Positions 1-64,000 of a stretch of DNA of 64,000 nt are shown here, piece after piece. The position numbers and the translations under genes were made by a program. The stretch covers positions 3,100,001 to 3,164,000 of the forward strand of contig NZ_CP095042.1 of NCBI RefSeq assembly GCF_022919715.1. Reading direction: 5' to 3'. The notes beneath the pieces are model-generated. The model saw only the letters and a list, made by a program, of their open reading frames with translations. It did not search any database and had not been told where the DNA came from. The stretch comes from Agromyces sp. H17E-10. GTDB taxonomy: Bacteria; Actinomycetota; Actinomycetes; Actinomycetales; Microbacteriaceae. The first letter of the stretch is position 1. Each line of letters opens with the position of its first letter.

Positions 1-1
1 G

Positions 2-2218
2 ACGACGAACCCCGACGAGAAGTGCCGTCCCGACGGGCTCTACCAGACCCCGGGCGTCAACGTGCCCTACTGCACGGTCTACGACGAGCAGGGCCGCGAG
101 AAGCTGCCCAACGGGCTCGAGCACCGCGTCATCGGCTACTTCACGAACTGGCGCACGGGCCAGAACGGCCAGCCGCGGTACCTCGCGAGCGACATCCCGT
201 GGACGAAGCTCAGCCACATCAACTACGCCTTCGCCCACATCGACGGGCAGGGCAAGGTCTCGGTCAACCAGGACGTCGCGGGCAACGCCTCCACGAAGAT
301 GACCTGGCCCGGCGTCGCCGGCGCCGAGATGGACCCGACGCTGCCGTACCAGGGGCACTTCAACCTGCTCACGAAGTACAAGAAGCAGAACCCCGGCGTG
401 AAGGCGCTCGTCTCGGTCGGCGGCTGGGCCGAGACCGGCGGCCACTTCGACGCCGACGGCAACCGCGTCGCCGACGGCGGCTTCTACGCGCTCACCGACT
501 CGCAGGCGAAGATCGACGCGTTCGCGGACTCGGCGGTGCAGTTCATCCGCACCTACGGCTTCGACGGCGTCGACATCGACTACGAGTACGCCAACTCGAA
601 CGGCAAGGCCGGCAGTCCCGACGACTTCTCGTTCTCGGAGCCGCGTCGCGCGAAGCTCTGGGCCGGCTACGAGTCGCTCATGAAGACACTGCGCGAGAAG
701 CTCGACCGGGCCGGCGCCGCCGACGGCGAGCACTACCTGCTCACGGTCGCAGCACCCGCCTCGGGGTGGCTCCTCCGCGGTGCCGAGATGTACCAGGTGA
801 CCCCGTACCTCGACTACGTCAACATCATGAGCTACGACCTGCACGGCTCGTGGAACGACTACGTCGGCGGCAACGGCCCGCTCTTCGACGACGGCAAGGA
901 CCCCGAGCTCGCGGCGGGCGGCGTCTACGGCGCCTACAACGGCATCGGGTACCTCAACACCGACTGGGCGTACCACTACTTCCGCGGGGCGATGCAGCCC
1001 GGCCGCATCAACGTCGGCGTGCCGTTCTACACCCGCGGCTGGGACGGTGTGCAGGGCGGGACGAACGGGCTCTACGGCAAGGCGCCGCTGCCCGACCAGA
1101 CGAAGTGCCCGCCCGGCACGGGCCCGACCCTCGGCGGCACCTCGAAGTGCGGCAACGGCGCGGTCGGCATCAACAACCTGTGGCACGACCTCGACAAGAC
1201 CGGGGCCGAGGTGGGCGCGGGCGCCAACCCGATCTGGCACGTCCTCAACCTGCAGAAGGGCGTCGTCGGCGACTACACGGCGTCGTACGGCGCTCCGACG
1301 ACGATCGCCGGCTCGTACACGCACCACTTCGACTCGGTGACGAAGACCGAGTGGTGGTGGAACGACCAGACCAAGACGTTCCTCTCGGGTGACGCCGACC
1401 AGGCGATCGGCGCGAAGGCCGACTACATCGCCCAGAACGGCATCGGCGGCGCCATGATCTGGGAGCTCGCGGGCGACTACTCGTACAACACCCAGAAGGG
1501 CCAGTACCAGATGGGCTCGACCCTCGTCTCGCTGCTGCACGACCGCCTCGCCGCGTCGCAGCCGTACGACGCGGCCAAGGCCAACGTCGCGATGCCCGCG
1601 AAGGCGATCGACCTGCAGGTCAAGTACTCGGAGTTCGCCCTCGGCGACAACAACTACCCGATCAACCCCAAGGTGACGTTCACGAACAACTCGAAGACCG
1701 CGATCCCCGCCGGATCGACGATCACGTTCGACACCGCGACGAGCGACACCGGGGCGATGGGCGAGCAGAACGGGTGGGGCATCACGAAGGTCTCGAGCGA
1801 CCACACCGGGTCGAACGTGGGTGGCCTGAAGGGCGACTTCCACACGTACACGATCAAGGTGCCCTCGGGCGGCATCCCCGCCGGCGGCAGCGTCTTCACG
1901 AAGCTCAGCTGGCGCCTGCCCATGGCCGAGCTCTCGAACCTGCGCGTGAAGATCGGCACCGAGACGTACGCGGCGCTCTACGACCTGCCCCGTGGGGCGA
2001 GCGTCGTCGAGCCCGGCGGCGGCTCGGGCGGCGGCACCGGCGGCGGCACGGGCGGCGGTGGCACGGGCACGTGCGATGCTGCCGCCTGGAGCGCGAGCTC
2101 CGTGTATACGGGCGGCCAGCAGGTCAGCTACGGCGGTGCCGAGTACACGGCGAAGTGGTGGACGCAGGGTGAGACGCCCGGCAGCGCCGCGGTCTGGGGC
2201 GAAGCGCAGGCCTGCTGA
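2..2218 (+). CDS. Secreted GH18 chitinase, 5' end outside the window
   Basis: Endo-chitinase that cleaves beta-1,4-GlcNAc links through substrate-assisted catalysis. The frame is open from base 2, so the signal peptide and true start lie outside. The GH18 signature DGVDIDYE is visible, with catalytic Glu at 584-586, along with the MSYDLHG and GGAMIWEL strand motifs. After the barrel comes a beta-sandwich-like region (about 1600-2010), a Gly/Thr linker, and a C-terminal CBM5/12 with the AKWWTQG chitin-binding motif (about 2070-2215). A strong hairpin follows the stop. The next gene is a second, differently built chitinase, so the pair probably acts together on chitin outside the cell. Family assignment is secure; exo versus endo mode cannot be read. 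Confidence 0.95.
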   Translation, partial: TTNPDEKCRPDGLYQTPGVNVPYCTVYDEQGREKLPNGLEHRVIGYFTNWRTGQNGQPRYLASDIPWTKLSHINYAFAHIDGQGKVSVNQDVAGNASTKMTWPGVAGAEMDPTLPYQGHFNLLTKYKKQNPGVKALVSVGGWAETGGHFDADGNRVADGGFYALTDSQAKIDAFADSAVQFIRTYGFDGVDIDYEYANSNGKAGSPDDFSFSEPRRAKLWAGYESLMKTLREKLDRAGAADGEHYLLTVAAPASGWLLRGAEMYQVTPYLDYVNIMSYDLHGSWNDYVGGNGPLFDDGKDPELAAGGVYGAYNGIGYLNTDWAYHYFRGAMQPGRINVGVPFYTRGWDGVQGGTNGLYGKAPLPDQTKCPPGTGPTLGGTSKCGNGAVGINNLWHDLDKTGAEVGAGANPIWHVLNLQKGVVGDYTASYGAPTTIAGSYTHHFDSVTKTEWWWNDQTKTFLSGDADQAIGAKADYIAQNGIGGAMIWELAGDYSYNTQKGQYQMGSTLVSLLHDRLAASQPYDAAKANVAMPAKAIDLQVKYSEFALGDNNYPINPKVTFTNNSKTAIPAGSTITFDTATSDTGAMGEQNGWGITKVSSDHTGSNVGGLKGDFHTYTIKVPSGGIPAGGSVFTKLSWRLPMAELSNLRVKIGTETYAALYDLPRGASVVEPGGGSGGGTGGGTGGGGTGTCDAAAWSASSVYTGGQQVSYGGAEYTAKWWTQGETPGSAAVWGEAQAC

Positions 2219-2230
2219 TCGAATCGGATG

Positions 2231-2271
2231 CCACGGGCGGGGGTTCCGGCGAACGGAACTCCCGCCCGTGG
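2231..2271. terminator. Intrinsic terminator between the two chitinase genes
   Basis: An 18-bp stem with one G-T wobble closes a 5-nt GCGAA loop, starting 13 bases after the stop codon. There is no T-tract, as in the other terminators here. It argues that the two chitinases are separate transcription units. Confidence 0.8.
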
Positions 2272-2278
2272 GCGTGCC

Positions 2279-2292
2279 GGACTACGTAGTCC
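2279..2292. promoter_or_regulatory. Perfect 14-bp palindrome, candidate operator of the second chitinase
   Basis: GGACTACGTAGTCC reads identically on both strands and lies about 140 bp before the chitinase start, beyond the upstream terminator. Its size and place fit a homodimeric repressor site. Actinobacterial chitinase genes are commonly controlled by GntR-type sites (DasR), but this sequence is not the DasR consensus. Function is inferred. Confidence 0.4.
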
Positions 2293-2431
2293 TGCGTACC
2301 CGGTGCCGGCCCCGTCGCGGATCATGTGGATCGTGCGGACGCCGGGGTGCGGCATCCCTTCGTAGCTTTGGCCATGTCCAGTGGCGCGCCAGCGCCCGTT
2401 CCCCATCACACGAAGGACACCGAAGGACACC

Positions 2432-4279
<1,848 letters not shown>

Positions 4280-4285
4280 TCCGTC

Positions 4286-4326
4286 GGCCGGTCGAGTAGC
4301 GCGAAGCGCGTATCGCGGCCACCGGC
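4286..4326. repeat. Dispersed REP-like palindromic element, copy 1
   Basis: An imperfect palindrome around GTCGAGTAGCGCGAAGCGCG flanked by GCCGGT/ACCGGC arms, 7 bases after the chitinase stop. A close relative lies at 30353-30397 just after carD. Shared place (3' of a stop codon), orientation and foldback form mark it as a short interspersed genomic repeat. Confidence 0.6.
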
Positions 4327-4340
4327 ACACCCCGTGACGG

Positions 4341-4381
4341 CGGATGCCTCGGAGCGAGCGGAACTCGCTCCGAGGCATCCG
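4341..4381. terminator. Intrinsic terminator after the second chitinase
   Basis: Perfect 18-bp stem (CGGATGCCTCGGAGCGAG and its complement) with a 5-nt CGGAA loop. It separates the chitinase unit from the LuxR-type gene. Confidence 0.85.
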
Positions 4382-4445
4382 CCTCGTGGTGAGAGCCTCG
4401 CCGATCGCCCTTGCCGGGCGCCGCCCACGCGCCGATACTGGCACC

Positions 4446-6059
4446 ATGACGATCAGGGATGCCCCGGTCGTCGACTGGACCGGCAGATTCGACGGATTCG
4501 CCGCCGCCGAGGCGAGCCTCGACGCGGGCGAACTCGACGAGTTCGGCCAGGCGGCGTGGTTCGTCGGCCGCGACGAGGTGTCGGAGCGGGCCTGGGAGCG
4601 GGCGCACCTGCGCTACCTCGACGACGGCGATCTGGCCGCCGCGGTGCGCTGCGCGTTCTGGCTCGGCTTCACCCTGGGCGAGCACGGCCAGTTCGTCAAG
4701 GCGAACACGTGGATGGCGCGGCTCTTCGAGCTCTGCGCGCGCGGCGCGGGCGACCCGCGCATCGAGGCGTTCGAGGCCGTGCTGCGCGCGCACGCGACCT
4801 TCGCGGAGGGCCGGGTGGCCGCCTCCGAGCCCCTGTACCGTCATGCGGCCGAGCTGGCCGACGCCGCGGGTGACGGCGACCTCGACACGCTCGCGACGAT
4901 GGGGCGAGGCCGCGCCCTCATGGTGCTCGGGCGCTTCGAGGAGGGCGTCGCCGCCCTCGACCGGGTGATGCTCCTCATCGGCACCGGGCGCGTCAGCGAC
5001 CGGGCCGCCGGCCCCGCGTACTGCGCCGTCATCGCGAGCCTGCTCGCGCGGGGCGACCTCGAGCGCGCCCGCACGTGGACGCGCGAGCTCGGCGACTGGT
5101 GCGACGCCCAGCGGGGGCTCGAGCCGTTCCGCGGCGAGTGCACCCTGCACCGGGCGACCGTGATGCAGATCGGGGGAGAGTGGGACGCGGCCGCACGCGC
5201 CGCCGACCACGTGCGCGCCACCGAGACGCGCACCGACACGCTCGCCAACGCCTGGTACCGCCTCGCCGAGCTGCGCCGGGTGACCGGGAGGGTTGCCGAG
5301 GCGGGCGACGCGTACCGCGAGGCGGCGCGGCTCGGGCGAGAGGTGCACCCGGGCCTGGCGCTCCTGCACCGCGACGCCGGCGAGCTCGACACGGCCTGGC
5401 GCGGACTCGAACGCGCCCGCTCGGCCGTGAACGACCCCGCGACGCGGGCCGAGCTGCTCGCCGCATCGGTGGATGTCGCGATCGACCGACAGCGGATCGA
5501 CGACGCCGAGGCCGCCGCCGCGGAGCTCGCGACCTGGGCGGACGCGTTCGGCGACGTGGTGTACCTGCGGGCACTCTCCGCGCGCGCGGCCGGCGAGGTC
5601 GCCGTCGCGCAGGGGCGTGCTGCGGAGGCCGCCTCGCGCCTCCGCACCGCGTGGATGCTGTGGCGACGGCTCGACGCCCCGTACGACGCGGCCCTCACCC
5701 GGGTGCTGATCGGTTGCGCCGCCCGACGGGCCGGCGACGAAGAGGGCGCGCAGCTCGAGTTCGACGCGGCCCGCAGCGTCCTCGAGGCGCTGGGCGCCGT
5801 ACCCGACCTCGCGCGCCTCGAGCGGGTGGCGGCGCCATCGGGACCCGACGGTCCCGCCGCCGGGCTCAGCCGCCGCGAGCGGGAGGTGCTCGGACTCGTC
5901 GCCCGGGGCTGGTCGAACCGCCAGATCGCCGAGCAGCTGTTCCTCAGCGAGCGGACGGTGGCGCGACACGTCGGCAGCATCCTCGCCAAGCTCGGCGTGC
6001 CCAGCCGCTCGGCGGCGACCGCCTACGCCTACGCGAACGGGCTCGCACCGTCGGCGTGA
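4446..6059 (+). CDS. Large LuxR-family transcriptional regulator with TPR-like N-terminal region
   Basis: 537 residues. The C-terminal 65 residues form a LuxR/NarL helix-turn-helix ([20 protein letters not shown], then [16 protein letters not shown]). The preceding roughly 450 residues are Ala/Arg/Leu/Glu-rich helical hairpins resembling TPR repeats; no receiver domain and no P-loop are seen, so it is neither a response regulator nor a full MalT/LAL protein. The ATG at 4446 has GATACT exactly six bases upstream, giving a leaderless start. The signal and targets are unknown; the next gene, a flavin oxidoreductase 144 bases on, is a possible target by proximity only. Confidence 0.85.
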
Positions 6060-6136
6060 CCCGTGGTGCCCCGCCGTGACCCGCGGCCCCCCCGTAGTGT
6101 CCCGCGGCCCCCATCGGTGACCCGCGGCCCCTGCCG
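6056..6136. repeat. Four degenerate tandem copies of a ~20-bp unit
   Basis: Units beginning GTGACCCGTGG, GTGACCCGCGG, GTGTCCCGCGG and GTGACCCGCGG start at 6056, 6076, 6097 and 6117. The first one overlaps the LuxR-type stop codon. They fill most of the gap before the monooxygenase gene. Confidence 0.7.
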
Positions 6137-6203
6137 AATTGGTCATTTCTGCCGATTCGCCGCGCACCCCGCCGGCCTACCGTGTGCGAAAAGGGAGGCC
6201 ATC

Positions 6204-7298
6204 ATGTCGATCTCGACCCTGGACCTGGCGATCATCGGAGCGGGCGCCGCCGGTCTGTACTGCGCGCACTTCGCCTCGGGGCGCACGAGCGCCTACGAGG
6301 TCTTCGACGAGCACGACCGCGTAGGCGACTCGTGGCGGGAGCGGTACCGCTCGCTGCGGCTGTTCACCCCACGGCGCTGGACGAGCCTGCCGGGGCTCCG
6401 CATCGACATCGGGCGATTCGCGTATCCGACGGCGACCCAGCTCGCCGACTACCTCGAGCGGTACGCCGCCGCCTTCGCGATGCCCGTCCGCACCGGCACC
6501 CGCGTCGAGCGCCTCTCGCGAGAGCCCGACGGGCGCTTCCGGCTCGACCTGTCGACCGGCGACGAGACGTTCGCCGAACGGGTCGTCGTGACCGCGGGCG
6601 CGCACCGCCGCCCGGTCACCCCCGAGATGGCCGGACGGCTCGACCCCCGCATCCGGCAGCTGCACTCGCTCGACTACCGCGGCCCGGAGGACCTCGCCCC
6701 GGGCCCCGTGCTCGTCGTCGGCGCGGCCAACTCGGGCACCGACGTCGCGCTCGAGGCCGCGGCATCCGGGCACGACACGGTGCTGGCCGGCCGTCACCCG
6801 GGGCAGGTCCCAGCGCACATCGACAACCCGATCGGCAATCTCATGTCGGAGATCTTCATCCGCCGGTTGCGCAACACCACCATCGACACCGAACGCGGTC
6901 GCCGCTGGCTCGAGGAGCACCGCGGCCACGGCGTGAACCTCGTGCGCAACCACGTGGCCGACCTCGTGCGGGCCGGCGCACGACAGGTCGGTCGGGTCGT
7001 CGGCGAACGCGGCGGCAAGCCCGTGCTCGATGACGGTGAGGTGTTGGATGCGGCCACCGTCGTCTGGTGCACGGGCTCGGTGCCGGACCACGCGTGGATC
7101 GACATCCCCGCGGCGTTCGCGCCCGACGGCGTCGTGCAGCACCGGCGCGGGCTCGTCGACGCGGTGCCGGGACTCGCGTTCGTCGGGCTGCCGTTCCTCT
7201 ACTCGGTCGCGTCGCCCACGCTCATGGGCATGGGCAGGGACGCCGAGCACGTCGTCACGCAGCTGCTCGCGCAGCGGCCGGCGCTGACGGCCGTGTGA
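6204..7298 (+). CDS. FAD-dependent NAD(P)H oxidoreductase, flavin monooxygenase (CzcO/YUCCA-like)
   Basis: 364-residue two-dinucleotide-binding flavoprotein. FAD site IIGAGAAGLY is at the N-terminus; a second Rossmann motif, VVGAANSGTDVALE, lies mid-protein, and a C-terminal segment VPGLAFVGLPF belongs to the FAD fold. This layout is that of single-component flavin monooxygenases (COG2072). The ATG at 6204 has AAGGGAGG five bases upstream. Substrate is not readable. The gene runs alone, convergent with pstB with only 15 bases between stops, so read-through between them is possible. Confidence 0.85.
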   Translation: MSISTLDLAIIGAGAAGLYCAHFASGRTSAYEVFDEHDRVGDSWRERYRSLRLFTPRRWTSLPGLRIDIGRFAYPTATQLADYLERYAAAFAMPVRTGTRVERLSREPDGRFRLDLSTGDETFAERVVVTAGAHRRPVTPEMAGRLDPRIRQLHSLDYRGPEDLAPGPVLVVGAANSGTDVALEAAASGHDTVLAGRHPGQVPAHIDNPIGNLMSEIFIRRLRNTTIDTERGRRWLEEHRGHGVNLVRNHVADLVRAGARQVGRVVGERGGKPVLDDGEVLDAATVVWCTGSVPDHAWIDIPAAFAPDGVVQHRRGLVDAVPGLAFVGLPFLYSVASPTLMGMGRDAEHVVTQLLAQRPALTAV

Positions 7299-7313
7299 CC
7301 GCCGGAGAGGAGC

Positions 7314-8093
7314 TCAGCCGAACCGGCCCGACACGTAGTCCTCGGTGGCCTGCACCTGGGGGTTCGAGAAGATCGTCGTGGTGTCGGAGTACTCGATGAG
7401 CTTGCCCGGCTGGCCCGTGCCCGCGATGTTGAAGAACGCGGTCTTGTCGCTCACCCGCGACGCCTGCTGCATGTTGTGGGTCACGATCACGATCGTGTAC
7501 TGCTGCTTGAGCTCCTCGATGAGGTCCTCGATCGCGAGCGTCGAGATCGGGTCGAGCGCCGAGCACGGCTCGTCCATGAGGATCACCTCGGGCGAGACCG
7601 CGATCGCGCGGGCGATGCAGAGACGCTGCTGCTGGCCGCCCGAGAGCCCCGAGCCGGGCTTGTCGAGGCGGTCCTTCACCTCGTTCCAGAGGTTCGCGCC
7701 GCGCAGCGACCGCTCGACGAGATCGTCGGCGTCGGACCTCGCGATGCGGGTGTTGTTGAGCCGCACGCCGGCGAGCACGTTCTCCTTGATCGACATCGTC
7801 GGGAACGGGTTCGGGCGCTGGAAGACCATGCCGACCTGTCGCCGCACGAGCACCGGGTCGACGCCGGGGCCGTAGAGGTCGTTGCCGTCGACGAGCACCT
7901 TGCCCTCGACGCGCGCGCCGGGGATCACCTCGTGCATGCGGTTCAGGGTGCGGAGGAACGTCGACTTGCCGCAGCCCGACGGGCCGATGAACGCCGTCAC
8001 CGTGCGGGGCTCGATCTCGAGCGTGATGCCCTCGACGGCGCGGAAGTTGCCGTAGTAGACGTTGAGGTCCTCGACCTCGATGCGCTTGGACAC
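7314..8093 (-). CDS. pstB: Phosphate ABC transporter ATP-binding protein PstB
   Basis: 259-residue ATPase that powers high-affinity phosphate import. Walker [10 protein letters not shown], signature LSGGQQQRL, Walker B VILMDEP followed by CSALDPIST, and the switch His in VTHNMQQA are all present; the length is that of PstB. The GTG start at 8093 begins [15 protein letters not shown], the usual PstB N-terminus. It is the last gene of pstSCAB, 44 bases after pstA. Control is expected from the PHO box upstream of pstS. Confidence 0.97.
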
Positions 8094-8137
8094 GGGTGCT
8101 GCTTCTCTCTGTGCGGGGTCGTTGCGGGTCCGGGCGC

Positions 8138-9244
8138 TCAGCGCCGGCCGGTCTTGGGCGAGAACGCCTTCGCGATGATGCGGGCGATGACGTTCAGCAG
8201 GGCGACGATGAGGATGAGCGTGAGCGCACCGGCCCAGGCCCGCTCGACGTACGCCTCGGGCGGGTTGCCCTGGTTCATGTACTGCGTGTAGACGAACACG
8301 GGCAGCGTCATCATGCGGTCGGCGAACAGGTTGTAGTTCATGCTCGTCGTGAAGCCCGCGATGATGAGCAGCGGGGCCGTCTCGCCGATGACGCGGGCGA
8401 CCGCGATCATGATGCCCGTGATGATGCCGGCGATCGAGGTGGGCAGCACGACCTTCAGGATCGTGAGCCACTTCGGCACGCCGAGGGCGTAGGAGGCCTC
8501 GCGCAGGTCGTTCGGCACGAGCTTCAGCATCTCCTCGCTCGAGCGCACGACCACGGGGATCATGAGCACCGACAGGGCGACTGCACCGCCGAAGCCCATG
8601 CGAACACCGGGGTCGTCGGTGATGAGCGCGAACAGGGCGAAGGCGAACAGGCCCGCGACGATCGAGGGGATGCCCGTCATGACGTCGACGAAGAACGTGA
8701 TCGCGTGCTTGAGCTTGCCCCGGCCGTACTCGACGAGGTAGATGGCCGTGAGCAGGCCGACGGGCACCGAGATGAGCGCGGCCATGCCCGTGATGAGCAG
8801 GGTGCCCATGATCGCGTGCAGGGCGCCGCCGCCCTCGCCGACGACGTTGCGCATCGACTGCGAGAAGAAGTCGAGGTCGAAGCGCGGCAGGCCGTTGACG
8901 ATGGTCGTGAAGGCGACCGAGATGAGCGGCAGCAGTGCGATCGTGAACGCCATGGCGACGAGCGCGGTGACGAACCGGTCGGTCGCCTTGCGCGCGCCCT
9001 CGACGAGACGGGAGATCAGCCAGATCGACGCCGTGTAGAGCAGGACGCCCCAGAACACCGCGCCCACGATGTCGAACATCGCGCCGCTCGTGACGGCGAC
9101 GAGCCCGAAGATCGCGCTCGTGACGGCGAGTGCTCCGGCGAGCACGTACAGCGAGGCGTACCGCGGCAGCTTGCCCGCGGTGAGCGAGTTGGAGATGCCG
9201 CTCTGCGCGACCGGCGCCTGCGGGGGAGTGGCGGTGATGCTCAT
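8138..9244 (-). CDS. pstA: Phosphate ABC transporter permease PstA
   Basis: 368-residue inner-membrane permease half. Six or more hydrophobic segments are visible, with the cytoplasmic EAA-type loop [20 protein letters not shown] that contacts PstB. The N-terminal ~70 residues contain extra hydrophobic stretches before the core, as in actinobacterial PstA. Its ATG overlaps the pstC stop by one base (TGATG), so translation is coupled and the two subunits should be made in equal amounts. Confidence 0.96.
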
Positions 9245-10185
9245 CAGTTGGCTCCCGAGAATTCCTTGCGGCGATCGACGATGTACCGGGCGATCATGTT
9301 GACGGCGAGCGTGATCGTGAAGAGCATGAGGCCCGTCGCGATGAGGATGTTGACCCCGATGTCGTGCGCCTCGGGGAAGTTGAGGGCGATGTTCGCGGCG
9401 ATCGTCGTCGGGTTCTGCGACTGCAGCACCGCGAAGCTGATGATCGCCGACGGCGAGAGCACCATGGCCACGACCATCGTCTCGCCGAGCGCGCGGCCGA
9501 GGCCGAGCATCGACGCGGAGATGATGCCCGGGCGGCCGAAGGGCAGCACCGCGAGCTTGATCATCTCCCAGCGGGTCGCGCCGAGCGCGAGCGCGGCCTC
9601 CTCGTGGAGCACGGGCGTCTGCAGGAAGATCTCGCGGCAGAGGGCGGTGACGATCGGCAGGATCATGACCGCCAGCACGATCGCGACGGTGAGGATCGTG
9701 CGGCCCGTGCCCGAGACGGGCGGGGCGAACAGCGGGAACCAGCCGAACCACTCGGTGAGCGTCGTGTAGAAGGGCTGCACCGCCGGGGCGAGCACCGTGA
9801 TGCCCCAGAGGCCGAAGACGACCGACGGCACGGCGGCCAGCAGGTCGATGATGTAGCCGAGGCCCTGCGCGAGCTTGCGGGGGGCGTAGTGCGAGATGAA
9901 CAGCGCGATGCCGATCGAGAGCGGCACGGCCATGATGAGGGCGAGCGCGGCGGCCCAGATCGTGCCGAACACGAGGGGGCCGACGTACTGCCAGAAGTTC
10001 TCGGCGGTGCCCTTGAACTCGTCGGAGACCGCGGTGAACGCGGGCAGCGACTGGGCGACGAGGAAGATCGCGACCGCTGCGAGGGTGACCAGGATGAGCA
10101 CGCCGGCCACGAGCGTGGCGGTCGAGAAGACGCGGTCGCCGGGGCGCTGCTTGGCGGTGATGGTGGATGCCTCGGGGGCCGTCAT
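9244..10185 (-). CDS. pstC: Phosphate ABC transporter permease PstC
   Basis: 313-residue permease half that pairs with PstA. The start [17 protein letters not shown] leads into the first membrane helix; the EAA loop [22 protein letters not shown] is present, as is the hallmark [10 protein letters not shown] region. It follows pstS after a 117-base gap holding a long hairpin, and overlaps pstA by one base. Confidence 0.96.
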
Positions 10186-10244
10186 GGGGGCGGGTCTTCC
10201 TGGTTCGTGCGAATGGGGTGTGCGCGGGGCGGACCCGGCACCGG

Positions 10245-10296
10245 GCCTGCCCGACCCGATCGGATCCCGCGTTCGGGACGATCGGGCCGGGCAGGC
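10245..10296. promoter_or_regulatory. Long hairpin in the pstS-pstC gap
   Basis: An outer 18-bp stem with one mismatch (10245-10262 with 10279-10296) encloses an inner 5-bp stem TCCCG/CGGGA. On the minus strand it lies just after the pstS stop. Such intercistronic hairpins are usually partial terminators or 3' mRNA shields, which would leave more binding protein than permease. Confidence 0.65.
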
Positions 10297-10302
10297 GACG
10301 GA

Positions 10303-11397
10303 TTACTTGACGGACTCGAGCGCGGCCGAGACCTGGTCGCTGAGCTCGGTCGACAGCGGGGCCGAGCCGGCCTGCTCGGCGGCCACCGACTGGCCCTCCT
10401 CGCTCGCCATGTAGCCCACGTAGGACTTCACGAGCTCGCCCTGGGCGGCGTCGGCGTACTCCTGGCAGACGATCGCGTAGCTCACGAGCACGAGCGGGTA
10501 GTGGCTCGGGTCGGTCGTCGTGCGGTCGAGGGCGATGGCGAGGTCGTTGGCCTCGCGGCCCTCGACGAGCGGCGACTCCGCGACGACCGCGGCGGCCGCC
10601 TCGGGGGTGTAGCCCACGAACTCGTCGCCGACCTTGATCTTCGCGACGCCGAGGTCGCCGGCCTTCGACGCGTCGGCGTAGCCGATCGTGTTCACGCCGT
10701 TGGTGACGGCGTCGACGACGCCCGAGGTGCCCTGGGCGCCCTCACCGGTCTGGTACGGGAAGGTGTCGCTCGGCTCCTCGGCCCACACGTCGCCGGCGGT
10801 CTGGTTGAGGTAGTCGGCGAAGTTCTTCGTGGTGCCCGAGTCGTCGGAGCGGTGCACGGCGGTGATGTTCGCGTCGGGGAGCTTCGCACCCTCGTTGAGC
10901 GCGGCGATCGCCGGGTCGTTCCACTTGGTGATGTCGCCCTTGAAGATCTTCGCGAGCGTCGCCGAGTCGAGGTTGAGCTCGTCGACGCCGTCGACGTTGA
11001 AGACGACCGCGATGGGCGAGATGTAGACGGGAAGGTCGATGGCCTTCGTGTCGGGGGCGCACGCGGCGAACTCGCCCGCGAGCTCCTCGTCCTTCAGGAA
11101 GGAGTCGCTGCCCGCGAAGTCGACCCCGCCGGCGATGAAGGCCTCGCGGCCCGCACCCGAGCCCGAGGGGTCGTAGTTGATGGTGACGTCGGGGTTGGCC
11201 GTCTGGAACGCGGCGACCCACGCCTCCTGGGCCGAGCCCTGCGACGAGGCGCCGGCCGCGTCGATCGTGCCGGAGAGGCTCGAGCCGGTCTCTTCGGGGG
11301 TGGCGCTGCCACCGCCTTCGTTGGCTGCGCAGGAGCTGAGCGCGAGCGCCGCGGTGACGGCGACGACGGCGGGCACGCCGAAACGCTTGAGGTTCAC
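10303..11397 (-). CDS. pstS: Phosphate-binding lipoprotein PstS
   Basis: 364-residue solute-binding protein anchored to the outer face of the membrane. The signal peptide ends in lipobox LSSC (Cys23), followed by a Gly/Ser spacer. Phosphate-binding motifs of the PstS family are visible: AGASSQ, YDPSGSGAGRE, GSDSFL and HRSDDSGTTKNFADYL. It is the first gene of the pst operon. GTTCACC direct repeats (PHO box) lie 91-112 bases upstream of its start. Confidence 0.97.
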   Translation of the reverse strand: MNLKRFGVPAVVAVTAALALSSCAANEGGGSATPEETGSSLSGTIDAAGASSQGSAQEAWVAAFQTANPDVTINYDPSGSGAGREAFIAGGVDFAGSDSFLKDEELAGEFAACAPDTKAIDLPVYISPIAVVFNVDGVDELNLDSATLAKIFKGDITKWNDPAIAALNEGAKLPDANITAVHRSDDSGTTKNFADYLNQTAGDVWAEEPSDTFPYQTGEGAQGTSGVVDAVTNGVNTIGYADASKAGDLGVAKIKVGDEFVGYTPEAAAAVVAESPLVEGREANDLAIALDRTTTDPSHYPLVLVSYAIVCQEYADAAQGELVKSYVGYMASEEGQSVAAEQAGSAPLSTELSDQVSAALESVK

Positions 11398-11487
11398 GTG
11401 AAGTCCCTTCCGGGGTTCGATTGCAGGGTGTGGGTCGGTGCCGACCCGCCTGCGACGCTAATCAGCGCGCCTTACGAGCTTCCGCCA

Positions 11488-11509
11488 CGTCGGTGAACGG
11501 GAGGTGAAC
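11488..11509 (-). promoter_or_regulatory. PHO box (two 11-bp direct repeats) upstream of pstS
   Basis: On the minus strand GTTCACCTCCC is followed without gap by GTTCACCGACG. This matches the known actinobacterial PHO-box pattern of 11-bp repeat units with a GTTCACC core, bound by PhoP in Streptomyces and RegX3 in mycobacteria. Here RegX3 (28005-28685) is the likely binder. Confidence 0.8.
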
Positions 11510-11537
11510 GGATGCTGGCGCGTGATTCCGCGGGACT

Positions 11538-12473
11538 TCAGGCGCGGGGCGCGTGCGTCTCGATCGAGATGATGCCGGAGCCCTGGTTCGTCGCCGACAG
11601 GTGCACGACGCTGAACGCGCCCGGTTCGAGCTCGGCCGCGTCGGTCGCGTAGGTGCCGAGCGGGGTGCCCGTCGCGAGCGCGAGCTCGCGCATGATCTCG
11701 GGCAGCACGGGACCGTGGCTGCAGATGACCGCCGACCTGCCCGCGCGCACGCGCTTGCCGACGACCCGGCGCACCTCGCCGTCGCCGGCCTCCCAGGCGT
11801 CCTGGCTGATGCCGGCGTCGCGCTTGATCTCGATGCCCGTCGCGGCCGCGAGCGGCGTGACCGTCGTGACGCACCGCACGGCAGGGCTCGAGACGATGCG
11901 CTTCGGTCCCCACGCGGTGAGGGTGTCGACGAGGCCCGCGGCCTGGTCGACGCCGCGGGCGGTCAGCGGCCTCGAGGCATCGGGGCCGTCGTATCCGCTG
12001 CGGCTGACCGCCTTGCCGTGCCGCACGACCGCGAGGCTGAAGGTCTCGGTCACGCCCTGCTCGACGAGGGCCGTGAAGTTGTCGAGGATCTCGACGTCGG
12101 GCTCGTAGGTCAGGTAGCCGCGGGCGCGCTTCGGCGTCACCCACTCGAGTGCGGCGACCTCGGCGTTGGGCTTGAAGGTCGAGCGCTGCACGGCCTTCTC
12201 GCTCACCTCGGCGGCCCAGTAGTGCACGATCTTCTCGCGACCCGACGGCAGGGGGTAGCGCGAGACGCCGAGGGGCACGCCGAGGTCGACGGCGAGGCCG
12301 GTCTCCTCCGCGATCTCGCGCACGGCCGTCTGCGGCAGCGACTCACCGGGGTCGACCTTGCCCTTCGGGATCGTGACGTCGCCGTACACCGTGCGGTGGA
12401 TGACGAGCACGTGCAGCTTGCCGTCGATGTATCGCCAGCACACGGCGCCGGCGGCGTAGACGGCCGTCGTCAC
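11538..12473 (-). CDS. NUDIX hydrolase fused to histidine phosphatase (MutT1-like)
   Basis: 311 residues in two domains. The N-terminal NUDIX domain (about 1-140) has an intact box from GKVDPGES to REIAEETGL; the C-terminal histidine-phosphatase domain (about 160-311) carries the [10 protein letters not shown] motif. Mycobacterial MutT1 has this exact fusion and degrades 8-oxo-dGTP and diadenosine polyphosphates in two steps; that role is inferred here. The GTG start overlaps the ppk stop by four bases (GTGA), so the gene is translated with ppk. A NUDIX protein beside ppk and pst is a recurring actinobacterial arrangement. Confidence 0.9.
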
Positions 12474-14644
12474 CGGCGCGACCCCGATCGGCTGCGCTGG
12501 CCCGAGCGGGTGCGCTGGGCGATCTCGAGCATGAGCCCATTCTGCAGGTCGGTGAGCGGCCGGCCCTCCTCATCGACCGATCGGCGTGTCCAGGTGCCGT
12601 CGCCATCGAGGTGCCACGAGCTCGTCGACTCGTCCATGGCCTGGTCGAAGATGTGCTCGATCTCGGCGAGGTGGGCCGGGTCGGTGAGTCGCACGAGCGC
12701 CTCGACCCGGCGGTCGAGGTTGCGGTGCATCATGTCGGCCGAGCCGATGTACACCTGCGGGTCGCCGTCGTTCGCGAACGAGAAGATGCGGGAGTGCTCG
12801 AGGTAGCGCCCCAGGATGGAGCGAACCCGGATGTTCTCGCTGAGCCCCGGGATGCCGGGTCGGAGGCTGCAGATGCCGCGCACCCACACCTCGACGGGCA
12901 CGCCCGCGTTCGAGGCGCGGTAGAGCGCGTCGATGATCGCTTCGTCGACCATCGAGTTCACCTTGATGCGGATGCCGCTGGGCCGGCCCTGCTCCGCATT
13001 GCGGATCTCGGTCGCGATGAGCTTCAGGAGGCCCTTGCGCAGGTGCAGCGGCGCGACGAGGAGGCGCTTGAACTTCTTCTCGATCGCATAGCCCGACAGC
13101 TCGTTGAAGAGCCGCGTCAGGTCCTTGCCGACCTGGTCGTCGGCGGTGAGGAGGCCCAGGTCCTCGTAGATGCGGCTCGTCTTCGGGTTGTAGTTGCCGG
13201 TGCCGATGTGGCTGTAGTGCCGCAGCACGCCCTTCTCCTGGCGGATGACGAGCGCGAGCTTGCAGTGGGTCTTGAGGCCGACGAGCCCGTACACGACGTG
13301 CACGCCCGCCTTCTCGAGCTTGCGGGCCCACGTGATGTTGGCCTGCTCGTCGAACCGCGCCTTGATCTCGACGAGGGCGAGCACCTGCTTGCCCGACTCC
13401 GCGGCGTCGATGAGCGCCTCGACGATGGGGCTGTCGCCCGACGTGCGGTACAGCGTCTGCTTGATCGCGAGCACGTCGGGGTCGGCGGCGGCCTGCTCGA
13501 GGAACGCCTGCACGCTCGTCGCGAACGACTCGTACGGGTGGTGCAGCAGCACGTCCTGGCGGGAGACCGCCTTGAAGACGTCGGCGCGCAGGTTCGACTC
13601 GGTCGGCTGCAGCTGCACGGCCGTCGTCGGCACGTGCGTCGGGTAGTGCAGCTCGGGGCGGTCGAGCCGGGCGAGGTCGAACAGGCCGCCGAGGTCGAGC
13701 GGGGCGGGCAGCCGGTACACCTCCTGCTCGGTGACGTCGAGCTCGCGCACGAGGAGGCCGAGCGTCACGTCGTCCATGTCGTCGGTCACCTCGAGCCGGA
13801 TGGGCGGGCCGAAGCGGCGGCGAAGCAGCTCCTTCTCGAGCGCCTTGATGAGGTTCTCGGTCTCGTCCTCCTCGATCTCGACGTCCTCGTTGCGGGTGAC
13901 CCGGAACACGTGGTGCTCGACGATCTCCATGCCCGGGAACAGGTCGCCGAGATGGTTGGCGATGAGGTCCTCGAGGGTGATGTAGCGCGCGTCCTCGACC
14001 GACTCGTCGGGGTCGACCCGCACGAAGCGCGGCAGCATCTGCGGCACCTTGACGCGGGCGAACTCCTGGCGGCCGGTACGGCTGTTGCGCACGCGGACCG
14101 AGAGGTTGAGCGAGAGCCCCGAGATGTAGGGGAACGGGTGCGCCGGGTCGACGGCGAGGGGCATCAGCACGGGGAAGATCTGCGACGAGAAGTACTCGCG
14201 CAGGTGGGCGCGTTCGTCGTCGCCGAGCTCGGCCCACAGGGCGATGTGGATGCCGGCACCGGCGAGGGCCGGCTTGACGAGGTCCTGGTAGGCGGCGGCG
14301 TGGCGCTCCTGCAATTCGTGCGCCATGCGCGAGATGTCGCTCAGCACGTCGACCGGCGCCCGCCCGACGTTCGTCGGCACGGCGAGGCCCGTCATGATGC
14401 GGCGCTTGAGACCCGCGACCCGCACCATGAAGAACTCGTCGAGGTTCGAGGCGAAGATCGCGAGGAAGTTCGCCCGCTCGAGCACGGGCACCGACTCGTC
14501 CTCGGCGAGCTCGAGCACGCGCTGGTTGAACGCGAGCCAGCTGAGCTCGCGGTCGAGGTAGCGCTCGGCAGGCAGCTCGGGCGCGCCCTCGATGTCGAGC
14601 GGTTCGAAGTCGTCGTCGAAGTCGCTCGCCGTGCGATCCGACAT
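12470..14644 (-). CDS. ppk: Polyphosphate kinase
   Basis: 724-residue enzyme that reversibly transfers the ATP gamma-phosphate onto polyphosphate chains. The PPK1 order is visible: N domain ([19 protein letters not shown], then [21 protein letters not shown]), head domain, and two PLD-like C domains with the phospho-accepting His in [16 protein letters not shown]. The ATG at 14644 is preferred because GAGGA sits seven bases upstream; an in-frame ATG at 14677 would add 11 residues but lacks a ribosome site. Coupled to the NUDIX gene downstream. The place beside pst links phosphate uptake to storage. Confidence 0.96.
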
Positions 14645-14722
14645 GCGGTCGTCCTCGAGGATGCTGTCGGGGCTCATCCACTCATCATGGCACGCAGGCG
14701 TTTCCGGCCGGTGAGCGCCGGG

Positions 14723-15412
14723 TCAACGGGTGGTGACGGGTGCGCCCTCGTCGTCCTCTTCATGCACGTTGAAGCGGTAGCCGACGTTGCGCACCGTGCC
14801 GATGAGGCTCTCGAGGTCGCCGAGCTTCGCGCGGAGTCGGCGTACGTGCACGTCGACCGTGCGCGTGCCGCCGAAGTAGTCGTACCCCCACACCTCGCTC
14901 AGCAGCTGCTCGCGCGTGAACACCCGCGACGGGTGCGCGGCGAGGAAGCGCAGCAGCTCGAACTCCTTGTAGGTGAGGTCGAGCGGGCGGCCGTGCACCT
15001 TCGCCGAGTAGCTCGCCTCGTCGATGACGACGCCGGAGGTCTGGATCCGCTCGGCCGGTTGGCTCTGCTGCGCCCGGCCGATCGCCAGGCGGATGCGCGC
15101 GTCGATCTCGGCGGGGCCGGCCCCCTCGAGCACGACGTCGTCGACGCCCCAGTCGGTCGTGACGGCGGCGAGACCGCCCTCGGTGACGACGAGCACGAGC
15201 GGGGCCGAGAGCCCGGTGGTCTTGAGGATCTGGGCGAGCGCCTTCGCACCGGCGAGGTTGGTGCGGGCATCGAGCAGCACGAGCTCGGCGTCGGGCGCGT
15301 TGACGAGCCGCTCGGGCGAGGCCGGGATGACCCGCACCCGATGGCTCAGGAGCGAAAGCGCCGGGAGAACGTCGTCGTCGGCTGCCGGCGTCAGGATGAG
15401 CAGCTGCGCCAC
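14723..15412 (-). CDS. glnR: GlnR-like orphan OmpR-family regulator
   Basis: 229 residues: an atypical receiver (about 1-110) and a winged-helix DNA-binding domain (about 125-222). Stretches such as [41 protein letters not shown] and [18 protein letters not shown] follow mycobacterial and Streptomyces GlnR closely. The receiver keeps an Asp (VLLDAR) but lacks the usual acidic pair and Lys, as in GlnR, so control is probably not classic phosphotransfer and no kinase is adjacent. GlnR is the global nitrogen regulator in many actinobacteria. Start is GTG with GGAGG seven bases upstream. Confidence 0.85.
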
Positions 15413-15488
15413 GCCACACCCTCCAGTAGTAAGGTGCGGTCAATACTACGGGACGGCGGGCGCCGTCCCGCGAAGCGAACGGAGCCGC

Positions 15489-15803
15489 ATGACCGACGAG
15501 ACCGAGACGCGTACCGGCTGGCCGGGCATCGTGCTGATCTGGGCGCTCGCGGTCGCCGGGTGCGCGATCGTCGCGGGGCTCGCGTTCGGCGGGCTCGAGG
15601 TCTGGTTCGACGACGACTCGTGGCTCGGCGTCTACGGCGCCCTCGGCGTGGTGCTCGCCGTCGCCGTGCTCGGCACGCTCGTCGTGCAGCTCGCGACCCG
15701 TCGGCCGGCCGGATTCGTGCGGCGGGTGGCGGCGTCGATCGCGGGAGCGGTCGTCGTGGTCGGCATCGCCGCCGCGATCGTCGCGCCCGTCGCCGCGGGC
15801 TAG
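15489..15803 (+). CDS. Small membrane protein, three predicted helices
   Basis: 104 residues with hydrophobic segments near residues 12-32, 44-62 and 80-102. No known domain is recognised. The ATG at 15489 has GGAG four bases upstream. It is divergent from glnR across a 76-base gap with a 9-bp GC hairpin (15449-15470). The stop TAG doubles as the first bases of the TAGACT hexamer that probably starts the next transcript. Confidence 0.7.
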   Translation: MTDETETRTGWPGIVLIWALAVAGCAIVAGLAFGGLEVWFDDDSWLGVYGALGVVLAVAVLGTLVVQLATRRPAGFVRRVAASIAGAVVVVGIAAAIVAPVAAG

Positions 15804-15812
15804 ACTCGAGGC

Positions 15813-15929
15813 ATGTCTGAGCTGCTCGCCCTCGAACTCCTCTTCATCGGCCTGCTCGGTCTCGCGAGCCTCGCGATCGCGTGGATCAGCGGGGTCGTCG
15901 TCTACAAGCTCTTCAAGGGCCAGCGCTAA
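15813..15929 (+). CDS. 38-residue single-pass membrane protein
   Basis: ATG at 15813 to TAA, encoding a short polypeptide with one helix (about residues 8-31, LLFIGLLGLASLAIAWISGV) and a basic tail YKLFKGQR. TAGACT lies exactly six bases before the ATG, the same leaderless geometry seen at gpmA and cysS. The nitrobindin gene starts 21 bases later, so co-transcription with nitrobindin and YgfZ is likely. Function unknown; a partner peptide of a membrane or heme/Fe-S protein is one possibility. Confidence 0.6.
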   Translation: MSELLALELLFIGLLGLASLAIAWISGVVVYKLFKGQR

Positions 15930-15950
15930 GCGCTGACGAGGAGCGTCGCG

Positions 15951-16559
15951 ATGATCGAGCTGCCCGTCGACCTCCCGGCCGAGCTCGTGCCGCTCTCGTG
16001 GCTCCTCGGCGTGTGGGAGGGGTCCGGCGTCATCGACTACAAGGTCGGCGACGAGTCGGTCACCCGCGAGTTCGGCCAGCGCGTGAGCTTCAGCCACGAC
16101 GGCCTGCCGCACCTCAACTACACGTCGTACACGTGGCTGTTCCCCGATGAGGAGGGCGGCGACCCGACGCCCCTCGCGACGGAGACCGGGTACTGGCGCC
16201 TTGCCCGCGAGCAGGGCGACGGCGACCCGGGCCCGGCCATGCTGCCCGCCATCGGCGAGCCGCGCTACGGCGACGCGGAGGCGGTCGAACGACTGCGCAA
16301 CGCCGACGGCGGATTCGACCTCGAGGTCTCGATCGTGCACCCCGGCGGCGTGTCCGAGCTCTACCTCGGCCAGGTGAAGGGGCCGCGTATCGACCTCGCG
16401 ACCGATGCCGTCATGCGGTCGGCCGGTGCGAAGGACTACGCGGCCGCGACTCGGCTCTACGGACTCGTCGAGGGCCACCTGCTCTGGGCGTGGGACATCG
16501 CCGCCCTCGGTCAAGACCTGCGCACCCACGCGTCGGCGCGTCTCGCCAAGGTCGACTGA
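15951..16559 (+). CDS. Nitrobindin / FABP-like heme-binding beta-barrel (peroxynitrite isomerase family)
   Basis: 202 residues. The N-terminal GVWEGSG motif is the hallmark of nitrobindins, ten-stranded barrels that bind ferric heme and can isomerise peroxynitrite to nitrate; the C-terminal LLWAWDIAALGQDLRTHASARL holds the usual closing strand. The ATG has GAGGAG seven bases upstream. The stop overlaps the YgfZ start by one base (TGATG), tying a heme protein to an Fe-S maintenance protein. Activity is inferred from the family. Confidence 0.85.
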   Translation: MIELPVDLPAELVPLSWLLGVWEGSGVIDYKVGDESVTREFGQRVSFSHDGLPHLNYTSYTWLFPDEEGGDPTPLATETGYWRLAREQGDGDPGPAMLPAIGEPRYGDAEAVERLRNADGGFDLEVSIVHPGGVSELYLGQVKGPRIDLATDAVMRSAGAKDYAAATRLYGLVEGHLLWAWDIAALGQDLRTHASARLAKVD

Positions 16560-17764
16560 TGACGGGCTCGCCCTTCCTCGCGCTGCCCGGAGCGGTCGCC
16601 CTCGAGGCCGCGCCCGGGGTCGCCGGTGCCGATGGGCCCGGCGTCGCCGGACACGGTGCCGATGGGCCCGGCGTCGCCGAGCACTACGGCGAGCCGATGA
16701 TCGAGCAGCGCCGGCTCGAGCGGGGCGAGGCGGTCGTCGACCTCTCCGACCGCGGCGTCGTGTCGGTCACGGGGCCCGACCGGCTCAGCTGGCTGCACTC
16801 GATGGCGAGCCAGTCGTTCACCGGCTTGCGCCCGGGCGAGGGCATCGAGGCGCTCCTCCTCGACGCCGCCGGCCACGTCGAGCATGCGGTGCACGCGATC
16901 GACGACGGCGAGACGGTGTTCCTCATCGTCGAGGGCGGTGAGGCGGCGACACTGGCCGCGTGGCTCGACCGCATGCGCTTCATGCTCCGCGTCGAGGTGG
17001 CCGATCGCAGCTCCGAACTCGCCGTGATCGCCGCCATGTCGGTCGAGGCGCTGGATGCCGCGGCATCCGCCTTCGCACCCGACGGTGTCGCGCTCGACTG
17101 GGTCGACCCGTGGGCCGCACCCCGCCCGGGCGGTCACCAGTACGCGGCATCCGCCGGGCACCCCGGTGCCGACTGGCGCTGGATCGAACGCATCGTGCCG
17201 AGGGCCGAGCTCGCCGGGGCCGCCGCCGCGGTGCGGGCCGGCCGCGTCGCGGTGGCCGGTGCGCTCGCCGCCGAGGCCCTGCGCATCGCCGCGTGGCGCC
17301 CGCGGCTCGCGACCGAGGTCGACGAGAAGACCATCCCGCACGAGCTCGACTGGCTGCGCAGCGCCGTCGACCTGGGCAAGGGCTGCTACAAGGGCCAGGA
17401 GACGGTCGCCAAGGTGCTGAACCTCGGGCGACCGCCGCGCCGGCTCGTGCTGCTGCACCTCGACGGCAGCGACACCGTGCTCCCCGCGCCGGGCGACGAG
17501 GTCGTCGGCGAGAAGGTTCGCCCCGAGCCGGCCGCCGGCGAGTCGCCCGAGCGCAAGGTCGTCGGCCGCATCACGTCGAGCGCGATGCACCACGAGCTCG
17601 GCCCGATCGCGCTCGCCGTCGTGAAGCGCGCCGTGCCGGCCGGGCTGCCGCTCATCGTCGAGAGCCACGGCACCGAGGTCGCCGCCGCGCAGGTCGAGAT
17701 CGTGCCGGCCGACGCCGGCGCCGCCGTCGAGGTGCCCCGCCTGCCGCGGCTCGGCATCCGCTGA
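16559..17764 (+). CDS. YgfZ-type folate-binding protein, Fe-S cluster maintenance
   Basis: 401-residue relative of glycine-cleavage T-protein. The diagnostic KGCYKGQE motif is present, marking YgfZ (COG0354), which uses tetrahydrofolate to help repair or assemble Fe-S clusters in enzymes such as MiaB. Domain order follows GcvT: PDRLSWLHSM region, middle barrel, then the C-terminal barrel. An N-terminal extension contains a perfect 30-bp-period duplication giving repeated GADGPGVA. Translation is coupled to nitrobindin. A bidirectional terminator follows. Confidence 0.92.
   Translation: MTGSPFLALPGAVALEAAPGVAGADGPGVAGHGADGPGVAEHYGEPMIEQRRLERGEAVVDLSDRGVVSVTGPDRLSWLHSMASQSFTGLRPGEGIEALLLDAAGHVEHAVHAIDDGETVFLIVEGGEAATLAAWLDRMRFMLRVEVADRSSELAVIAAMSVEALDAAASAFAPDGVALDWVDPWAAPRPGGHQYAASAGHPGADWRWIERIVPRAELAGAAAAVRAGRVAVAGALAAEALRIAAWRPRLATEVDEKTIPHELDWLRSAVDLGKGCYKGQETVAKVLNLGRPPRRLVLLHLDGSDTVLPAPGDEVVGEKVRPEPAAGESPERKVVGRITSSAMHHELGPIALAVVKRAVPAGLPLIVESHGTEVAAAQVEIVPADAGAAVEVPRLPRLGIR
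16625..16679. repeat. 30-bp tandem duplication inside the YgfZ gene
   Basis: A 25-base stretch beginning GGTGCCGATGGGCCCGGCGT occurs at 16625 and again at 16655, in frame, lengthening the variable N-terminus by ten residues. It lies upstream of the conserved domain. Confidence 0.9.
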
Positions 17765-17785
17765 GGCATCCCGCCCGATCGCATG

Positions 17786-17821
17786 ACGACGGCCCCGGCG
17801 CCGCAGCGCCGGGGCCGTCGT
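17786..17821. terminator. Bidirectional terminator between ygfZ and the ThuA gene
   Basis: Perfect 16-bp stem (ACGACGGCCCCGGCGC and complement) with loop CGCA, placed between two convergent stop codons. Confidence 0.85.
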
Positions 17822-17828
17822 GGTCCGC

Positions 17829-20800
17829 CTACTTGCAGTTCGCCTTGGCGTAGGCGGCGCGCGCCTCGGCCTCGTGCTCACCGTCCTGGTGGCGCAGGCT
17901 CACCGTGAGCGTGCCCTTCTTGAGCTTCGCGGTGCCCGTGTCGAACAGGTGGTAGACGGCCGAGCCGGCGGCGACATCGGCGATCTCGTGGTCGCCCCAC
18001 GGCGTCGAGATCACGAGGTCGGCCGGGGAGTTGCCCGTGTTCGCCGCGTACACGGCGACCTGGGCCGTGCCGGCGAGGCACTGGGTGACGGCGGTCGCCG
18101 TGACCTTGAGCTCGACCGGGATCGGCTCGTCGATCGTGAGCCGCGCCGTCTGGTCGTCCTCGAGGTTGCCCGCGACGTCGACCGAGCGGTAGTCGACCGT
18201 GTGGTCGCCCGCCCCGCTCACGACGATCGGATCCGCGTACGCGGCCCACGCACCGCCGTCGACCCTGAACTCGGTGCCGGCCGCACCGGAGGTGTCGTCG
18301 GTCGCGGCCAGGGTGACGACCGCGTCGCCGTCGCCCGCTTCGACCGTCGCCGTCGTGACGGGTGCCACGGTGTCGACCTTGACGGTCGACGTTCCGGCCT
18401 CCTCGACGTTGCCCGCGGCGTCGGTCGACCGGAAGGCCACCGTCGCCTCGCCCTCGCCGGTCACTGCGACCGGCTCGGTGTAGGCCGTCCACGCGCCGTC
18501 GCCGATCGCGTACTCGGTCGATGCGACGCCCGTGCCGTCGGCATCGGTCGCCTCGAGCGCGAAGCTCGGAGCGGCCGTGTACCAGCCGTCCTCGCCGTCG
18601 GGCTCGGCCGGGCTCCAGGTGAGCGTCGTGGTCGGTGCCGTCTCGTCCGCCTGCTCGGTCTCGAGCGTGAACGAGTCGAAGCCCACGACGACCGGCTCCT
18701 CCTGCTGCGGACCGATGGCCATGAGGCCGAGTCCGCGCAGCGGCTTCGCGAACGTGATGCCGGCGCCGATCGACGTCCAGTTGACGCCGCCGTCGCTCAC
18801 CTCCGCCGTGTACACGTCACCCGTCTTCGTCACCCGGATGTACCAGTACCCGCTCTCGCTGGAGTCGGCGATGTTCAGGTTGCGGTTGCCGATTCCCTGC
18901 GCGTCGACCTCGCCGGCGAGCTCGGCCCGCAGGTCGAGCGCGGTGCCCGGGTTGTTGTAGGCGACGACGTCGGCCTTCACGTAGTTGTCGTCGTCGGCCC
19001 ACATCATGAGCCCGGCCAGCTGCCAGCGGTGCTTCAGCGGCGCCGTGAACTTCGTCGTCGCCACCCAGTCGCCCTCGGGCGCCTTCGTGAGGACGAAGTT
19101 GCGAGGGGTGATCGGGTTCGTGCCGTTGATGTCGCCCGGCTGCGTCTCGATCTTCAGGTGGCCGTCGGCGACCCGCAGGTGGTTCGAGTCGTAGCGAACG
19201 GTCTCCGACCAGCGGCAGCCGTCGAGCGACGTGCCGTCGAACTCGTCGTTCGGCGTGACCGCGGCGCCCGGCACGGGCTCCGGTGCGAAGCGGAACCAGT
19301 CGGCCTTCGCGACGACCGGCGTGCTGCCGAGGTCGCCGGCCGCCATCAGGCCGATCCGGGCGTCCTGCTTGAGCTGCAGGCTGCCCGCGAGCGGGGTCCA
19401 GCTGGTGCCGTCGGCGGAGTACGCGCCCGTCAGGGTCGTGCCGTCGCTCGTCAGCTTGAGGTGGATCGTGCTCGGGAAGTCGGCCGGCAGCGTGGGCGCC
19501 GCAGCCGTCGTCCGCGAGCCGCCCGTCTCGGACTGGAACTCGATGAAGCGGTTGCCGTTCTGGTTCCTCACGAAGGCGAGCTTGTTGTACTCGTCGTCGC
19601 TCTGGTGCACCACGAGACCCGCCCACTGCCAGTGCGAGGTGTGCGCGAGGGTGAGCTTCGTCGTCGCCTCCCACGCGCCGGTCGGCAGGTCCTTGCCCGC
19701 GAAGCTCACGGGACCGGTCGACGCCTCGTTGATGTCGCCCGCCGTGACCGGCAGGTTGAGTGCGCCGGCCGACTGCGTGACGGGCACGGTGCCGGAACGC
19801 AGCGCCCATGCCGCACCGACCACGGGAGCTTCGAACTCGTCCGACAGCGGGGCACCCGGGCACATGAGCGGCACGAGCGGCCGCTCGGGCTCGGGGCCCT
19901 GCGGATCGGTGTCGATCGCGAAGTCGGCGAAGTCGACGGTGCCGGCGCTGCTCGCGTGCGACACCATGAACATGCCGACGTCCTGCGTCGCCGCCGCGCC
20001 CGTGAGGGTCACCGCGCCGCCGACCTGGGTCCAGGTCGTGCCGTTCTTCGAGAAGTACGCCGTGTACGACGCACCGTCGCGCTTGAGCTTCACCCACACC
20101 GGATAGCTCGTGGTGCCGCCGGCGACCGACGTGTTCAGCTGGCCGTTGCCGTCGGGGTCCGCGAGGAACTCGACGCCGCCCGACGGACGGATGCCGACCA
20201 TCGCGTACCCGGGTGAGGTTCCCGGCTGCGTCACGTCGTTGCGCACGATCACGCCGGCCTTGGCCGACCCGTTCGTGTTCTGCTGGGCGTCGACCTTGAC
20301 GACGGCCTCCCAGCCGTCGTCGCCGCCGGCGGGTGCGTAGAGGGTCGAGTACTCGTCGATGCCCTGCCACGTGTCGTCGCCGGCGCCCGTGATCCGGAAG
20401 CGCCCGTCGCCGAGTCGCTCGAAGACGCCGTCGGCGTTGGTGAACGGCACGAGGTCGCCGAACAGCTCGCCGACCTGGGCGACCACGACGCGCGAGGTGC
20501 GCGACTTGCCCGCCTCGTTCGTCGCAACCGCGGTGAGGTCGTACAGCCCCTCCTCGGGCGTCGCGAGCGTCGCCGAGTACGGCGCCGAGTCGTCGGTGCC
20601 GATCGACTCGCCGTCGACGAAGAACTCGACCGCGGTCACCGTCCCGTCGGGGTTGTACGGGTCGGATGCGTCCGCAGAGATCGTCACGTCCTGCCCGGGC
20701 TCGAGCTCGCCGCCCGCGGCGGGCGAGGTGATCGCGACGTCGGGCGCGGCGGTCGGGGACGAGCCGCGGCCGAACGCCTCGATGAAGTTGAGCTTCGTCT

Positions 20801-23800
20801 CGCCGCCGCGGAACACGAGGTAGAGGTCGAACGAGTCGTTCGGCACCGTGCTCACGTCGACGACGACATCGGCGAACCGCGTCGAGCCGGTCGCGGGCAC
20901 CTCGGCGGTCGCGAGCAGTGCGCCGTCGGCGGCCCCGCTGCGCAGTTCGATCGAACCGCCCTCGGCGTTCGCCGACACGCGGAGCGCGAGCTTGTCGATG
21001 CGGTGGAGGCTCACGGGGTCGTAGTGCGCCCAGTCGCCGTCGCCCGCGACGACGACCTTGTCGGCCTCGCCGCCCTCGGTGTCGCGGCTGGGGGCCACGG
21101 TGACCCCGGGTGCCGCGCTGTCGAAGAACTCGGCCTGCTTGAGCTTCGGGAACACGAGCGTCGTCGCCGAGCCCGTGAGCGGGTTCTCGCCGCCCTCGCC
21201 GCCGTGGTCGGTGTAGCGAGCGTCGATCGCGAAGAAGATGTCCTCGTCGGGCGCGTGTCCGCCGAGGCTGGTCTCCGTCGTCCCGGTGAGCCCGGAGAGC
21301 GGCGTCAGCGGGTGCGCATGGTCGTCGTGACCGAGCGCGGGCTGGATGATGAGCTCGGAGCCGTCGACCGCGCCGTCCTCGGGGTCGGTCACCTGGGCCG
21401 CCCACGACAGGTCGTCGCCGAAGTCGAAGAAGGCGCCGTTCGGCGGCAGCGAGATGCCGACGTCGGGACGGGTGTTGCCGACCGTGATGGGCACGGTGGT
21501 GGTGCCCGTCTTGCCGTCGGGGTCGGTCACCGTGAGGCGGGCGTCGAAGACGCCGGTCTCGGCGTACGAGTGCGTCGCCGCAGCCGTCGTCGCGTCGGTG
21601 GTGCCGTCGCCGTCGAAGTCCCACGCGTAGGCGAGCGCGGCGTTCTCGGGGTCGGTCGAGGCAGAGCCGTCGAACGCGACCGCGAGCGGTGCCTGCCCCG
21701 AGTCGCGGTCGACCGAGATCTTCGCGATCGGCGAGCGCGAGCCCTGGATGTAGTCGATGCGGTGCAGGCCCGAGTTCGGGTTGTCACGGCCGAAGCCGCC
21801 GCCCCAGTCGAGCACGTAGAGCGATCCGTCGGGGCCGAACTTGGAGTCGATCGGCGCGAGGAACTGCTCCTGGGGCAGGAACGCGTTCACCTTCTCGACC
21901 TGCGAGCCCGATCCGGATGCCGGATCCTTCAGCTGGATCGAGTACATCTTGTTGCGCGCCCACTCGTAGAAGAACGGCTTGCCGTCGTACGAGGCCGGGA
22001 ACTTCGTGTCGGAGACGAGGTCGGGGTCGTAGTCGTACACGGGCCCGCCCATGGGTGCGAGGCCACCGCCCTGGGGGATCATCTCGGGCACCGACGAGCG
22101 CTTGTAGCCGTACCACATGTCGGCCGCGCGGGCTGCGGGCAGCTCGGTGAGGCCCGTGTTGCGCGGCGAGTCGTTGACCGGCGCGTCGCAGTCGAAGAAG
22201 TCGCCGACCGTGACCGGGCTGGTCGTGTAGTCGACGTCGCGGAACGGCTCGTTGTCGCCCATGCAGAGCGGCCAGCCGTAGTTGCCGGGCGTCTTGATGA
22301 GGTTCCACTCGGCGATGCCGGCGGGGCCGCGCGTCGTGGGGGCGTCCGTGCCGTTGTCGGGGGAGTAGTCGGCGAGGCTGATCCAGCCGGTCTCCTGGTC
22401 GACCGAGAAGCGGAACGGGTTGCGGAAGCCCATCGCGTAGATCTCGGGGCGGGTCTTGTCGCCCGGGTCGTCGGCCTCGGGGAAGAGGTTGCCCTCGGGG
22501 ATCGTGTACCCGGGCCCGTCGGCGTTCGGCGTGATGCGCAGCAGCTTGCCGCGCAGGTCGTTGGTGTTCGCCGAGGTCGCGCGCGCGTCGTGGAACGTGC
22601 CGTCGCGGGTCGAGAGCGGGGCGTACCCGCCGCTCGGCTCCGAGTGCGGGTTCACGTCGTCGCCGACGCTCAGGTAGAGGTTGCCGTCGGCGTCGAAGTC
22701 GAGGCCGCCGCCGGTGTGGCCGGGCTCGTCGGGCAGGCGCCGCGCGGGCACCTCGATGACGAGCTCCTCGGTCGCGGGGTCGATCACGCCGTTCTCCATC
22801 GTGAAGCGCGACACGCGGCTGAAGAAGTTGGCCGGGTCGGCGTTGTCGGCCGCGTTCGGCGAGCGGTAGACGTAGAGCCGCCCGTTGTCGGTGAAGTCGG
22901 GGTCGAGTGCGATGCCGAGCAGGCCGTCCTCGCCGCCCGAGTAGACGTCGAGCTGCAGCGCGGTCGTGACGTTGTTCGTCGTCGGGTCCCACACGCGCAC
23001 CTGCCCGCGCACGAGCTCGGTGTAGAAGACGCGTCCGTCGTCGGCGATGTCCATGGCGAACGGCGCCGACGTGTTCTGGTCGAGGGCGACCTTCTCGAAG
23101 TTGCCCCACACGGTGCCGCCGCAGTCGCCGGGCTCGATGCCGGCCGCGTACTTCACGCCGCCGACGATGTGCGCCATGAAGTCGGGCTCGAGGTAGTGCG
23201 AGCCGAAGTGGCCCATCGCCGTCGCCCAGGCCCGGCCGCCGTCGTACGGCTTGCACCACGAGATCGGGTGGTCGTAGCCCATCTTGTTACCGCCGGCGTC
23301 GTAGGTCGACTCGTCCATCGAGGCGAGCACGTGGGCCGTGCCGCGCACGTTGTTCGAGAAGTTGTACCACTCGTCGGCGCGCTCCCAGCGGGTGCCGTCG
23401 AAGTGCTTCGTCGACGGGTGCGCGTGGTCTTCGATCCGCACCGTGCCGGGCTGGCCGGGGTCGATGCCGGTCGCGGCGTGCCCCGGCATGAGTGAGCCGA
23501 CGAGCTCGTCCCACCAGGCGTAGTTGCCGCGCATGTCGGTCGCGTTGTGGATCGCGACGATGCCGCCGCCGGCCTCCTGGTACCGCTCGAGCGCGGCCCG
23601 CTGGTCGGCGTTCCACGGGTCGCCGGAGGCCTGGAACATGATCAGCGCATCGAAGCCGGCGAGATCGGTGTCGTTGAAGATCGTGGAGTCCTCGGTGTGC
23701 GTCACCTCCATGCCCTCGGCCTCGAGGGCGGCCGTGATGAGCGGGGTGCCCTTGTCGATCGCGTCCGTGTGCCGGAACTGCGTCGTCTTGGTGAAGATCA

Positions 23801-23924
23801 GCACATGGGCGCCGTCGTGCGCCTGTGCGGGTGCGGCGGTCGCCGTGATCGCGCCGAGCGCGAGGATCGCGGCGACCGCTCCGGCGAGCAGCCGGGGAAG
23901 GACGTGGTGCAACTTCGACAGCAT
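17829..23924 (-). CDS. Giant secreted ThuA / glucose-sorbosone dehydrogenase-like multidomain protein
   Basis: 2031 residues. Signal peptide 1-35 (cleavage near AQA-HDG). Domains seen: ThuA-like, about 39-255 (KTTQFRHTDAI, IVAIHNATD); six-bladed PQQ-type sugar dehydrogenase propeller, about 275-725 (GLLGIALDPDF, GDDVNPHSEP, GFRNPFRFSVDQETG, APIDSKFGPDGSLYVLDWG); PKD, 731-815; CBM6-like, 926-1050; Ig-like, 1060-1150; three concanavalin-like DUF1349-type domains, about 1165-1715; two OmpL47-type domains (STEYAIGDGAWTAYTE, GTEFRVDGGAWAAYAD); C-terminal cap. No membrane anchor or LPXTG. GGAGG lies five bases before the ATG. Likely a secreted sugar- or polysaccharide-acting oxidoreductase; substrate unknown. 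Confidence 0.9.
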   Translation of the reverse strand: MLSKLHHVLPRLLAGAVAAILALGAITATAAPAQAHDGAHVLIFTKTTQFRHTDAIDKGTPLITAALEAEGMEVTHTEDSTIFNDTDLAGFDALIMFQASGDPWNADQRAALERYQEAGGGIVAIHNATDMRGNYAWWDELVGSLMPGHAATGIDPGQPGTVRIEDHAHPSTKHFDGTRWERADEWYNFSNNVRGTAHVLASMDESTYDAGGNKMGYDHPISWCKPYDGGRAWATAMGHFGSHYLEPDFMAHIVGGVKYAAGIEPGDCGGTVWGNFEKVALDQNTSAPFAMDIADDGRVFYTELVRGQVRVWDPTTNNVTTALQLDVYSGGEDGLLGIALDPDFTDNGRLYVYRSPNAADNADPANFFSRVSRFTMENGVIDPATEELVIEVPARRLPDEPGHTGGGLDFDADGNLYLSVGDDVNPHSEPSGGYAPLSTRDGTFHDARATSANTNDLRGKLLRITPNADGPGYTIPEGNLFPEADDPGDKTRPEIYAMGFRNPFRFSVDQETGWISLADYSPDNGTDAPTTRGPAGIAEWNLIKTPGNYGWPLCMGDNEPFRDVDYTTSPVTVGDFFDCDAPVNDSPRNTGLTELPAARAADMWYGYKRSSVPEMIPQGGGLAPMGGPVYDYDPDLVSDTKFPASYDGKPFFYEWARNKMYSIQLKDPASGSGSQVEKVNAFLPQEQFLAPIDSKFGPDGSLYVLDWGGGFGRDNPNSGLHRIDYIQGSRSPIAKISVDRDSGQAPLAVAFDGSASTDPENAALAYAWDFDGDGTTDATTAAATHSYAETGVFDARLTVTDPDGKTGTTTVPITVGNTRPDVGISLPPNGAFFDFGDDLSWAAQVTDPEDGAVDGSELIIQPALGHDDHAHPLTPLSGLTGTTETSLGGHAPDEDIFFAIDARYTDHGGEGGENPLTGSATTLVFPKLKQAEFFDSAAPGVTVAPSRDTEGGEADKVVVAGDGDWAHYDPVSLHRIDKLALRVSANAEGGSIELRSGAADGALLATAEVPATGSTRFADVVVDVSTVPNDSFDLYLVFRGGETKLNFIEAFGRGSSPTAAPDVAITSPAAGGELEPGQDVTISADASDPYNPDGTVTAVEFFVDGESIGTDDSAPYSATLATPEEGLYDLTAVATNEAGKSRTSRVVVAQVGELFGDLVPFTNADGVFERLGDGRFRITGAGDDTWQGIDEYSTLYAPAGGDDGWEAVVKVDAQQNTNGSAKAGVIVRNDVTQPGTSPGYAMVGIRPSGGVEFLADPDGNGQLNTSVAGGTTSYPVWVKLKRDGASYTAYFSKNGTTWTQVGGAVTLTGAAATQDVGMFMVSHASSAGTVDFADFAIDTDPQGPEPERPLVPLMCPGAPLSDEFEAPVVGAAWALRSGTVPVTQSAGALNLPVTAGDINEASTGPVSFAGKDLPTGAWEATTKLTLAHTSHWQWAGLVVHQSDDEYNKLAFVRNQNGNRFIEFQSETGGSRTTAAAPTLPADFPSTIHLKLTSDGTTLTGAYSADGTSWTPLAGSLQLKQDARIGLMAAGDLGSTPVVAKADWFRFAPEPVPGAAVTPNDEFDGTSLDGCRWSETVRYDSNHLRVADGHLKIETQPGDINGTNPITPRNFVLTKAPEGDWVATTKFTAPLKHRWQLAGLMMWADDDNYVKADVVAYNNPGTALDLRAELAGEVDAQGIGNRNLNIADSSESGYWYIRVTKTGDVYTAEVSDGGVNWTSIGAGITFAKPLRGLGLMAIGPQQEEPVVVGFDSFTLETEQADETAPTTTLTWSPAEPDGEDGWYTAAPSFALEATDADGTGVASTEYAIGDGAWTAYTEPVAVTGEGEATVAFRSTDAAGNVEEAGTSTVKVDTVAPVTTATVEAGDGDAVVTLAATDDTSGAAGTEFRVDGGAWAAYADPIVVSGAGDHTVDYRSVDVAGNLEDDQTARLTIDEPIPVELKVTATAVTQCLAGTAQVAVYAANTGNSPADLVISTPWGDHEIADVAAGSAVYHLFDTGTAKLKKGTLTVSLRHQDGEHEAEARAAYAKANCK

Positions 23925-24003
23925 GAGACCTCCGTTGGTTTCAGATGCTGGACACGCGAACCATCACGAATCGAGTGCGAGCCCGGTCCTGAACCTAGGG
24001 AGA

Positions 24004-24040
24004 CTTTTGCCGTTCGTCAAGCAAAAGATGTTTGAACATC
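24004..24040. promoter_or_regulatory. Two inverted repeats upstream of the ThuA gene, candidate operator
   Basis: CTTTTGC-N10-GCAAAAG (24004-24027) is followed by GATGTT-TG-AACATC (24027-24040) in an AT-richer stretch 80-116 bases before the start. The form fits a carbohydrate-responsive repressor such as a ROK or LacI protein; no regulator gene adjoins. Inferred from symmetry and location only. Confidence 0.45.
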
Positions 24041-24090
24041 GACTTCTTACGGAATCCGATCGTTTTGTAATGCGCGATCATGCGCGGAAT

Positions 24091-24954
24091 TCACGGGTCG
24101 GGATGCCGCGGCGCGACCGCCGCCCACGGCAGGGTGAGCTCCCCGAGCCGACTGCGCCGCGGACCGCCGATCACGGGCCAGCCCTCGTGCCGGAGGGTGG
24201 CGACCATCGCGATCCAGCGCTGCGAGGGCCCGTAGACGGCGAGCGGTGCGTGCATGCGCCAGCCCGCGTCGAGCGCACCGAGCAGCTCGTGGATCCGTTC
24301 GCCCGGTACGTTGCGATGGATGAGCGCCTTCGGCAGCCGCTCGGCGACGACCGACGGCGCCTCGAGCCCCGAGCGGCGCAGGCTGATCGTGAACGTGCGT
24401 GGTCCCTCGCTGCCGAGTCCCACCCAGCTGGCCACCCGGCCGAGTTCGTCGCACGTGCCCTCGACGACGAGTCCGCCGGGTGCGAGCCGTGAGGCCATGA
24501 GGCCCCACGCCCCGGGCACCTCGGCCTCGTCGTACTGCCGCAGCACGTTGAACGCGCGGATCACCGCTGGTCGCCGGCCGCCCGGCGTCGGCACCTCGAA
24601 CCCGCCGATCGCGAAGTCCACATCGAGGTCGGGGGCGAAGTGCGCGTCGCCGGCCCGCACCCGCTCGAGCTGTTCGCGCGCGACCCGGACGCGTTCGGGC
24701 TCGATCTCGAGGCCGAGCACGTGCACGTCGGGCCGCACGTGCGAGAGCCGCGAGGCGAGCTCGAGCGCTGTGACGCCGCTCGCGCCGTAGCCGAGGTCGA
24801 CGACGAAGGGGTCGGGCGCGTGCAGGAGCGCGGGGTGCGCGGCGATCCAGCGGTCGACACGGCGCAGCCGGTTCGTGTTCGTCGTGCCGCGGGTCACGGT
24901 GCCGACGCGCTGCCCGGGACGCAGCCGCCTGGGGTGGGGCGAGGCGTCGGGCAT
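24091..24954 (-). CDS. Class I SAM-dependent methyltransferase
   Basis: 287 residues with a Rossmann-type SAM site: motif I VDLGYGASGVTALELA, acidic loop LGLEIEPERV and post-motif APGGLVVEGTCDELGR. Start taken at 24954 (GGAGG directly upstream); an ATG at 25017 would overlap the divergent gpmA start and lacks support. The substrate cannot be told. It is divergent from gpmA with about 60 bases between starts. Confidence 0.8.
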   Translation of the reverse strand: MPDASPHPRRLRPGQRVGTVTRGTTNTNRLRRVDRWIAAHPALLHAPDPFVVDLGYGASGVTALELASRLSHVRPDVHVLGLEIEPERVRVAREQLERVRAGDAHFAPDLDVDFAIGGFEVPTPGGRRPAVIRAFNVLRQYDEAEVPGAWGLMASRLAPGGLVVEGTCDELGRVASWVGLGSEGPRTFTISLRRSGLEAPSVVAERLPKALIHRNVPGERIHELLGALDAGWRMHAPLAVYGPSQRWIAMVATLRHEGWPVIGGPRRSRLGELTLPWAAVAPRHPDP

Positions 24955-25015
24955 GCCTCCAGTCTCGCGCGTCACACGATCGGGGTCGCGGATGCCTCGC
25001 CGGTAGGCTGTTCGC

Positions 25016-25762
25016 ATGCCTCACACCCTCGTGCTGCTCCGCCACGGCAACAGCGAATGGAACCAGAAGAACCTGTTCACCGGTTGGGTCGACGTGCGAC
25101 TCTCCGAGCTCGGCCGCACCGAGGCCGCGCGCGCCGGCGAGCTGCTGCGAGAGTCGGGGCTGCTGCCCGACGTGCTGCACACCTCGGTGCTGACCCGCGC
25201 GATCCAGACGGCGAACATCGCGCTCGACGTCGCCGACCGCGCGTGGATCGACGTGCGCCGCACGTGGCGCCTGAACGAGCGCCACTACGGGGCGCTGCAG
25301 GGCCTCGACAAGGCCGAGACGCTCGAGAAGTACGGTCCCGAGCAGTTCCAGCTCTGGCGCCGCTCGTTCGACGTGCCGCCGCCCGTGCTCGCCGACGACT
25401 CCGAGTTCTCGCAGGTCGGCGACCCGCGCTACGCGTCGCTCAGCGACGACGAGCTGCCCCGCACCGAGTGCCTGAAGGACGTCATCGCCCGCATGCTGCC
25501 GTACTGGGAGGAGGGCATCGTCCCCGACCTCGCCGCCGGGAAGACGGTCCTCGTGACGGCGCACGGCAATTCGCTGCGCGCCCTCGTGAAGCACCTCGAC
25601 GGCATCAGCGACGACGACATCGCCGAGCTCAACATCCCGACGGGCATCCCGCTCGTCTACGAGCTCGACGACGAGTTCCGCCCGGCGAAGCCGGCCGAGT
25701 ACCTCGACCCCGAGGCCGCCGCAGCGGGTGCCGCAGCCGTCGCCGCGCAGGGCAAGAAGTAG
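25016..25762 (+). CDS. gpmA: 2,3-bisphosphoglycerate-dependent phosphoglycerate mutase
   Basis: 248-residue glycolytic enzyme that interconverts 3- and 2-phosphoglycerate through a phosphohistidine. [18 protein letters not shown] holds the phospho-accepting His; the second catalytic His is in [13 protein letters not shown], and ERHYGALQG is the BPG-binding loop. TAGGCT lies exactly six bases before the ATG, so the mRNA is probably leaderless. gpmA beside phoU/senX3/regX3 is a conserved actinobacterial order (Rv0489-Rv0491 in M. tuberculosis). Confidence 0.97.
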
Positions 25763-25781
25763 CCGCGAGCAACTGACAGAC

Positions 25782-25815
25782 GACGAGGGGGATGCCTGGC
25801 GGCATCCCCCTCGTC
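25782..25815. terminator. Bidirectional terminator between gpmA and phoU
   Basis: Perfect 15-bp stem (GACGAGGGGGATGCC and complement) with loop TGGC between convergent stops. Confidence 0.85.
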
Positions 25816-25830
25816 ATGTCTGCAGGGCGC

Positions 25831-26490
25831 TCAGAGCGCGGACTTCTCGGGGTCCCAGTCGCCCGTCGCGAGGTACTGCACCTTCTTCGCGATCGAGACG
25901 GCGTGGTCGGCGAATCGCTCGTGGTACCGGCTCGCGAGGGTCGCGTCGACCGTGTCGACCGTCTCGCCCTTCCACTTCTCGCCGAGCACCTTGTCGAACA
26001 CCGAGAGGTGCAGTGCGTCGACCTTGTCGTCCTCGTTGCGGATCTCCTCGGCGAGGTGCACGTCCTCCGTGCGCAGCAGCTCGACGAGCTTGCGCGCGAT
26101 CTCGACGTCGAGCCGGCCCATCTCGGCGAACGTCGGGCGCAGCGACTTCGGCACGACCTTGTCGGGGAAGCGGTAGCGGGCCAGCTGCGAGATGTGGGTC
26201 GACATGTCGCCCATGCGCTCGAGCGAGGCGCTGACGCGCAGCGCGCTCACGACGATGCGCAGGTCGCGCGCGACGGGCTGCTGGCGGGCGAGGATCGTGA
26301 TCGCGAGCTCGTCGAGCTCGACGGCGGCCTGGTCGATCTTGTCGTCGTCCGCGATCACCTCTTCCGCCAGGCTGACGTCGGACTCGTTGAACGCCCGGGT
26401 CGCCTTGTCGATCGAAACGGCGACGAGGTCGGCGATCTCGACGAGTCGCTCCTGCACCTCGGCCAGCTCCTGCTGGAAGACCTCACGCAT
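25831..26490 (-). CDS. phoU: Phosphate signalling protein PhoU
   Basis: 219-residue all-helical protein made of two PhoU three-helix repeats. Metal-binding motifs EEVIADDDKID and EEIRNEDDKVD are clear. PhoU keeps the Pst/SenX3 signalling complex off when phosphate is ample. The start MREVFQQELAEVQERL is typical. It is divergent from senX3 across 189 bases that hold three 11-bp PHO-like units oriented towards phoU. Confidence 0.95.
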   Translation of the reverse strand: MREVFQQELAEVQERLVEIADLVAVSIDKATRAFNESDVSLAEEVIADDDKIDQAAVELDELAITILARQQPVARDLRIVVSALRVSASLERMGDMSTHISQLARYRFPDKVVPKSLRPTFAEMGRLDVEIARKLVELLRTEDVHLAEEIRNEDDKVDALHLSVFDKVLGEKWKGETVDTVDATLASRYHERFADHAVSIAKKVQYLATGDWDPEKSAL

Positions 26491-26574
26491 GTTCGGGATA
26501 CCTCTGTCTCTCATCGGCCGCGCGCACAGCACGAACGGGCCGGGTCGATTCCGGCTCCGCGCCATCATCCCCGG

Positions 26575-26607
26575 CGCAGGTGAACAACAGGTGCCGGGTC
26601 CGTGAAC
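26575..26607 (-). promoter_or_regulatory. Candidate three-unit PHO box between phoU and senX3
   Basis: On the minus strand 11-bp units GTTCACGGACC, CGGCACCTGTT and GTTCACCTGCG are contiguous. The outer two keep the GTTCAC core exactly 22 bases apart and the middle one is degenerate. The site is 85-117 bases upstream of phoU and 73-105 upstream of senX3. Confidence 0.6.
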
Positions 26608-26679
26608 ACTCCCCAACGTACCGCCAGCCTGCGGCGCACGCGGCGAATCGCGCCGTCGCGGCGTCGTTAGTCTGGTGCC

Positions 26680-28008
26680 ATGGACTCCACCTGGGCAGTG
26701 CTCACCGCGCTCGCCTTCGGCCTCTTCCTCGGGGCAGCCTTCATGATCGTGCTGCACATGGCCGAGCGGCGCGGCTCGAGCGCTGCGAAGGTCGTCGCGC
26801 CGACGATCCCCGACGGCGTCGACCAGGTGCTCGACGTGCTGGAGTCCGCGGGCGTCGTGCTCGACCCCTCGAACAACGTGCTGCGCGCGTCGCCCGGCGC
26901 ACTCGCGATGGGGCTCGTGCGACATCAGGCGCTCGTGCACCCCGAGCTCCTCGAGCTCGTCGCCGCGGTGCGACGCTCGGGCGAGCCCGTCGCCGAGGAG
27001 CTGGCGGTCGCCCGCTCGTCGCAGGGCGACGCGACGATTCGGCTCCGGGTGCGGGTCGCGCGGCTCGGCACCCGCTTCGTGCTGCTCCTCGCGGAGGATC
27101 GCACCGAGTCGTACCGGCTCGACGAGGTGCGTCGCGACTTCGTCGCGAACATCAGTCACGAGCTCAAGACGCCGATCGCGTCGGTGAGCCTCCTCGCCGA
27201 GGCGCTCGACCAGGCGGCCGACGAACCCGATCAGGTGCGGCGGTTCGCCGGACGCCTGTCCATCGAGGCGACCCGGCTCGCCCACATCACGAGCGAGGTC
27301 ATCGAGCTCTCCCGCCTGCAGGCTCGAGACGCCCTCCGGCCCGACGTGCTCGTCGACATCGACGAGGTCGTCGCCGCGGCCGTCGACCAGAACCGCGTCG
27401 TCGCGGGCGGCAAGCGCGTCGAGGTCGCGGTGAAGGCCGCGACCGGTGCGAAGGCCTACGGCGACCGTGCGCTCATGGTCGTGGCCGTGCACAACCTGGT
27501 GGCCAACGCGATCGCCTACTCGAACGAGGGCGGGCGCGTCGGGGTGGGCACGAAGATCGTCGACGGCGCCGTCGAGATCGCGGTCACCGACCAGGGCATC
27601 GGCATCGACGCCGACGAGCTCGACCGCGTCTTCGAACGCTTCTACCGGGTCGACCAGGCGCGCTCGCGCAACACGGGCGGCTCGGGGCTCGGGCTCAGCA
27701 TCGTCAAGCACACGGTGCAGAACCACGGCGGCGACGTGCGCGTGTGGTCGCAGCCGGGCCGCGGGTCGACCTTCATGATCACCCTGCCGCTCGCCGACGA
27801 GGCGGCTGCGACGGCCGCCCCCGCGCGCGAGGAACCGACCGAGGGGCCGGCTCCGAAGACTCCGAAGGTCGCGAAGGCCGCGAAGGCCGCGAAGACCCCG
27901 AAGGCCGCGAAGACCCCGAAGGCCGCGAAGACCCCGAAGGCGGATGCCGCAGGCACCAGCCGACCCGCTGCGAAGGTCGCAGCATCCGACCGAGGAGAAC
28001 ACCTGTGA
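26680..28008 (+). CDS. senX3: Sensor histidine kinase SenX3 with a basic Lys/Ala/Pro tail
   Basis: 442 residues: one membrane helix (8-26), a PAS-like region (about 45-140), H-box FVANISHELKTP (His160), N-box (271-283), G-boxes DQGIGID and GGSGLGLSIVKH. It phosphorylates RegX3 when phosphate is low. Residues 392-421 form a repeat of K-T-P-K-A-A units (DNA period 18 bp), resembling a histone-H1-like tail and unusual for SenX3. TAGTCT lies six bases before the ATG (leaderless). The stop overlaps the regX3 GTG start by four bases. Confidence 0.92.
   Translation: MDSTWAVLTALAFGLFLGAAFMIVLHMAERRGSSAAKVVAPTIPDGVDQVLDVLESAGVVLDPSNNVLRASPGALAMGLVRHQALVHPELLELVAAVRRSGEPVAEELAVARSSQGDATIRLRVRVARLGTRFVLLLAEDRTESYRLDEVRRDFVANISHELKTPIASVSLLAEALDQAADEPDQVRRFAGRLSIEATRLAHITSEVIELSRLQARDALRPDVLVDIDEVVAAAVDQNRVVAGGKRVEVAVKAATGAKAYGDRALMVVAVHNLVANAIAYSNEGGRVGVGTKIVDGAVEIAVTDQGIGIDADELDRVFERFYRVDQARSRNTGGSGLGLSIVKHTVQNHGGDVRVWSQPGRGSTFMITLPLADEAAATAAPAREEPTEGPAPKTPKVAKAAKAAKTPKAAKTPKAAKTPKADAAGTSRPAAKVAASDRGEHL
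27853..27943. repeat. 18-bp tandem repeat encoding the SenX3 basic tail
   Basis: Units of AAGACCCCGAAGGCCGCG recur about three times in perfect register after related AAGGCCGCG units, giving the lysine-rich C-terminus. Confidence 0.85.
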
Positions 28009-28685
28009 CCCGCATCCTGCTCGTCGAGGACGAGATCGCCCTCTCCGACCCGCTGAGCTTCCTGCTCGAGCGCGAGGGCTACGAGGTCGAGGTGGCGGCC
28101 GACGGCCCCTCGGCGATCGCCGCCTTCGACCGGGCCGGGGCAGATCTCGTGCTCCTCGACCTCATGCTTCCGGGCCTGCCCGGCACTGAGGTCTGCCGGG
28201 AGCTGCGCAACCGGTCGACCGTGCCGATCATCATGCTGACGGCGAAGGACTCCGAGATCGACATCGTCGTGGGCCTCGAGCTGGGGGCCGACGACTACGT
28301 GACGAAGCCCTACAAGACCCGCGAGCTCCTCGCGCGCATCCGCGCGGTGCTGCGTCGGCGCACGGAGATCGAGGACTTCGACGAGTCGGTGCTCGAGGGC
28401 GGGCGGGTGCGCATGGACGTCGACCGGCACACCGTCGAGGTCGACGGCGTCGCGGTGCCGATGCCGCTCAAGGAGTTCGAGCTGCTCGAGCTGCTCATGC
28501 GCAACCCGGGTCGCGTGCTCACGCGCGGCCAGCTCATCGACCGGGTGTGGGGATCCGACTACTTCGGCGACACGAAGACGCTCGACGTGCACATCAAGCG
28601 CATCCGCTCGAAGATCGAGCAGCAGCCCTCCGAGCCGGTGCAGCTCGTGACGGTGCGCGGGCTCGGCTACCGCTTCGAGGCGTAG
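28005..28685 (+). CDS. regX3: Response regulator RegX3
   Basis: 226-residue OmpR-class regulator. The receiver has the acidic pair (VEDE), phospho-acceptor Asp in LVLLDLMLP, and Lys in YVTKPYKTRELLARI; the C-terminal winged helix shows ELLELLMRNPGRVLTRGQL and DTKTLDVHIKRIRSKIE. It activates phosphate-starvation genes through GTTCAC-type repeats; such repeats lie at pstS and phoU here. Start GTG at 28005 has GAGGAG in the end of senX3 and overlaps its stop (GTGA). Confidence 0.95.
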   Translation: MTRILLVEDEIALSDPLSFLLEREGYEVEVAADGPSAIAAFDRAGADLVLLDLMLPGLPGTEVCRELRNRSTVPIIMLTAKDSEIDIVVGLELGADDYVTKPYKTRELLARIRAVLRRRTEIEDFDESVLEGGRVRMDVDRHTVEVDGVAVPMPLKEFELLELLMRNPGRVLTRGQLIDRVWGSDYFGDTKTLDVHIKRIRSKIEQQPSEPVQLVTVRGLGYRFEA

Positions 28686-28727
28686 GCGCACCCGTGCAGC
28701 ACCGGCCCCCGAACGGGGGTCACGTGT

Positions 28728-28741
28728 GGCACGATCGTGCC
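28728..28741. promoter_or_regulatory. Perfect 14-bp palindrome touching a start codon
   Basis: GGCACGATCGTGCC is self-complementary and ends at the base before the ATG at 28742. It leaves no ribosome site there. It could be an operator or an mRNA foldback covering the start. Confidence 0.4.
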
Positions 28742-29086
28742 ATGAACTCGATTCCTCCCGGCAGGCCGGCCGACGAGACCGGTGCCGCATCGGCGACGCA
28801 CGACCGGGCGGGCGCCCGCGCCCGGCACAACATCGTGGGCTACGTCGGCATCGCCCTCGCCGTCGCCGCGTTCATCGGGGTGGCCAGCCCGAGCATGCTG
28901 TTCGAGTTCGTCGGCGGCGTGCTGCTCATCGCCGCGCTCGCGCTCTCGATCGTCGCGCTGTTCCGCCCGGCGCCGAAGTGGCCGGCGTTCGTGGGCATCG
29001 GCCTGTGCGCCGCGGCCGCGGTCTCGGCGACGGCGCTGTTCGTGGTGGGCTTCGTCAACGGGTACAGCGGCGCGGTCGGCGGCTGA
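28742..29086 (+). CDS. Small membrane protein with three hydrophobic segments
   Basis: 114 residues: a polar N-terminus of about 30 residues, then hydrophobic stretches near 35-55, 56-75 and 82-106. The layout is like DUF4190-type small membrane proteins, but no firm family is recognised. It lies 56 bases after regX3 and could be its co-transcribed partner, though a small GC hairpin (CCCCC-GAAC-GGGGG, 28706-28719) intervenes. Confidence 0.65.
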   Translation: MNSIPPGRPADETGAASATHDRAGARARHNIVGYVGIALAVAAFIGVASPSMLFEFVGGVLLIAALALSIVALFRPAPKWPAFVGIGLCAAAAVSATALFVVGFVNGYSGAVGG

Positions 29087-29112
29087 GACCCCGGACGACG
29101 TCGAGACCTGGG

Positions 29113-29152
29113 ACGACGAGGGGCGGATGCCGCAGCATCCGCCCCTCGTCGT
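29113..29152. terminator. Bidirectional terminator
   Basis: Perfect 18-bp stem (ACGACGAGGGGCGGATGC and complement) with loop CGCA between the small membrane-protein gene and the convergent lipoprotein gene. Confidence 0.85.
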
Positions 29153-29173
29153 GGTGTTTCAGGTGGTCGCGGT

Positions 29174-29710
29174 TCAGCCGGCGACCGGGGCCGCGGTCGC
29201 GTCGTCGACGCTGCCCTCTTCGACCTCGACCTCGGCCGGCAGGAGGCCCGCGTACTCGGGCAGGCGGCCGTCGAGCACGGGGATGTTCTTCTCGATGCCC
29301 TCGGCGGAGCCGTACTGGAAGTAGATCGGCAGGAGCGCGCCGGGCTTCGTGTCGATGCCGCGGAGCACGAGGGGCTGCACGACGTCGAGCTCGTCCTCGT
29401 CGGCCACGCCGAACGCGACGGTCGCGCCCGCGTCGACCGGGATCGTCTCGGTCTCGCCGTCGGCGACCTGGACGCCGAGCTCGACGTCCTCGTCGCCGTC
29501 GTTGACGATCGTCAGCACGAGGGTGCCGTCGACGCCGTCGTCGCTCACGACGAGCACGTTGCGCAGGTGGAGGTTGCCGACGTTCACGCCGACGCCGTCG
29601 CTCGCGTCGTACGGCTCGGTCGTCGCCTGATAGGTCAGCATCGAGCAGCCGCTCGCGCCGAGCGCGATGCCGAGGGCCAGAGCAGCTGATGCCGCGAGAC
29701 GCGCCTTCAC
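29174..29710 (-). CDS. LpqE-like lipoprotein
   Basis: 178-residue exported lipoprotein. The GTG at 29710 is chosen for GGAGG five bases upstream and the immediate signal peptide ending in lipobox GASGC. The mature part looks like an all-beta domain of the type seen in LpqE and PCu(A)C copper chaperones, with an acidic tail. In M. tuberculosis lpqE stands divergent to carD (Rv3584/Rv3583c), and the same pair is found here, which supports the call. Cellular role unknown. Confidence 0.75.
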   Translation of the reverse strand: MKARLAASAALALGIALGASGCSMLTYQATTEPYDASDGVGVNVGNLHLRNVLVVSDDGVDGTLVLTIVNDGDEDVELGVQVADGETETIPVDAGATVAFGVADEDELDVVQPLVLRGIDTKPGALLPIYFQYGSAEGIEKNIPVLDGRLPEYAGLLPAEVEVEEGSVDDATAAPVAG

Positions 29711-29869
29711 AGAACCTCCAAAGTGCGAGCGTTTGCGCACGCTCGCCCGGTGGCGCGCGTGGTCGACTCCGAGCATATCGCACGGGTGAGCCGCGGCTGT
29801 GAAGGGGAGGCGAACCTTAGCACGATCGCGAATGTGATATCCTGAAAGTTGCCGAAAGGACTACTATTC

Positions 29870-30352
29870 ATGCTTTTTGAGGTTGGCGAAACCGTCGTTT
29901 ACCCCCACCACGGAGCCGCAACGATCACCGAGGTGAAGAAACGGATCATCAAGGGTGAAGAGAAGCTCTACCTCAAGCTGAACGTCACGCAGGGCGATCT
30001 CGTCATCGAGGTTCCCGCCGAGAACGTCGACCTCGTCGGCGTGCGCGACGTCATCGGCAAAGAGGGGCTCGACAAGGTCTTCGAGGTGCTGCGCGCACCC
30101 TTCACCGAGGAGCCGACCAACTGGTCGCGTCGCTACAAGGCGAACCTCGAGAAGCTTGCGTCGGGCGACGTCATCAAGGTCTCCGAGGTCGTGCGCGACC
30201 TGTGGCGCCGCGACCAGGACCGCGGGCTCTCCGCCGGCGAGAAGCGCATGCTCGCGAAGGCGCGCCAGATCCTGATCTCCGAGCTCGCACTCGCCGAGAA
30301 GACCGACGAAGAGGCTGCTTCGACCGTCCTCGACGAGGTGCTCGCCTCCTGA
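29870..30352 (+). CDS. carD: RNA-polymerase-binding transcription factor CarD
   Basis: 160 residues. The N-terminal Tudor-like RNAP-interaction domain begins [19 protein letters not shown]; the C-terminal helical DNA-binding domain contains the Trp in [16 protein letters not shown] that wedges into the -10 upstream fork. CarD stabilises open complexes at rRNA and other promoters. ATG 29870 has GAAAGGA nine bases upstream; TATCCT at 29838-29843 is a likely -10. A REP-like element follows the stop. Confidence 0.97.
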
Positions 30353-30397
30353 GGCCGGTCGAGTAGGCGCGCAGCGCCGTATCGAGACCACCGCCGG
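30353..30397. repeat. Dispersed REP-like palindromic element, copy 2
   Basis: GGCCGGTCGAGTAGGCGCGC followed by AGCGCCGTATCGAGACCACC; aligned with the copy at 4286-4326 it differs by a few substitutions and one-base indels. It starts right after the carD stop, the same location and orientation as copy 1. Confidence 0.6.
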
Positions 30398-30420
30398 CTC
30401 GCCGCGGCTACGCTCGTGAC

Positions 30421-31641
30421 ATGAGCACTCCGCGCACCGCCGTCATCGTCGTCGCCGCGGGCAGCGGCACTCGGCTCGGGCACGCCGAGCCGAAGGCGTT
30501 CGTCCCGCTCGCCGACGGCACCGTGCTCTCCACCGCGATCGCCGGGGTGCTCGCCATGCGCGAGACCCCGGCGATCGTCGTCGTGGTGCCGGGCGACCGG
30601 GCCGACCGGGTGCGCGACGAGCTCGCACCGCGCGTCGCCGAGGCGGGGGCGTCGCTCGACGTCGTCGCGGGCGGCACGACCCGCCAGGAGTCGGTCGCCC
30701 GGGGCCTCGCGGTCGTCGGCTCCGGCATCGAGGTCGTCCTCGTGCACGACGCCGCGCGTCCGCTCACCCCCGCGCTCGTGTTCGACGAGGTCGAGGCGGC
30801 CGTGCGCACGCGGGGCCACGGCATCGTGCCCGCCCTCGAGGTCGTCGACACGATCAAGCGCGTCGCCGGCGGCGAGGTCGTCGAGACCGTCGACCGCTCG
30901 GAGCTGCGCGCGGTGCAGACCCCGCAGGGCTTCCCGCGCGGGGCCCTCGACCACGCCTACCGCACAGCCGACGCGGAGTACACCGACGACGCCGCGCTCG
31001 CGGCCGCCGCCGGAGTGGTCGTCGACACGGTGCCGGGCGACGTGCGCGCCTTCAAGATCACCGTGCCCGCCGACCTGCACCGCGCAGAGCAGCTGCTCGC
31101 CGAGCGGCTCGACGCCGAGTCGGACACGTCGCCCTCGCGCACGCCCGCCGCAGCACCCGACCGCCCCAGGGTCCCGCGCGTCGGCACCGGCACCGACGTG
31201 CACGCCTTCGCCGCCGACGACGCCCCGCTCTGGCTCGCGGGCCTCGAGTGGCCGGGGGAGCGCGGGCTCTCCGGCCACTCCGACGGTGACGCCGCAGCGC
31301 ACGCGATCTGCGACGCGCTGCTCGCGGCCGCGGGGCTCGGCGACGTCGGTGCGATCTTCGGCACCGCCGACGCCCGCTTCGCGGGCGCGCACGGCGAGGT
31401 GTTCCTCGCCGAGACGCGACGACTGGTCGAGGCATCCGGATTCGTGATCGGCAACGTCACCGTGCAGATCGTCGGCAACCGGCCGAAGCTCGCGCCGCGC
31501 CGGGCGGAGGCGGAGGCCCTGTTGTCGGCCGTGCTCGATGCGCCGGTGAGCGTCGCCGCGACGACGAGCGACGCACTCGGCTTCACCGGCCGGGGCGAGG
31601 GCGTCGCGGCGATCGCGACGGCGCTCGTGATGCCCGCCTGA
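30421..31641 (+). CDS. ispDF: Bifunctional IspD-IspF (MEP pathway)
   Basis: 406 residues joining two steps of non-mevalonate isoprenoid synthesis. IspD half, about 1-235 ([36 protein letters not shown]), makes CDP-methylerythritol. After a short Pro/Ala linker, IspF half, about 247-406 ([54 protein letters not shown]), makes the cyclodiphosphate with Zn bound by Asp/His. TACGCT lies six bases before the ATG. The carD-ispD-ispF-cysS order is conserved in actinobacteria; fusion is frequent but not universal. Confidence 0.96.
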
Positions 31642-31679
31642 GCACGTCCCGGCGCGCCGGTCGCCGGTAGGCTTGGCGG

Positions 31680-33110
31680 GTGACCGTGCGACTCTACGAC
31701 TCGAAGGCCCAGGCGCTGCGCGACTTCGTGCCCCTCCGCGAGGGCCACGTCGGCATGTACGTCTGCGGTCCGACGGTGCAGTCGAGCCCGCACATCGGCC
31801 ACCTGCGCAGCGCACTCGTGTACGACGTCATGCGCCGCTGGTTCTCGTACCGCGGCAACGAGGTGACGTTCGTGCGCAACGTCACCGACATCGACGACAA
31901 GATCCTCGACGCCGCCCACCGCGAGACGCAGGGCGCCGGCGAGGAGTGGTGGGCGCTCGCCTATCGCATCGAACTCGAGTTCACGGCGGGGTACGCGCAG
32001 CTCGGCATCCTGCCTCCGACGTACGAGCCGCGGGCGACGGCGAGCGTGCAGCAGATGCAGCAGCTCATCGCACGCCTCATCGAGCTCGGCCACGCGTACC
32101 CGGCAGCCGACGGCTCGGGCGACGTGTACTTCGACACCTCGAGCTGGCCCGCCTACGGCGAACTCACCCGTCAGTCGCGAGACAAGATGGAGGCGGCGGC
32201 CGACGCCGACCCGCGCGGCAAGCGCGACCCGCGCGACTTCGCCCTGTGGAAGGGGCGCAAGGACGACGAGCCCGCGTCGGCGAGCTGGCGCTCGCCCTGG
32301 GGCGACGGCCGGCCCGGATGGCACATCGAGTGCTCCGCGATGGCGGCGCGCTACCTCGGGGACGAGTTCGACGTGCACGGCGGCGGGCTCGACCTGCGCT
32401 TCCCGCACCATGAGAACGAGCTCGCCCAGTCGACCGCTGCCGGGCAGGGCTTCGCCCGCTACTGGGTGCACAACGGGCTCGTGAACATCGGCGGGCAGAA
32501 GATGTCGAAGTCGCTCGGCAACTCGGTGTACGCCGCCGAGCTGTTGAGCCTCGCCTCGCCGCTCGCCGTGCGCTACCTCCTGGGCCAGGCGCACTACCGG
32601 TCGACCCTCGACTACTCGCCCGGCTCCCTCACCGAGGCCGAGGCCGCCGTCGACCGCATCCGCACGTTCCTGCAGCGCGTCGAGCGACGCCTCGCGGGTA
32701 CCCGGTTCGCCGGCGTCGGCGCCCCTGAGGTGCCGCCGGCCTTCGCCGAGGCGATGGACGACGACCTCGGCGTGCCCCAGGCGCTCGCGGTGCTGCACGA
32801 CACCGTGCGCGCGGGCAACCAGGCCCTCGACGACGAGGAGCTGCACGACGCCGCGACCGCCCACGGCCAGGTCGGGGCGATGGTCGGAGTGCTCGGCATC
32901 GACCCCCGCGACCCGCACTGGGCCACGGCCGACGCCGGCCCCGCCGCATCCGCCCTCGGCTCGCTCGTCGAGCGGCTGCTCGACGACCGTCGGGCGGCGC
33001 GCGACCAGAAGGACTGGGCGAGCGCCGACCGCATCCGTACCGAGCTCGCCGAGGCGGGCATCACCATCGAAGACAGTCCGACCGGCACGCATTGGAGTTT
33101 GGGATCATGA
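31680..33110 (+). CDS. cysS: Cysteinyl-tRNA synthetase
   Basis: 476-residue class I synthetase. HIGH appears in [14 protein letters not shown] in [10 protein letters not shown]; zinc ligands include Cys in MYVCGPTV and the [14 protein letters not shown] and PHHENE motifs. The C-terminal anticodon-binding domain ends [23 protein letters not shown] start at 31680 has TAGGCT six bases upstream (leaderless). The last four bases overlap the rlmB start (ATGA). Confidence 0.97.
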
Positions 33111-34147
33111 AGGGCAGCAGCGGCAAGTCGCGCGCCGGAGCCGTGCGCAAGGGCGGTCACGGCAAGCAGGCCGGAACCGGCGGGCACGGGCGCAAGGCGC
33201 TCGAGGGCAAGGGACCGACGCCGAAGGCGGAGGATCGCGCCTGGCACCCCGCCGGCAAGCGCAAGGCGGCGCAGGAGCGCTACGCCGCGGCCGGCGGCAA
33301 GGGCAAGCCGGCCGGCAAGGTCGCGGGGCAGGGCCGTGGCGGCGCGCCGCGCGGGGCCTCGGGTGCTTCGCGTCGCGCGAAGTCGGGCGACGAGTCCGAG
33401 ATCGTGACGGGCCGCAACTCCGTCGTCGAGGCGCTGCGCACCCGCATCCCCGCGACGACCCTCTACATCGCCGCCCGCATCGAGATGGACGACCGCGTGA
33501 AGGAGGCGGTGAAGACCGCCACGAACCGCGGCATCCCGATCCTCGAGGTCATGAAGCCCGAGCTCGACCGGCTCGCCGGCGAGGGCGGCGTGCACCAGGG
33601 CCTCGCGCTCAAGGTGCCGCCCTACGAGTACGCGCACCCGATCGAGCTGCTCGACGAGGTGATCGCGCGCGACGAGACGCCGTTGCTCATCGCGCTCGAC
33701 GGCATCACCGACCCCCGCAACCTCGGCGCGATCCTGCGCTCGACGGGCGCGTTCGGCGGTCAGGGCGTCATCGTGCCGCAGCGCCGTTCGGTCGGCGTGA
33801 ACTCCGCGGCCTGGAAGACGTCGGCCGGCGCCGCCGCCCGCGTGCCCGTCGCGATGGCGGCGAACCTCACGCAGACCCTCAAGTCCCTGAAGGAGCGCGG
33901 TGTCTTCGTGCTCGGCCTCGACGGCGACGGCGACGTGTCGCTGCCCGGCCTCAGCTGGGCCGACCGGCCGATCGTGGTCGTCGTCGGCAGCGAGGGCAAG
34001 GGGCTCTCGCGGCTCGTCGCCGAGACGTGCGACGCGATCGTCTCGATCCCGATCAGCGCCTCGACCGAGTCGCTGAACGCCGGCATCGCGGCATCCGTCA
34101 CGCTGTACGAGATCGCCAAGCTGCGCGCGGCGGGCGGGGCCGAATAG
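33107..34147 (+). CDS. rlmB: 23S rRNA 2'-O-methyltransferase, RlmB/TrmH family
   Basis: 346 residues. The first ~95 are a Lys/Gly-rich basic tail typical of actinobacterial members; then the substrate-binding domain ([10 protein letters not shown]) and the SPOUT knot domain with [32 protein letters not shown] and [22 protein letters not shown]. It methylates G2251-equivalent ribose in 23S rRNA (family knowledge). Translationally coupled to cysS. Confidence 0.93.
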
Positions 34148-34150
34148 GGC

Positions 34151-34178
34151 CGCACGCGCGCACGCACACGCGCGCGTG
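34151..34178. other. 28-bp strictly alternating pyrimidine-purine tract, hairpin-capable
   Basis: Every base alternates (CGCACGCGCGCACGCACACG then CGCGCGTG), a Z-DNA-prone sequence. CACGCGCG and CGCGCGTG form an 8-bp inverted repeat around ten bases. It lies between convergent rlmB and DUF4032 genes and may serve as their terminator. Confidence 0.6.
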
Positions 34179-34207
34179 GCGGCGGTGCCGCTGCGCGCGG
34201 CTGCGAC

Positions 34208-35527
34208 TCAGACCTTGAGCCGCCAGTCGTCCTCGTCGTCGGGATCGATCGCGCTGATGGCGGCGGTCTCGGTCGGCACGACCTCCATCGCCGCCGTGAC
34301 GGCACCGGTCGGCGGGCCGATGACGGTCGCCTCGTCGCGTCGGTGCCGCAGCACCTCGTTGACGTACGACGTCACGGCCTCGGCGAGCGGGATGTCGTGG
34401 CCGGCGCGCTGCGCCATGAACCACCGGTGCTCGAGCAGCTGGTGGAAGACCTCGGCGGGTTCGAGCTTGCGCCGCAGCTCGATCGGGATGGCGCGGACGA
34501 CGGGTTCGAACACCCGCATGAGCCACTCGTGCGCGACCATCTCCTCGTCGAGGTCGGCCTTGCCGTACGCGGCGCGGTACGAGTCGAGGTCGTTGAGCAG
34601 GCGCCTGGCCTGATTCTCGCCGGCGTCGAGGCCCGTGAGCCGCAGCAGGCGCCGCTGGTGGTGCCCGGCGTCGACGACCTTGGGCTGGATGCGGACCGTC
34701 GTGCCCGAGGCATCCGTCTTGATCGCGAGCTCCTCGACGTCGAAACCCAGCTCGTTGAGCCGGTTGACGCGCTCGGTGATGCGCCAGCGCTCGGCGCCGG
34801 GGAACGACTCCGACCCGGTGAGCTCGGTCCACAGCTTGCGGTAGGCGTCGACGATGCCGTTCGAGATGCGCACCGGGTCGAGCTCGTCGGCGACCTTGCC
34901 GCCCGCCTCGAGGTCGAGCAGTTCGCCCGCGATGTTGACGCGCGCGATCTCGAGGTCGTTCTCGCGCTGGCCGTTCGAGAGGCCGCCCTCGTAGAGCTTG
35001 CCCGTCTCGGCGTCGACGAGGTACGCGGCGAACGCCCCCGCGTCGCGCCGGAACAGCGTGTTCGAGAGCGACACGTCGCCCCAGAAGAAGCCCACGATGT
35101 GCAGGCGCACGAGCAGCAGGGCGAGCGCGTCGACGAGCCGGGTCGCCGTGTCGGGCCTGAGCGTCTGCGAGAAGAGCGCCCGGTAGGGCAGCGAGAAGCG
35201 CAGGTGCCGGGTGACGAGCACGGGCTTCAGCGCCTCGCCCTCGTCGTCGGTGCGGTTCGTGATCACCGCGACGGGCTCGACGCACGGGATCTCGAGCCGC
35301 TGCAGGGTGCGCAGCATCTCGTACTCGCCGCGGGCCATCTCAGCCGTCGTCTCCTTGATCGCGACGACGTGCCCGCCGAGGTGGGCGAAGCGCACGAGGT
35401 GGCGCGAGATGCCCTTCGGCAGGGCGGCGATGGCGTCGGACGGCCACGACTCGAGCGGCAGGTCCCACGGCAGGTCGAGGAGCGCGGGGTCGGTCATCGC
35501 CGACGTGATCGAGAGGGAACCGCTCAT
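34208..35527 (-). CDS. DUF4032 protein with kinase-like core
   Basis: 439 residues. The N-terminal part has a small-molecule or lipopolysaccharide-kinase-like pattern (LVRFAHLGGHVVAIKETT as the Lys strand; HIVGFFWGDVSLSNTLF as the catalytic loop; YLVDAETG as the metal-binding Asp), followed by the actinobacterial DUF4032 region. Start at 35527 has AAGGA seven bases upstream. It lies directly downstream of msiK, as I recall from related genomes, suggesting a link to sugar or phosphoryl metabolism; the reaction is unknown. Confidence 0.75.
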   Translation of the reverse strand: MSGSLSITSAMTDPALLDLPWDLPLESWPSDAIAALPKGISRHLVRFAHLGGHVVAIKETTAEMARGEYEMLRTLQRLEIPCVEPVAVITNRTDDEGEALKPVLVTRHLRFSLPYRALFSQTLRPDTATRLVDALALLLVRLHIVGFFWGDVSLSNTLFRRDAGAFAAYLVDAETGKLYEGGLSNGQRENDLEIARVNIAGELLDLEAGGKVADELDPVRISNGIVDAYRKLWTELTGSESFPGAERWRITERVNRLNELGFDVEELAIKTDASGTTVRIQPKVVDAGHHQRRLLRLTGLDAGENQARRLLNDLDSYRAAYGKADLDEEMVAHEWLMRVFEPVVRAIPIELRRKLEPAEVFHQLLEHRWFMAQRAGHDIPLAEAVTSYVNEVLRHRRDEATVIGPPTGAVTAAMEVVPTETAAISAIDPDDEDDWRLKV

Positions 35528-35598
35528 AGGTCGATCCTTGCAGCCGGGGCCGGGTTGTCGAAACGGGATGCCCCGGGGCCGGCGCATCCGGAGACGAC

Positions 35599-35630
35599 GA
35601 TGCCGGCCGGGCCGAGGCCCGACCGGCATC
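35599..35630 (-). terminator. Terminator after msiK
   Basis: 15-bp stem with one mismatch (GATGCCGG...CGGCATC) and a tiny loop, located after the msiK stop on the minus strand. Confidence 0.65.
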
Positions 35631-35647
35631 GATCGTCATGAGGCGTG

Positions 35648-36748
<1,101 letters not shown>

Positions 36749-36948
36749 GGTTCTTTCTCTCCTTCACCGGCAGGTACGTGCCGGACGATCCGTTGTGAAT
36801 GGAAGCGCGTCGACGGTGACGCCTCCTCAGTATCGCATGCGCCGACGTCCAGCCCGTGCTCGGGTGATTCCCAGACGTCGTTCCTACTATCGTGTTCACG
36901 TGCGCCCCCTGTTTCGGCGCGCCCACACAGCGACCGGAGTGACCATCG

Positions 36949-37875
36949 ATGAGCAACGGCGGATCCAACCAGCCACGCCCCACCCGTAACCAGCAGCGGG
37001 AGGCCGCGCGCGAGAAGGCGCGCGAGCTCCGTGAGGCGCAGAAGAAGCGCGACCGCCGCAACAAGGTGCTCATCCAGGGCGGGATCATCGTGGCGGTCAT
37101 CGCGATCGCGGCCCTCGTCGGCACGCTCATCTTCAACAGCGTGAAGCCGGCCGGCCCCGGCCCCGCCAACATGGCGAGCGACGGCATCCTGCTGACCGGT
37201 GCCGACGGCGTGATCACGCCCGTCGAGACCCCGGCGCTCGCCGCCGGCGCGACGCCGAAGCCGACCGAGCAGGACGACAGCGGAACCGTCGCGAACATCG
37301 TCGTCTACGTCGACTACCTGTGCCCGTTCTGCGGCCAGTTCGAGACGACCAACGGCGACGCCATCAAGACCATGGTCGAGCAGGGGGCCGCGACGCTCGA
37401 GACGCACCCGCTCGCCATCCTCACGAACCGCTCGAACGGCACCCAGTACTCGCTCCGGGCCGCCAACGCCGCCGCGTGCGTCGCCGACAACTCGCCCGAG
37501 TCGTTCCTCGAGTTCAACGCCCTCCTTTTCGCGAACCAGCCCGAGGAGAACAGCGACGGCCTCACGAACGACGAGATCAAGGGCTTCGTGAAGCAGTCGG
37601 GCGCCTCGTCGGTCTCGGCGATCGAGAAGTGCATCGACGAGACGCAGTTCAAGTCGTGGGTGCAGGAGTCGACGACCCGCGCGCTCACCCAGCCCGTGCC
37701 GAACTCCGAGCTCGAGTCGATCAAGGGAACCCCGACGGTGCTCGTCAACGGCAAGCAGTACGTCGGCTCGCTGACCGACCCGGCCGAGTTCCAGTCGTTC
37801 GTGCTGCAGGCCGCCGGTGAGGCGTTCAGCGAGTCGAACTCGTCGCCGTCGCCGACCCCCACGCCCGCGAACTGA
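36949..37875 (+). CDS. Membrane-anchored DsbA-like thioredoxin-fold protein
   Basis: 308 residues: a charged N-terminal coiled segment (about 10-40), one membrane helix (about 42-63), then an extracytoplasmic DsbA-like domain with VDYLCPFCGQFE (CPFC active site) and cis-Pro region KGTPTVLVNG. It probably forms or rearranges disulfides in exported proteins. A Ser/Pro/Thr tail ends the protein. TACTAT (36885-36890) is a plausible -10 in the 200-base divergent gap from msiK; GGAG lies nine bases before the ATG. Confidence 0.88.
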   Translation: MSNGGSNQPRPTRNQQREAAREKARELREAQKKRDRRNKVLIQGGIIVAVIAIAALVGTLIFNSVKPAGPGPANMASDGILLTGADGVITPVETPALAAGATPKPTEQDDSGTVANIVVYVDYLCPFCGQFETTNGDAIKTMVEQGAATLETHPLAILTNRSNGTQYSLRAANAAACVADNSPESFLEFNALLFANQPEENSDGLTNDEIKGFVKQSGASSVSAIEKCIDETQFKSWVQESTTRALTQPVPNSELESIKGTPTVLVNGKQYVGSLTDPAEFQSFVLQAAGEAFSESNSSPSPTPTPAN

Positions 37876-37890
37876 TCGCTCGCGATCACC

Positions 37891-37925
37891 GACGAGGGCC
37901 CGGCGCACGTCGCCGGGCCCTCGTC
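37891..37925. terminator. Terminator after the DsbA-like gene
   Basis: Perfect 15-bp stem (GACGAGGGCCCGGCG and complement) with loop CACGT. Confidence 0.85.
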
Positions 37926-37955
37926 GTCTCCGCGCGCCGTCCGCCGCGCGCCGAG

Positions 37956-37986
37956 TAGGATTGTCGAGGCCCGCCACGGGCGGGCC
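37956..37986 (+). promoter_or_regulatory. tRNA-Thr promoter -10 and leader hairpin
   Basis: TAGGAT (37956-37961) is a -10-like hexamer 27 bases before the tRNA. An 8-bp hairpin GGCCCGCC-ACG-GGCGGGCC (37968-37986) lies in the pre-tRNA leader, two bases before the mature 5' end, and may steer RNase P cleavage. Confidence 0.5.
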
Positions 37987-37988
37987 AC

Positions 37989-38061
37989 GCCGGCTTGGCG
38001 CAATTGGTAGCGCACCGTACTTGTAATACGGGGGTTGCGGGTTCAAGTCCCGCAGTCGGCT
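37989..38061 (+). tRNA. tRNA-Thr (anticodon TGT)
   Basis: 73 bases fold as a full cloverleaf: acceptor GCCGGCT/AGTCGGC, D-arm GCGC, anticodon stem CCGTA/TACGG with loop CTTGTAA (anticodon 38022-38024), T-arm GCGGG/CCCGC with TTCAAGT. Discriminator T; no encoded CCA. It decodes ACA. The next reading frame can start two bases after the discriminator. Confidence 0.97.
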
Positions 38062-38062
38062 C

Positions 38063-39091
38063 TTGACCGATCACCCCGCCGACGTGCCCGAGCACCACGA
38101 GCACGCCGAGCGAACCCGCATGCCGCGCTGGATCGCCGTCGTGCTCGCGATCGTGTTCGGCGCCTGCACCGCCCTGCAGTCGCGGGTCAACGGCGCGCTC
38201 GCCGCAGGACTCGACGACCCGTTCGCGGCGGCCGCGATCTCGTTCGGGACGGGACTGGTGATCCTCGTGGTCGCGCTCTGCGTGTGGCGCCCGGGGCGGA
38301 TCGGGCTCGGACGGGTGACCGCCGCGCTCCGCACGCGCCGACTCGCGTGGTGGATGGTGCTCGGCGGATTGAGCGGGGCGTGGTTCGTCACGACGCAGGG
38401 CCTGTCGGCCGGCGTCCTCGGCGTCGCGATGTTCACCGTGGCGATCGTCGCCGGGCAGACGATCGGCGGCATCGTGTTCGATCTCGCGGGGCTCGGGCCG
38501 GGCGGCCGCCGGCCGCTGTCACCCACGCGGGTGCTCGGCGCGGTGCTGGCCCTCGCCGCGATCGGGTGGGCCGTCTCGGCCCAGCTCGCCCACGACGTGC
38601 CGCTCATGCTCATGCTGCTGCCGTTCGCCGCCGGGCTCGCGGTCGCCTGGCAGCAGGCCGTCAACGGCCGGGTCAAGGCCGAGGCCTCGAGCGCGCTGAC
38701 CGCGGCCTTCGTCAACTTCGCGGTCGGCACGGCAGCCCTCGTCGTGGTGGCGCTCGTCCACGGTGTCGCCGTCGGCTGGCCCGAGCAGCTGCCGACCGAG
38801 CCCTGGCTCTACGCGGGCGGAGCGATCGGGTGCGTCTTCATCGCCGGGCAGGCGCTCGTGGTGCGCGTCGTCGGGGTCCTGCTGCTCGCGCTCTGCGGCG
38901 TCGCCGGGCAGCTGGCCGGGGCGCTCGCCCTCGACCTCCTCCTGCCGACGGGGCGCGCGGTCGACGTCGCGACGATCGGCGGCACGCTGCTGGCGCTCGC
39001 CGCGGTCGCGGTCGCGTCGATCCGGTGGTCGCGGCACCGGCACCGCGCCGACGCACTCGTCGGGCGAGGCGACGTCAGCCGATCGAGCTGA
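38063..39091 (+). CDS. DMT-superfamily transporter (YdcZ/DUF606, two repeats)
   Basis: 342-residue integral membrane protein with about ten hydrophobic segments; two homologous halves each begin with a SRVNGAL or QAVNGRV-like motif, as in fused YdcZ pairs. The TTG start at 38063 comes two bases after the tRNA; an ATG at 38120 (MPRWIAVVLAI) would remove 19 polar residues and is an equal alternative. Expression may depend on read-through of the tRNA transcript. Substrate unknown. Its end overlaps the convergent nitroreductase gene by 17 bases. Confidence 0.8.
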   Translation: MTDHPADVPEHHEHAERTRMPRWIAVVLAIVFGACTALQSRVNGALAAGLDDPFAAAAISFGTGLVILVVALCVWRPGRIGLGRVTAALRTRRLAWWMVLGGLSGAWFVTTQGLSAGVLGVAMFTVAIVAGQTIGGIVFDLAGLGPGGRRPLSPTRVLGAVLALAAIGWAVSAQLAHDVPLMLMLLPFAAGLAVAWQQAVNGRVKAEASSALTAAFVNFAVGTAALVVVALVHGVAVGWPEQLPTEPWLYAGGAIGCVFIAGQALVVRVVGVLLLALCGVAGQLAGALALDLLLPTGRAVDVATIGGTLLALAAVAVASIRWSRHRHRADALVGRGDVSRSS

Positions 39092-39623
39092 ACAGGGGCG
39101 GCTTCGCCGGGCCCCGCGGAGCGCGCTCGCCGTCGCGGCCGCCGACGTACAGCCAGCCGAGCAGCTGCTCGTTCGGGGCGAGCTCGTGCATCTCGGCCAC
39201 GGCGGGGTGCCGCGTGTGCGGTCCGGTGCGCCACATGACGCCCCAGCCGGCCTCGTCGAGCAGGAGGCTCAGCACGTGCGCGACGCCGGCCGCCGCCGCA
39301 TCCTGCTCCCAGTCGGCCGCCTTCGGGTGCCAGGTGCGCCGCACGACGATCGCGACGAGGAGCGGCGCCCGAAGCGGCTTGGCGGCGAGCTTGGCGGCGG
39401 CGTCGCCGTCGAATCCGGATGCCGCGACGAGGGCCGCACCGAGGCGCGCCCGTGCGTCGCCGCGAAGGGCGATGGTGCGCCACGGGCGCAGCCCGGCGTG
39501 GTCGGCGACGCGTTCGGCGGCCTCGAGCAGCTCGACGAGCTCGGCGTCGTCGGGCGAGGCGTCGGTGACCTTGGGGGCCGAGCGGCGCGCGAGCGCCGCC
39601 CGGCGTGCCGGGCCGATGGTCAC
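39075..39623 (-). CDS. Nitroreductase family protein (YdjA-like)
   Basis: 182 residues, FMN-dependent NAD(P)H nitroreductase fold. RRSAPKVTDASPDDAELVEL and DHAGLRPWRTIAL fit the YdjA subgroup; the C-terminal GWLYVGG strand is also typical. The GTG start at 39623 overlaps the msrB stop by four bases, so the two are co-translated and may act together in redox repair or detoxification. Natural substrate unknown. Confidence 0.85.
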   Translation of the reverse strand: MTIGPARRAALARRSAPKVTDASPDDAELVELLEAAERVADHAGLRPWRTIALRGDARARLGAALVAASGFDGDAAAKLAAKPLRAPLLVAIVVRRTWHPKAADWEQDAAAAGVAHVLSLLLDEAGWGVMWRTGPHTRHPAVAEMHELAPNEQLLGWLYVGGRDGERAPRGPAKPPLFSSIG

Positions 39624-40021
39624 TCGTCGGCCGTGAAGTCGAGCGCGAGCGAGTTCATGCAGTAGCGGTCGCCGGTGGGGGTGCCGAACCCGTCGGGGAA
39701 GACGTGTCCGAGATGCGAGCCGCAGGCCGCACAGCGCACCTCGGTGCGCACCATGCCGAGGCTGCGATCCTCGATGAGCTCGACCGCCTCGGGGCGGACC
39801 GACTCGTAGAAGCTCGGCCAGCCGCAGCCCGAGTCGAACTTCGTGCCGCTCTTGAACAGCTCGGCGCCGCAGGCGCCGCACGTGTACACGCCGGCGCGCT
39901 CCTCGTCGAGGAGCTCACCCGACCAGGGGCGCTCGGTCGCCGCCTCGCGGAGCACCTGGTACCGCGCGGGGTCGAGCTCGGCACGCCATTCCTCATCGCT
40001 CTTCTGCACCTGGTGTGACAT
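39620..40021 (-). CDS. msrB: Peptide-methionine (R)-S-oxide reductase MsrB
   Basis: 133 residues. Two zinc CxxC pairs (CGACG, CAACGSHLGHV) and the catalytic Cys in RYCMNSLAL; FDSGCGWPSF is the MsrB signature. It reduces methionine-R-sulfoxide in proteins. ATG at 40021 has GAGGAG upstream. It heads a two-gene unit with the nitroreductase, divergent from DUF3263. Confidence 0.96.
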   Translation of the reverse strand: MSHQVQKSDEEWRAELDPARYQVLREAATERPWSGELLDEERAGVYTCGACGAELFKSGTKFDSGCGWPSFYESVRPEAVELIEDRSLGMVRTEVRCAACGSHLGHVFPDGFGTPTGDRYCMNSLALDFTADE

Positions 40022-40209
40022 GGGCGCTCCTCTCGTTCGCGGTGGATTCCATCGTCGCAGTTCCGGTGCGGGCGCGACGACATCGGATGCAACGCCGCGG
40101 GGCGGCGCGGTGTTCCACGGACACACGCGCACGTGCGGCGGCCTCTCGGCATGCGTTGCCTAGGATGTGCTGCAGGCGGGCCGCCCGGCTCGCGCGACGG
40201 GAGGACCGG

Positions 40210-40506
40210 ATGAGCGCCGAGCGCGTGCCGCACCGCCCCGACGACGCCCCGCTCGACGATCGCCAGCTGCGTGTGCTCGCCTTCGAGGCGCGTGCGTGGC
40301 AGCAACCGGCCAGCAAGGCCGAGGCCATCCGCGACGAGTTCGGCATCTCGGCCGCCCGCTACTATCGGATCCTCGGCGAGCTCATCGATTCCCCCGCCGC
40401 GCTCCGTCACGACCCGATGCTCGTCAAGCGATTGCAACGGCTGCGGTCGGCGCGCCGGGCGGCGCGATCGCAACGCTCGCTCTCCCTCGGCCGTCCGCTC
40501 GACTGA
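40210..40506 (+). CDS. DUF3263 protein
   Basis: 98 residues, typical actinobacterial DUF3263: a helical domain with FEARAWQQPASKAEAIRDEFGISAARYYRILGEL-type helices that read as a helix-turn-helix, followed by a basic tail. Probably DNA-binding; targets unknown. GGGAGGA precedes the ATG and TAGGAT (40161-40166) is a likely -10. The LytR_C gene follows after 28 bases. Confidence 0.85.
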   Translation: MSAERVPHRPDDAPLDDRQLRVLAFEARAWQQPASKAEAIRDEFGISAARYYRILGELIDSPAALRHDPMLVKRLQRLRSARRAARSQRSLSLGRPLD

Positions 40507-40534
40507 GCCCGGCCCCGACCCCGATCTGGACCCC

Positions 40535-41080
40535 ATGGCGCAGAAGTTCCCCCGCGACCGCTTCGACTCGATCCCGCACGGCATCGACCGAGTGGGCGCG
40601 CATCGTGCCCCGGCCCGGCGCGGTGCGAAGTGGATCCGGTTCGGCTGGGCCGCACTCGCGACGGTCGTGCTCGCCGGAATCGGCATCGCGGGTGTCATGA
40701 TCTTCAACGACCGGCTGAACGTGTCCGGCGGCGACCCGGGCGCGACGCCCTCCGCATCGCCGGTCGCGACGGCCGAGCCGACCATCGCCCCCATCGACGT
40801 CACCGTGCTCAACGGCACGGCGACCGAGGGGCTCGCGGCCACGGCGGCCGCGACGCTGACGGCCGGGGGCGTCACCGTCGGCGCGACGGCGAACGCGAGC
40901 GAGGACGACCTCACCGAGACGGTCGTCTACTACGCCACACCCGACCTCGAGGGGGCCGCTCGTGGCGTCGCGGGCCTCCTGCCGGAGGCCGACGTGCGCC
41001 TGTCGGAGAGCTTCGCCGAGACGGGCACTCCGCTCGTGGTCGTGCTCGGGTCCGACTACGCGGGGGCCGTCGGCGGCTGA
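40535..41080 (+). CDS. LytR C-terminal-domain membrane protein
   Basis: 181 residues: basic N-terminus, one membrane helix (about 32-54), a Thr/Ala/Pro linker, then a LytR_C domain (IDVTVLNGTATEGLAATAAATL to VVVLGSDYAGAV). These stand-alone modules accompany LCP proteins that attach glycopolymers to peptidoglycan, but the catalytic LCP domain is absent. Probably co-transcribed with DUF3263. Confidence 0.85.
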   Translation: MAQKFPRDRFDSIPHGIDRVGAHRAPARRGAKWIRFGWAALATVVLAGIGIAGVMIFNDRLNVSGGDPGATPSASPVATAEPTIAPIDVTVLNGTATEGLAATAAATLTAGGVTVGATANASEDDLTETVVYYATPDLEGAARGVAGLLPEADVRLSESFAETGTPLVVVLGSDYAGAVGG

Positions 41081-41288
41081 TCACGGCGAATTGTTGCCAT
41101 TCTGCGACCATTCGTTGCGACAGCCCCCTTGTGCCCGGGATGCCGCCTCTGTGAGTATCGGGAATTGGTCGCTCGCGCCCGTGCTGCACCGTCGCCCTCC
41201 AGGTCGACGTCCAGCGCTGTGACTGAGCCGGCCCGGTACAGGCGACAGGCACGTGCTGAACGACACACTGCAGTTATGGGAGCAACAC

Positions 41289-41492
41289 ATGGCGAACGGA
41301 ACCGTCAAGTGGTTCAACGCTGAAAAGGGATACGGCTTCATCACCGTCGATGACGGCGGCCAGGACGTCTTCGTCCACTACTCGGCCATCGACATGGCCG
41401 GGTACAAGGTGCTCGAGGAGGGCCAGCAGGTCGTCTTCGAGGTGGGCACCGGGTCGAAGGGGCCGCAGGCCGAGGCGGTGCGTCCGGCCTGA
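41289..41492 (+). CDS. cspA: Cold-shock protein CspA
   Basis: 67-residue single cold-shock domain with RNP1 KGYGFITV and RNP2 VFVHYSAI. It binds single-stranded RNA/DNA and melts mRNA structure. GGGAG lies eight bases before the ATG. The 208-base gap upstream is long for this genome and may hold a structured leader as in other csp genes. A strong terminator follows. Confidence 0.97.
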
Positions 41493-41509
41493 GCATCATC
41501 CGAGCGTCT

Positions 41510-41540
41510 CGAACGCGCCGCCCGACGGGCGGCGCGTTCG
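41510..41540. terminator. Terminator after cspA
   Basis: Perfect 14-bp stem (CGAACGCGCCGCCC and complement) with a 3-nt loop. Confidence 0.85.
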
Positions 41541-41636
41541 GTGTCTCGGGGCCCGGCGAACCGATGCCGCGATCGCACCCGGCGTGTCTGCGCAGTACCA
41601 CGGTCCGCGGGCCGTCGCCGTGGTTACGATGACGGC

Positions 41637-42689
41637 ATGGTAACGGGGGTCCGCCCGGGCGCACGACGCGCAGCCGTCGTCGTCGCGCTCGCCGTCGCAG
41701 CGCTCGCGCTCGCAGCCTGCCAGGGCCCGTCGCCCGAACCGACGCCGTCGCCGACCCCGACGGCCGAACCTCGCCCGGTCGGCAGTTCCGAACCCGTGGC
41801 GGTCGCGTTCTCACCGCTGCGCGGCACGACGACCGATCCGGCCGCGCCGGCGCATCCGTCGCTCGCGGTCAAGATCGACGACCACGAGGAGGCGCGACCG
41901 CAGATCGCGCTCAACCGCACGGACCTCGTCTTCGAGGAGCTCGTCGAGGGCGGCATCACGCGCTACGTCGCGGTCTGGCACTCGGACGTGCCCGACACCG
42001 TCGGCCCGGTCCGGTCGATCCGGCCGATGGATCCCGACATCGTCACCCCGCTCGGCGGGATCATCGCGTACTCGGGCGGCCAGGAGAAGTTCGTCGCGAT
42101 GATGATGGCGACCCCGCTCAAGAACATCGTCTTCGACTACGACGACACCGGGCTCTTCTTCCGGGCCGATGCGCGCCCCGGGCCGCACGACGTCATCCTG
42201 CGCTCGAAGGAGGCCGTCGCGCGCAACGCGAAGCTCGCGCCGCCGCCCGTGCAGTTCGCGTACGGCACCGCCGATCCGCTCGCCGATCCCGCACTCAAAG
42301 CCGCGCCGACGAAGCGCATCGCGATCGTCTTCTCCGACGCCCGCAACCCGTCGTGGGACTGGGACGCCGGTTCGTCGACCTGGCTCCGGTCGCAGGAGGG
42401 CCGAGCAGACACCCAGGAGGGCGGCGAGCGCGTGCACGCGACCAACGTCGTGACGATGCGCGTCGACATCGACTGGCGCTACGGCGAGGTGCCGAAGACC
42501 GTCCTCGTCGGTTCGGGCGAGGTCTGGGTCTCGAGCGCAGGCCGCACCGCCCACGGTACCTGGAAGAAGGGCTCGCAGGCCTCGCCGATCGTGCTCACGG
42601 CCGACGACGGGTCGCCGCTGCGGCTCGCGCCGGGCAACACCTGGATCGAGCTCGTGCCGAAGTCGGGGTCGGTGAAGTTCACGTCCTGA
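41637..42689 (+). CDS. DUF3048 (YerB-like) lipoprotein
   Basis: 350 residues. Signal peptide ends in lipobox ALAAC, followed by a Pro/Ser/Thr spacer; the body is the two-domain DUF3048 fold with hallmark segments LAVKIDDHEEARPQIALNRTDLVFEE, HSDVPDTVGPVRSIRP and GTWKKGSQASPI. The function of this family is not established. TACGAT lies exactly six bases before the ATG, a leaderless geometry. Confidence 0.9.
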   Translation: MVTGVRPGARRAAVVVALAVAALALAACQGPSPEPTPSPTPTAEPRPVGSSEPVAVAFSPLRGTTTDPAAPAHPSLAVKIDDHEEARPQIALNRTDLVFEELVEGGITRYVAVWHSDVPDTVGPVRSIRPMDPDIVTPLGGIIAYSGGQEKFVAMMMATPLKNIVFDYDDTGLFFRADARPGPHDVILRSKEAVARNAKLAPPPVQFAYGTADPLADPALKAAPTKRIAIVFSDARNPSWDWDAGSSTWLRSQEGRADTQEGGERVHATNVVTMRVDIDWRYGEVPKTVLVGSGEVWVSSAGRTAHGTWKKGSQASPIVLTADDGSPLRLAPGNTWIELVPKSGSVKFTS

Positions 42690-42701
42690 GCGGCGCCGGC
42701 C

Positions 42702-42722
42702 CGCGGCATCCGGGATGCCGCG
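42702..42722. terminator. Short terminator after DUF3048
   Basis: 9-bp perfect stem CGCGGCATC/GATGCCGCG with a 3-nt loop. Confidence 0.6.
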
Positions 42723-42783
42723 AACGGTCGCCCGCGGCGCGGTGCGTGTTCGCCGCGAGCGTGCGGCGGCCGGGCCGCGCTCG

Positions 42784-42810
42784 CTTGCACTCACTGCACG
42801 AGAGTGCCAG
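42784..42810. promoter_or_regulatory. Upstream CIRCE-like element with overlapping -35/-10
   Basis: CTTGCACTC-N9-GAGTGCCAG keeps the GCACTC/GAGTGC core of CIRCE. TTGCAC (42785-42790) with CAGAAT (42808-42813) 17 bases on forms a plausible promoter lying inside the repeat, so HrcA binding would block it. Confidence 0.65.
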
Positions 42811-42817
42811 AATCGTC

Positions 42818-44508
<1,691 letters not shown>

Positions 44509-44530
44509 GCAGGTCCGCACCAGTACGAAG

Positions 44531-44564
44531 CGAAGGGCGTCTCCCGAACGGGAGGCGCCCTTCG
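44531..44564. terminator. Bidirectional terminator between groEL and the WXG100 gene
   Basis: 15-bp stem with one G-T wobble (CGAAGGGCGTCTCCC and partner), loop GAAC. Confidence 0.85.
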
Positions 44565-44583
44565 TCGCGTGCGCGTCGCCGGC

Positions 44584-44874
44584 TCAGCGCAGGAACAACC
44601 GGGCGTTGGCCTGCTCGGCGTCGGCGTACTGGGTCGCCGCGAGGCCGAGCGCCTGGTTGAGGCCCATGAGGCTCTGCTCGACCTGCAGCTGCGTCGCGCG
44701 CCAGTCGGCGACGGCTCCCTGGAAGGCCGACGAGGCCTGGCCCGACCACGACGACTGCAGACCCGTCAACTGCGACATGAGCGCTGCGACGTCGGACTGG
44801 ATGCGGCCGATCGTGCCCTGCACGGTCTGGGTCGCGGCGGAGACCTGGTCGGCGTCGACCTGATAGCTCGTCAT
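44584..44874 (-). CDS. WXG100 (ESAT-6-like) protein
   Basis: 96 residues, two helices separated by the SSWSG turn (WxG motif). Such proteins are secreted as dimers by type VII systems. ATG at 44874 has AAGGGA eight bases upstream; TAGCGT further up is a possible -10. No ESX ATPase, EccB/C/D or second WXG100 partner is in the window, so it is an orphan or is exported by a distant system. The usual YxxxD/E export tail is not evident: the C-terminus QYADAEQANARLFLR carries a loose version (YADAE). Confidence 0.88.
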   Translation of the reverse strand: MTSYQVDADQVSAATQTVQGTIGRIQSDVAALMSQLTGLQSSWSGQASSAFQGAVADWRATQLQVEQSLMGLNQALGLAATQYADAEQANARLFLR

Positions 44875-45016
44875 GGGACATCCCTTCGATTCGGTGTGTC
44901 CCACACGCTAGAGGCGGCCGACGGCGTCGGGGCGGCGCTCGGACCCGGTGTGGACCGACTACATGGCGCGCCGGCTGTCGAGGAGGAGTCGAGGCGAGCC
45001 GGAGGCGCGGCGCCCG

Positions 45017-46813
45017 TCAGGCCTCGGTGATCGCCTGCGGCGCAGCGGCCGACCCTGCGAGGGGCAGCATCACGCGGAAGGTCGCGCCGCCGCCGGGGGT
45101 CTCGACGACGTCGACCGAGCCGTTGTGGGCGGCGACGATCGACGAGACGATCGCGAGGCCGAGGCCCGACCCGCCCGTCTCGCGGGTGCGCGAGGTGTCG
45201 GCGCGCCAGAAGCGCTGGAAGATCTTCTCCCGGATCTGCGGCGGGATGCCCTCGCCGTGGTCGATGACCTCGACCATCGCGCGCTCGGTGGCGGCGTCGA
45301 TGCTCACCCGGATCTCGATGGGGGAGCCGTCGGAGGTGAACCGCATCGCGTTGCCCATGAGGTTCGTGATGACCTGGCGGATCTTGTTCTCCTCGGCCAG
45401 CACGACCGCGCGCTGCACCGGTGCCGGGTCGCCCGAGCCGATCGGCACCGGCATGGTGGGTGCGGGACCCGTCGCCTCGGAGGCGGCATCGGGAGCACCG
45501 GCGGCATCGAGCTGCCGGCGCCGTTGCGCCTCGCGGCTCGCCGAACGCGCCGACGTGCGACGCGGGGCCGGCGCCAGCCGGCGACCGCGGAGCCTCGCGA
45601 GGGTCGCTCCCGCGAAGGCGATCGCACCGGTCGACCGCATCGGTGCGGACTCGAGGTCGACCGCGAGCTCCACCGGCTCCGTGGCATCCGCATCGGTGCC
45701 GGCCTCGGGGGCGATGACGGTCACGGTGCGGTCGGGGTGTGCCGCCATCGTGTCGAGCGCCGCGTCGCGGGCGAGCGGCACGAGGTCGACCTCGGCGAGC
45801 TCGAGGGGCTTCGCCTCGTCGAGGCGGGCGAGGGCGAGGAGGTCCTCGACGAGGCCGCCCATGCGGATGGCCTCCTTCTCGATGCGCTCCATCGCCTGGC
45901 CGACCTCCTCGGGCGTCTGCAGCGCGCCCATGCGGTAGAGCTCGGCGTAGCCGCGCACGGAGACGAGGGGGGTGCGCAGCTCGTGCGAGGCGTCGCCGAC
46001 GAATCGACGCATCTGGTCGATCGTGCGGGCCCGGTCGCGGAAGGCGCGGTCGATGCGGTTGAGCATCGTGTTGAGCGAGCGGTTGAGCCGGCCGACCTCG
46101 GTGTTCGGCGTCGCGCCGCCGAGTCGCTGGCTGAAGTCGCCGTCGGCGATCGCGGCCGCGGTGCGCTCGGCCTCGCGCAGCGGCGCGAACGTGCTCGTGA
46201 CGAGCATGCGCGTGAGCAGGGCCCCGACGAGCACGACGCCGAGCCCGAAGCCGAAGAAGATCGTGAGGTAGACGGCGAGCAGGCGCTCGGTGTCCTTCGA
46301 CGAGATCGCGATCACGATCGGCACGAGGGTGCCGTGCGAGTCGGCCGTCATGAGCGTCGCAACCCCGCGGAACGTCGGGTCGGCGTTCGCGTCGTCGAGC
46401 GCGAAGGTCTCGTAGTGGCCGTTGTTGCGCGCGTTCACGTACGCCTGGGTGAGCGTCTTCGGGATCACGGGCCAGTCGGCCTTTGGGCGATCCTCCCAGT
46501 TGCTGCGCAGATACTGCCCGCTCGACGTGTAGATGGCCACGAACACGTCGTCGCTCGCGCTGAAGTCGAGCTGGTTCAGGTTCGTCTGCGCGCGCGGCTT
46601 GTCGTTGTCGATCTGGAAGTACTTCTCGAGGCTCTCGCCCGACGCGATCGACTGGAGCTTCGACTCCATCTGGTCCTCGACGTACGAGCGCAGCATCGCG
46701 GCCGTGCCGATGCCCGAGACGAGGAGTCCGAGGGTCAGCATCAGCACCGTCACACCGGTGATCTTGGTGCGCAGCGAGATGCGGTTCCACCGCTCGAACA
46801 TCGTCTGGTTCAT
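45017..46813 (-). CDS. Membrane sensor histidine kinase with a ~100-residue insert
   Basis: 598 residues: membrane helix 1 (about 18-40), extracytoplasmic sensor (41-175), helix 2 (about 178-203), HAMP (204-258), H-box FVGDASHELRTPL (His277), then N-box ITNLMGNAMRFTSDG (around 488), DHGEGIPPQ and GGSGLGLAIVSS. Between the dimerisation helices and the N-box residues 371-470 are a low-complexity Ala/Pro/Arg stretch with a basic run near 408-433, longer than usual. It pairs with the response regulator 31 bases upstream in the same operon. The signal is unknown; the overall type is like PhoR/TrcS/MprB kinases. Confidence 0.9.
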   Translation of the reverse strand: MNQTMFERWNRISLRTKITGVTVLMLTLGLLVSGIGTAAMLRSYVEDQMESKLQSIASGESLEKYFQIDNDKPRAQTNLNQLDFSASDDVFVAIYTSSGQYLRSNWEDRPKADWPVIPKTLTQAYVNARNNGHYETFALDDANADPTFRGVATLMTADSHGTLVPIVIAISSKDTERLLAVYLTIFFGFGLGVVLVGALLTRMLVTSTFAPLREAERTAAAIADGDFSQRLGGATPNTEVGRLNRSLNTMLNRIDRAFRDRARTIDQMRRFVGDASHELRTPLVSVRGYAELYRMGALQTPEEVGQAMERIEKEAIRMGGLVEDLLALARLDEAKPLELAEVDLVPLARDAALDTMAAHPDRTVTVIAPEAGTDADATEPVELAVDLESAPMRSTGAIAFAGATLARLRGRRLAPAPRRTSARSASREAQRRRQLDAAGAPDAASEATGPAPTMPVPIGSGDPAPVQRAVVLAEENKIRQVITNLMGNAMRFTSDGSPIEIRVSIDAATERAMVEVIDHGEGIPPQIREKIFQRFWRADTSRTRETGGSGLGLAIVSSIVAAHNGSVDVVETPGGGATFRVMLPLAGSAAAPQAITEA

Positions 46814-46844
46814 GGCTGGCCGAGTCTAGGCGGCGGAACCTGAG

Positions 46845-47540
46845 TCAGGGCTTGGAGGAGGACTTGAGCATGTACCCGAACCCCCGCTTGGTCTGGATGA
46901 GCGGCTCGGAGGAGTGCTGGTCGAGCTTGCGGCGCAGGTACGAGATGTAGCTCTCGACGATGCCGGCGTCGCCGTTGAAGTCGTACTCCCACACGTGGTC
47001 GAGGATCTGGGCCTTCGACAGCACGCGGTTCGGGTTGAGCATGAGGTAGCGCAGCAGCTTGAACTCGGTGGGGGAGAGCTCGACCGGCACGTCGCCGACG
47101 AGCACCTCGTGGGTGTCCTGGTCCATCGTGAGCTCGCCGGTGCGGATCACCGCGTCCTCCTCGGCGTGCATGGTGCGGCGCAGGATCGCCTTGATGCGCG
47201 CGACGATCTCGTCGAGGGAGAAGGGCTTCGTGACGTAGTCGTCGCCACCGACGGTGAGGCCCGTGATCTTGTCCTCGGTGTCGTCCTTCGCGGTGAGGAA
47301 GAGGATCGGCGCGGTGTACCCGGCCGAGCGCAGGCGCTTGGTCACGCCGAAGCCGTTCATGTCGGGCAGCATGACGTCGAGGATGATGAGGTCGGGCTCC
47401 TCCTCGAGCACGGCCGAGATGGTCTGCGCGCCGTTGCCCACGGCGCGTACCGCGAATCCCGCGAACCGGAGGCTCGTGGTCAGGAGGTCGCGGATGTTGG
47501 GCTCGTCGTCGACGATGAGAATGCGAGGTCCGTCGCTCAT
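46845..47540 (-). CDS. OmpR-family response regulator (mycobacterial PhoP/TrcR-like)
   Basis: 231 residues. Receiver with VDDEP, phospho-acceptor Asp in LIILDVMLPDMNGFG, and GGDDYVTKPFSLDEIVARI; winged helix with SPTEFKLLRYLMLNPNRVLSK and ESYISYLRRKLDQ. GFGV...LFLTAKD...DKITGLTVGGDDYVTKPFSL resembles M. tuberculosis PhoP, which is unrelated to phosphate control despite its name. First gene of the two-component operon; start at 47540. Confidence 0.93.
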   Translation of the reverse strand: MSDGPRILIVDDEPNIRDLLTTSLRFAGFAVRAVGNGAQTISAVLEEEPDLIILDVMLPDMNGFGVTKRLRSAGYTAPILFLTAKDDTEDKITGLTVGGDDYVTKPFSLDEIVARIKAILRRTMHAEEDAVIRTGELTMDQDTHEVLVGDVPVELSPTEFKLLRYLMLNPNRVLSKAQILDHVWEYDFNGDAGIVESYISYLRRKLDQHSSEPLIQTKRGFGYMLKSSSKP

Positions 47541-47596
47541 GGCTCGATTCTCTTGACGTTTGCTGAAACCTGGCTGTGAGTCGTGTGGACGACGCT

Positions 47597-48280
47597 TCAG
47601 AGCGGCGTGGCGGCGATGCGGATGCAGCAGGCGCCGGCGCCCGGATCGAGGCGCACCCGACCCGGGTCGGCACCGGTCGAGTCGGCCATGCCGCACACGA
47701 GCGCGTGGTTCAGCTCGCACACGACACCGGGATGCTCGCGCGCCAGCCGATGGAACGGGCAGGTGCCGAGCACGAGGTCGTCATCGTCGCCCGTCGGCTC
47801 GAAACCGGCGTCGTCGAGGGCGTGACCGAGGTCGGGGGATGCCGCGGCGAGACGTCGACCGGCCCGCTCGGCCGCCTCGCGGAGTGCTTCGCGCACGGGC
47901 ACGCCGTCGTCGAGGGCCCGCCCGATCGCCTCGGCCATGACGCCGCCGCCGAGCTCGTACAGCCGGGCGGGGATGCTCACCGCGACCTCGCCCTCGGCGC
48001 GGCGATAGAGCTTCGCCGGCCGCCCCGCCCCCGGGCCGGAGCGCCCCGTGAGTCGTCGCGACTCGGTCGTGAGCAGGCCGGCCTCCACGAGCCGGTCGAG
48101 ATGGAACGCGGCCGTCGAGCGCGGAATGCCGAGCGCCTCGGCGACGTGGTCGCGCCCGACCGCGTCGGGACGGCCCGAGACGACGTGGAAGACGCGGCGG
48201 CGCACGGCGTCGGCGAGCGCCCCGATCGCGCGGATCGAGTCGTCCTCGACCGGGTCTGCGCGCTTCCCGCCGCCTGCCAT
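47597..48280 (-). CDS. ArsR-type (COG2345) regulator with Cys-rich C-terminus
   Basis: 227 residues. The N-terminal winged helix-turn-helix (about 15-75: VRRRVFHVVSG, GIPRSTAAFHLDRLVEAGLLTTE) is followed by a helical domain and a cysteine cluster (Cys174, Cys188, Cys196, Cys218, Cys219: GTCPFHRLAREHPGVVCELN, then GAGACCIRI). COG2345 relatives such as SufR use C-terminal cysteines to hold an Fe-S cluster and sense redox or iron; that role is inferred. TATGAT lies six bases before the ATG, so it is leaderless, and its promoter region abuts that of divergent folE. Confidence 0.85.
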   Translation of the reverse strand: MAGGGKRADPVEDDSIRAIGALADAVRRRVFHVVSGRPDAVGRDHVAEALGIPRSTAAFHLDRLVEAGLLTTESRRLTGRSGPGAGRPAKLYRRAEGEVAVSIPARLYELGGGVMAEAIGRALDDGVPVREALREAAERAGRRLAAASPDLGHALDDAGFEPTGDDDDLVLGTCPFHRLAREHPGVVCELNHALVCGMADSTGADPGRVRLDPGAGACCIRIAATPL

Positions 48281-48302
48281 GCGCCGATCATATCTCTAAA
48301 AC

Positions 48303-48340
48303 CAGAATCTGTTGACAAAAGAATTGCACCGGCCTAGCCT
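48303..48340 (+). promoter_or_regulatory. Promoter of the folE operon with candidate operator
   Basis: TTGACA (48312-48317), 17 bases, TAGCCT (48335-48340): the best housekeeping promoter in the window. CAGA-A-TCTG (48303-48311) is a small inverted repeat touching the -35 and lying between this promoter and the -10 (48287-48292) of the divergent regulator, a natural operator position. Confidence 0.75.
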
Positions 48341-48369
48341 CGGCATCGAGGGGCCGGGAGGAACAACGC

Positions 48370-49035
48370 ATGACGCCGATCGAACCAGCAGGGGCCGTCG
48401 AGGCGCCCGACGCGAACGAACCCGCGGCCGTGCCGCCGAGGCTCCACGCCGTCACCGCCGATGAGGCCGCCAGGGCGATCGACCGCGAGGGCGCCGTCGA
48501 GGCGGTGCGGGCGCTGCTCACCGCCCTCGGGCGCGACGTCGAGAGCGAGCACCTCGCCGACACCCCGCGGCGTGTGGCCGATGCGTACATCGAGCTGCTC
48601 TCGCCGCGCCCGTTCACCCCGACGACGTTCCCCGGCGAGGGCTACGGCGAGCTCGTCGTCGTCCGCGACATCCCGTTCGACTCGCTCTGCGAGCACCACC
48701 TGCTGCCGTTCCGCGGCGTCGCCCACCTCGGCTACGTGCCCGGCGAGCGCATCATCGGGCTCTCGAAGCTCGCGCGCGTCGTCGAGCAGTACGCGCGCGA
48801 CCTGCAGGTGCAGGAGCGGCTGACGCGGCAGATCGCCGACCGGCTCGTCGAGGTGCTCGACCCCGCGGGCGTCGGCGTGGTGCTCGAGGCCGAGCACCTC
48901 TGCATGTCGCTGCGGGGCGTGCAGGCCCCCGGCACCCGAACGGTCACGACGGCGCTCACCGGGAGCGTGCGAGACGACGACCGCACCCGGCGCGAGTTCC
49001 TCGACCGCTGCGGCCCGGGCAGGACGGAGCACTGA
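48370..49035 (+). CDS. folE: GTP cyclohydrolase I
   Basis: 221 residues. Converts GTP to 7,8-dihydroneopterin triphosphate, the entry to pterins. Zinc ligands are intact (Cys107 and His110 in SLCEHHLLPF, Cys178 in EHLCMSLRG), as are GVAHLGYVP and GTRTVTTALTG. A ~25-residue Ala/Pro N-terminal extension precedes the core. GGGAGGAA precedes the ATG. First gene of a four-gene operon; it may be a second folE, since actinobacterial folE usually sits with ftsH/folB/folK, none of which is here. Confidence 0.96.
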   Translation: MTPIEPAGAVEAPDANEPAAVPPRLHAVTADEAARAIDREGAVEAVRALLTALGRDVESEHLADTPRRVADAYIELLSPRPFTPTTFPGEGYGELVVVRDIPFDSLCEHHLLPFRGVAHLGYVPGERIIGLSKLARVVEQYARDLQVQERLTRQIADRLVEVLDPAGVGVVLEAEHLCMSLRGVQAPGTRTVTTALTGSVRDDDRTRREFLDRCGPGRTEH

Positions 49036-49036
49036 C

Positions 49037-50281
49037 ATGGACGACGAACGACTGGTCATCGTCGGCGGGGGCCTCGCCGGCGCCCGTGCGGCGGAAGGGG
49101 CGCGGGAGGCGGGGCACACCGGGCCCATCACGATCGTGGCCGGAGAGGACGCGATGCCGTACATCCGGCCGCCGCTCTCGAAGGAGTACCTCGACGGCTC
49201 GGCGGAGCGCGACGTCGTCGACGTGCACCCCGCCGAGTGGTACGCCGACGAGCGGGTCGAGGTGCTGCGCGGCGTGCGGGCGACCGCACTCGACACGGCA
49301 GGGCGCCGCGTGCGTCTCGCCGACGATCGCACGCTCGACTACGGGCGGCTCCTGCTCGCGACCGGGGCGAGCGCGAGGCGTTGGCGCTCACCCGAGGGCG
49401 ACCTCGACGGTGTGCGGGTGCTGCGCACCTTCCCCGACTCCGAACGGCTGCGCGCGGCGCTGGGCGGCGGCGGGCGCCGCATGGTCGCGATCGGGGCCGG
49501 CTGGATCGGCCTCGAGGCGACCGCCGCGGCTCGCGGCTACGGCGACGACGTGACGGTGATCGCCCCCGAGGCCGTGCCGCTCGCCGCGGCCGTCGGCACC
49601 GCCGTCGGCGAGGTCTTCGCCGAGCTCCACCGGGCGCACGGGGTCGACCTGCGCATGTCGACGGGCGTGGCCGGCATCCGCGGCGCCGAGGGCCGGGTGA
49701 CCGGCGTCGAGCTCGACACGGGCGAGACGGTGCCGGCCGATCTCGTGCTCGTCGGCATCGGTGCGGTACCCGAGACCGGCCTCGCGGAAACGGCCGGGCT
49801 CGAGGTGCGGAACGGCATCGTGACGGATGCCTCCTTCCGCACGAGCGCCGACGACGTGTTCGCCGTGGGCGACGTCGCGAGCGTCTACCATCCCGTGCTC
49901 CAGGCCCACCTGCGCATCGAGCACTGGGCCAACGCCGAGAACGCCGGCCGGGCAGCGGGCCGCGCGATGGCCGGTGACGAGGTGGCGTACGACGAGATCC
50001 CGTACTTCTACACCGACCAGTACGATCTCGGCATGGAGTACTCGGGCTACGGCACCCTCGCCGACGGCGTCGAACCCGTCTTCCGCGGTGACCGGGCCGC
50101 GCGCGAGTTCATCGCGTTCTGGCAGCGCGAGGGGCGCGTCGTCGCGGGCATGAACGTGAACGTCTGGGACGTCAACGACCAGGTGCAGCAGCTCATCCGC
50201 TCGGGCGCCCGCATCGACTCCGGCCGGCTCACCGACCCGGCGGTGCCCCTCGAGCGGCTCGTCGCCGAGGCGACCGCGTGA
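49037..50281 (+). CDS. Ferredoxin/rubredoxin reductase-like FAD-NAD(P) flavoprotein
   Basis: 414 residues of the BphA4/putidaredoxin-reductase class: FAD motif IVGGGLAGARAAEGAR, PYIRPPLSKEYL, NAD site AIGAGWIGLEATAAARG, VFAVGDVAS, and C-terminal reductase domain with IEHWANAENAG and YFYTDQYDLGMEYSG. It passes electrons from NAD(P)H to a small Fe-S protein; no ferredoxin gene is adjacent. One base separates it from folE's stop codon; its own stop overlaps the next GTG start. Confidence 0.92.
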   Translation: MDDERLVIVGGGLAGARAAEGAREAGHTGPITIVAGEDAMPYIRPPLSKEYLDGSAERDVVDVHPAEWYADERVEVLRGVRATALDTAGRRVRLADDRTLDYGRLLLATGASARRWRSPEGDLDGVRVLRTFPDSERLRAALGGGGRRMVAIGAGWIGLEATAAARGYGDDVTVIAPEAVPLAAAVGTAVGEVFAELHRAHGVDLRMSTGVAGIRGAEGRVTGVELDTGETVPADLVLVGIGAVPETGLAETAGLEVRNGIVTDASFRTSADDVFAVGDVASVYHPVLQAHLRIEHWANAENAGRAAGRAMAGDEVAYDEIPYFYTDQYDLGMEYSGYGTLADGVEPVFRGDRAAREFIAFWQREGRVVAGMNVNVWDVNDQVQQLIRSGARIDSGRLTDPAVPLERLVAEATA

Positions 50282-51201
50282 CGGCCGCGCCCGCCGGCTG
50301 GGTCGACCCGCAGCTCGCCCGACCGGTGCGCGTGATCGGAGGGCGCGAGGTCGACTTCCGGCGGGAGGTCGCCGTCATGGCGGTGGTCAACCGCACGCCC
50401 GACTCCTTCTACGATCGCGGGGCGACGTTCGGCCTCGACGCGGCCGTCGAGGCCGGCCGCCGCGCGATCGAGGCCGGCGCGGCGTGGATCGACATCGGCG
50501 GGGCGAAGTTCGGTCCCGGTCCGGCCATCCCGATCGCCGAGGAGATCGACCGCGTGGTGCCGGTCGTCGCCGCGCTCGCCGACGCCGGTGCCGCGCTCTC
50601 GGTCGACACCTTCCACGCCGAGGTCGCGGCCGCCGCGCTCGCCGCGGGCGCCGACGTGATCAACGACACCACCGGCGTGCACGACCCCGCGCTCGCCGAG
50701 GTCGTGGCCGACTCCGAGGCGACGCTCGTCATCACGCACAGTCGCGCCGAGCCGCGCCAGTGGTTCCCGAAGCCGCAGTACGACGACGTCGTCGGCGACA
50801 TCAGCGCCTTCCTCGAACAGCGCGTCGCCCTCGCCGTCTCGCGGGGCGTGCCCGAGGAGCGCATCGTGCTCGACCCGGGCCACGACCTCAACAAGAACAC
50901 GTTGCAGACGCTCGAACTCACTCGCCGGTTCGGCGAGTTCACCCGGCTCGGCTTCCCGCTCGTCGCGGCCGTGTCGAACAAGGACTTCATCGGCGAGAGC
51001 CTCGACCGGCCGCGCGGCGAACGCCTCGCCGGGTCGATCGCCGCCGCCGTGTTCTGCACGATGCAGGGCGCGCGCATCCTGCGCATGCACAACATCGCCG
51101 AGTCCGTGGACGCGGCCCGCATGGTCGAGGCGATCATGGGGTGGCGTGAACCGGCGTACCTCAAGCACAACGTGGTCGACGGACCGAACGAGGAGCCGTG
51201 A
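50278..51201 (+). CDS. FolP2-like dihydropteroate synthase homologue lacking the canonical pABA loop
   Basis: 307-residue TIM-barrel of the pterin-binding family. The N-terminal motif reads VVNRTPDSFYDRGATF (residues 36-51), as in mycobacterial FolP2, not VNVTPDSFSDGG of true FolP; the sulfonamide/pABA loop GGESTRPG is replaced by GGAKFGPG (74-81). Pterin-site features remain (SVDT, INDTTGVHD, LDPGHDLNKN, SNKDFIGE, RMHNI). M. leprae FolP2 lacks dihydropteroate synthase activity, so another pterin substrate is likely. GTG start overlaps the upstream stop (GTGA), as does its own stop with the next gene. Confidence 0.88.
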   Translation: MTAAPAGWVDPQLARPVRVIGGREVDFRREVAVMAVVNRTPDSFYDRGATFGLDAAVEAGRRAIEAGAAWIDIGGAKFGPGPAIPIAEEIDRVVPVVAALADAGAALSVDTFHAEVAAAALAAGADVINDTTGVHDPALAEVVADSEATLVITHSRAEPRQWFPKPQYDDVVGDISAFLEQRVALAVSRGVPEERIVLDPGHDLNKNTLQTLELTRRFGEFTRLGFPLVAAVSNKDFIGESLDRPRGERLAGSIAAAVFCTMQGARILRMHNIAESVDAARMVEAIMGWREPAYLKHNVVDGPNEEP

Positions 51202-51950
51202 GCGCCATGATGATCGGCGACGAGCGATCCGGCCGGACGCCGGGCCCGGGGCGCGAAGCCCTGCTCGCGGCGTACGACATCGCCGATCGACAGGCGCCGC
51301 GCGTGCGCATGAACTTCGTCGCGAGCCTCGACGGCGCGGTCACGATCGACGGCCGCTCGGGCGGGCTCGGCGACGCAGCCGACCGGCTCGCCATGGACGT
51401 CATGCGCACCCTCGCCGACGTGGTGCTCGTCGGGGCCGGCACGGTCCGGGTCGAGGGCTACGGCGGCGTGCAATTGTCGCGCGACGACGTCGCCTGGCGT
51501 CGCGAGCACGGACTCGCCGACCAGCCGCGGCTCGCGGTGGTGTCATCGGCGCTCGAGCTCGAGCCGCAGCATCCCTTCTTCGCCGAGGCGGTCACCCGCC
51601 CCGTCGTGGTGACCCACGCGGCATCCGACGCGGGGCGGCGCTCAGCGCTCGCCGAGGTCGCCGACGTGCTCGTGTGCGGCGAGCGGGCCGCCGACCTGCG
51701 CCTCGCGGTCGACGAGCTCGCGGCTGCTGGGCTGCCGCAGGTGCTCTGCGAGGGCGGCCCGCACCTGTTCGGGTCGCTGCTCGATGCCGACCGGGTCGAC
51801 GAGCTGTGTCTCAGCCTCAGCCCGACGATCGTCGGCGGCGACACCGGGCGCATCGTGCGCGGCGTGCCCGAGCACGATCGCCCGATGCGGCTCGTGCACG
51901 CCATCCCGGCGGGCGACCTGCTGCTGCTGCGGTACGAGCGCGCCCGCTGA
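51198..51950 (+). CDS. RibD C-terminal-type (dihydrofolate-reductase-like) reductase
   Basis: 250 residues, RibD_C fold: VRMNFVASLDGAVTIDGRSGGLG, LADVVLVGAGTVRVEGYGG (NADPH loop), PQVLCEGGPHLFGSLLDADRVDELCLSLSP and GDLLLLRYERAR. The deaminase half of RibD is missing. Relatives reduce riboflavin precursors; mycobacterial Rv2671 can act as a dihydrofolate reductase. In this operon a pterin or dihydrofolate-like substrate is the natural guess. GTG at 51198 overlaps folP2-like stop; ATGs at 51207/51210 are alternatives. Terminator follows. Confidence 0.88.
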   Translation: MSAMMIGDERSGRTPGPGREALLAAYDIADRQAPRVRMNFVASLDGAVTIDGRSGGLGDAADRLAMDVMRTLADVVLVGAGTVRVEGYGGVQLSRDDVAWRREHGLADQPRLAVVSSALELEPQHPFFAEAVTRPVVVTHAASDAGRRSALAEVADVLVCGERAADLRLAVDELAAAGLPQVLCEGGPHLFGSLLDADRVDELCLSLSPTIVGGDTGRIVRGVPEHDRPMRLVHAIPAGDLLLLRYERAR

Positions 51951-51985
51951 GGCCCGTCGCCGGCAGCCGGTGCCCGCGACGGGCC
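51951..51985. terminator. Bidirectional terminator
   Basis: 10-bp perfect outer stem GGCCCGTCGC/GCGACGGGCC with an inner CCGG-CAG-CCGG foldback, between convergent reductase and helicase genes. Confidence 0.8.
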
Positions 51986-51986
51986 G

Positions 51987-53630
51987 TCAGGCCGCCGCGA
52001 GCGCGTGCGCGTCGAGGATCGTGTAGCTGTAGCCCTGCTCGGCGAGGAACCGCTGCCGGTTCTGCGCGAAGTCCTGGTCGACGGTGTCGCGGGCGACGAG
52101 GGTGTAGAAGTTCGCGCTGAGTCCCGACTCCTTCGGTCGGAGGAGCCGGCCGAGGCGTTGCGCCTCCTCCTGGCGGGAGCCGTACGAGCCCGAGACCTGG
52201 ATCGCGACCGTCGCCTCGGGCAGGTCGACCGAGAAGTTCGCGACCTTCGACACCACCAGGACCGGTGTCACCCCGTCGCGGAACTCCTGGAACAGGCGCT
52301 CGCGTTCGTCGACGGGCGTCGAGCCGGTGAGCTGCGGGGCACCGAGGGTCTCGGCGAGCTCGTCGATCTGGTCGAGGTACTGTCCGATCACGAGGATGCG
52401 CTCGCCCGCGTGGCGGGCGACGAGCTCCTTCACGACACCGAGCTTGGCGGGTGCGGTCGCCGCGAGCCGGTAGCGCTCGTCGTCGGCGGATGCCGCGTAC
52501 GCGAGCCGCTCCGACTGGGGGAGGTCGATGCGCACCTCGTAGCAGGCGGCGGGCGAGATGAAGCCCTGCGCCTCGATCTCCTTCCAGGGGGCGTCGAAGC
52601 GCTTCGGCCCGATGAGGCTGAACACGTCGCCCTCGCGGCCGTCCTCGCGCACGAGCGTCGCGGTGAGGCCGAGCCGCCGCCGCGCCTGCAGCTCGGCGGT
52701 GAGCTTGAACACGGGCGCCGGCAGCAGGTGCACCTCGTCGTAGACGACGAGGCCCCAGTCGAGGGCGTCGAGGAGGGACAGGTGCGCGTACTCGCCCTTC
52801 CGCTTCGACGTGAGGATCTGGTAGGTCGCGATCGTGACGGGCTTGACCTCCTTCACCTGACCGGAGTACTCGCCGATCTCGTCGGCGGTGAGGCTCGTGC
52901 GCTTCAGCAGTTCGTCGCGCCACTGCCTCGCGCTCACCGTGTTCGTGACGAGGATGAGCGTCGTCGTCTTCGCCGTCGCCATCGCCCCCGCGCCGACGAG
53001 GGTCTTGCCCGCCCCGCACGGCAGCACGACGACGCCCGAGCCGCCGTCGAAGAAGTTGTCGACGGCGTGCTGCTGGTAGTCGCGCAGGTGCCAGCCGTTC
53101 TCGACGAGGTCGATCTCGTGGGGAGTGCCGGGCGTGTAGCCGGCGAGGTCCTCGGCGGGCCAGCCGAGCTTCACGAGCTCCTGCTTGAGCTGCCCGCGCG
53201 CCCACGCCGCCACGAGGAAGCTGTCGTCGCCCTGCCGTTCGCCGACGAGCGGTGCGATCTTCTTCGCCCCGACCACCTCGGTGAGCACGGCGAGATCGGT
53301 GCTGCGCAGGCGCAGGGCGCCGTCGTCGGTTCGATCGATCACGAGCCGGCCGTAGCGGCCCACGGTCTCGCGCAGGTCGACGGCGACCGTCTGCGGCACC
53401 GGGAACTTCGCGTACCGCTCGAGGGTGCCGAGCATGTCGTCGGCGTCGTGGCCGGCCGCTCTCGCGTTCCAGAGTCCGAGCCGCGTGATGCGGTAGGTGT
53501 GCACGTGCTCGGGTGCGCGTTCGAGCTCGGCGAACACGGCGAGATCGTGCCGCGCGTCCTCCGCGAGGGGGTGCGCGACCTCGAGCAGGACCGTGCGGTC
53601 GCTCTGAACGATGAGGGGGCCGTCCGACAT
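51987..53630 (-). CDS. XPB/ERCC3-type DNA repair helicase
   Basis: 547 residues. Superfamily-2 motifs in order: Q-like LRDYQQHAVDNF, Walker A LPCGAGKTLVG, DEVH box VVYDEVHLLP, LGLTATLVREDGREGDVFSLIGPKR (RED motif typical of XPB), VSKVANFSVDLPEA and QRLGRLLRPK. An N-terminal XPB domain (about 1-180) precedes. A DNA-dependent ATPase/3'-5' helicase found in actinobacteria (Rv0861c-like). Start at 53630; TAGACT lies eight bases upstream, so the leader is very short. Confidence 0.93.
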   Translation of the reverse strand: MSDGPLIVQSDRTVLLEVAHPLAEDARHDLAVFAELERAPEHVHTYRITRLGLWNARAAGHDADDMLGTLERYAKFPVPQTVAVDLRETVGRYGRLVIDRTDDGALRLRSTDLAVLTEVVGAKKIAPLVGERQGDDSFLVAAWARGQLKQELVKLGWPAEDLAGYTPGTPHEIDLVENGWHLRDYQQHAVDNFFDGGSGVVVLPCGAGKTLVGAGAMATAKTTTLILVTNTVSARQWRDELLKRTSLTADEIGEYSGQVKEVKPVTIATYQILTSKRKGEYAHLSLLDALDWGLVVYDEVHLLPAPVFKLTAELQARRRLGLTATLVREDGREGDVFSLIGPKRFDAPWKEIEAQGFISPAACYEVRIDLPQSERLAYAASADDERYRLAATAPAKLGVVKELVARHAGERILVIGQYLDQIDELAETLGAPQLTGSTPVDERERLFQEFRDGVTPVLVVSKVANFSVDLPEATVAIQVSGSYGSRQEEAQRLGRLLRPKESGLSANFYTLVARDTVDQDFAQNRQRFLAEQGYSYTILDAHALAAA

Positions 53631-53703
53631 GACCGACCAGTCTACGCCCGCTTCGTGAACGACCGGCCGGCGCGGATGCCCCGGGGCGACCGCGCAGCCG
53701 GCA

Positions 53704-55557
53704 TCAGACCTCCGTGGCCGGCGCCGGCGCGACCGCCGCGATGGCCGACAGGGGCAGCGTCCGCTCGATGTCGGCCTTGTGGTCACGGGCGCGCAGGCGA
53801 CCGTTCGCGACGCTCGCGGGGGCGAGCAGGTAGTCGGCGGTGTCTCCGCCCGGCATCCGCACCGTCACGGTGAGCGTCTCCTTCGAACGGGCGGCCGCCT
53901 CGAGCTGGCGGGCGAGCCACGCCTCCTCGGTGCCGTCGCCGGCCTGCGTCGCCTCGAGCCGGTCGAGCAGGGTCGCGATCGGGTCGGCCCGCTGCGCGAC
54001 CACGGGAGTCGGTGCCAGCCGGTGCCGCTGCAGCCGCACGATCTCGCCGCGCGCGTCTTCGGCGGCGACCGGGTACTTCGCGTCGGAGAGCGCCCAGAAG
54101 ACGACCTCGGGTGCGAATCGGGTGAGCAGCCGGTGCTGGCCGGTGCGGCGCAGGGCGAGCGAGGCGAGCGCCTGGTCGACGGCGAGCGTGCCGATCAGCT
54201 CGGCGTCGTCGGACCGGATCGACGCCTGCGCCGGCGCCTCGGACTCGGCAGCGGCGCTCACCCGCACCGTGCCGAAACGGTCGGCGGCCTCCGAGACGAG
54301 GTAGGCGAGCGGCTGCGGGATGCCGGTCAGCGAGATCGACGACAGGAACTCGAGGATCGAGTCGGCGCGCTCGCCCGCGGCCAGTGCCCGGTTCACGGAT
54401 GCCGCGCTCACGCGATACGTCGAGGCGAGGTCGCGCGCCTCGACGTCGGCGATGCCGCGCAGGCGTGCGTCGAGCTCGGGCTCGAGCGGGCCGGGCGCGA
54501 CGATGGAGAGGTCGTGCTGCAGGTACACCCGGTCGACCTGGGCCGGGAAGTGGGCCGCGACGAGGTCGGCGGCGCGCTCGATCTCGCCCGCGAGCACCAG
54601 CCGGGCGGCCTCGACGGGTTCGCCGGAGACGGCGAGCCCGAGGGCCTCGGCCTCGCCGAAGAGCCGCTCGAGGCCGTCGTCGAGCCAGGTGCCACCGGCC
54701 GGATAGAGCCAGCGCACGTCGTCGAGCAGCGCGCCCGAGGTGAGCGGGTCGCTGCGACGGGCGACGAGCTCGCGCAACGTCTCGGGAATTCGGTCGCGCC
54801 AGCACGACGCGAGCACGAGCCAGCGGCCGCGGGCGGACTCGAGCGACCACTCTGCTCCACGGTCGGACTCGAGCCAGTACGCGCCGTCGCGAACGACGAG
54901 CCCGGCTTCGTCGGCGCGATGGAAGAGCCGGGGCAGTTCGTCGAGCCCCGTGCCGCTCGCCTCGGCGAGCCGCTTGGAGTCGGGCAGCGCGAGGCCGCCC
55001 TTCGCGAGTTCGCGTGCGGGCTGGGCGCCGAGCGCGGCGAGCAGCTCGGCGGTCGCCGCGACCGTGGCATAGGCGACGTCGGAGGAGCGGCGTTCGAGCA
55101 GGCTGCGGTCGACCGGGTCGTCGCCGACGAGCACCGGGGGAGCGGGTGCCGCGAGCTCGGCGAGCGTCGGCAGGTCGTCGCCGAGCCGGGGCACCAGCCG
55201 GCCCGCGACGGCGGCGGGCACGTGCACGAGATCGCCCGTGCGCACCAGGAGGAGCCACCCGGCCAGGCGGTCGATGCTCGGGCCCGAGGCATCCGCGATC
55301 GTCGCGGGGGCGCCGAGCTCGGCGAGCAGGCGACGCACGCCGTCGACCGTCGCACCCGGCTCGGCCGACGCGGCGAGCACCGCGAGCCGGGGCCGGTCGA
55401 GACGCGAGATCGCCCGATCGACCGAGTCGGGAGCGAGGAGCGCCTCGGCGAGGTCGAAGAGATCGCTCACGCCTGCGGTGTCGAACTCGCGCGATCGGAG
55501 TGCTGCGGCGAGATCGTCCCGTGGCAGCTCGCGAAGTCGTCCGGCGAGTTCGAGCAT
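53704..55557 (-). CDS. Helicase-associated (XPB_DRII-type) protein
   Basis: 617 residues, mainly helical, rich in Ala/Arg/Leu. It matches the large actinobacterial protein family encoded directly upstream of XPB (Rv0862c-like), with a C-terminal helicase-associated domain (VYLQHDLSIVAPGPLEPEL, RTGQHRLLTRFAPEVVFWALS). No catalytic motif is visible; a scaffold or damage-recognition partner of XPB is inferred from pairing. Starts MLELAGRLRELPRDD at 55557. Confidence 0.8.
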   Translation of the reverse strand: MLELAGRLRELPRDDLAAALRSREFDTAGVSDLFDLAEALLAPDSVDRAISRLDRPRLAVLAASAEPGATVDGVRRLLAELGAPATIADASGPSIDRLAGWLLLVRTGDLVHVPAAVAGRLVPRLGDDLPTLAELAAPAPPVLVGDDPVDRSLLERRSSDVAYATVAATAELLAALGAQPARELAKGGLALPDSKRLAEASGTGLDELPRLFHRADEAGLVVRDGAYWLESDRGAEWSLESARGRWLVLASCWRDRIPETLRELVARRSDPLTSGALLDDVRWLYPAGGTWLDDGLERLFGEAEALGLAVSGEPVEAARLVLAGEIERAADLVAAHFPAQVDRVYLQHDLSIVAPGPLEPELDARLRGIADVEARDLASTYRVSAASVNRALAAGERADSILEFLSSISLTGIPQPLAYLVSEAADRFGTVRVSAAAESEAPAQASIRSDDAELIGTLAVDQALASLALRRTGQHRLLTRFAPEVVFWALSDAKYPVAAEDARGEIVRLQRHRLAPTPVVAQRADPIATLLDRLEATQAGDGTEEAWLARQLEAAARSKETLTVTVRMPGGDTADYLLAPASVANGRLRARDHKADIERTLPLSAIAAVAPAPATEV

Positions 55558-55566
55558 CGTCTCCGC

Positions 55567-55842
55567 TCAGCTCGATCCGGCGCGCGTCTCGCGCGATCGT
55601 CGGGTCGCGTTCACGATCAGCAGGATGATCAGGAGGACGAACGCGATCGGCAGGCCGAACCACGGGAACATGATGACGATCGGCCACGCACCGTGGCTGA
55701 AGCCGTCGTCGGCACCGGCTCCTGCGGCGCTGCCGATGATGACGGCGAAGAACGCGACGATCGAGCAGCCGACGAGCGCCGCGAACATGACGGCGAGAAT
55801 GCGTTCGGCGCGATGATCGGTGACAGGGCCGGATTCACTCAC
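55567..55842 (-). CDS. Small membrane protein with two helices
   Basis: 91 residues: short acidic N-terminus, hydrophobic segments at about 15-40 and 54-77, basic tail ATRRSRETRAGSS. GTG start at 55842. It lies nine bases before the helicase-associated gene in the same direction and may be co-transcribed. No family recognised. Confidence 0.65.
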   Translation of the reverse strand: MSESGPVTDHRAERILAVMFAALVGCSIVAFFAVIIGSAAGAGADDGFSHGAWPIVIMFPWFGLPIAFVLLIILLIVNATRRSRETRAGSS

Positions 55843-55888
55843 TCGTCAAGGATAGGGCAGCCGGGCCGCGCATGGGTCGGCGGGACTC

Positions 55889-55953
55889 TAGACTGGAGGT
55901 TGAACGGCGCGTTGCTCTCGGCGCGCCGTGCGACGTATAAGCGAGGTTCTGCG
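55889..55953 (+). promoter_or_regulatory. -10 element and leader of the cold-shock operon
   Basis: TAGACT at 55889-55894 is a likely -10. The following ~50-base leader holds a GGCGCG/CGCGCC hairpin and GAGG seven bases before the ATG at 55954. Confidence 0.5.
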
Positions 55954-56334
55954 ATGCCCACCGGCAAGGTCAAGTTCTACGACGAGGAGAAGGGGTTCGG
56001 CTTCATCAGCTCCGATGACGGCCAGGAGGTCTTCCTCCACGCCTCTGCGCTTCCCGCCGGCGCGACCGTGCGTGCGGGCTCGAAGGTCGAGTTCGGCATC
56101 GCCGACGGCCGGCGCGGCCCGCAGGCGCTGTCGGTGCGCGTCATCGACGCACCGCCGAGCCTCGCGAAGATGAACCGCCGCTCTGCCGACGACATGGCCG
56201 TCGTCGTCGAAGACCTCGTGAAGTGGCTCGACGCCGCCGGCAGCGACCTGCGTCGCGGCCGATACCCCGACAAGGCCCGCGGCCGACAGATCGCGGCGCT
56301 GCTGCGCAAGGTGGCTGACGAGCTGGATGCCTGA
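55954..56334 (+). CDS. Cold-shock-domain protein with helical C-terminal extension (CspB-like)
   Basis: 126 residues. Cold-shock domain 1-68 with KGFGFISS (RNP1) and EVFLHASAL (RNP2), then about 55 residues predicted helical and basic (MNRRSADDMAVVVEDLVKWL, YPDKARGRQIAALLRKV). The extended form is common in actinobacteria and is distinct from the 67-residue CspA at 41289. Its last eight bases overlap the DUF3027 start, so the two are coupled. Confidence 0.9.
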   Translation: MPTGKVKFYDEEKGFGFISSDDGQEVFLHASALPAGATVRAGSKVEFGIADGRRGPQALSVRVIDAPPSLAKMNRRSADDMAVVVEDLVKWLDAAGSDLRRGRYPDKARGRQIAALLRKVADELDA

Positions 56335-57076
56335 GCGGGACGAGACCGAGATCGAGCTCGACGCTGCGGACGTGGTGGTCGAGGCCGAAGAGTCCGGCGA
56401 GGCCGAGCCGGTCGAGCCGGCCGAGACGGTTGAGACGGCCGAGCTCGTCGCCTTCGTCGCCGACGAGGTGCTGCTCGCCTCGGCGGGCCTCGCGCAGCGC
56501 GCGTTGCTCGAGGTGACGGCACCCGAGACCGTCGGTTCGGTGGTCGGGCACATCGCCGAGGGCGAGCAGGTGCTCACGCTGCTGTTCGCCGCGGATCTCG
56601 CGGGATACCCCGGCTGGCACTGGAGCGTCACGATCGCCCGCCTCGACGACGCGGAGCCGACCGTGCTCGAGACCGAGCTCATGCCGGGTGAGCGTGCGCT
56701 CCTCGCGCCCGAGTGGGTGCCCTGGTCGGAGCGGCTCGCCGAGTACCGCGCGGCCCAGGTCGCGGCCGCGGCCGAAGCCGCAGCGGCCGGCGACGACGAG
56801 CTCGACGACGACGCCGACCACGACGAGGCATCGGTCGACGACGAGTTCGACGACGACGAGGGCTTCGACGACGACGGTGACGACGACTTCGACGAGGACG
56901 GTCTCGACGAGGACGGCGACGACGGACTGGCAGCCGACGACGACTTCGACGGCATCGACATCGACGCGCTCGACGAGCAGTCGGCGACCGACGAGCAGTC
57001 GGCGACCGACGACGGTGACGACGAGCTCGATGCGGCCGGTCAGGCGTCCGGGGCGGACGAGCCCGACGACGACTGA
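56327..57076 (+). CDS. DUF3027 protein with long acidic tail
   Basis: 249 residues. The conserved part is about 35-145 (ADEVLLASAGLAQRALLEV, GWHWSVTIARLDDAEPTVLETELMPG, LAPEWVPWSERLAEYR), typical DUF3027. Residues after 155 are almost wholly Asp/Glu with a repeated DEQSAT unit. Overlaps the cold-shock gene by eight bases and the convergent DUF2530 gene by 37 bases. Function unknown; the acidic tail may bind basic partners such as nucleic-acid-binding proteins. Confidence 0.85.
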   Translation: MPERDETEIELDAADVVVEAEESGEAEPVEPAETVETAELVAFVADEVLLASAGLAQRALLEVTAPETVGSVVGHIAEGEQVLTLLFAADLAGYPGWHWSVTIARLDDAEPTVLETELMPGERALLAPEWVPWSERLAEYRAAQVAAAAEAAAAGDDELDDDADHDEASVDDEFDDDEGFDDDGDDDFDEDGLDEDGDDGLAADDDFDGIDIDALDEQSATDEQSATDDGDDELDAAGQASGADEPDDD

Positions 57077-57315
57077 CGCACTCGCCGCCGCATCGCCTGC
57101 ACCACGACGAGGCCGATGACCCCGAGCGCGATGCCGACGGCGGCAGCGATCGTCAGCCAGCCGAGGCCCGCCGCTTCGAGCCGTTCGCCCGCCGAGAGGC
57201 AGACGACGAGCACCACGAGCCAGCCGAGCGTCCCGGCCAGCAGCGCCTTGCGCGCGTCGGCCCTGGCCGGCGCCGGGTCGGGTCGGCGCTCGCTCTCGCT
57301 CAGCCAGAGCCGCAC
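57040..57315 (-). CDS. DUF2530 membrane protein
   Basis: 91 residues starting GTG (VRLWLSESERRPDPAPARAD), with two membrane helices (about 28-45, 52-75) and a basic tail: the actinobacterial DUF2530 layout. It begins four bases after the serC stop in the same direction. Its 3' end overlaps that of DUF3027 by 37 bases on the other strand. Confidence 0.75.
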   Translation of the reverse strand: MRLWLSESERRPDPAPARADARKALLAGTLGWLVVLVVCLSAGERLEAAGLGWLTIAAAVGIALGVIGLVVVQAMRRRVRQSSSGSSAPDA

Positions 57316-57319
57316 GCGG

Positions 57320-58443
<1,124 letters not shown>

Positions 58444-58505
58444 CTAGCGAGGCGGTGACGGCCGGTAGGCTTGATGACGGGCCGCGACGCAATGGGAGGA
58501 CACGC

Positions 58506-59198
58506 GTGACCGATCTGATCGACACCACCGAGATGTACCTGCGCACGATCCTCGACCTCGAAGAAGAGAACATCGTCCCGCTGCGTGCGCGCATCTCCGA
58601 GCGTCTCGGTCACTCCGGTCCCACCGTCTCGCAGACCGTCGCCCGCATGGAGCGCGACGGCCTCGTCGTCGTCACGGGCGACCGCCACCTCGAGCTCACC
58701 GAGTCGGGCCGGTCGAAGGCCGTGCACGTCATGCGCAAGCACCGCCTCGCCGAGCGGCTGCTCGCCGATGTCATCGGGCTCGAGTGGGAGTACGTGCACG
58801 ACGAGGCATGCCGCTGGGAGCATGTGATGAGCGAACAGGTCGAGCGCCGCATCATCGAGATCCTCGGCAACCCGAAGGAATCGCCGTACGGCAATCCCAT
58901 CCCCGGTCTCGAAGAGCTCGGTCTCGCGCCCGCCGATCCGTTCCTGGCGGGCGTGGTCAACGTGGTCGAACTCGTCTCCGACCGCGACGAGCCCGTGCGG
59001 GGCACCGTGCGCCGGCTCGGCGAGCCCGTGCAGTTCGACCCCGAGCTGCTCGGCCAGCTCAAGCAGGCGGGCATCGTGCCCGGGGCGGTCGCGACGTTCA
59101 GCCGCACCGCGGGCTACGTGCTCGTCCGCGTCGACGGCGCGGGCACCGCGCTCGAGCTCCCGACCGAGGTCGCGAGCCACGTCTTCATCGCCGAGTGA
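58506..59198 (+). CDS. ideR: Iron-dependent repressor IdeR/DtxR
   Basis: 230 residues: N-terminal winged helix (TTEMYLRTILDLEEENIVPLRARI, SGPTVSQTVARMERDGLV), dimerisation domain with metal-site motif HDEACRWEHVMSEQVERR (Cys, His, Met, Glu ligands), GNPKESPYGNPIPG, and a C-terminal SH3-like domain. Represses iron-uptake genes when Fe(II) is bound. GTG start has GGGAGGA five bases upstream. It is divergent from serC over about 70 bases. Confidence 0.95.
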   Translation: MTDLIDTTEMYLRTILDLEEENIVPLRARISERLGHSGPTVSQTVARMERDGLVVVTGDRHLELTESGRSKAVHVMRKHRLAERLLADVIGLEWEYVHDEACRWEHVMSEQVERRIIEILGNPKESPYGNPIPGLEELGLAPADPFLAGVVNVVELVSDRDEPVRGTVRRLGEPVQFDPELLGQLKQAGIVPGAVATFSRTAGYVLVRVDGAGTALELPTEVASHVFIAE

Positions 59199-59290
59199 TC
59201 CCGCGTTCTGGGCGCTGATCAGCCGATCTGCGACGCGCCGTGATCAGAATGTGACATTCGGACGGCACTCGCGTACCCTCGTACGAGTCC

Positions 59291-59410
59291 GCTGGCGAGA
59301 AGCCCGCCGGCAGGCCAAGGGTCGAGACGCCTCCCGCGTTCCACCGCTCGATCCGGTACCCGTGAAGCGCCGCGTGCGCAACAGGTGGAGCGGCGCCCCC
59401 GCGCCGCGGG
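59291..59410 (+). promoter_or_regulatory. Structured leader of the NlpC/P60 gene
   Basis: Within the 230-base gap after ideR are stems GCTGGC/GCCGGC (59291-59311), GCGCCGC/GCGGCGC (59367-59396) and a CCCGC/GCGGG foldback just before the ribosome site. Wall-hydrolase leaders in actinobacteria often carry riboswitches; the c-di-AMP (ydaO) consensus is not recognisable here. Confidence 0.3.
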
Positions 59411-59428
59411 GCGACGGAGGTACACGTT

Positions 59429-60286
59429 TTGGCTCGACTCTCACGGCGTCGGCTCGCGAAGAGCCGCACCCGCGGGGCCGCGACGAAGGCGATCATCGCC
59501 TCGAAGGCCCGCAATTCCCCAGCCCCCACTCCCGATCTCTCAGCGGCCGTCGCCGCGAAGCCGCTGCCGTCGACGCGTCGCTTCCGGCGCGGCGGCATGG
59601 CCAACATCCTCGTGATGACGGTCGCCGCCGGCATCGTCGGCACCCTCGCGATCCCCGCCTACGCGATCGCCCCGGGCAGCATCGGCCCGCAGTTCGGCGA
59701 GACCGACGCGACGAAGCTCTCGAAGGCGCAGGCACAGACGGTCGAGACCACCGGCGACGTGATCGCCGCACCCGTCAGTGAGGACGGCTACAAGACCGTC
59801 ACCGGCGAGTCGATCCGCGCCGCCGAGCGCGCTGCGGCCGAGGCCGAGGCGGCCCGCATCGCCGCCGAGAACGCGATGACGTCGTACGCCGCGTCGTACG
59901 ACGGGCCGAGCGCGTCGGAGCTGCTCGCGAACCCGCCGTACCCGAACTTCGACCTCGCGAGCGTCTACAGCGTCGCCGAGAGCTACACGGGCGTGCCGTA
60001 CGTCTACGGCGGCGCGACTCCGGCCGGCTTCGACTGCTCGGGCTTCGTCATGTACGTGTACGCGCAGTTCGGGGTGAGCATGCCGCATTCCTCGTCGGGC
60101 CAGGGGGCGATGGGCACGGTCATCTCCGAGGCCGACGCGCAGCCCGGCGACCTCGTCATCATGGACGGCCACGACGGCTTCTACGCCGGCAACGGCATGA
60201 TCCTGCACGCCCCCTACGAAGGGGCGTCGGTGCGGGTGCAGCCCATCTGGACGAGCGACTACTACATCGTCCGAATCGGTATCTGA
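59429..60286 (+). CDS. NlpC/P60 peptidoglycan hydrolase
   Basis: 285 residues: basic N-terminus (1-55), one hydrophobic segment (about 57-80) ending GTLAIPAYA, a linker with Ala/Glu helix (130-150), and a C-terminal NlpC/P60 domain (about 175-285) with catalytic Cys203 (FDCSGFVMYVY) and His248/His260. It cuts stem peptides in the wall. Start is TTG at 59429 with GGAGG eight bases upstream. The N-terminal module resembles that of the CHAP protein at 61230. Confidence 0.9.
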   Translation: MARLSRRRLAKSRTRGAATKAIIASKARNSPAPTPDLSAAVAAKPLPSTRRFRRGGMANILVMTVAAGIVGTLAIPAYAIAPGSIGPQFGETDATKLSKAQAQTVETTGDVIAAPVSEDGYKTVTGESIRAAERAAAEAEAARIAAENAMTSYAASYDGPSASELLANPPYPNFDLASVYSVAESYTGVPYVYGGATPAGFDCSGFVMYVYAQFGVSMPHSSSGQGAMGTVISEADAQPGDLVIMDGHDGFYAGNGMILHAPYEGASVRVQPIWTSDYYIVRIGI

Positions 60287-60314
60287 GCGATGAACGACGC
60301 GTGACCGACACGCG

Positions 60315-60352
60315 ACGAACGGCGCGCCGGGAGTTCCCGGCGCGCCGTTCGT
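60315..60352. terminator. Terminator after the NlpC/P60 gene
   Basis: Perfect 18-bp stem (ACGAACGGCGCGCCGGGA and complement) with a 2-base centre. Confidence 0.85.
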
Positions 60353-60500
60353 GTTCTACGCTGAAGCCCTGACGACCCTCGGATTCCGAGCAAGGGGAGG
60401 GCGATGGCGGGCTCGCGCAGCATCCATTCCACGGATGCGCGCGCGCATTTCGACCATCGCTCGAGCAGTCAGCCGAGCACCATTCGGGCGAACGCTTCGA

Positions 60501-60527
60501 CGGGCACTGTCTTCACGACGGTGCCCG
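60501..60527 (+). terminator. Hairpin in the long leader of the HNH gene
   Basis: 11-bp stem with one G-T wobble (CGGGCACTGTC/GACGGTGCCCG), loop TTCAC, followed by TTT: terminator-like or attenuator-like. The surrounding 60353-60647 contains no gene I can support. Confidence 0.5.
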
Positions 60528-60647
60528 TTTCGCGTTCCCGGGGTCTCCGCTGCGCATGCCCTGCCCGGCCGGCTCCCGCAGTCGGCGCGGGGTCGCCGAA
60601 CCGTCCACGCGGCTGGAAGCCATCCAGTACCGAACGAAAGGCCCCCC

Positions 60648-61145
60648 ATGCGCACTCTCGTGCTCAACGCCGGATATGAACCGCTCGCGGTCGTCTCGTT
60701 CAAGCGGGCGCTCCTGCTCGTCATGAACCAGAAGGCCACCGTGCTCGTGCACGAGGAGGGCAATCCGGTGTGCGCGGCGAGCGGAAGCTGGCAGCGTCCC
60801 AGCGTCATCCTGCTCACGCGATACGTCCGCGCCCCGCGCGCACATCGGATCCCCGTCACCCGGCGCGGCGTGCTGCGGCGCGACGAACACCGCTGCGCCT
60901 ACTGCGGACGCAGCGCCGCCACGATCGACCACGTCCTCCCGCGTTCCCGAGGGGGCCGCGACACCTGGGAGAACCTCGTCGCGTGCTGCCTGCGGTGCAA
61001 CAACGTGAAGAGCGACCGGACGCCGGCCGAGATGGGCTGGGAGCTGCGATTCACTCCGAAGATGCCGAACGGGCGGAACTGGGTGGTCCGCGGTGTCGAG
61101 CGCCCGCTGCCGCAGTGGGACGAGTTCCTGGCGACGGCTGCGTGA
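60648..61145 (+). CDS. HNH endonuclease-family protein
   Basis: 165 residues. Zn/HNH module CAYCGRSAATIDHVLPRSRGG through NLVACCLRCNNVKSDRTP, with two CxxC pairs, the His of DH and the Asn. It starts MRTLVLNAGYEPLAVVSFKRALLLV, a conserved N-terminus of a widespread actinobacterial/cyanobacterial HNH family. No methylase, phage or toxin-antitoxin gene is near, so a restriction role is not supported; a repair or housekeeping nuclease is possible. A ~295-base leader after the previous terminator holds a hairpin. Confidence 0.88.
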   Translation: MRTLVLNAGYEPLAVVSFKRALLLVMNQKATVLVHEEGNPVCAASGSWQRPSVILLTRYVRAPRAHRIPVTRRGVLRRDEHRCAYCGRSAATIDHVLPRSRGGRDTWENLVACCLRCNNVKSDRTPAEMGWELRFTPKMPNGRNWVVRGVERPLPQWDEFLATAA

Positions 61146-61229
61146 GGTTGCGGAACGTCCGACGACGGATGGCGTCGAGCGCCGCGTCGACGATGACAAA
61201 GCGTCGAACCGTGCCCTAAGGTAGGTCGG

Positions 61230-62084
61230 GTGCGGAGCCGCCCCCGAGAACCCGAGCACGGTCGTCGTGCTGCCGCGGCACCGACCGCTCCGCGGGCATC
61301 GCGTCGGGCCGAGACGTCGAAGCGTCCCGTCGTGTCGGCGGGCGCGGCACGTCCTCGCGACCGGCGTCTGCGGGTGCTCTCGACCATCGTGATCGTGCCG
61401 GCGATCGTCGGCACCGTCGCCCTCCCCGCCTACGCCATGGTGCCGGCCGGCACCGAGTTCGGGGCATCCGGCGACTTCAGCCGGTCGGTGGCCGAGGCGC
61501 AGGCGCTCTCGGTCGGGGCCGAGGCGAGCGACGCGCCGATCAGCGTCGACGGGTACGCCGTGACGACGAAGGTCGAGATCGACGAGGCCGCACGCATCGC
61601 CGCCGAGGCCGAGGCCCGCGCCTGGGCGGCCGAGCTCGCGTCGCGCGGCAGCGGCGCCTACGCCAAGCCGAAGGTGCAGGCGCAGGGCGACGACTACCCC
61701 TGGTGGGACCAGCTGCCCGACGACTACGGCGGCGGCCTGAGCCCGCTGCGCTACTACTACCGCGAGTGCGTCGACTTCGTCGCGTGGCGCCTCAACCGCG
61801 ACGCGGGTGTCACGAGCGCCCCGTGGAAGTGGGACTGGTCGAACCTCGCGTCGGGCAGCGCCTACGCGTGGGCCGACGAATGGGTCGCGCACGGCTGGCC
61901 GACCTCGTCGACCCCGGTCGTCGGCGCCGTCGCCTGGTTCCCGTACAACCACGTCGCGTACGTGCAGTCGATCAACGCCGACGGGTCGGTGAACCTCGAG
62001 GAGTACAACCAGAACTCCGACCACTCGTACCACCGTCGCACGATCCCCGCCGGCGACGCGCTCTACCTGTACCCGCCGGTCTGA
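61230..62084 (+). CDS. CHAP-domain peptidoglycan amidase/peptidase
   Basis: 284 residues: Arg/Ala-rich N-terminus (1-45), hydrophobic segment (about 48-70, VGTVALPAYA), linker with SVDGYAVTTKV and an Ala/Glu helix, then a CHAP domain (about 165-284) with Cys180 (YYYRECVDFVAWRLN) and His241 (NHVAYVQSI). GTG start at 61230; ATGACA (61193-61198), 18 bases, TAAGGT (61217-61222) seven bases before the start form a promoter for a leaderless mRNA. Shares its N-terminal half with the NlpC/P60 protein. Confidence 0.88.
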   Translation: MRSRPREPEHGRRAAAAPTAPRASRRAETSKRPVVSAGAARPRDRRLRVLSTIVIVPAIVGTVALPAYAMVPAGTEFGASGDFSRSVAEAQALSVGAEASDAPISVDGYAVTTKVEIDEAARIAAEAEARAWAAELASRGSGAYAKPKVQAQGDDYPWWDQLPDDYGGGLSPLRYYYRECVDFVAWRLNRDAGVTSAPWKWDWSNLASGSAYAWADEWVAHGWPTSSTPVVGAVAWFPYNHVAYVQSINADGSVNLEEYNQNSDHSYHRRTIPAGDALYLYPPV

Positions 62085-62118
62085 GCTGCACCGCAGGGCA
62101 CGCCGCGTGGTGTGGTGC

Positions 62119-63159
62119 CTACGGCACGCGTGCCAGGCAGGCCGGCGCCGGGGTCTCCACCGTGCCGGCGACCTCGATCGGGACGCCCGCCTCGTCGAGC
62201 GCGATGATGGCGATCGAGTCGGAGCCCTGATCGGCGACGACGGCGAACCGCTCGTCGTGGGTGAGCTCGAGGTCGCGCGGATGCCGTCCACCGGTCGGCA
62301 CCGTGGCGACGAGCTCGAGGGTCTTCGCCTCGCGATCCAGTCTCATGCCGCGCAGCGCGTCGGCGTCACGGTCGCCGACGAGCACGATGCCGCCACGGGT
62401 CAGGCGGATCGCGGAGCACCCGAGTCCGCGTGGTGTCGTCTCGGGACCGATCGGGAACCATCCGAGCTCGCGACCCTCGACGAGGTCGATCACGCTCGCG
62501 GTGCGGTCGAGCTCGTTCGCGGTGATCGCGAGGTCGCCGGTGACGACGAGGTGGCGCGGCCCCGCACCGGCGTGCACGGCGATATCGCCCGACGGCTCGT
62601 AGCCGAGGCGCTCGGGCAGACCCGCGAGCCCGACGACCCGCACCCGGTCGGCGCCGAGGTCGGGGACGAGCACGCGGTCGCGGGTGCTGTCGAGCACGGC
62701 CTGATGGGGATGCGACGACTCCTGCCGCTCGCGGTTCGGGCCCGTGCCCGTGAACTCGACCTCGAGCACGGCATCGCCCGAGGCATCCGGGGACACGTGG
62801 TGCACGGTGACGCGCCCGCCCGAGTAGTTCGCGGCGAACGCGAGCTCGCCCGACTCGTCGAACGCGAGGTGGCAGGGGTCGCCCGAGGCGGACCCGGCCC
62901 GGCCGAATGCCGCGAGCCCGTCGCCCTCGAGCGTCCAGGTCGAGACCCGTCCGTCGGTGAGCTCGTGCACGATGCCGAGCACGCCGTTTGCGGGGGAGAT
63001 GGCGAGGAACATCGGATTCTCGCCGACGTCGACCGGATCGCCGAGCACGGCTCGCCCGCCGTCGGCGACCTCGAGCAGCCGCACTCCGGCGGCCGGCGAT
63101 CCCAGCGCTCCGACGGTCGACGCCCCGACCCAGAACCTCGTCGTGCTCGTCGTCGTCAC
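62119..63159 (-). CDS. Lactonase-family seven-bladed beta-propeller (YbhE/Pgl-like)
   Basis: 346 residues of repeated beta blades, with GENPMFLAISPANGVLGIVHELTDG, CHLAFDESGELAFAANYSGG, SSHPHQAVLDSTRDRVLVPDLGADRV and GRHPRDLELTHDERFAVVADQGSDSI, the pattern of cytosolic 6-phosphogluconolactonases (COG2706). No signal peptide. GTG at 63159 has GGAGG four bases upstream. Substrate not certain. Confidence 0.85.
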   Translation of the reverse strand: MTTTSTTRFWVGASTVGALGSPAAGVRLLEVADGGRAVLGDPVDVGENPMFLAISPANGVLGIVHELTDGRVSTWTLEGDGLAAFGRAGSASGDPCHLAFDESGELAFAANYSGGRVTVHHVSPDASGDAVLEVEFTGTGPNRERQESSHPHQAVLDSTRDRVLVPDLGADRVRVVGLAGLPERLGYEPSGDIAVHAGAGPRHLVVTGDLAITANELDRTASVIDLVEGRELGWFPIGPETTPRGLGCSAIRLTRGGIVLVGDRDADALRGMRLDREAKTLELVATVPTGGRHPRDLELTHDERFAVVADQGSDSIAIIALDEAGVPIEVAGTVETPAPACLARVP

Positions 63160-63236
63160 GTCGCCTCCACCTGCCCTGCGGACCAGCCGCGCCGAGGCGC
63201 ACCCGTGTACGCCGCGATCCACGCTAGCGGAACGGC

Positions 63237-63242
63237 TAGACT
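63237..63242 (+). promoter_or_regulatory. -10 element of tRNA-Arg
   Basis: TAGACT ten bases before the mature tRNA 5' end; same hexamer as at several protein genes here. Confidence 0.5.
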
Positions 63243-63252
63243 CGTCCGGTCA

Positions 63253-63324
63253 GCCTCTGTAGCTCAATGGAAGAGCAACTCCGTCCTAAGGAGCAGGTTG
63301 GGGGTTCGAGTCCCTCCAGGGGCA
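63253..63324 (+). tRNA. tRNA-Arg (anticodon CCT)
   Basis: Acceptor GCCTCTG/CAGGGGC, D-arm GCTC/GAGC, anticodon stem CTCC/GGAG with loop GTCCTAA (anticodon 63285-63287), T-arm GGGGG/CCCTC with TTCGAGT, discriminator A. Decodes AGG, a rare codon in such a genome. No integrase or direct repeat is seen after it. Confidence 0.96.
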
Positions 63325-63348
63325 CCGAGAACGGTGCGCACGTCCGAT

Positions 63349-63447
63349 TCAGGACGAACGGCGCGTGTCACGTGCCCCGAACGCCGGCGGGACTTCGATA
63401 GAGTCGAAGTACTCCGCGACGTGGCGGCGGCGATGATTCGGGTTCAT
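63349..63447 (-). CDS. Possible 32-residue protein
   Basis: ATG at 63447 preceded by GAGGAGG; encodes MNPNHRRRHVAEYFDSIEVP and a short Arg-rich end. It is the only supported frame in the 324-base gap between tRNA-Arg and the SNF2 gene. No homology recognised; could be chance. Confidence 0.3.
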   Translation of the reverse strand: MNPNHRRRHVAEYFDSIEVPPAFGARDTRRSS

Positions 63448-63588
63448 CGCCTCCTCGTTACCGCGAATGCGGAGCGCGACGGGGGAGGAGTTCGGGGGAA
63501 ATGACTTCTTCCTCGCCTTTGCGACGCGTGTGCCATGAGGCGTGCGCCATCGACGGGCTCGCGACCCTACCCGCGTGGGCTGTCGGTG

Positions 63589-63620
63589 GCCGGGCCGGTG
63601 ATCCCCCTCACCGGCCCGGC
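63589..63620. terminator. Terminator after the SNF2-family gene
   Basis: Perfect 13-bp stem (GCCGGGCCGGTGA and complement), loop TCCCCC; an additional ACGCCC/GGGCGT foldback lies between it and the stop codon at 63649. Confidence 0.7.
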
Positions 63621-63648
63621 GGCACACGCCCCGTTCGGGCGTGCCGGC

Positions 63649-64000
63649 TCACGGCTGGATGAGCCCGCGCAGGTCGTCCGCCGTCAGGGCGGTCGCGAAG
63701 AGCTCCTCGTCGTCCATGACGGAGGAGACGAGCGCAGCCTTCTTCTCCTTGAGGGCCATCACCTTCTCCTCGATGGTGTCCTCGGCGACGAGCCGGTAGA
63801 CCATCACCCGGTTCGCCTGCCCGATGCGGTGCGCCCGGTCGACCGCCTGCGCCTCGCTGGCCGGGTTCCACCACGGGTCGAGCAGGAACACGTAGTCGGC
63901 CTCGGTGAGGTTGAGTCCGAAGCCGCCCGCCTTCAGGCTGATGAGGAACACGGGCGCGTCGCCCGTGCGGAACCGGTCGATGACGTCGCTGCGGCGCCTC
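63649..64000 (-). CDS. SNF2/Swi2-family helicase, C-terminal end only
   Basis: The last ~117 residues are inside the window; the start lies beyond it. SNF2 helicase motifs V and VI are clear: FLISLKAGGFGLNLTEADYV, LDPWWNPASEAQAVDRAHRIGQ, then VYRLVAEDTIEEKVMALKEKK. A bacterial SNF2 protein of the HepA/YwqA class is likely; role in chromosome or RNA-polymerase remodelling cannot be specified. Confidence 0.92.
   Translation of the reverse strand, partial: RRRSDVIDRFRTGDAPVFLISLKAGGFGLNLTEADYVFLLDPWWNPASEAQAVDRAHRIGQANRVMVYRLVAEDTIEEKVMALKEKKAALVSSVMDDEELFATALTADDLRGLIQP

Follow-up and report, generated by a model that had tools for sequence, protein, structure and literature searches.

FolP2 has long been known as a DHPS copy unable to take the place of DHPS itself, and Rv2671 as an enzyme with weak DHFR activity whose purpose is unclear. 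In the tetrahydromonapterin pathway (FolX, FolM), the product of FolE is diverted to a reduced pterin. The available sections of a 2007 comparative study (PMC1971073) cover this pathway in part, place the folP2 gene of high-GC Gram-positive bacteria with cell-wall genes, and report that M. leprae folP1 complements an E. coli folP mutant while folP2 fails. According to the accessible part of PMC7809127, deletion of folP2 renders M. tuberculosis H37Ra more sensitive to sulfamethoxazole, and M. smegmatis without folP2 is cited there as likewise sensitive. The excerpted text of PMC4879365 describes a DHFR activity of Rv2671 that is greatly reduced relative to that of DfrA, as well as resistance to PAS upon Rv2671 overexpression, and a review (PMC12855090), in the portion available, calls Rv2671 a DHFR rather than a deaminase. 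For the regulator Rv1460/SufR, the text available of PMC6034842 gives the cysteine pattern C203-x12-C216-x27-C244 and indicates that function needs all three residues. Among the literature matches listed, searched by titles and abstract openings and covering few subscription papers, no description of folP2 paired with a RibD_C/Rv2671 gene was found. The parts of the locus described here are already known; their arrangement is new.

A five-gene locus with a smaller conserved core

The window, i.e., the whole stretch of DNA analyzed, comprises 64,000 nucleotides of the Agromyces sp. H17E-10 genome (NZ_CP095042.1, positions 3,100,001 to 3,164,000). According to the ORF list and a Pfam scan, all five ORFs, forming the operon and its regulator, are present within positions 47597..51950, with the following features.

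48280..47597, minus strand: regulator gene (HTH_20 over the Pfam cut-off)
48296..48340, plus strand: putative divergent promoter/operator (alignment of 26 intergenic regions)
48370..49035, plus strand: folE2, second GTP cyclohydrolase I (Pfam GTP_cyclohydroI over cut-off)
49037..50281, plus strand: gene for an NAD(P)H-ferredoxin-reductase-like FAD protein (Pfam Pyr_redox_2 and Reductase_C over cut-off)
50278..51201, plus strand: folP2, DHPS paralogue (Pfam Pterin_bind over cut-off)
51198..51950, plus strand: RibD_C reductase gene (Pfam RibD_C over cut-off)
51947..51991, no strand: strong hairpin where the RibD_C gene and an XPB-like helicase gene converge (fold)

The folE2/flavoprotein junction is a 1-base gap, and the flavoprotein/folP2 and folP2/RibD_C junctions are 4-base GTGA overlaps; the ORF coordinates thus bear out the five genes and the junctions proposed in a sequence-only reading of this DNA. 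Neither folB nor folK was found among the ORFs and Pfam matches of 47597-51950, and the locus is therefore not a complete folate operon. The terminal hairpin (-36.6 kcal/mol for the native sequence folded alone, with no T run) is a possible two-way terminator.

The same reading had proposed conservation of the five-gene set as a check. The set does recur in relatives within the Microbacteriaceae, Micrococcaceae, and Ruaniaceae, with all five genes present in Agromyces, Microbacterium, Leifsonia, Arthrobacter, Paenarthrobacter, and Occultella (Ruaniaceae), but the conserved core is smaller and consists of folP2 and the Rv2671-like RibD_C reductase gene alone. In a draw across the host family (51 of 53 hits fetched, the remaining two being the window and G023, obtained earlier), both genes occurred together in 50 of the 51 neighborhoods. 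Loci from other families of the order (20 of 22 hits fetched) carried the pair in 12 of 20 cases and folP2 without a nearby RibD_C in the other 8. Among 180 distinct loci, a collection of similarity-ranked and sampled sets rather than a random draw, from which duplicate folP2 sequences and the window were removed, RibD_C lay at most 5 kb from folP2 in 157 and was not nearby in 23. For Agromyces, 40 of the 56 folP2 loci other than the window were fetched. Gene-caller clustering missed folP2 in 29 loci, and the counts given here do not come from it. Given the adjacency in 50/51 family neighborhoods and dN/dS values of 0.08 to 0.48 across the five genes (window versus three relatives), the gene set is real and beyond chance.

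Since 39 of the 51 folP2 loci in the family draw have no folE2, both folE2 and the regulator are dispensable; they form one linked add-on, and the flavoprotein reductase a separate one. The five genes as a single indivisible unit were rejected on the basis of this draw. FolP2 itself was absent, at the cut-off used, from 47 of 100 genomes of the host family and is thus not essential to it. Phylum-wide searches left the linkage outside the order unsettled because most matches to the FolP2 query there resemble FolP1 (mostly 34-47% identity at the cut-off used).

Folate genes elsewhere in the genome

A separate ftsH-folE-folP-folB-folK cluster, proposed earlier as a check, is present and complete in the Agromyces genome, which also carries a DHFR gene; the operon is therefore additional to the normal folate pathway. 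Two folE copies were counted, so that the operon folE is not the only one, and these copies together with the separate cluster led us to reject a role of the operon folE in the sole folate pathway of the genome. The operon had also been placed outside the folB/folK route, a view that is not supported in this form: it has no FolB or FolK of its own, and a FolP2 pathway would most likely take its 6-hydroxymethyl-dihydropterin diphosphate from normal folate synthesis. A PF00351 search of the Agromyces genome (E up to 0.001; control positive in 1 of 14 genomes) found no biopterin-dependent hydroxylase, which makes a hydroxylase cofactor less likely as the operon product, and this candidate was rejected.

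FolP2 retains the pterin-site residues checked and differs at presumed pABA-site positions

FolP2 scores 259.7 bits against TIGR01496 (cut-off, 162.6), the NCBIfam name of which is that of an ordinary DHPS, and among solved structures its best match is M. tuberculosis DHPS 2 (2vp8). The equivalents of N22, D56, N115, D185, K221, R255, and H257 are invariant (180/180 or 179/179), and that of D96 is kept in 174/180. We take T62, R63, F190, R220, and S222 to be the pABA site of DHPS, the assignment of residues to the pterin or pABA pocket being likewise our assumption. T62 is replaced by F (177/180), R63 by A, G, or S (176/180), F190 by L (177/180), R220 by N (174/179), and S222 by D (178/179), with F78, G79, L204, N234, and D236 at these positions in the window. 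By alignment, the pterin-site residues checked are thus kept and the presumed pABA-site residues changed. In all three comparisons, the lowest dN/dS among the five genes is that of FolP2 (0.08, 0.16, and 0.26). A second, higher-scoring DHPS was found in 21 of 22 genomes with FolP2, the 22nd being a MAG with a partial second match only, which argues that FolP2 is no stand-in for FolP1.

The operon probably serves either to produce a second cofactor of the folate type or as a back-up for the existing one. Our preferred reading, to which we give slightly less than even weight, is that of a locally regulated accessory branch, which would lead from a folate pterin intermediate to a reduced pterin that resembles folate but bears a non-pABA tail, and for which we infer the product, the acceptor, and the Fe-S ligation. 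The almost invariant changes at the pABA-site positions, the second DHPS in 21/22 genomes, and the failure of M. leprae folP2 where folP1 complements (PMC1971073, in its available sections) make the main rival rather unlikely, namely that FolE2, FolP2, and the RibD_C enzyme are a spare GTP cyclohydrolase, DHPS, and DHFR that back up ordinary folate synthesis, or confer antifolate tolerance, whenever the normal enzymes suffer inhibition or damage. Still, the operon set mirrors GCHI-DHPS-DHFR, Rv2671 combines weak DHFR activity with PAS resistance upon overexpression (PMC4879365, as excerpted), and the sulfamethoxazole sensitivity of M. tuberculosis H37Ra without folP2, and of M. smegmatis as cited, in the accessible part of PMC7809127 points towards folate itself and against a second cofactor.

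FolE2 is accompanied by a regulator and a conserved promoter

FolE2 scores 199.1 bits against TIGR00063, over the cut-off of 181.6. The window protein contains all ten zinc and catalytic residues checked, which we take to be C110, H112, H113, S135, K136, R139, Q151, H179, C181, and R185 in the E. coli GTP cyclohydrolase I. Across 28 rows of operon FolE2, nine of them never vary and K136 is present in 26/28; in housekeeping FolE, S135 is replaced by G in 12/12. In a tree from which identical sequences and any shorter than 120 residues had been removed, FolE2 branches apart from housekeeping FolE. Of the 80 named loci, 32 were included in the FolE counts and 22 in the DHPS counts, and exactly two FolE were present in 11/11 tested genomes with a regulator and folE2 locus. 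In three other genomes, the sole FolE found adjoins folP2, and the folP2-adjoining FolE of their clade nests within the housekeeping FolE clade. Two separate FolE lineages have therefore come to adjoin folP2.

The regulator combines an ArsR-type winged HTH (HTH_20) with a C-terminal domain. Its structure model (mean pLDDT of 88) is ArsR-like in the N-terminal half, and Foldseek and VIA-align placed chiefly this winged helix, with the C-terminal domain barely covered. The five cysteines pointed out in the sequence-only reading do lie at positions 174/188/196/218/219, but only C174, C188, and C218 are invariant, in 22/22 aligned rows (including four pairs that each represent one genome fetched twice) and in 46/46 regulators chosen from the 120 matches listed plus that of the window. 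C219 is present in 21/22 rows and C196 in 15/22, the latter count leading us to reject the idea that each of the five is important. The spacing, C-x13-C-x29-C, is near but not identical to the C-x12-C-x27-C of Rv1460, and no SufR model was among the profile matches at E up to 5 in a library that may contain no actinobacterial SufR model. Switching by Fe-S or redox state, as first proposed, is plausible from this spacing, and C174/C188/C218 may serve as the ligands.

Alignment of 26 intergenic regions (identical regions counted once; L180, with its regulator on the far side, omitted; L024, L199, and L203 absent) revealed three conserved elements in the divergent promoter, CTAAAA (48296), TTGACAAAAGAAT (48312), and TAGCCT (48335). 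A looser pattern was found in 24/29 regulator-bearing loci, i.e., in all except five, versus 1/151 regulator-less distinct loci, and a stricter one had a single exact match in the 4.25-Mb genome. TTGAC-N2-AAGA, as a looser pattern, occurred in 3/141 regulator-less loci (L047, L101, and L178), and L093 and L117 are without the upstream CTAAAA half. Across loci, the regulator goes with folE2 rather than with folP2, and it co-occurs with the conserved promoter.

This tracking of folE2, together with the intact FolE2 residues and the S135 replacement in housekeeping FolE, would suit an operon for pterin supply only, which would simply enlarge the pools of reduced pterin or folate when redox or metal stress occurs, with FolP2 as a catalytically idle pterin-binding or flux-controlling paralogue. 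We consider this unlikely, as FolP2 has the lowest dN/dS, retains K221/R255/H257 as well as its pterin-site residues, and is found repeatedly in loci that lack folE2.

The RibD_C reductase and the flavoprotein

The RibD_C reductase scores 104.7 bits against Pfam RibD_C (cut-off, 24.1), and its best solved relative is M. tuberculosis Rv2671 (4xrb; 1.2e-40). It falls below the NCBIfam PRK14059 equivalog cut-offs (183.6 versus 184, 187.5 versus 226, and 163.7 versus 274), just under in the first case, a model named "pyrimidine reductase family." The flavoprotein carries the Pyr_redox_2 and Reductase_C pair of dioxygenase-type ferredoxin reductases and lies below the named equivalog cut-offs AndAa (289.4 versus 650) and HcaD (280.1 versus 450). 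A pyrimidine- or flavin-pathway reductase positioned by folP2 through chance or shared regulation would agree with the RibD_C family and the near miss at 184 but is very improbable, given that the adjacency recurs in 50/51 family neighborhoods and across families, survives opposite directions (4/80 named loci) and swapped order (L075 and L076), and that Rv2671 is stated to be a DHFR, not a deaminase (PMC12855090, portion available).

Proposed branch and its meaning

In the accessory branch that we tentatively prefer, release of the metal or Fe-S cluster bound by C174/C188/C218 would relieve repression at the shared promoter, and FolE2 would provide more dihydroneopterin triphosphate. Housekeeping FolB and FolK would convert it to 6-hydroxymethyl-7,8-dihydropterin diphosphate, which FolP2 would couple to a non-pABA acceptor, and the RibD_C enzyme would use NADPH to bring the dihydropterin to the tetrahydro form. 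The flavoprotein might recycle the oxidized cofactor or pass electrons to the user of the cofactor. The ordinary DHPS name given to FolP2 by NCBIfam and the five of 29 regulator-bearing loci without the promoter pattern speak against this branch, as do the folP2 loci that have no folE2 or no nearby RibD_C, the family genomes in which FolP2 was absent, and the missing SufR match of the regulator.

A wider version is doubtful: many Actinomycetales may make a second folate-like tetrahydropterin with a non-pABA tail via FolP2 and the Rv2671-like reductase. Some lineages would increase its output through a dedicated GTP cyclohydrolase controlled by an Fe-S-sensing repressor, and FolP2 and Rv2671, orphans in mycobacteria, would be what remains there of the same pathway. 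The steady pairing of FolP2 with the Rv2671-like reductase, with two GTP cyclohydrolase lineages alongside, links the two to a single pterin pathway, and their role becomes testable in harmless soil bacteria. A new pterin cofactor, if true, would extend the set of known folate-like carriers, a rare event; a back-up folate route would help explain the intrinsic antifolate tolerance of actinobacteria.

Comparison with known systems

The canonical ftsH-folE-folP-folB-folK cluster shares a GTP cyclohydrolase I and a DHPS-family enzyme with the operon but also has folB and folK, whereas the operon has neither and the cluster is present separately. The proposed branch resembles the tetrahydromonapterin pathway in diverting the FolE product to a reduced pterin, yet according to the Pfam scan the operon has no FolX or SDR-type FolM and carries a DHPS paralogue instead. 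Like SufR/Rv1460, the regulator has a winged HTH, and its three C-terminal cysteines are invariant and lie at near-equal spacing; its neighbors, however, are folE2 and a response-regulator gene rather than suf genes, and, judged by position, it controls a pterin operon. Mycobacterial Rv2671 (4xrb), a DHFR analogue, is the closest solved structure to the operon RibD_C reductase, and in four genomes drawn from one large-genome family of the class, which we infer to be mycobacteria, RibD_C matches lie far from the FolP2-query match or on other contigs. Finally, mycobacterial FolP2 (Rv1207, 2vp8) and the operon FolP2 share the NRTPDSFYD, altered loop 2, HD-x-x-K, and SNKD stretches, and each is a second DHPS alongside FolP1. 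While the role of Rv1207 is unsettled in mycobacteria, the folP2 gene described here has that of an Rv2671-like reductase as its partner, joined in part of the genomes by a GTP cyclohydrolase gene.

Operon and extra folate gene set

In a Pfam profile search, all five proteins scored above the cut-off for their own family, and the genes lie as the sequence-only reading had placed them:

48280..47597, minus strand, divergent winged-helix regulator
48370..49035, plus strand, folE2 (second GTP cyclohydrolase I)
49037..50281, plus strand, ferredoxin-reductase-like flavoprotein
50278..51201, plus strand, folP2 (DHPS paralogue)
51198..51950, plus strand, RibD_C reductase

The last three junctions were confirmed: the first is a 1-base gap, and the other two are GTGA overlaps. 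From folE2 to RibD_C the genes therefore look like one transcript. A sensor kinase and a response regulator adjoin the operon (45017-47540) and often lie beside such loci in Microbacteriaceae; among the 37 named loci with the response regulator, its identity is 86-99.6%. The genome (G000; 4.25 Mb, one contig) contains two folE genes and Pterin_bind at three places, i.e., the window folP2, the canonical folP, and a 1262-codon frame that we take to encode a MetH-type protein. The separate folate cluster that the earlier reading proposed looking for was found complete elsewhere, as read from ORFs, and a DHFR gene is also present:

About G000:C1:2848326-2852678, full ftsH-folE-folP-folB-folK cluster
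241654 of G000, DHFR gene

The operon is an extra set beside a full folate pathway.

Conservation of a folP2-RibD_C core

The named FolP2 matches nearest to that of the window are from Agromyces, in which 57 of 60 genomes have a FolP2-level match, with identities of 81-100% (12, window counted) or 64-70% (45). None falls between 70% and 81%, a break that might reflect exchange of one locus version. Within Microbacteriaceae, FolP2 was matched at E 1e-70 in 53 of 100 genomes. Of 51 neighbourhoods taken from these, 50 have RibD_C after folP2 on the same strand, 20 have a flavoprotein reductase, 12 a folE2-type gene, 11 the regulator, and 3 a housekeeping-type FolE adjoining folP2. Elsewhere in the order, outside this family, 12/20 loci have RibD_C after folP2 and 2/20 have all five genes, one being Occultella kanbiaonis (Ruaniaceae). 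RibD_C lies within 5 kb of folP2 in 69 of 80 named loci (same strand in 65). The full set occurs in Agromyces, Microbacterium, Leifsonia, Arthrobacter, Paenarthrobacter, and Occultella; Homoserinimonas has it without the flavoprotein. Among 180 distinct loci, which combine similarity-ranked and sampled sets rather than a random draw, folP2 occurs with RibD_C in 157, the flavoprotein in 76, the regulator in 29, folE2 in 28, and both of the latter in 27. These counts make folP2-RibD_C the core and the remaining parts add-ons, with the regulator going with folE2. The core is not universal, as RibD_C is not near folP2 in 23/180 loci.

Some loci depart from this layout. L186 has folP2 in two pieces and every other gene present (frameshift or sequencing error), in L180 the regulator homologue is encoded on the opposite strand, downstream of RibD_C, rather than beside folE2, and RibD_C precedes folP2 in L075 and L076. 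The genome of L076 has two FolP2-level Pterin_bind matches and one FolP1-level match.

The operon is neither the site of the only folE nor confined to this genome, its gene set recurring in several genera and outside Microbacteriaceae. The original observation was right, and the arrangement is more than chance.

Two FolE lineages beside folP2

Exactly two FolE were found in all 11 tested genomes with a regulator-folE2 locus. The sole FolE found adjoins folP2 in three others (two Frondihabitans genomes, one Glaciihabitans MAG); among the remaining 18, a single FolE is present in 16 and two FolE in Actinoplanes and Actinoallomurus. A phylogenetic tree separates operon FolE2 from housekeeping FolE, although the operon group as a whole is not one clean clade (3 changes needed, some weak basal forks, some long rows). 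The five folP2-adjacent FolE of the Frondihabitans-like group form one clade (98/95) nested within housekeeping Microbacteriaceae FolE (branch 100/100). Since two FolE lineages are found at the same gene pair, they argue that the FolP2 substrate derives from the FolE product. Window FolE2 keeps the equivalents of E. coli S135 and R139. Housekeeping Microbacteriaceae FolE has glycine at S135 in 12/12 rows and a changed R139 in 8/12, and is the sole FolE found in many genomes; G000:C1:2850409-2850960 encodes the one in this genome, and loci L002 and L134 are cited with it.

Regulator and promoter

The 89-base intergenic region is richer in A+T than the operon (GC 0.55 versus 0.74) and contains, in order, CTAAAA, 10 bases, TTGACAAAAGAAT, and TAGCCT, whose positions stand out from their flanks in an alignment of 26 intergenic regions. 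Separated by a 17-base spacer, TTGACA and TAGCCT by themselves make up a sigma-70-type promoter; part of the conservation therefore reflects the promoter rather than an operator, and promoters of regulator-less loci are not expected to match by descent. Upstream of folP2, CTAAA[AT]-N9-12-TTGAC is present in 24/29 regulator-bearing loci versus 1/151 others. A stricter pattern has one exact copy in the genome, so the regulator looks local in its action. In L047 (Agromyces), where regulator and folE2 are locally absent, the motif is kept directly upstream of the flavoprotein gene and resembles a deletion scar. In L067 (5394-5855) and L074 (6744-7232), regulator and folE2 are separated by a gene for a DoxX-like membrane protein, whose Pfam match is weak and under the cut-off, with the same promoter motif in front.

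All 46 regulator sequences compared share C174, C188, and C218, and nearly all share C219. Rv1460/SufR is reported to require C203, C216, and C244 (PMC6034842), spaced by 12 and 27 compared to 13 and 29 here.

FolP2, RibD_C, and a putative pterin branch

FolP2 aligned best with M. tuberculosis DHPS 2 (2vp8), followed by true DHPS. Equivalents of E. coli N22, D56, N115, D185, K221, R255, and H257 are invariant across the 180 loci, and D96 is kept in 174. T62 is replaced by F and F190 by L (each 177/180), R220 by N (174/179), and S222 by D (178/179); FolP1 of the window genome keeps T62, F190, and R220, with R at the S222 position. With these residues presumably divided between pterin and acceptor pockets, the pattern fits a retained pterin site and an altered acceptor site. 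The best solved relative of RibD_C is Rv2671; since the window protein scores slightly below the NCBIfam equivalog cut-off, we call it Rv2671-like rather than a member. Rv2671 is described in a review as a DHFR, not a riboflavin deaminase (PMC12855090), with activity greatly reduced relative to DfrA (PMC4879365).

The main rival, back-up folate synthesis or antifolate tolerance, has its strongest point in the increased sulfamethoxazole sensitivity reported for mycobacterial folP2 deletions (PMC7809127), a result that speaks for a connection to folate itself. M. leprae folP2, as reported, did not complement E. coli folP, and folP2 is described as likely to serve another pathway (PMC1971073). 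In the accessory pterin branch that we prefer, loss of a cluster or metal would relieve repression and raise dihydroneopterin triphosphate supply, FolB and FolK would be taken from the housekeeping route, and FolP2 would couple the pterin to a non-pABA acceptor, with RibD_C possibly carrying out reduction and the flavoprotein recycling. No biopterin hydroxylase was found as a user in a search of the genome (PF00351, E up to 0.001). The outline of the pterin interpretation holds, but bypass of the folB/folK route and switching by Fe-S or redox state were too strong. No description of the arrangement was found in the literature searched; the parts are known, and their arrangement is new.
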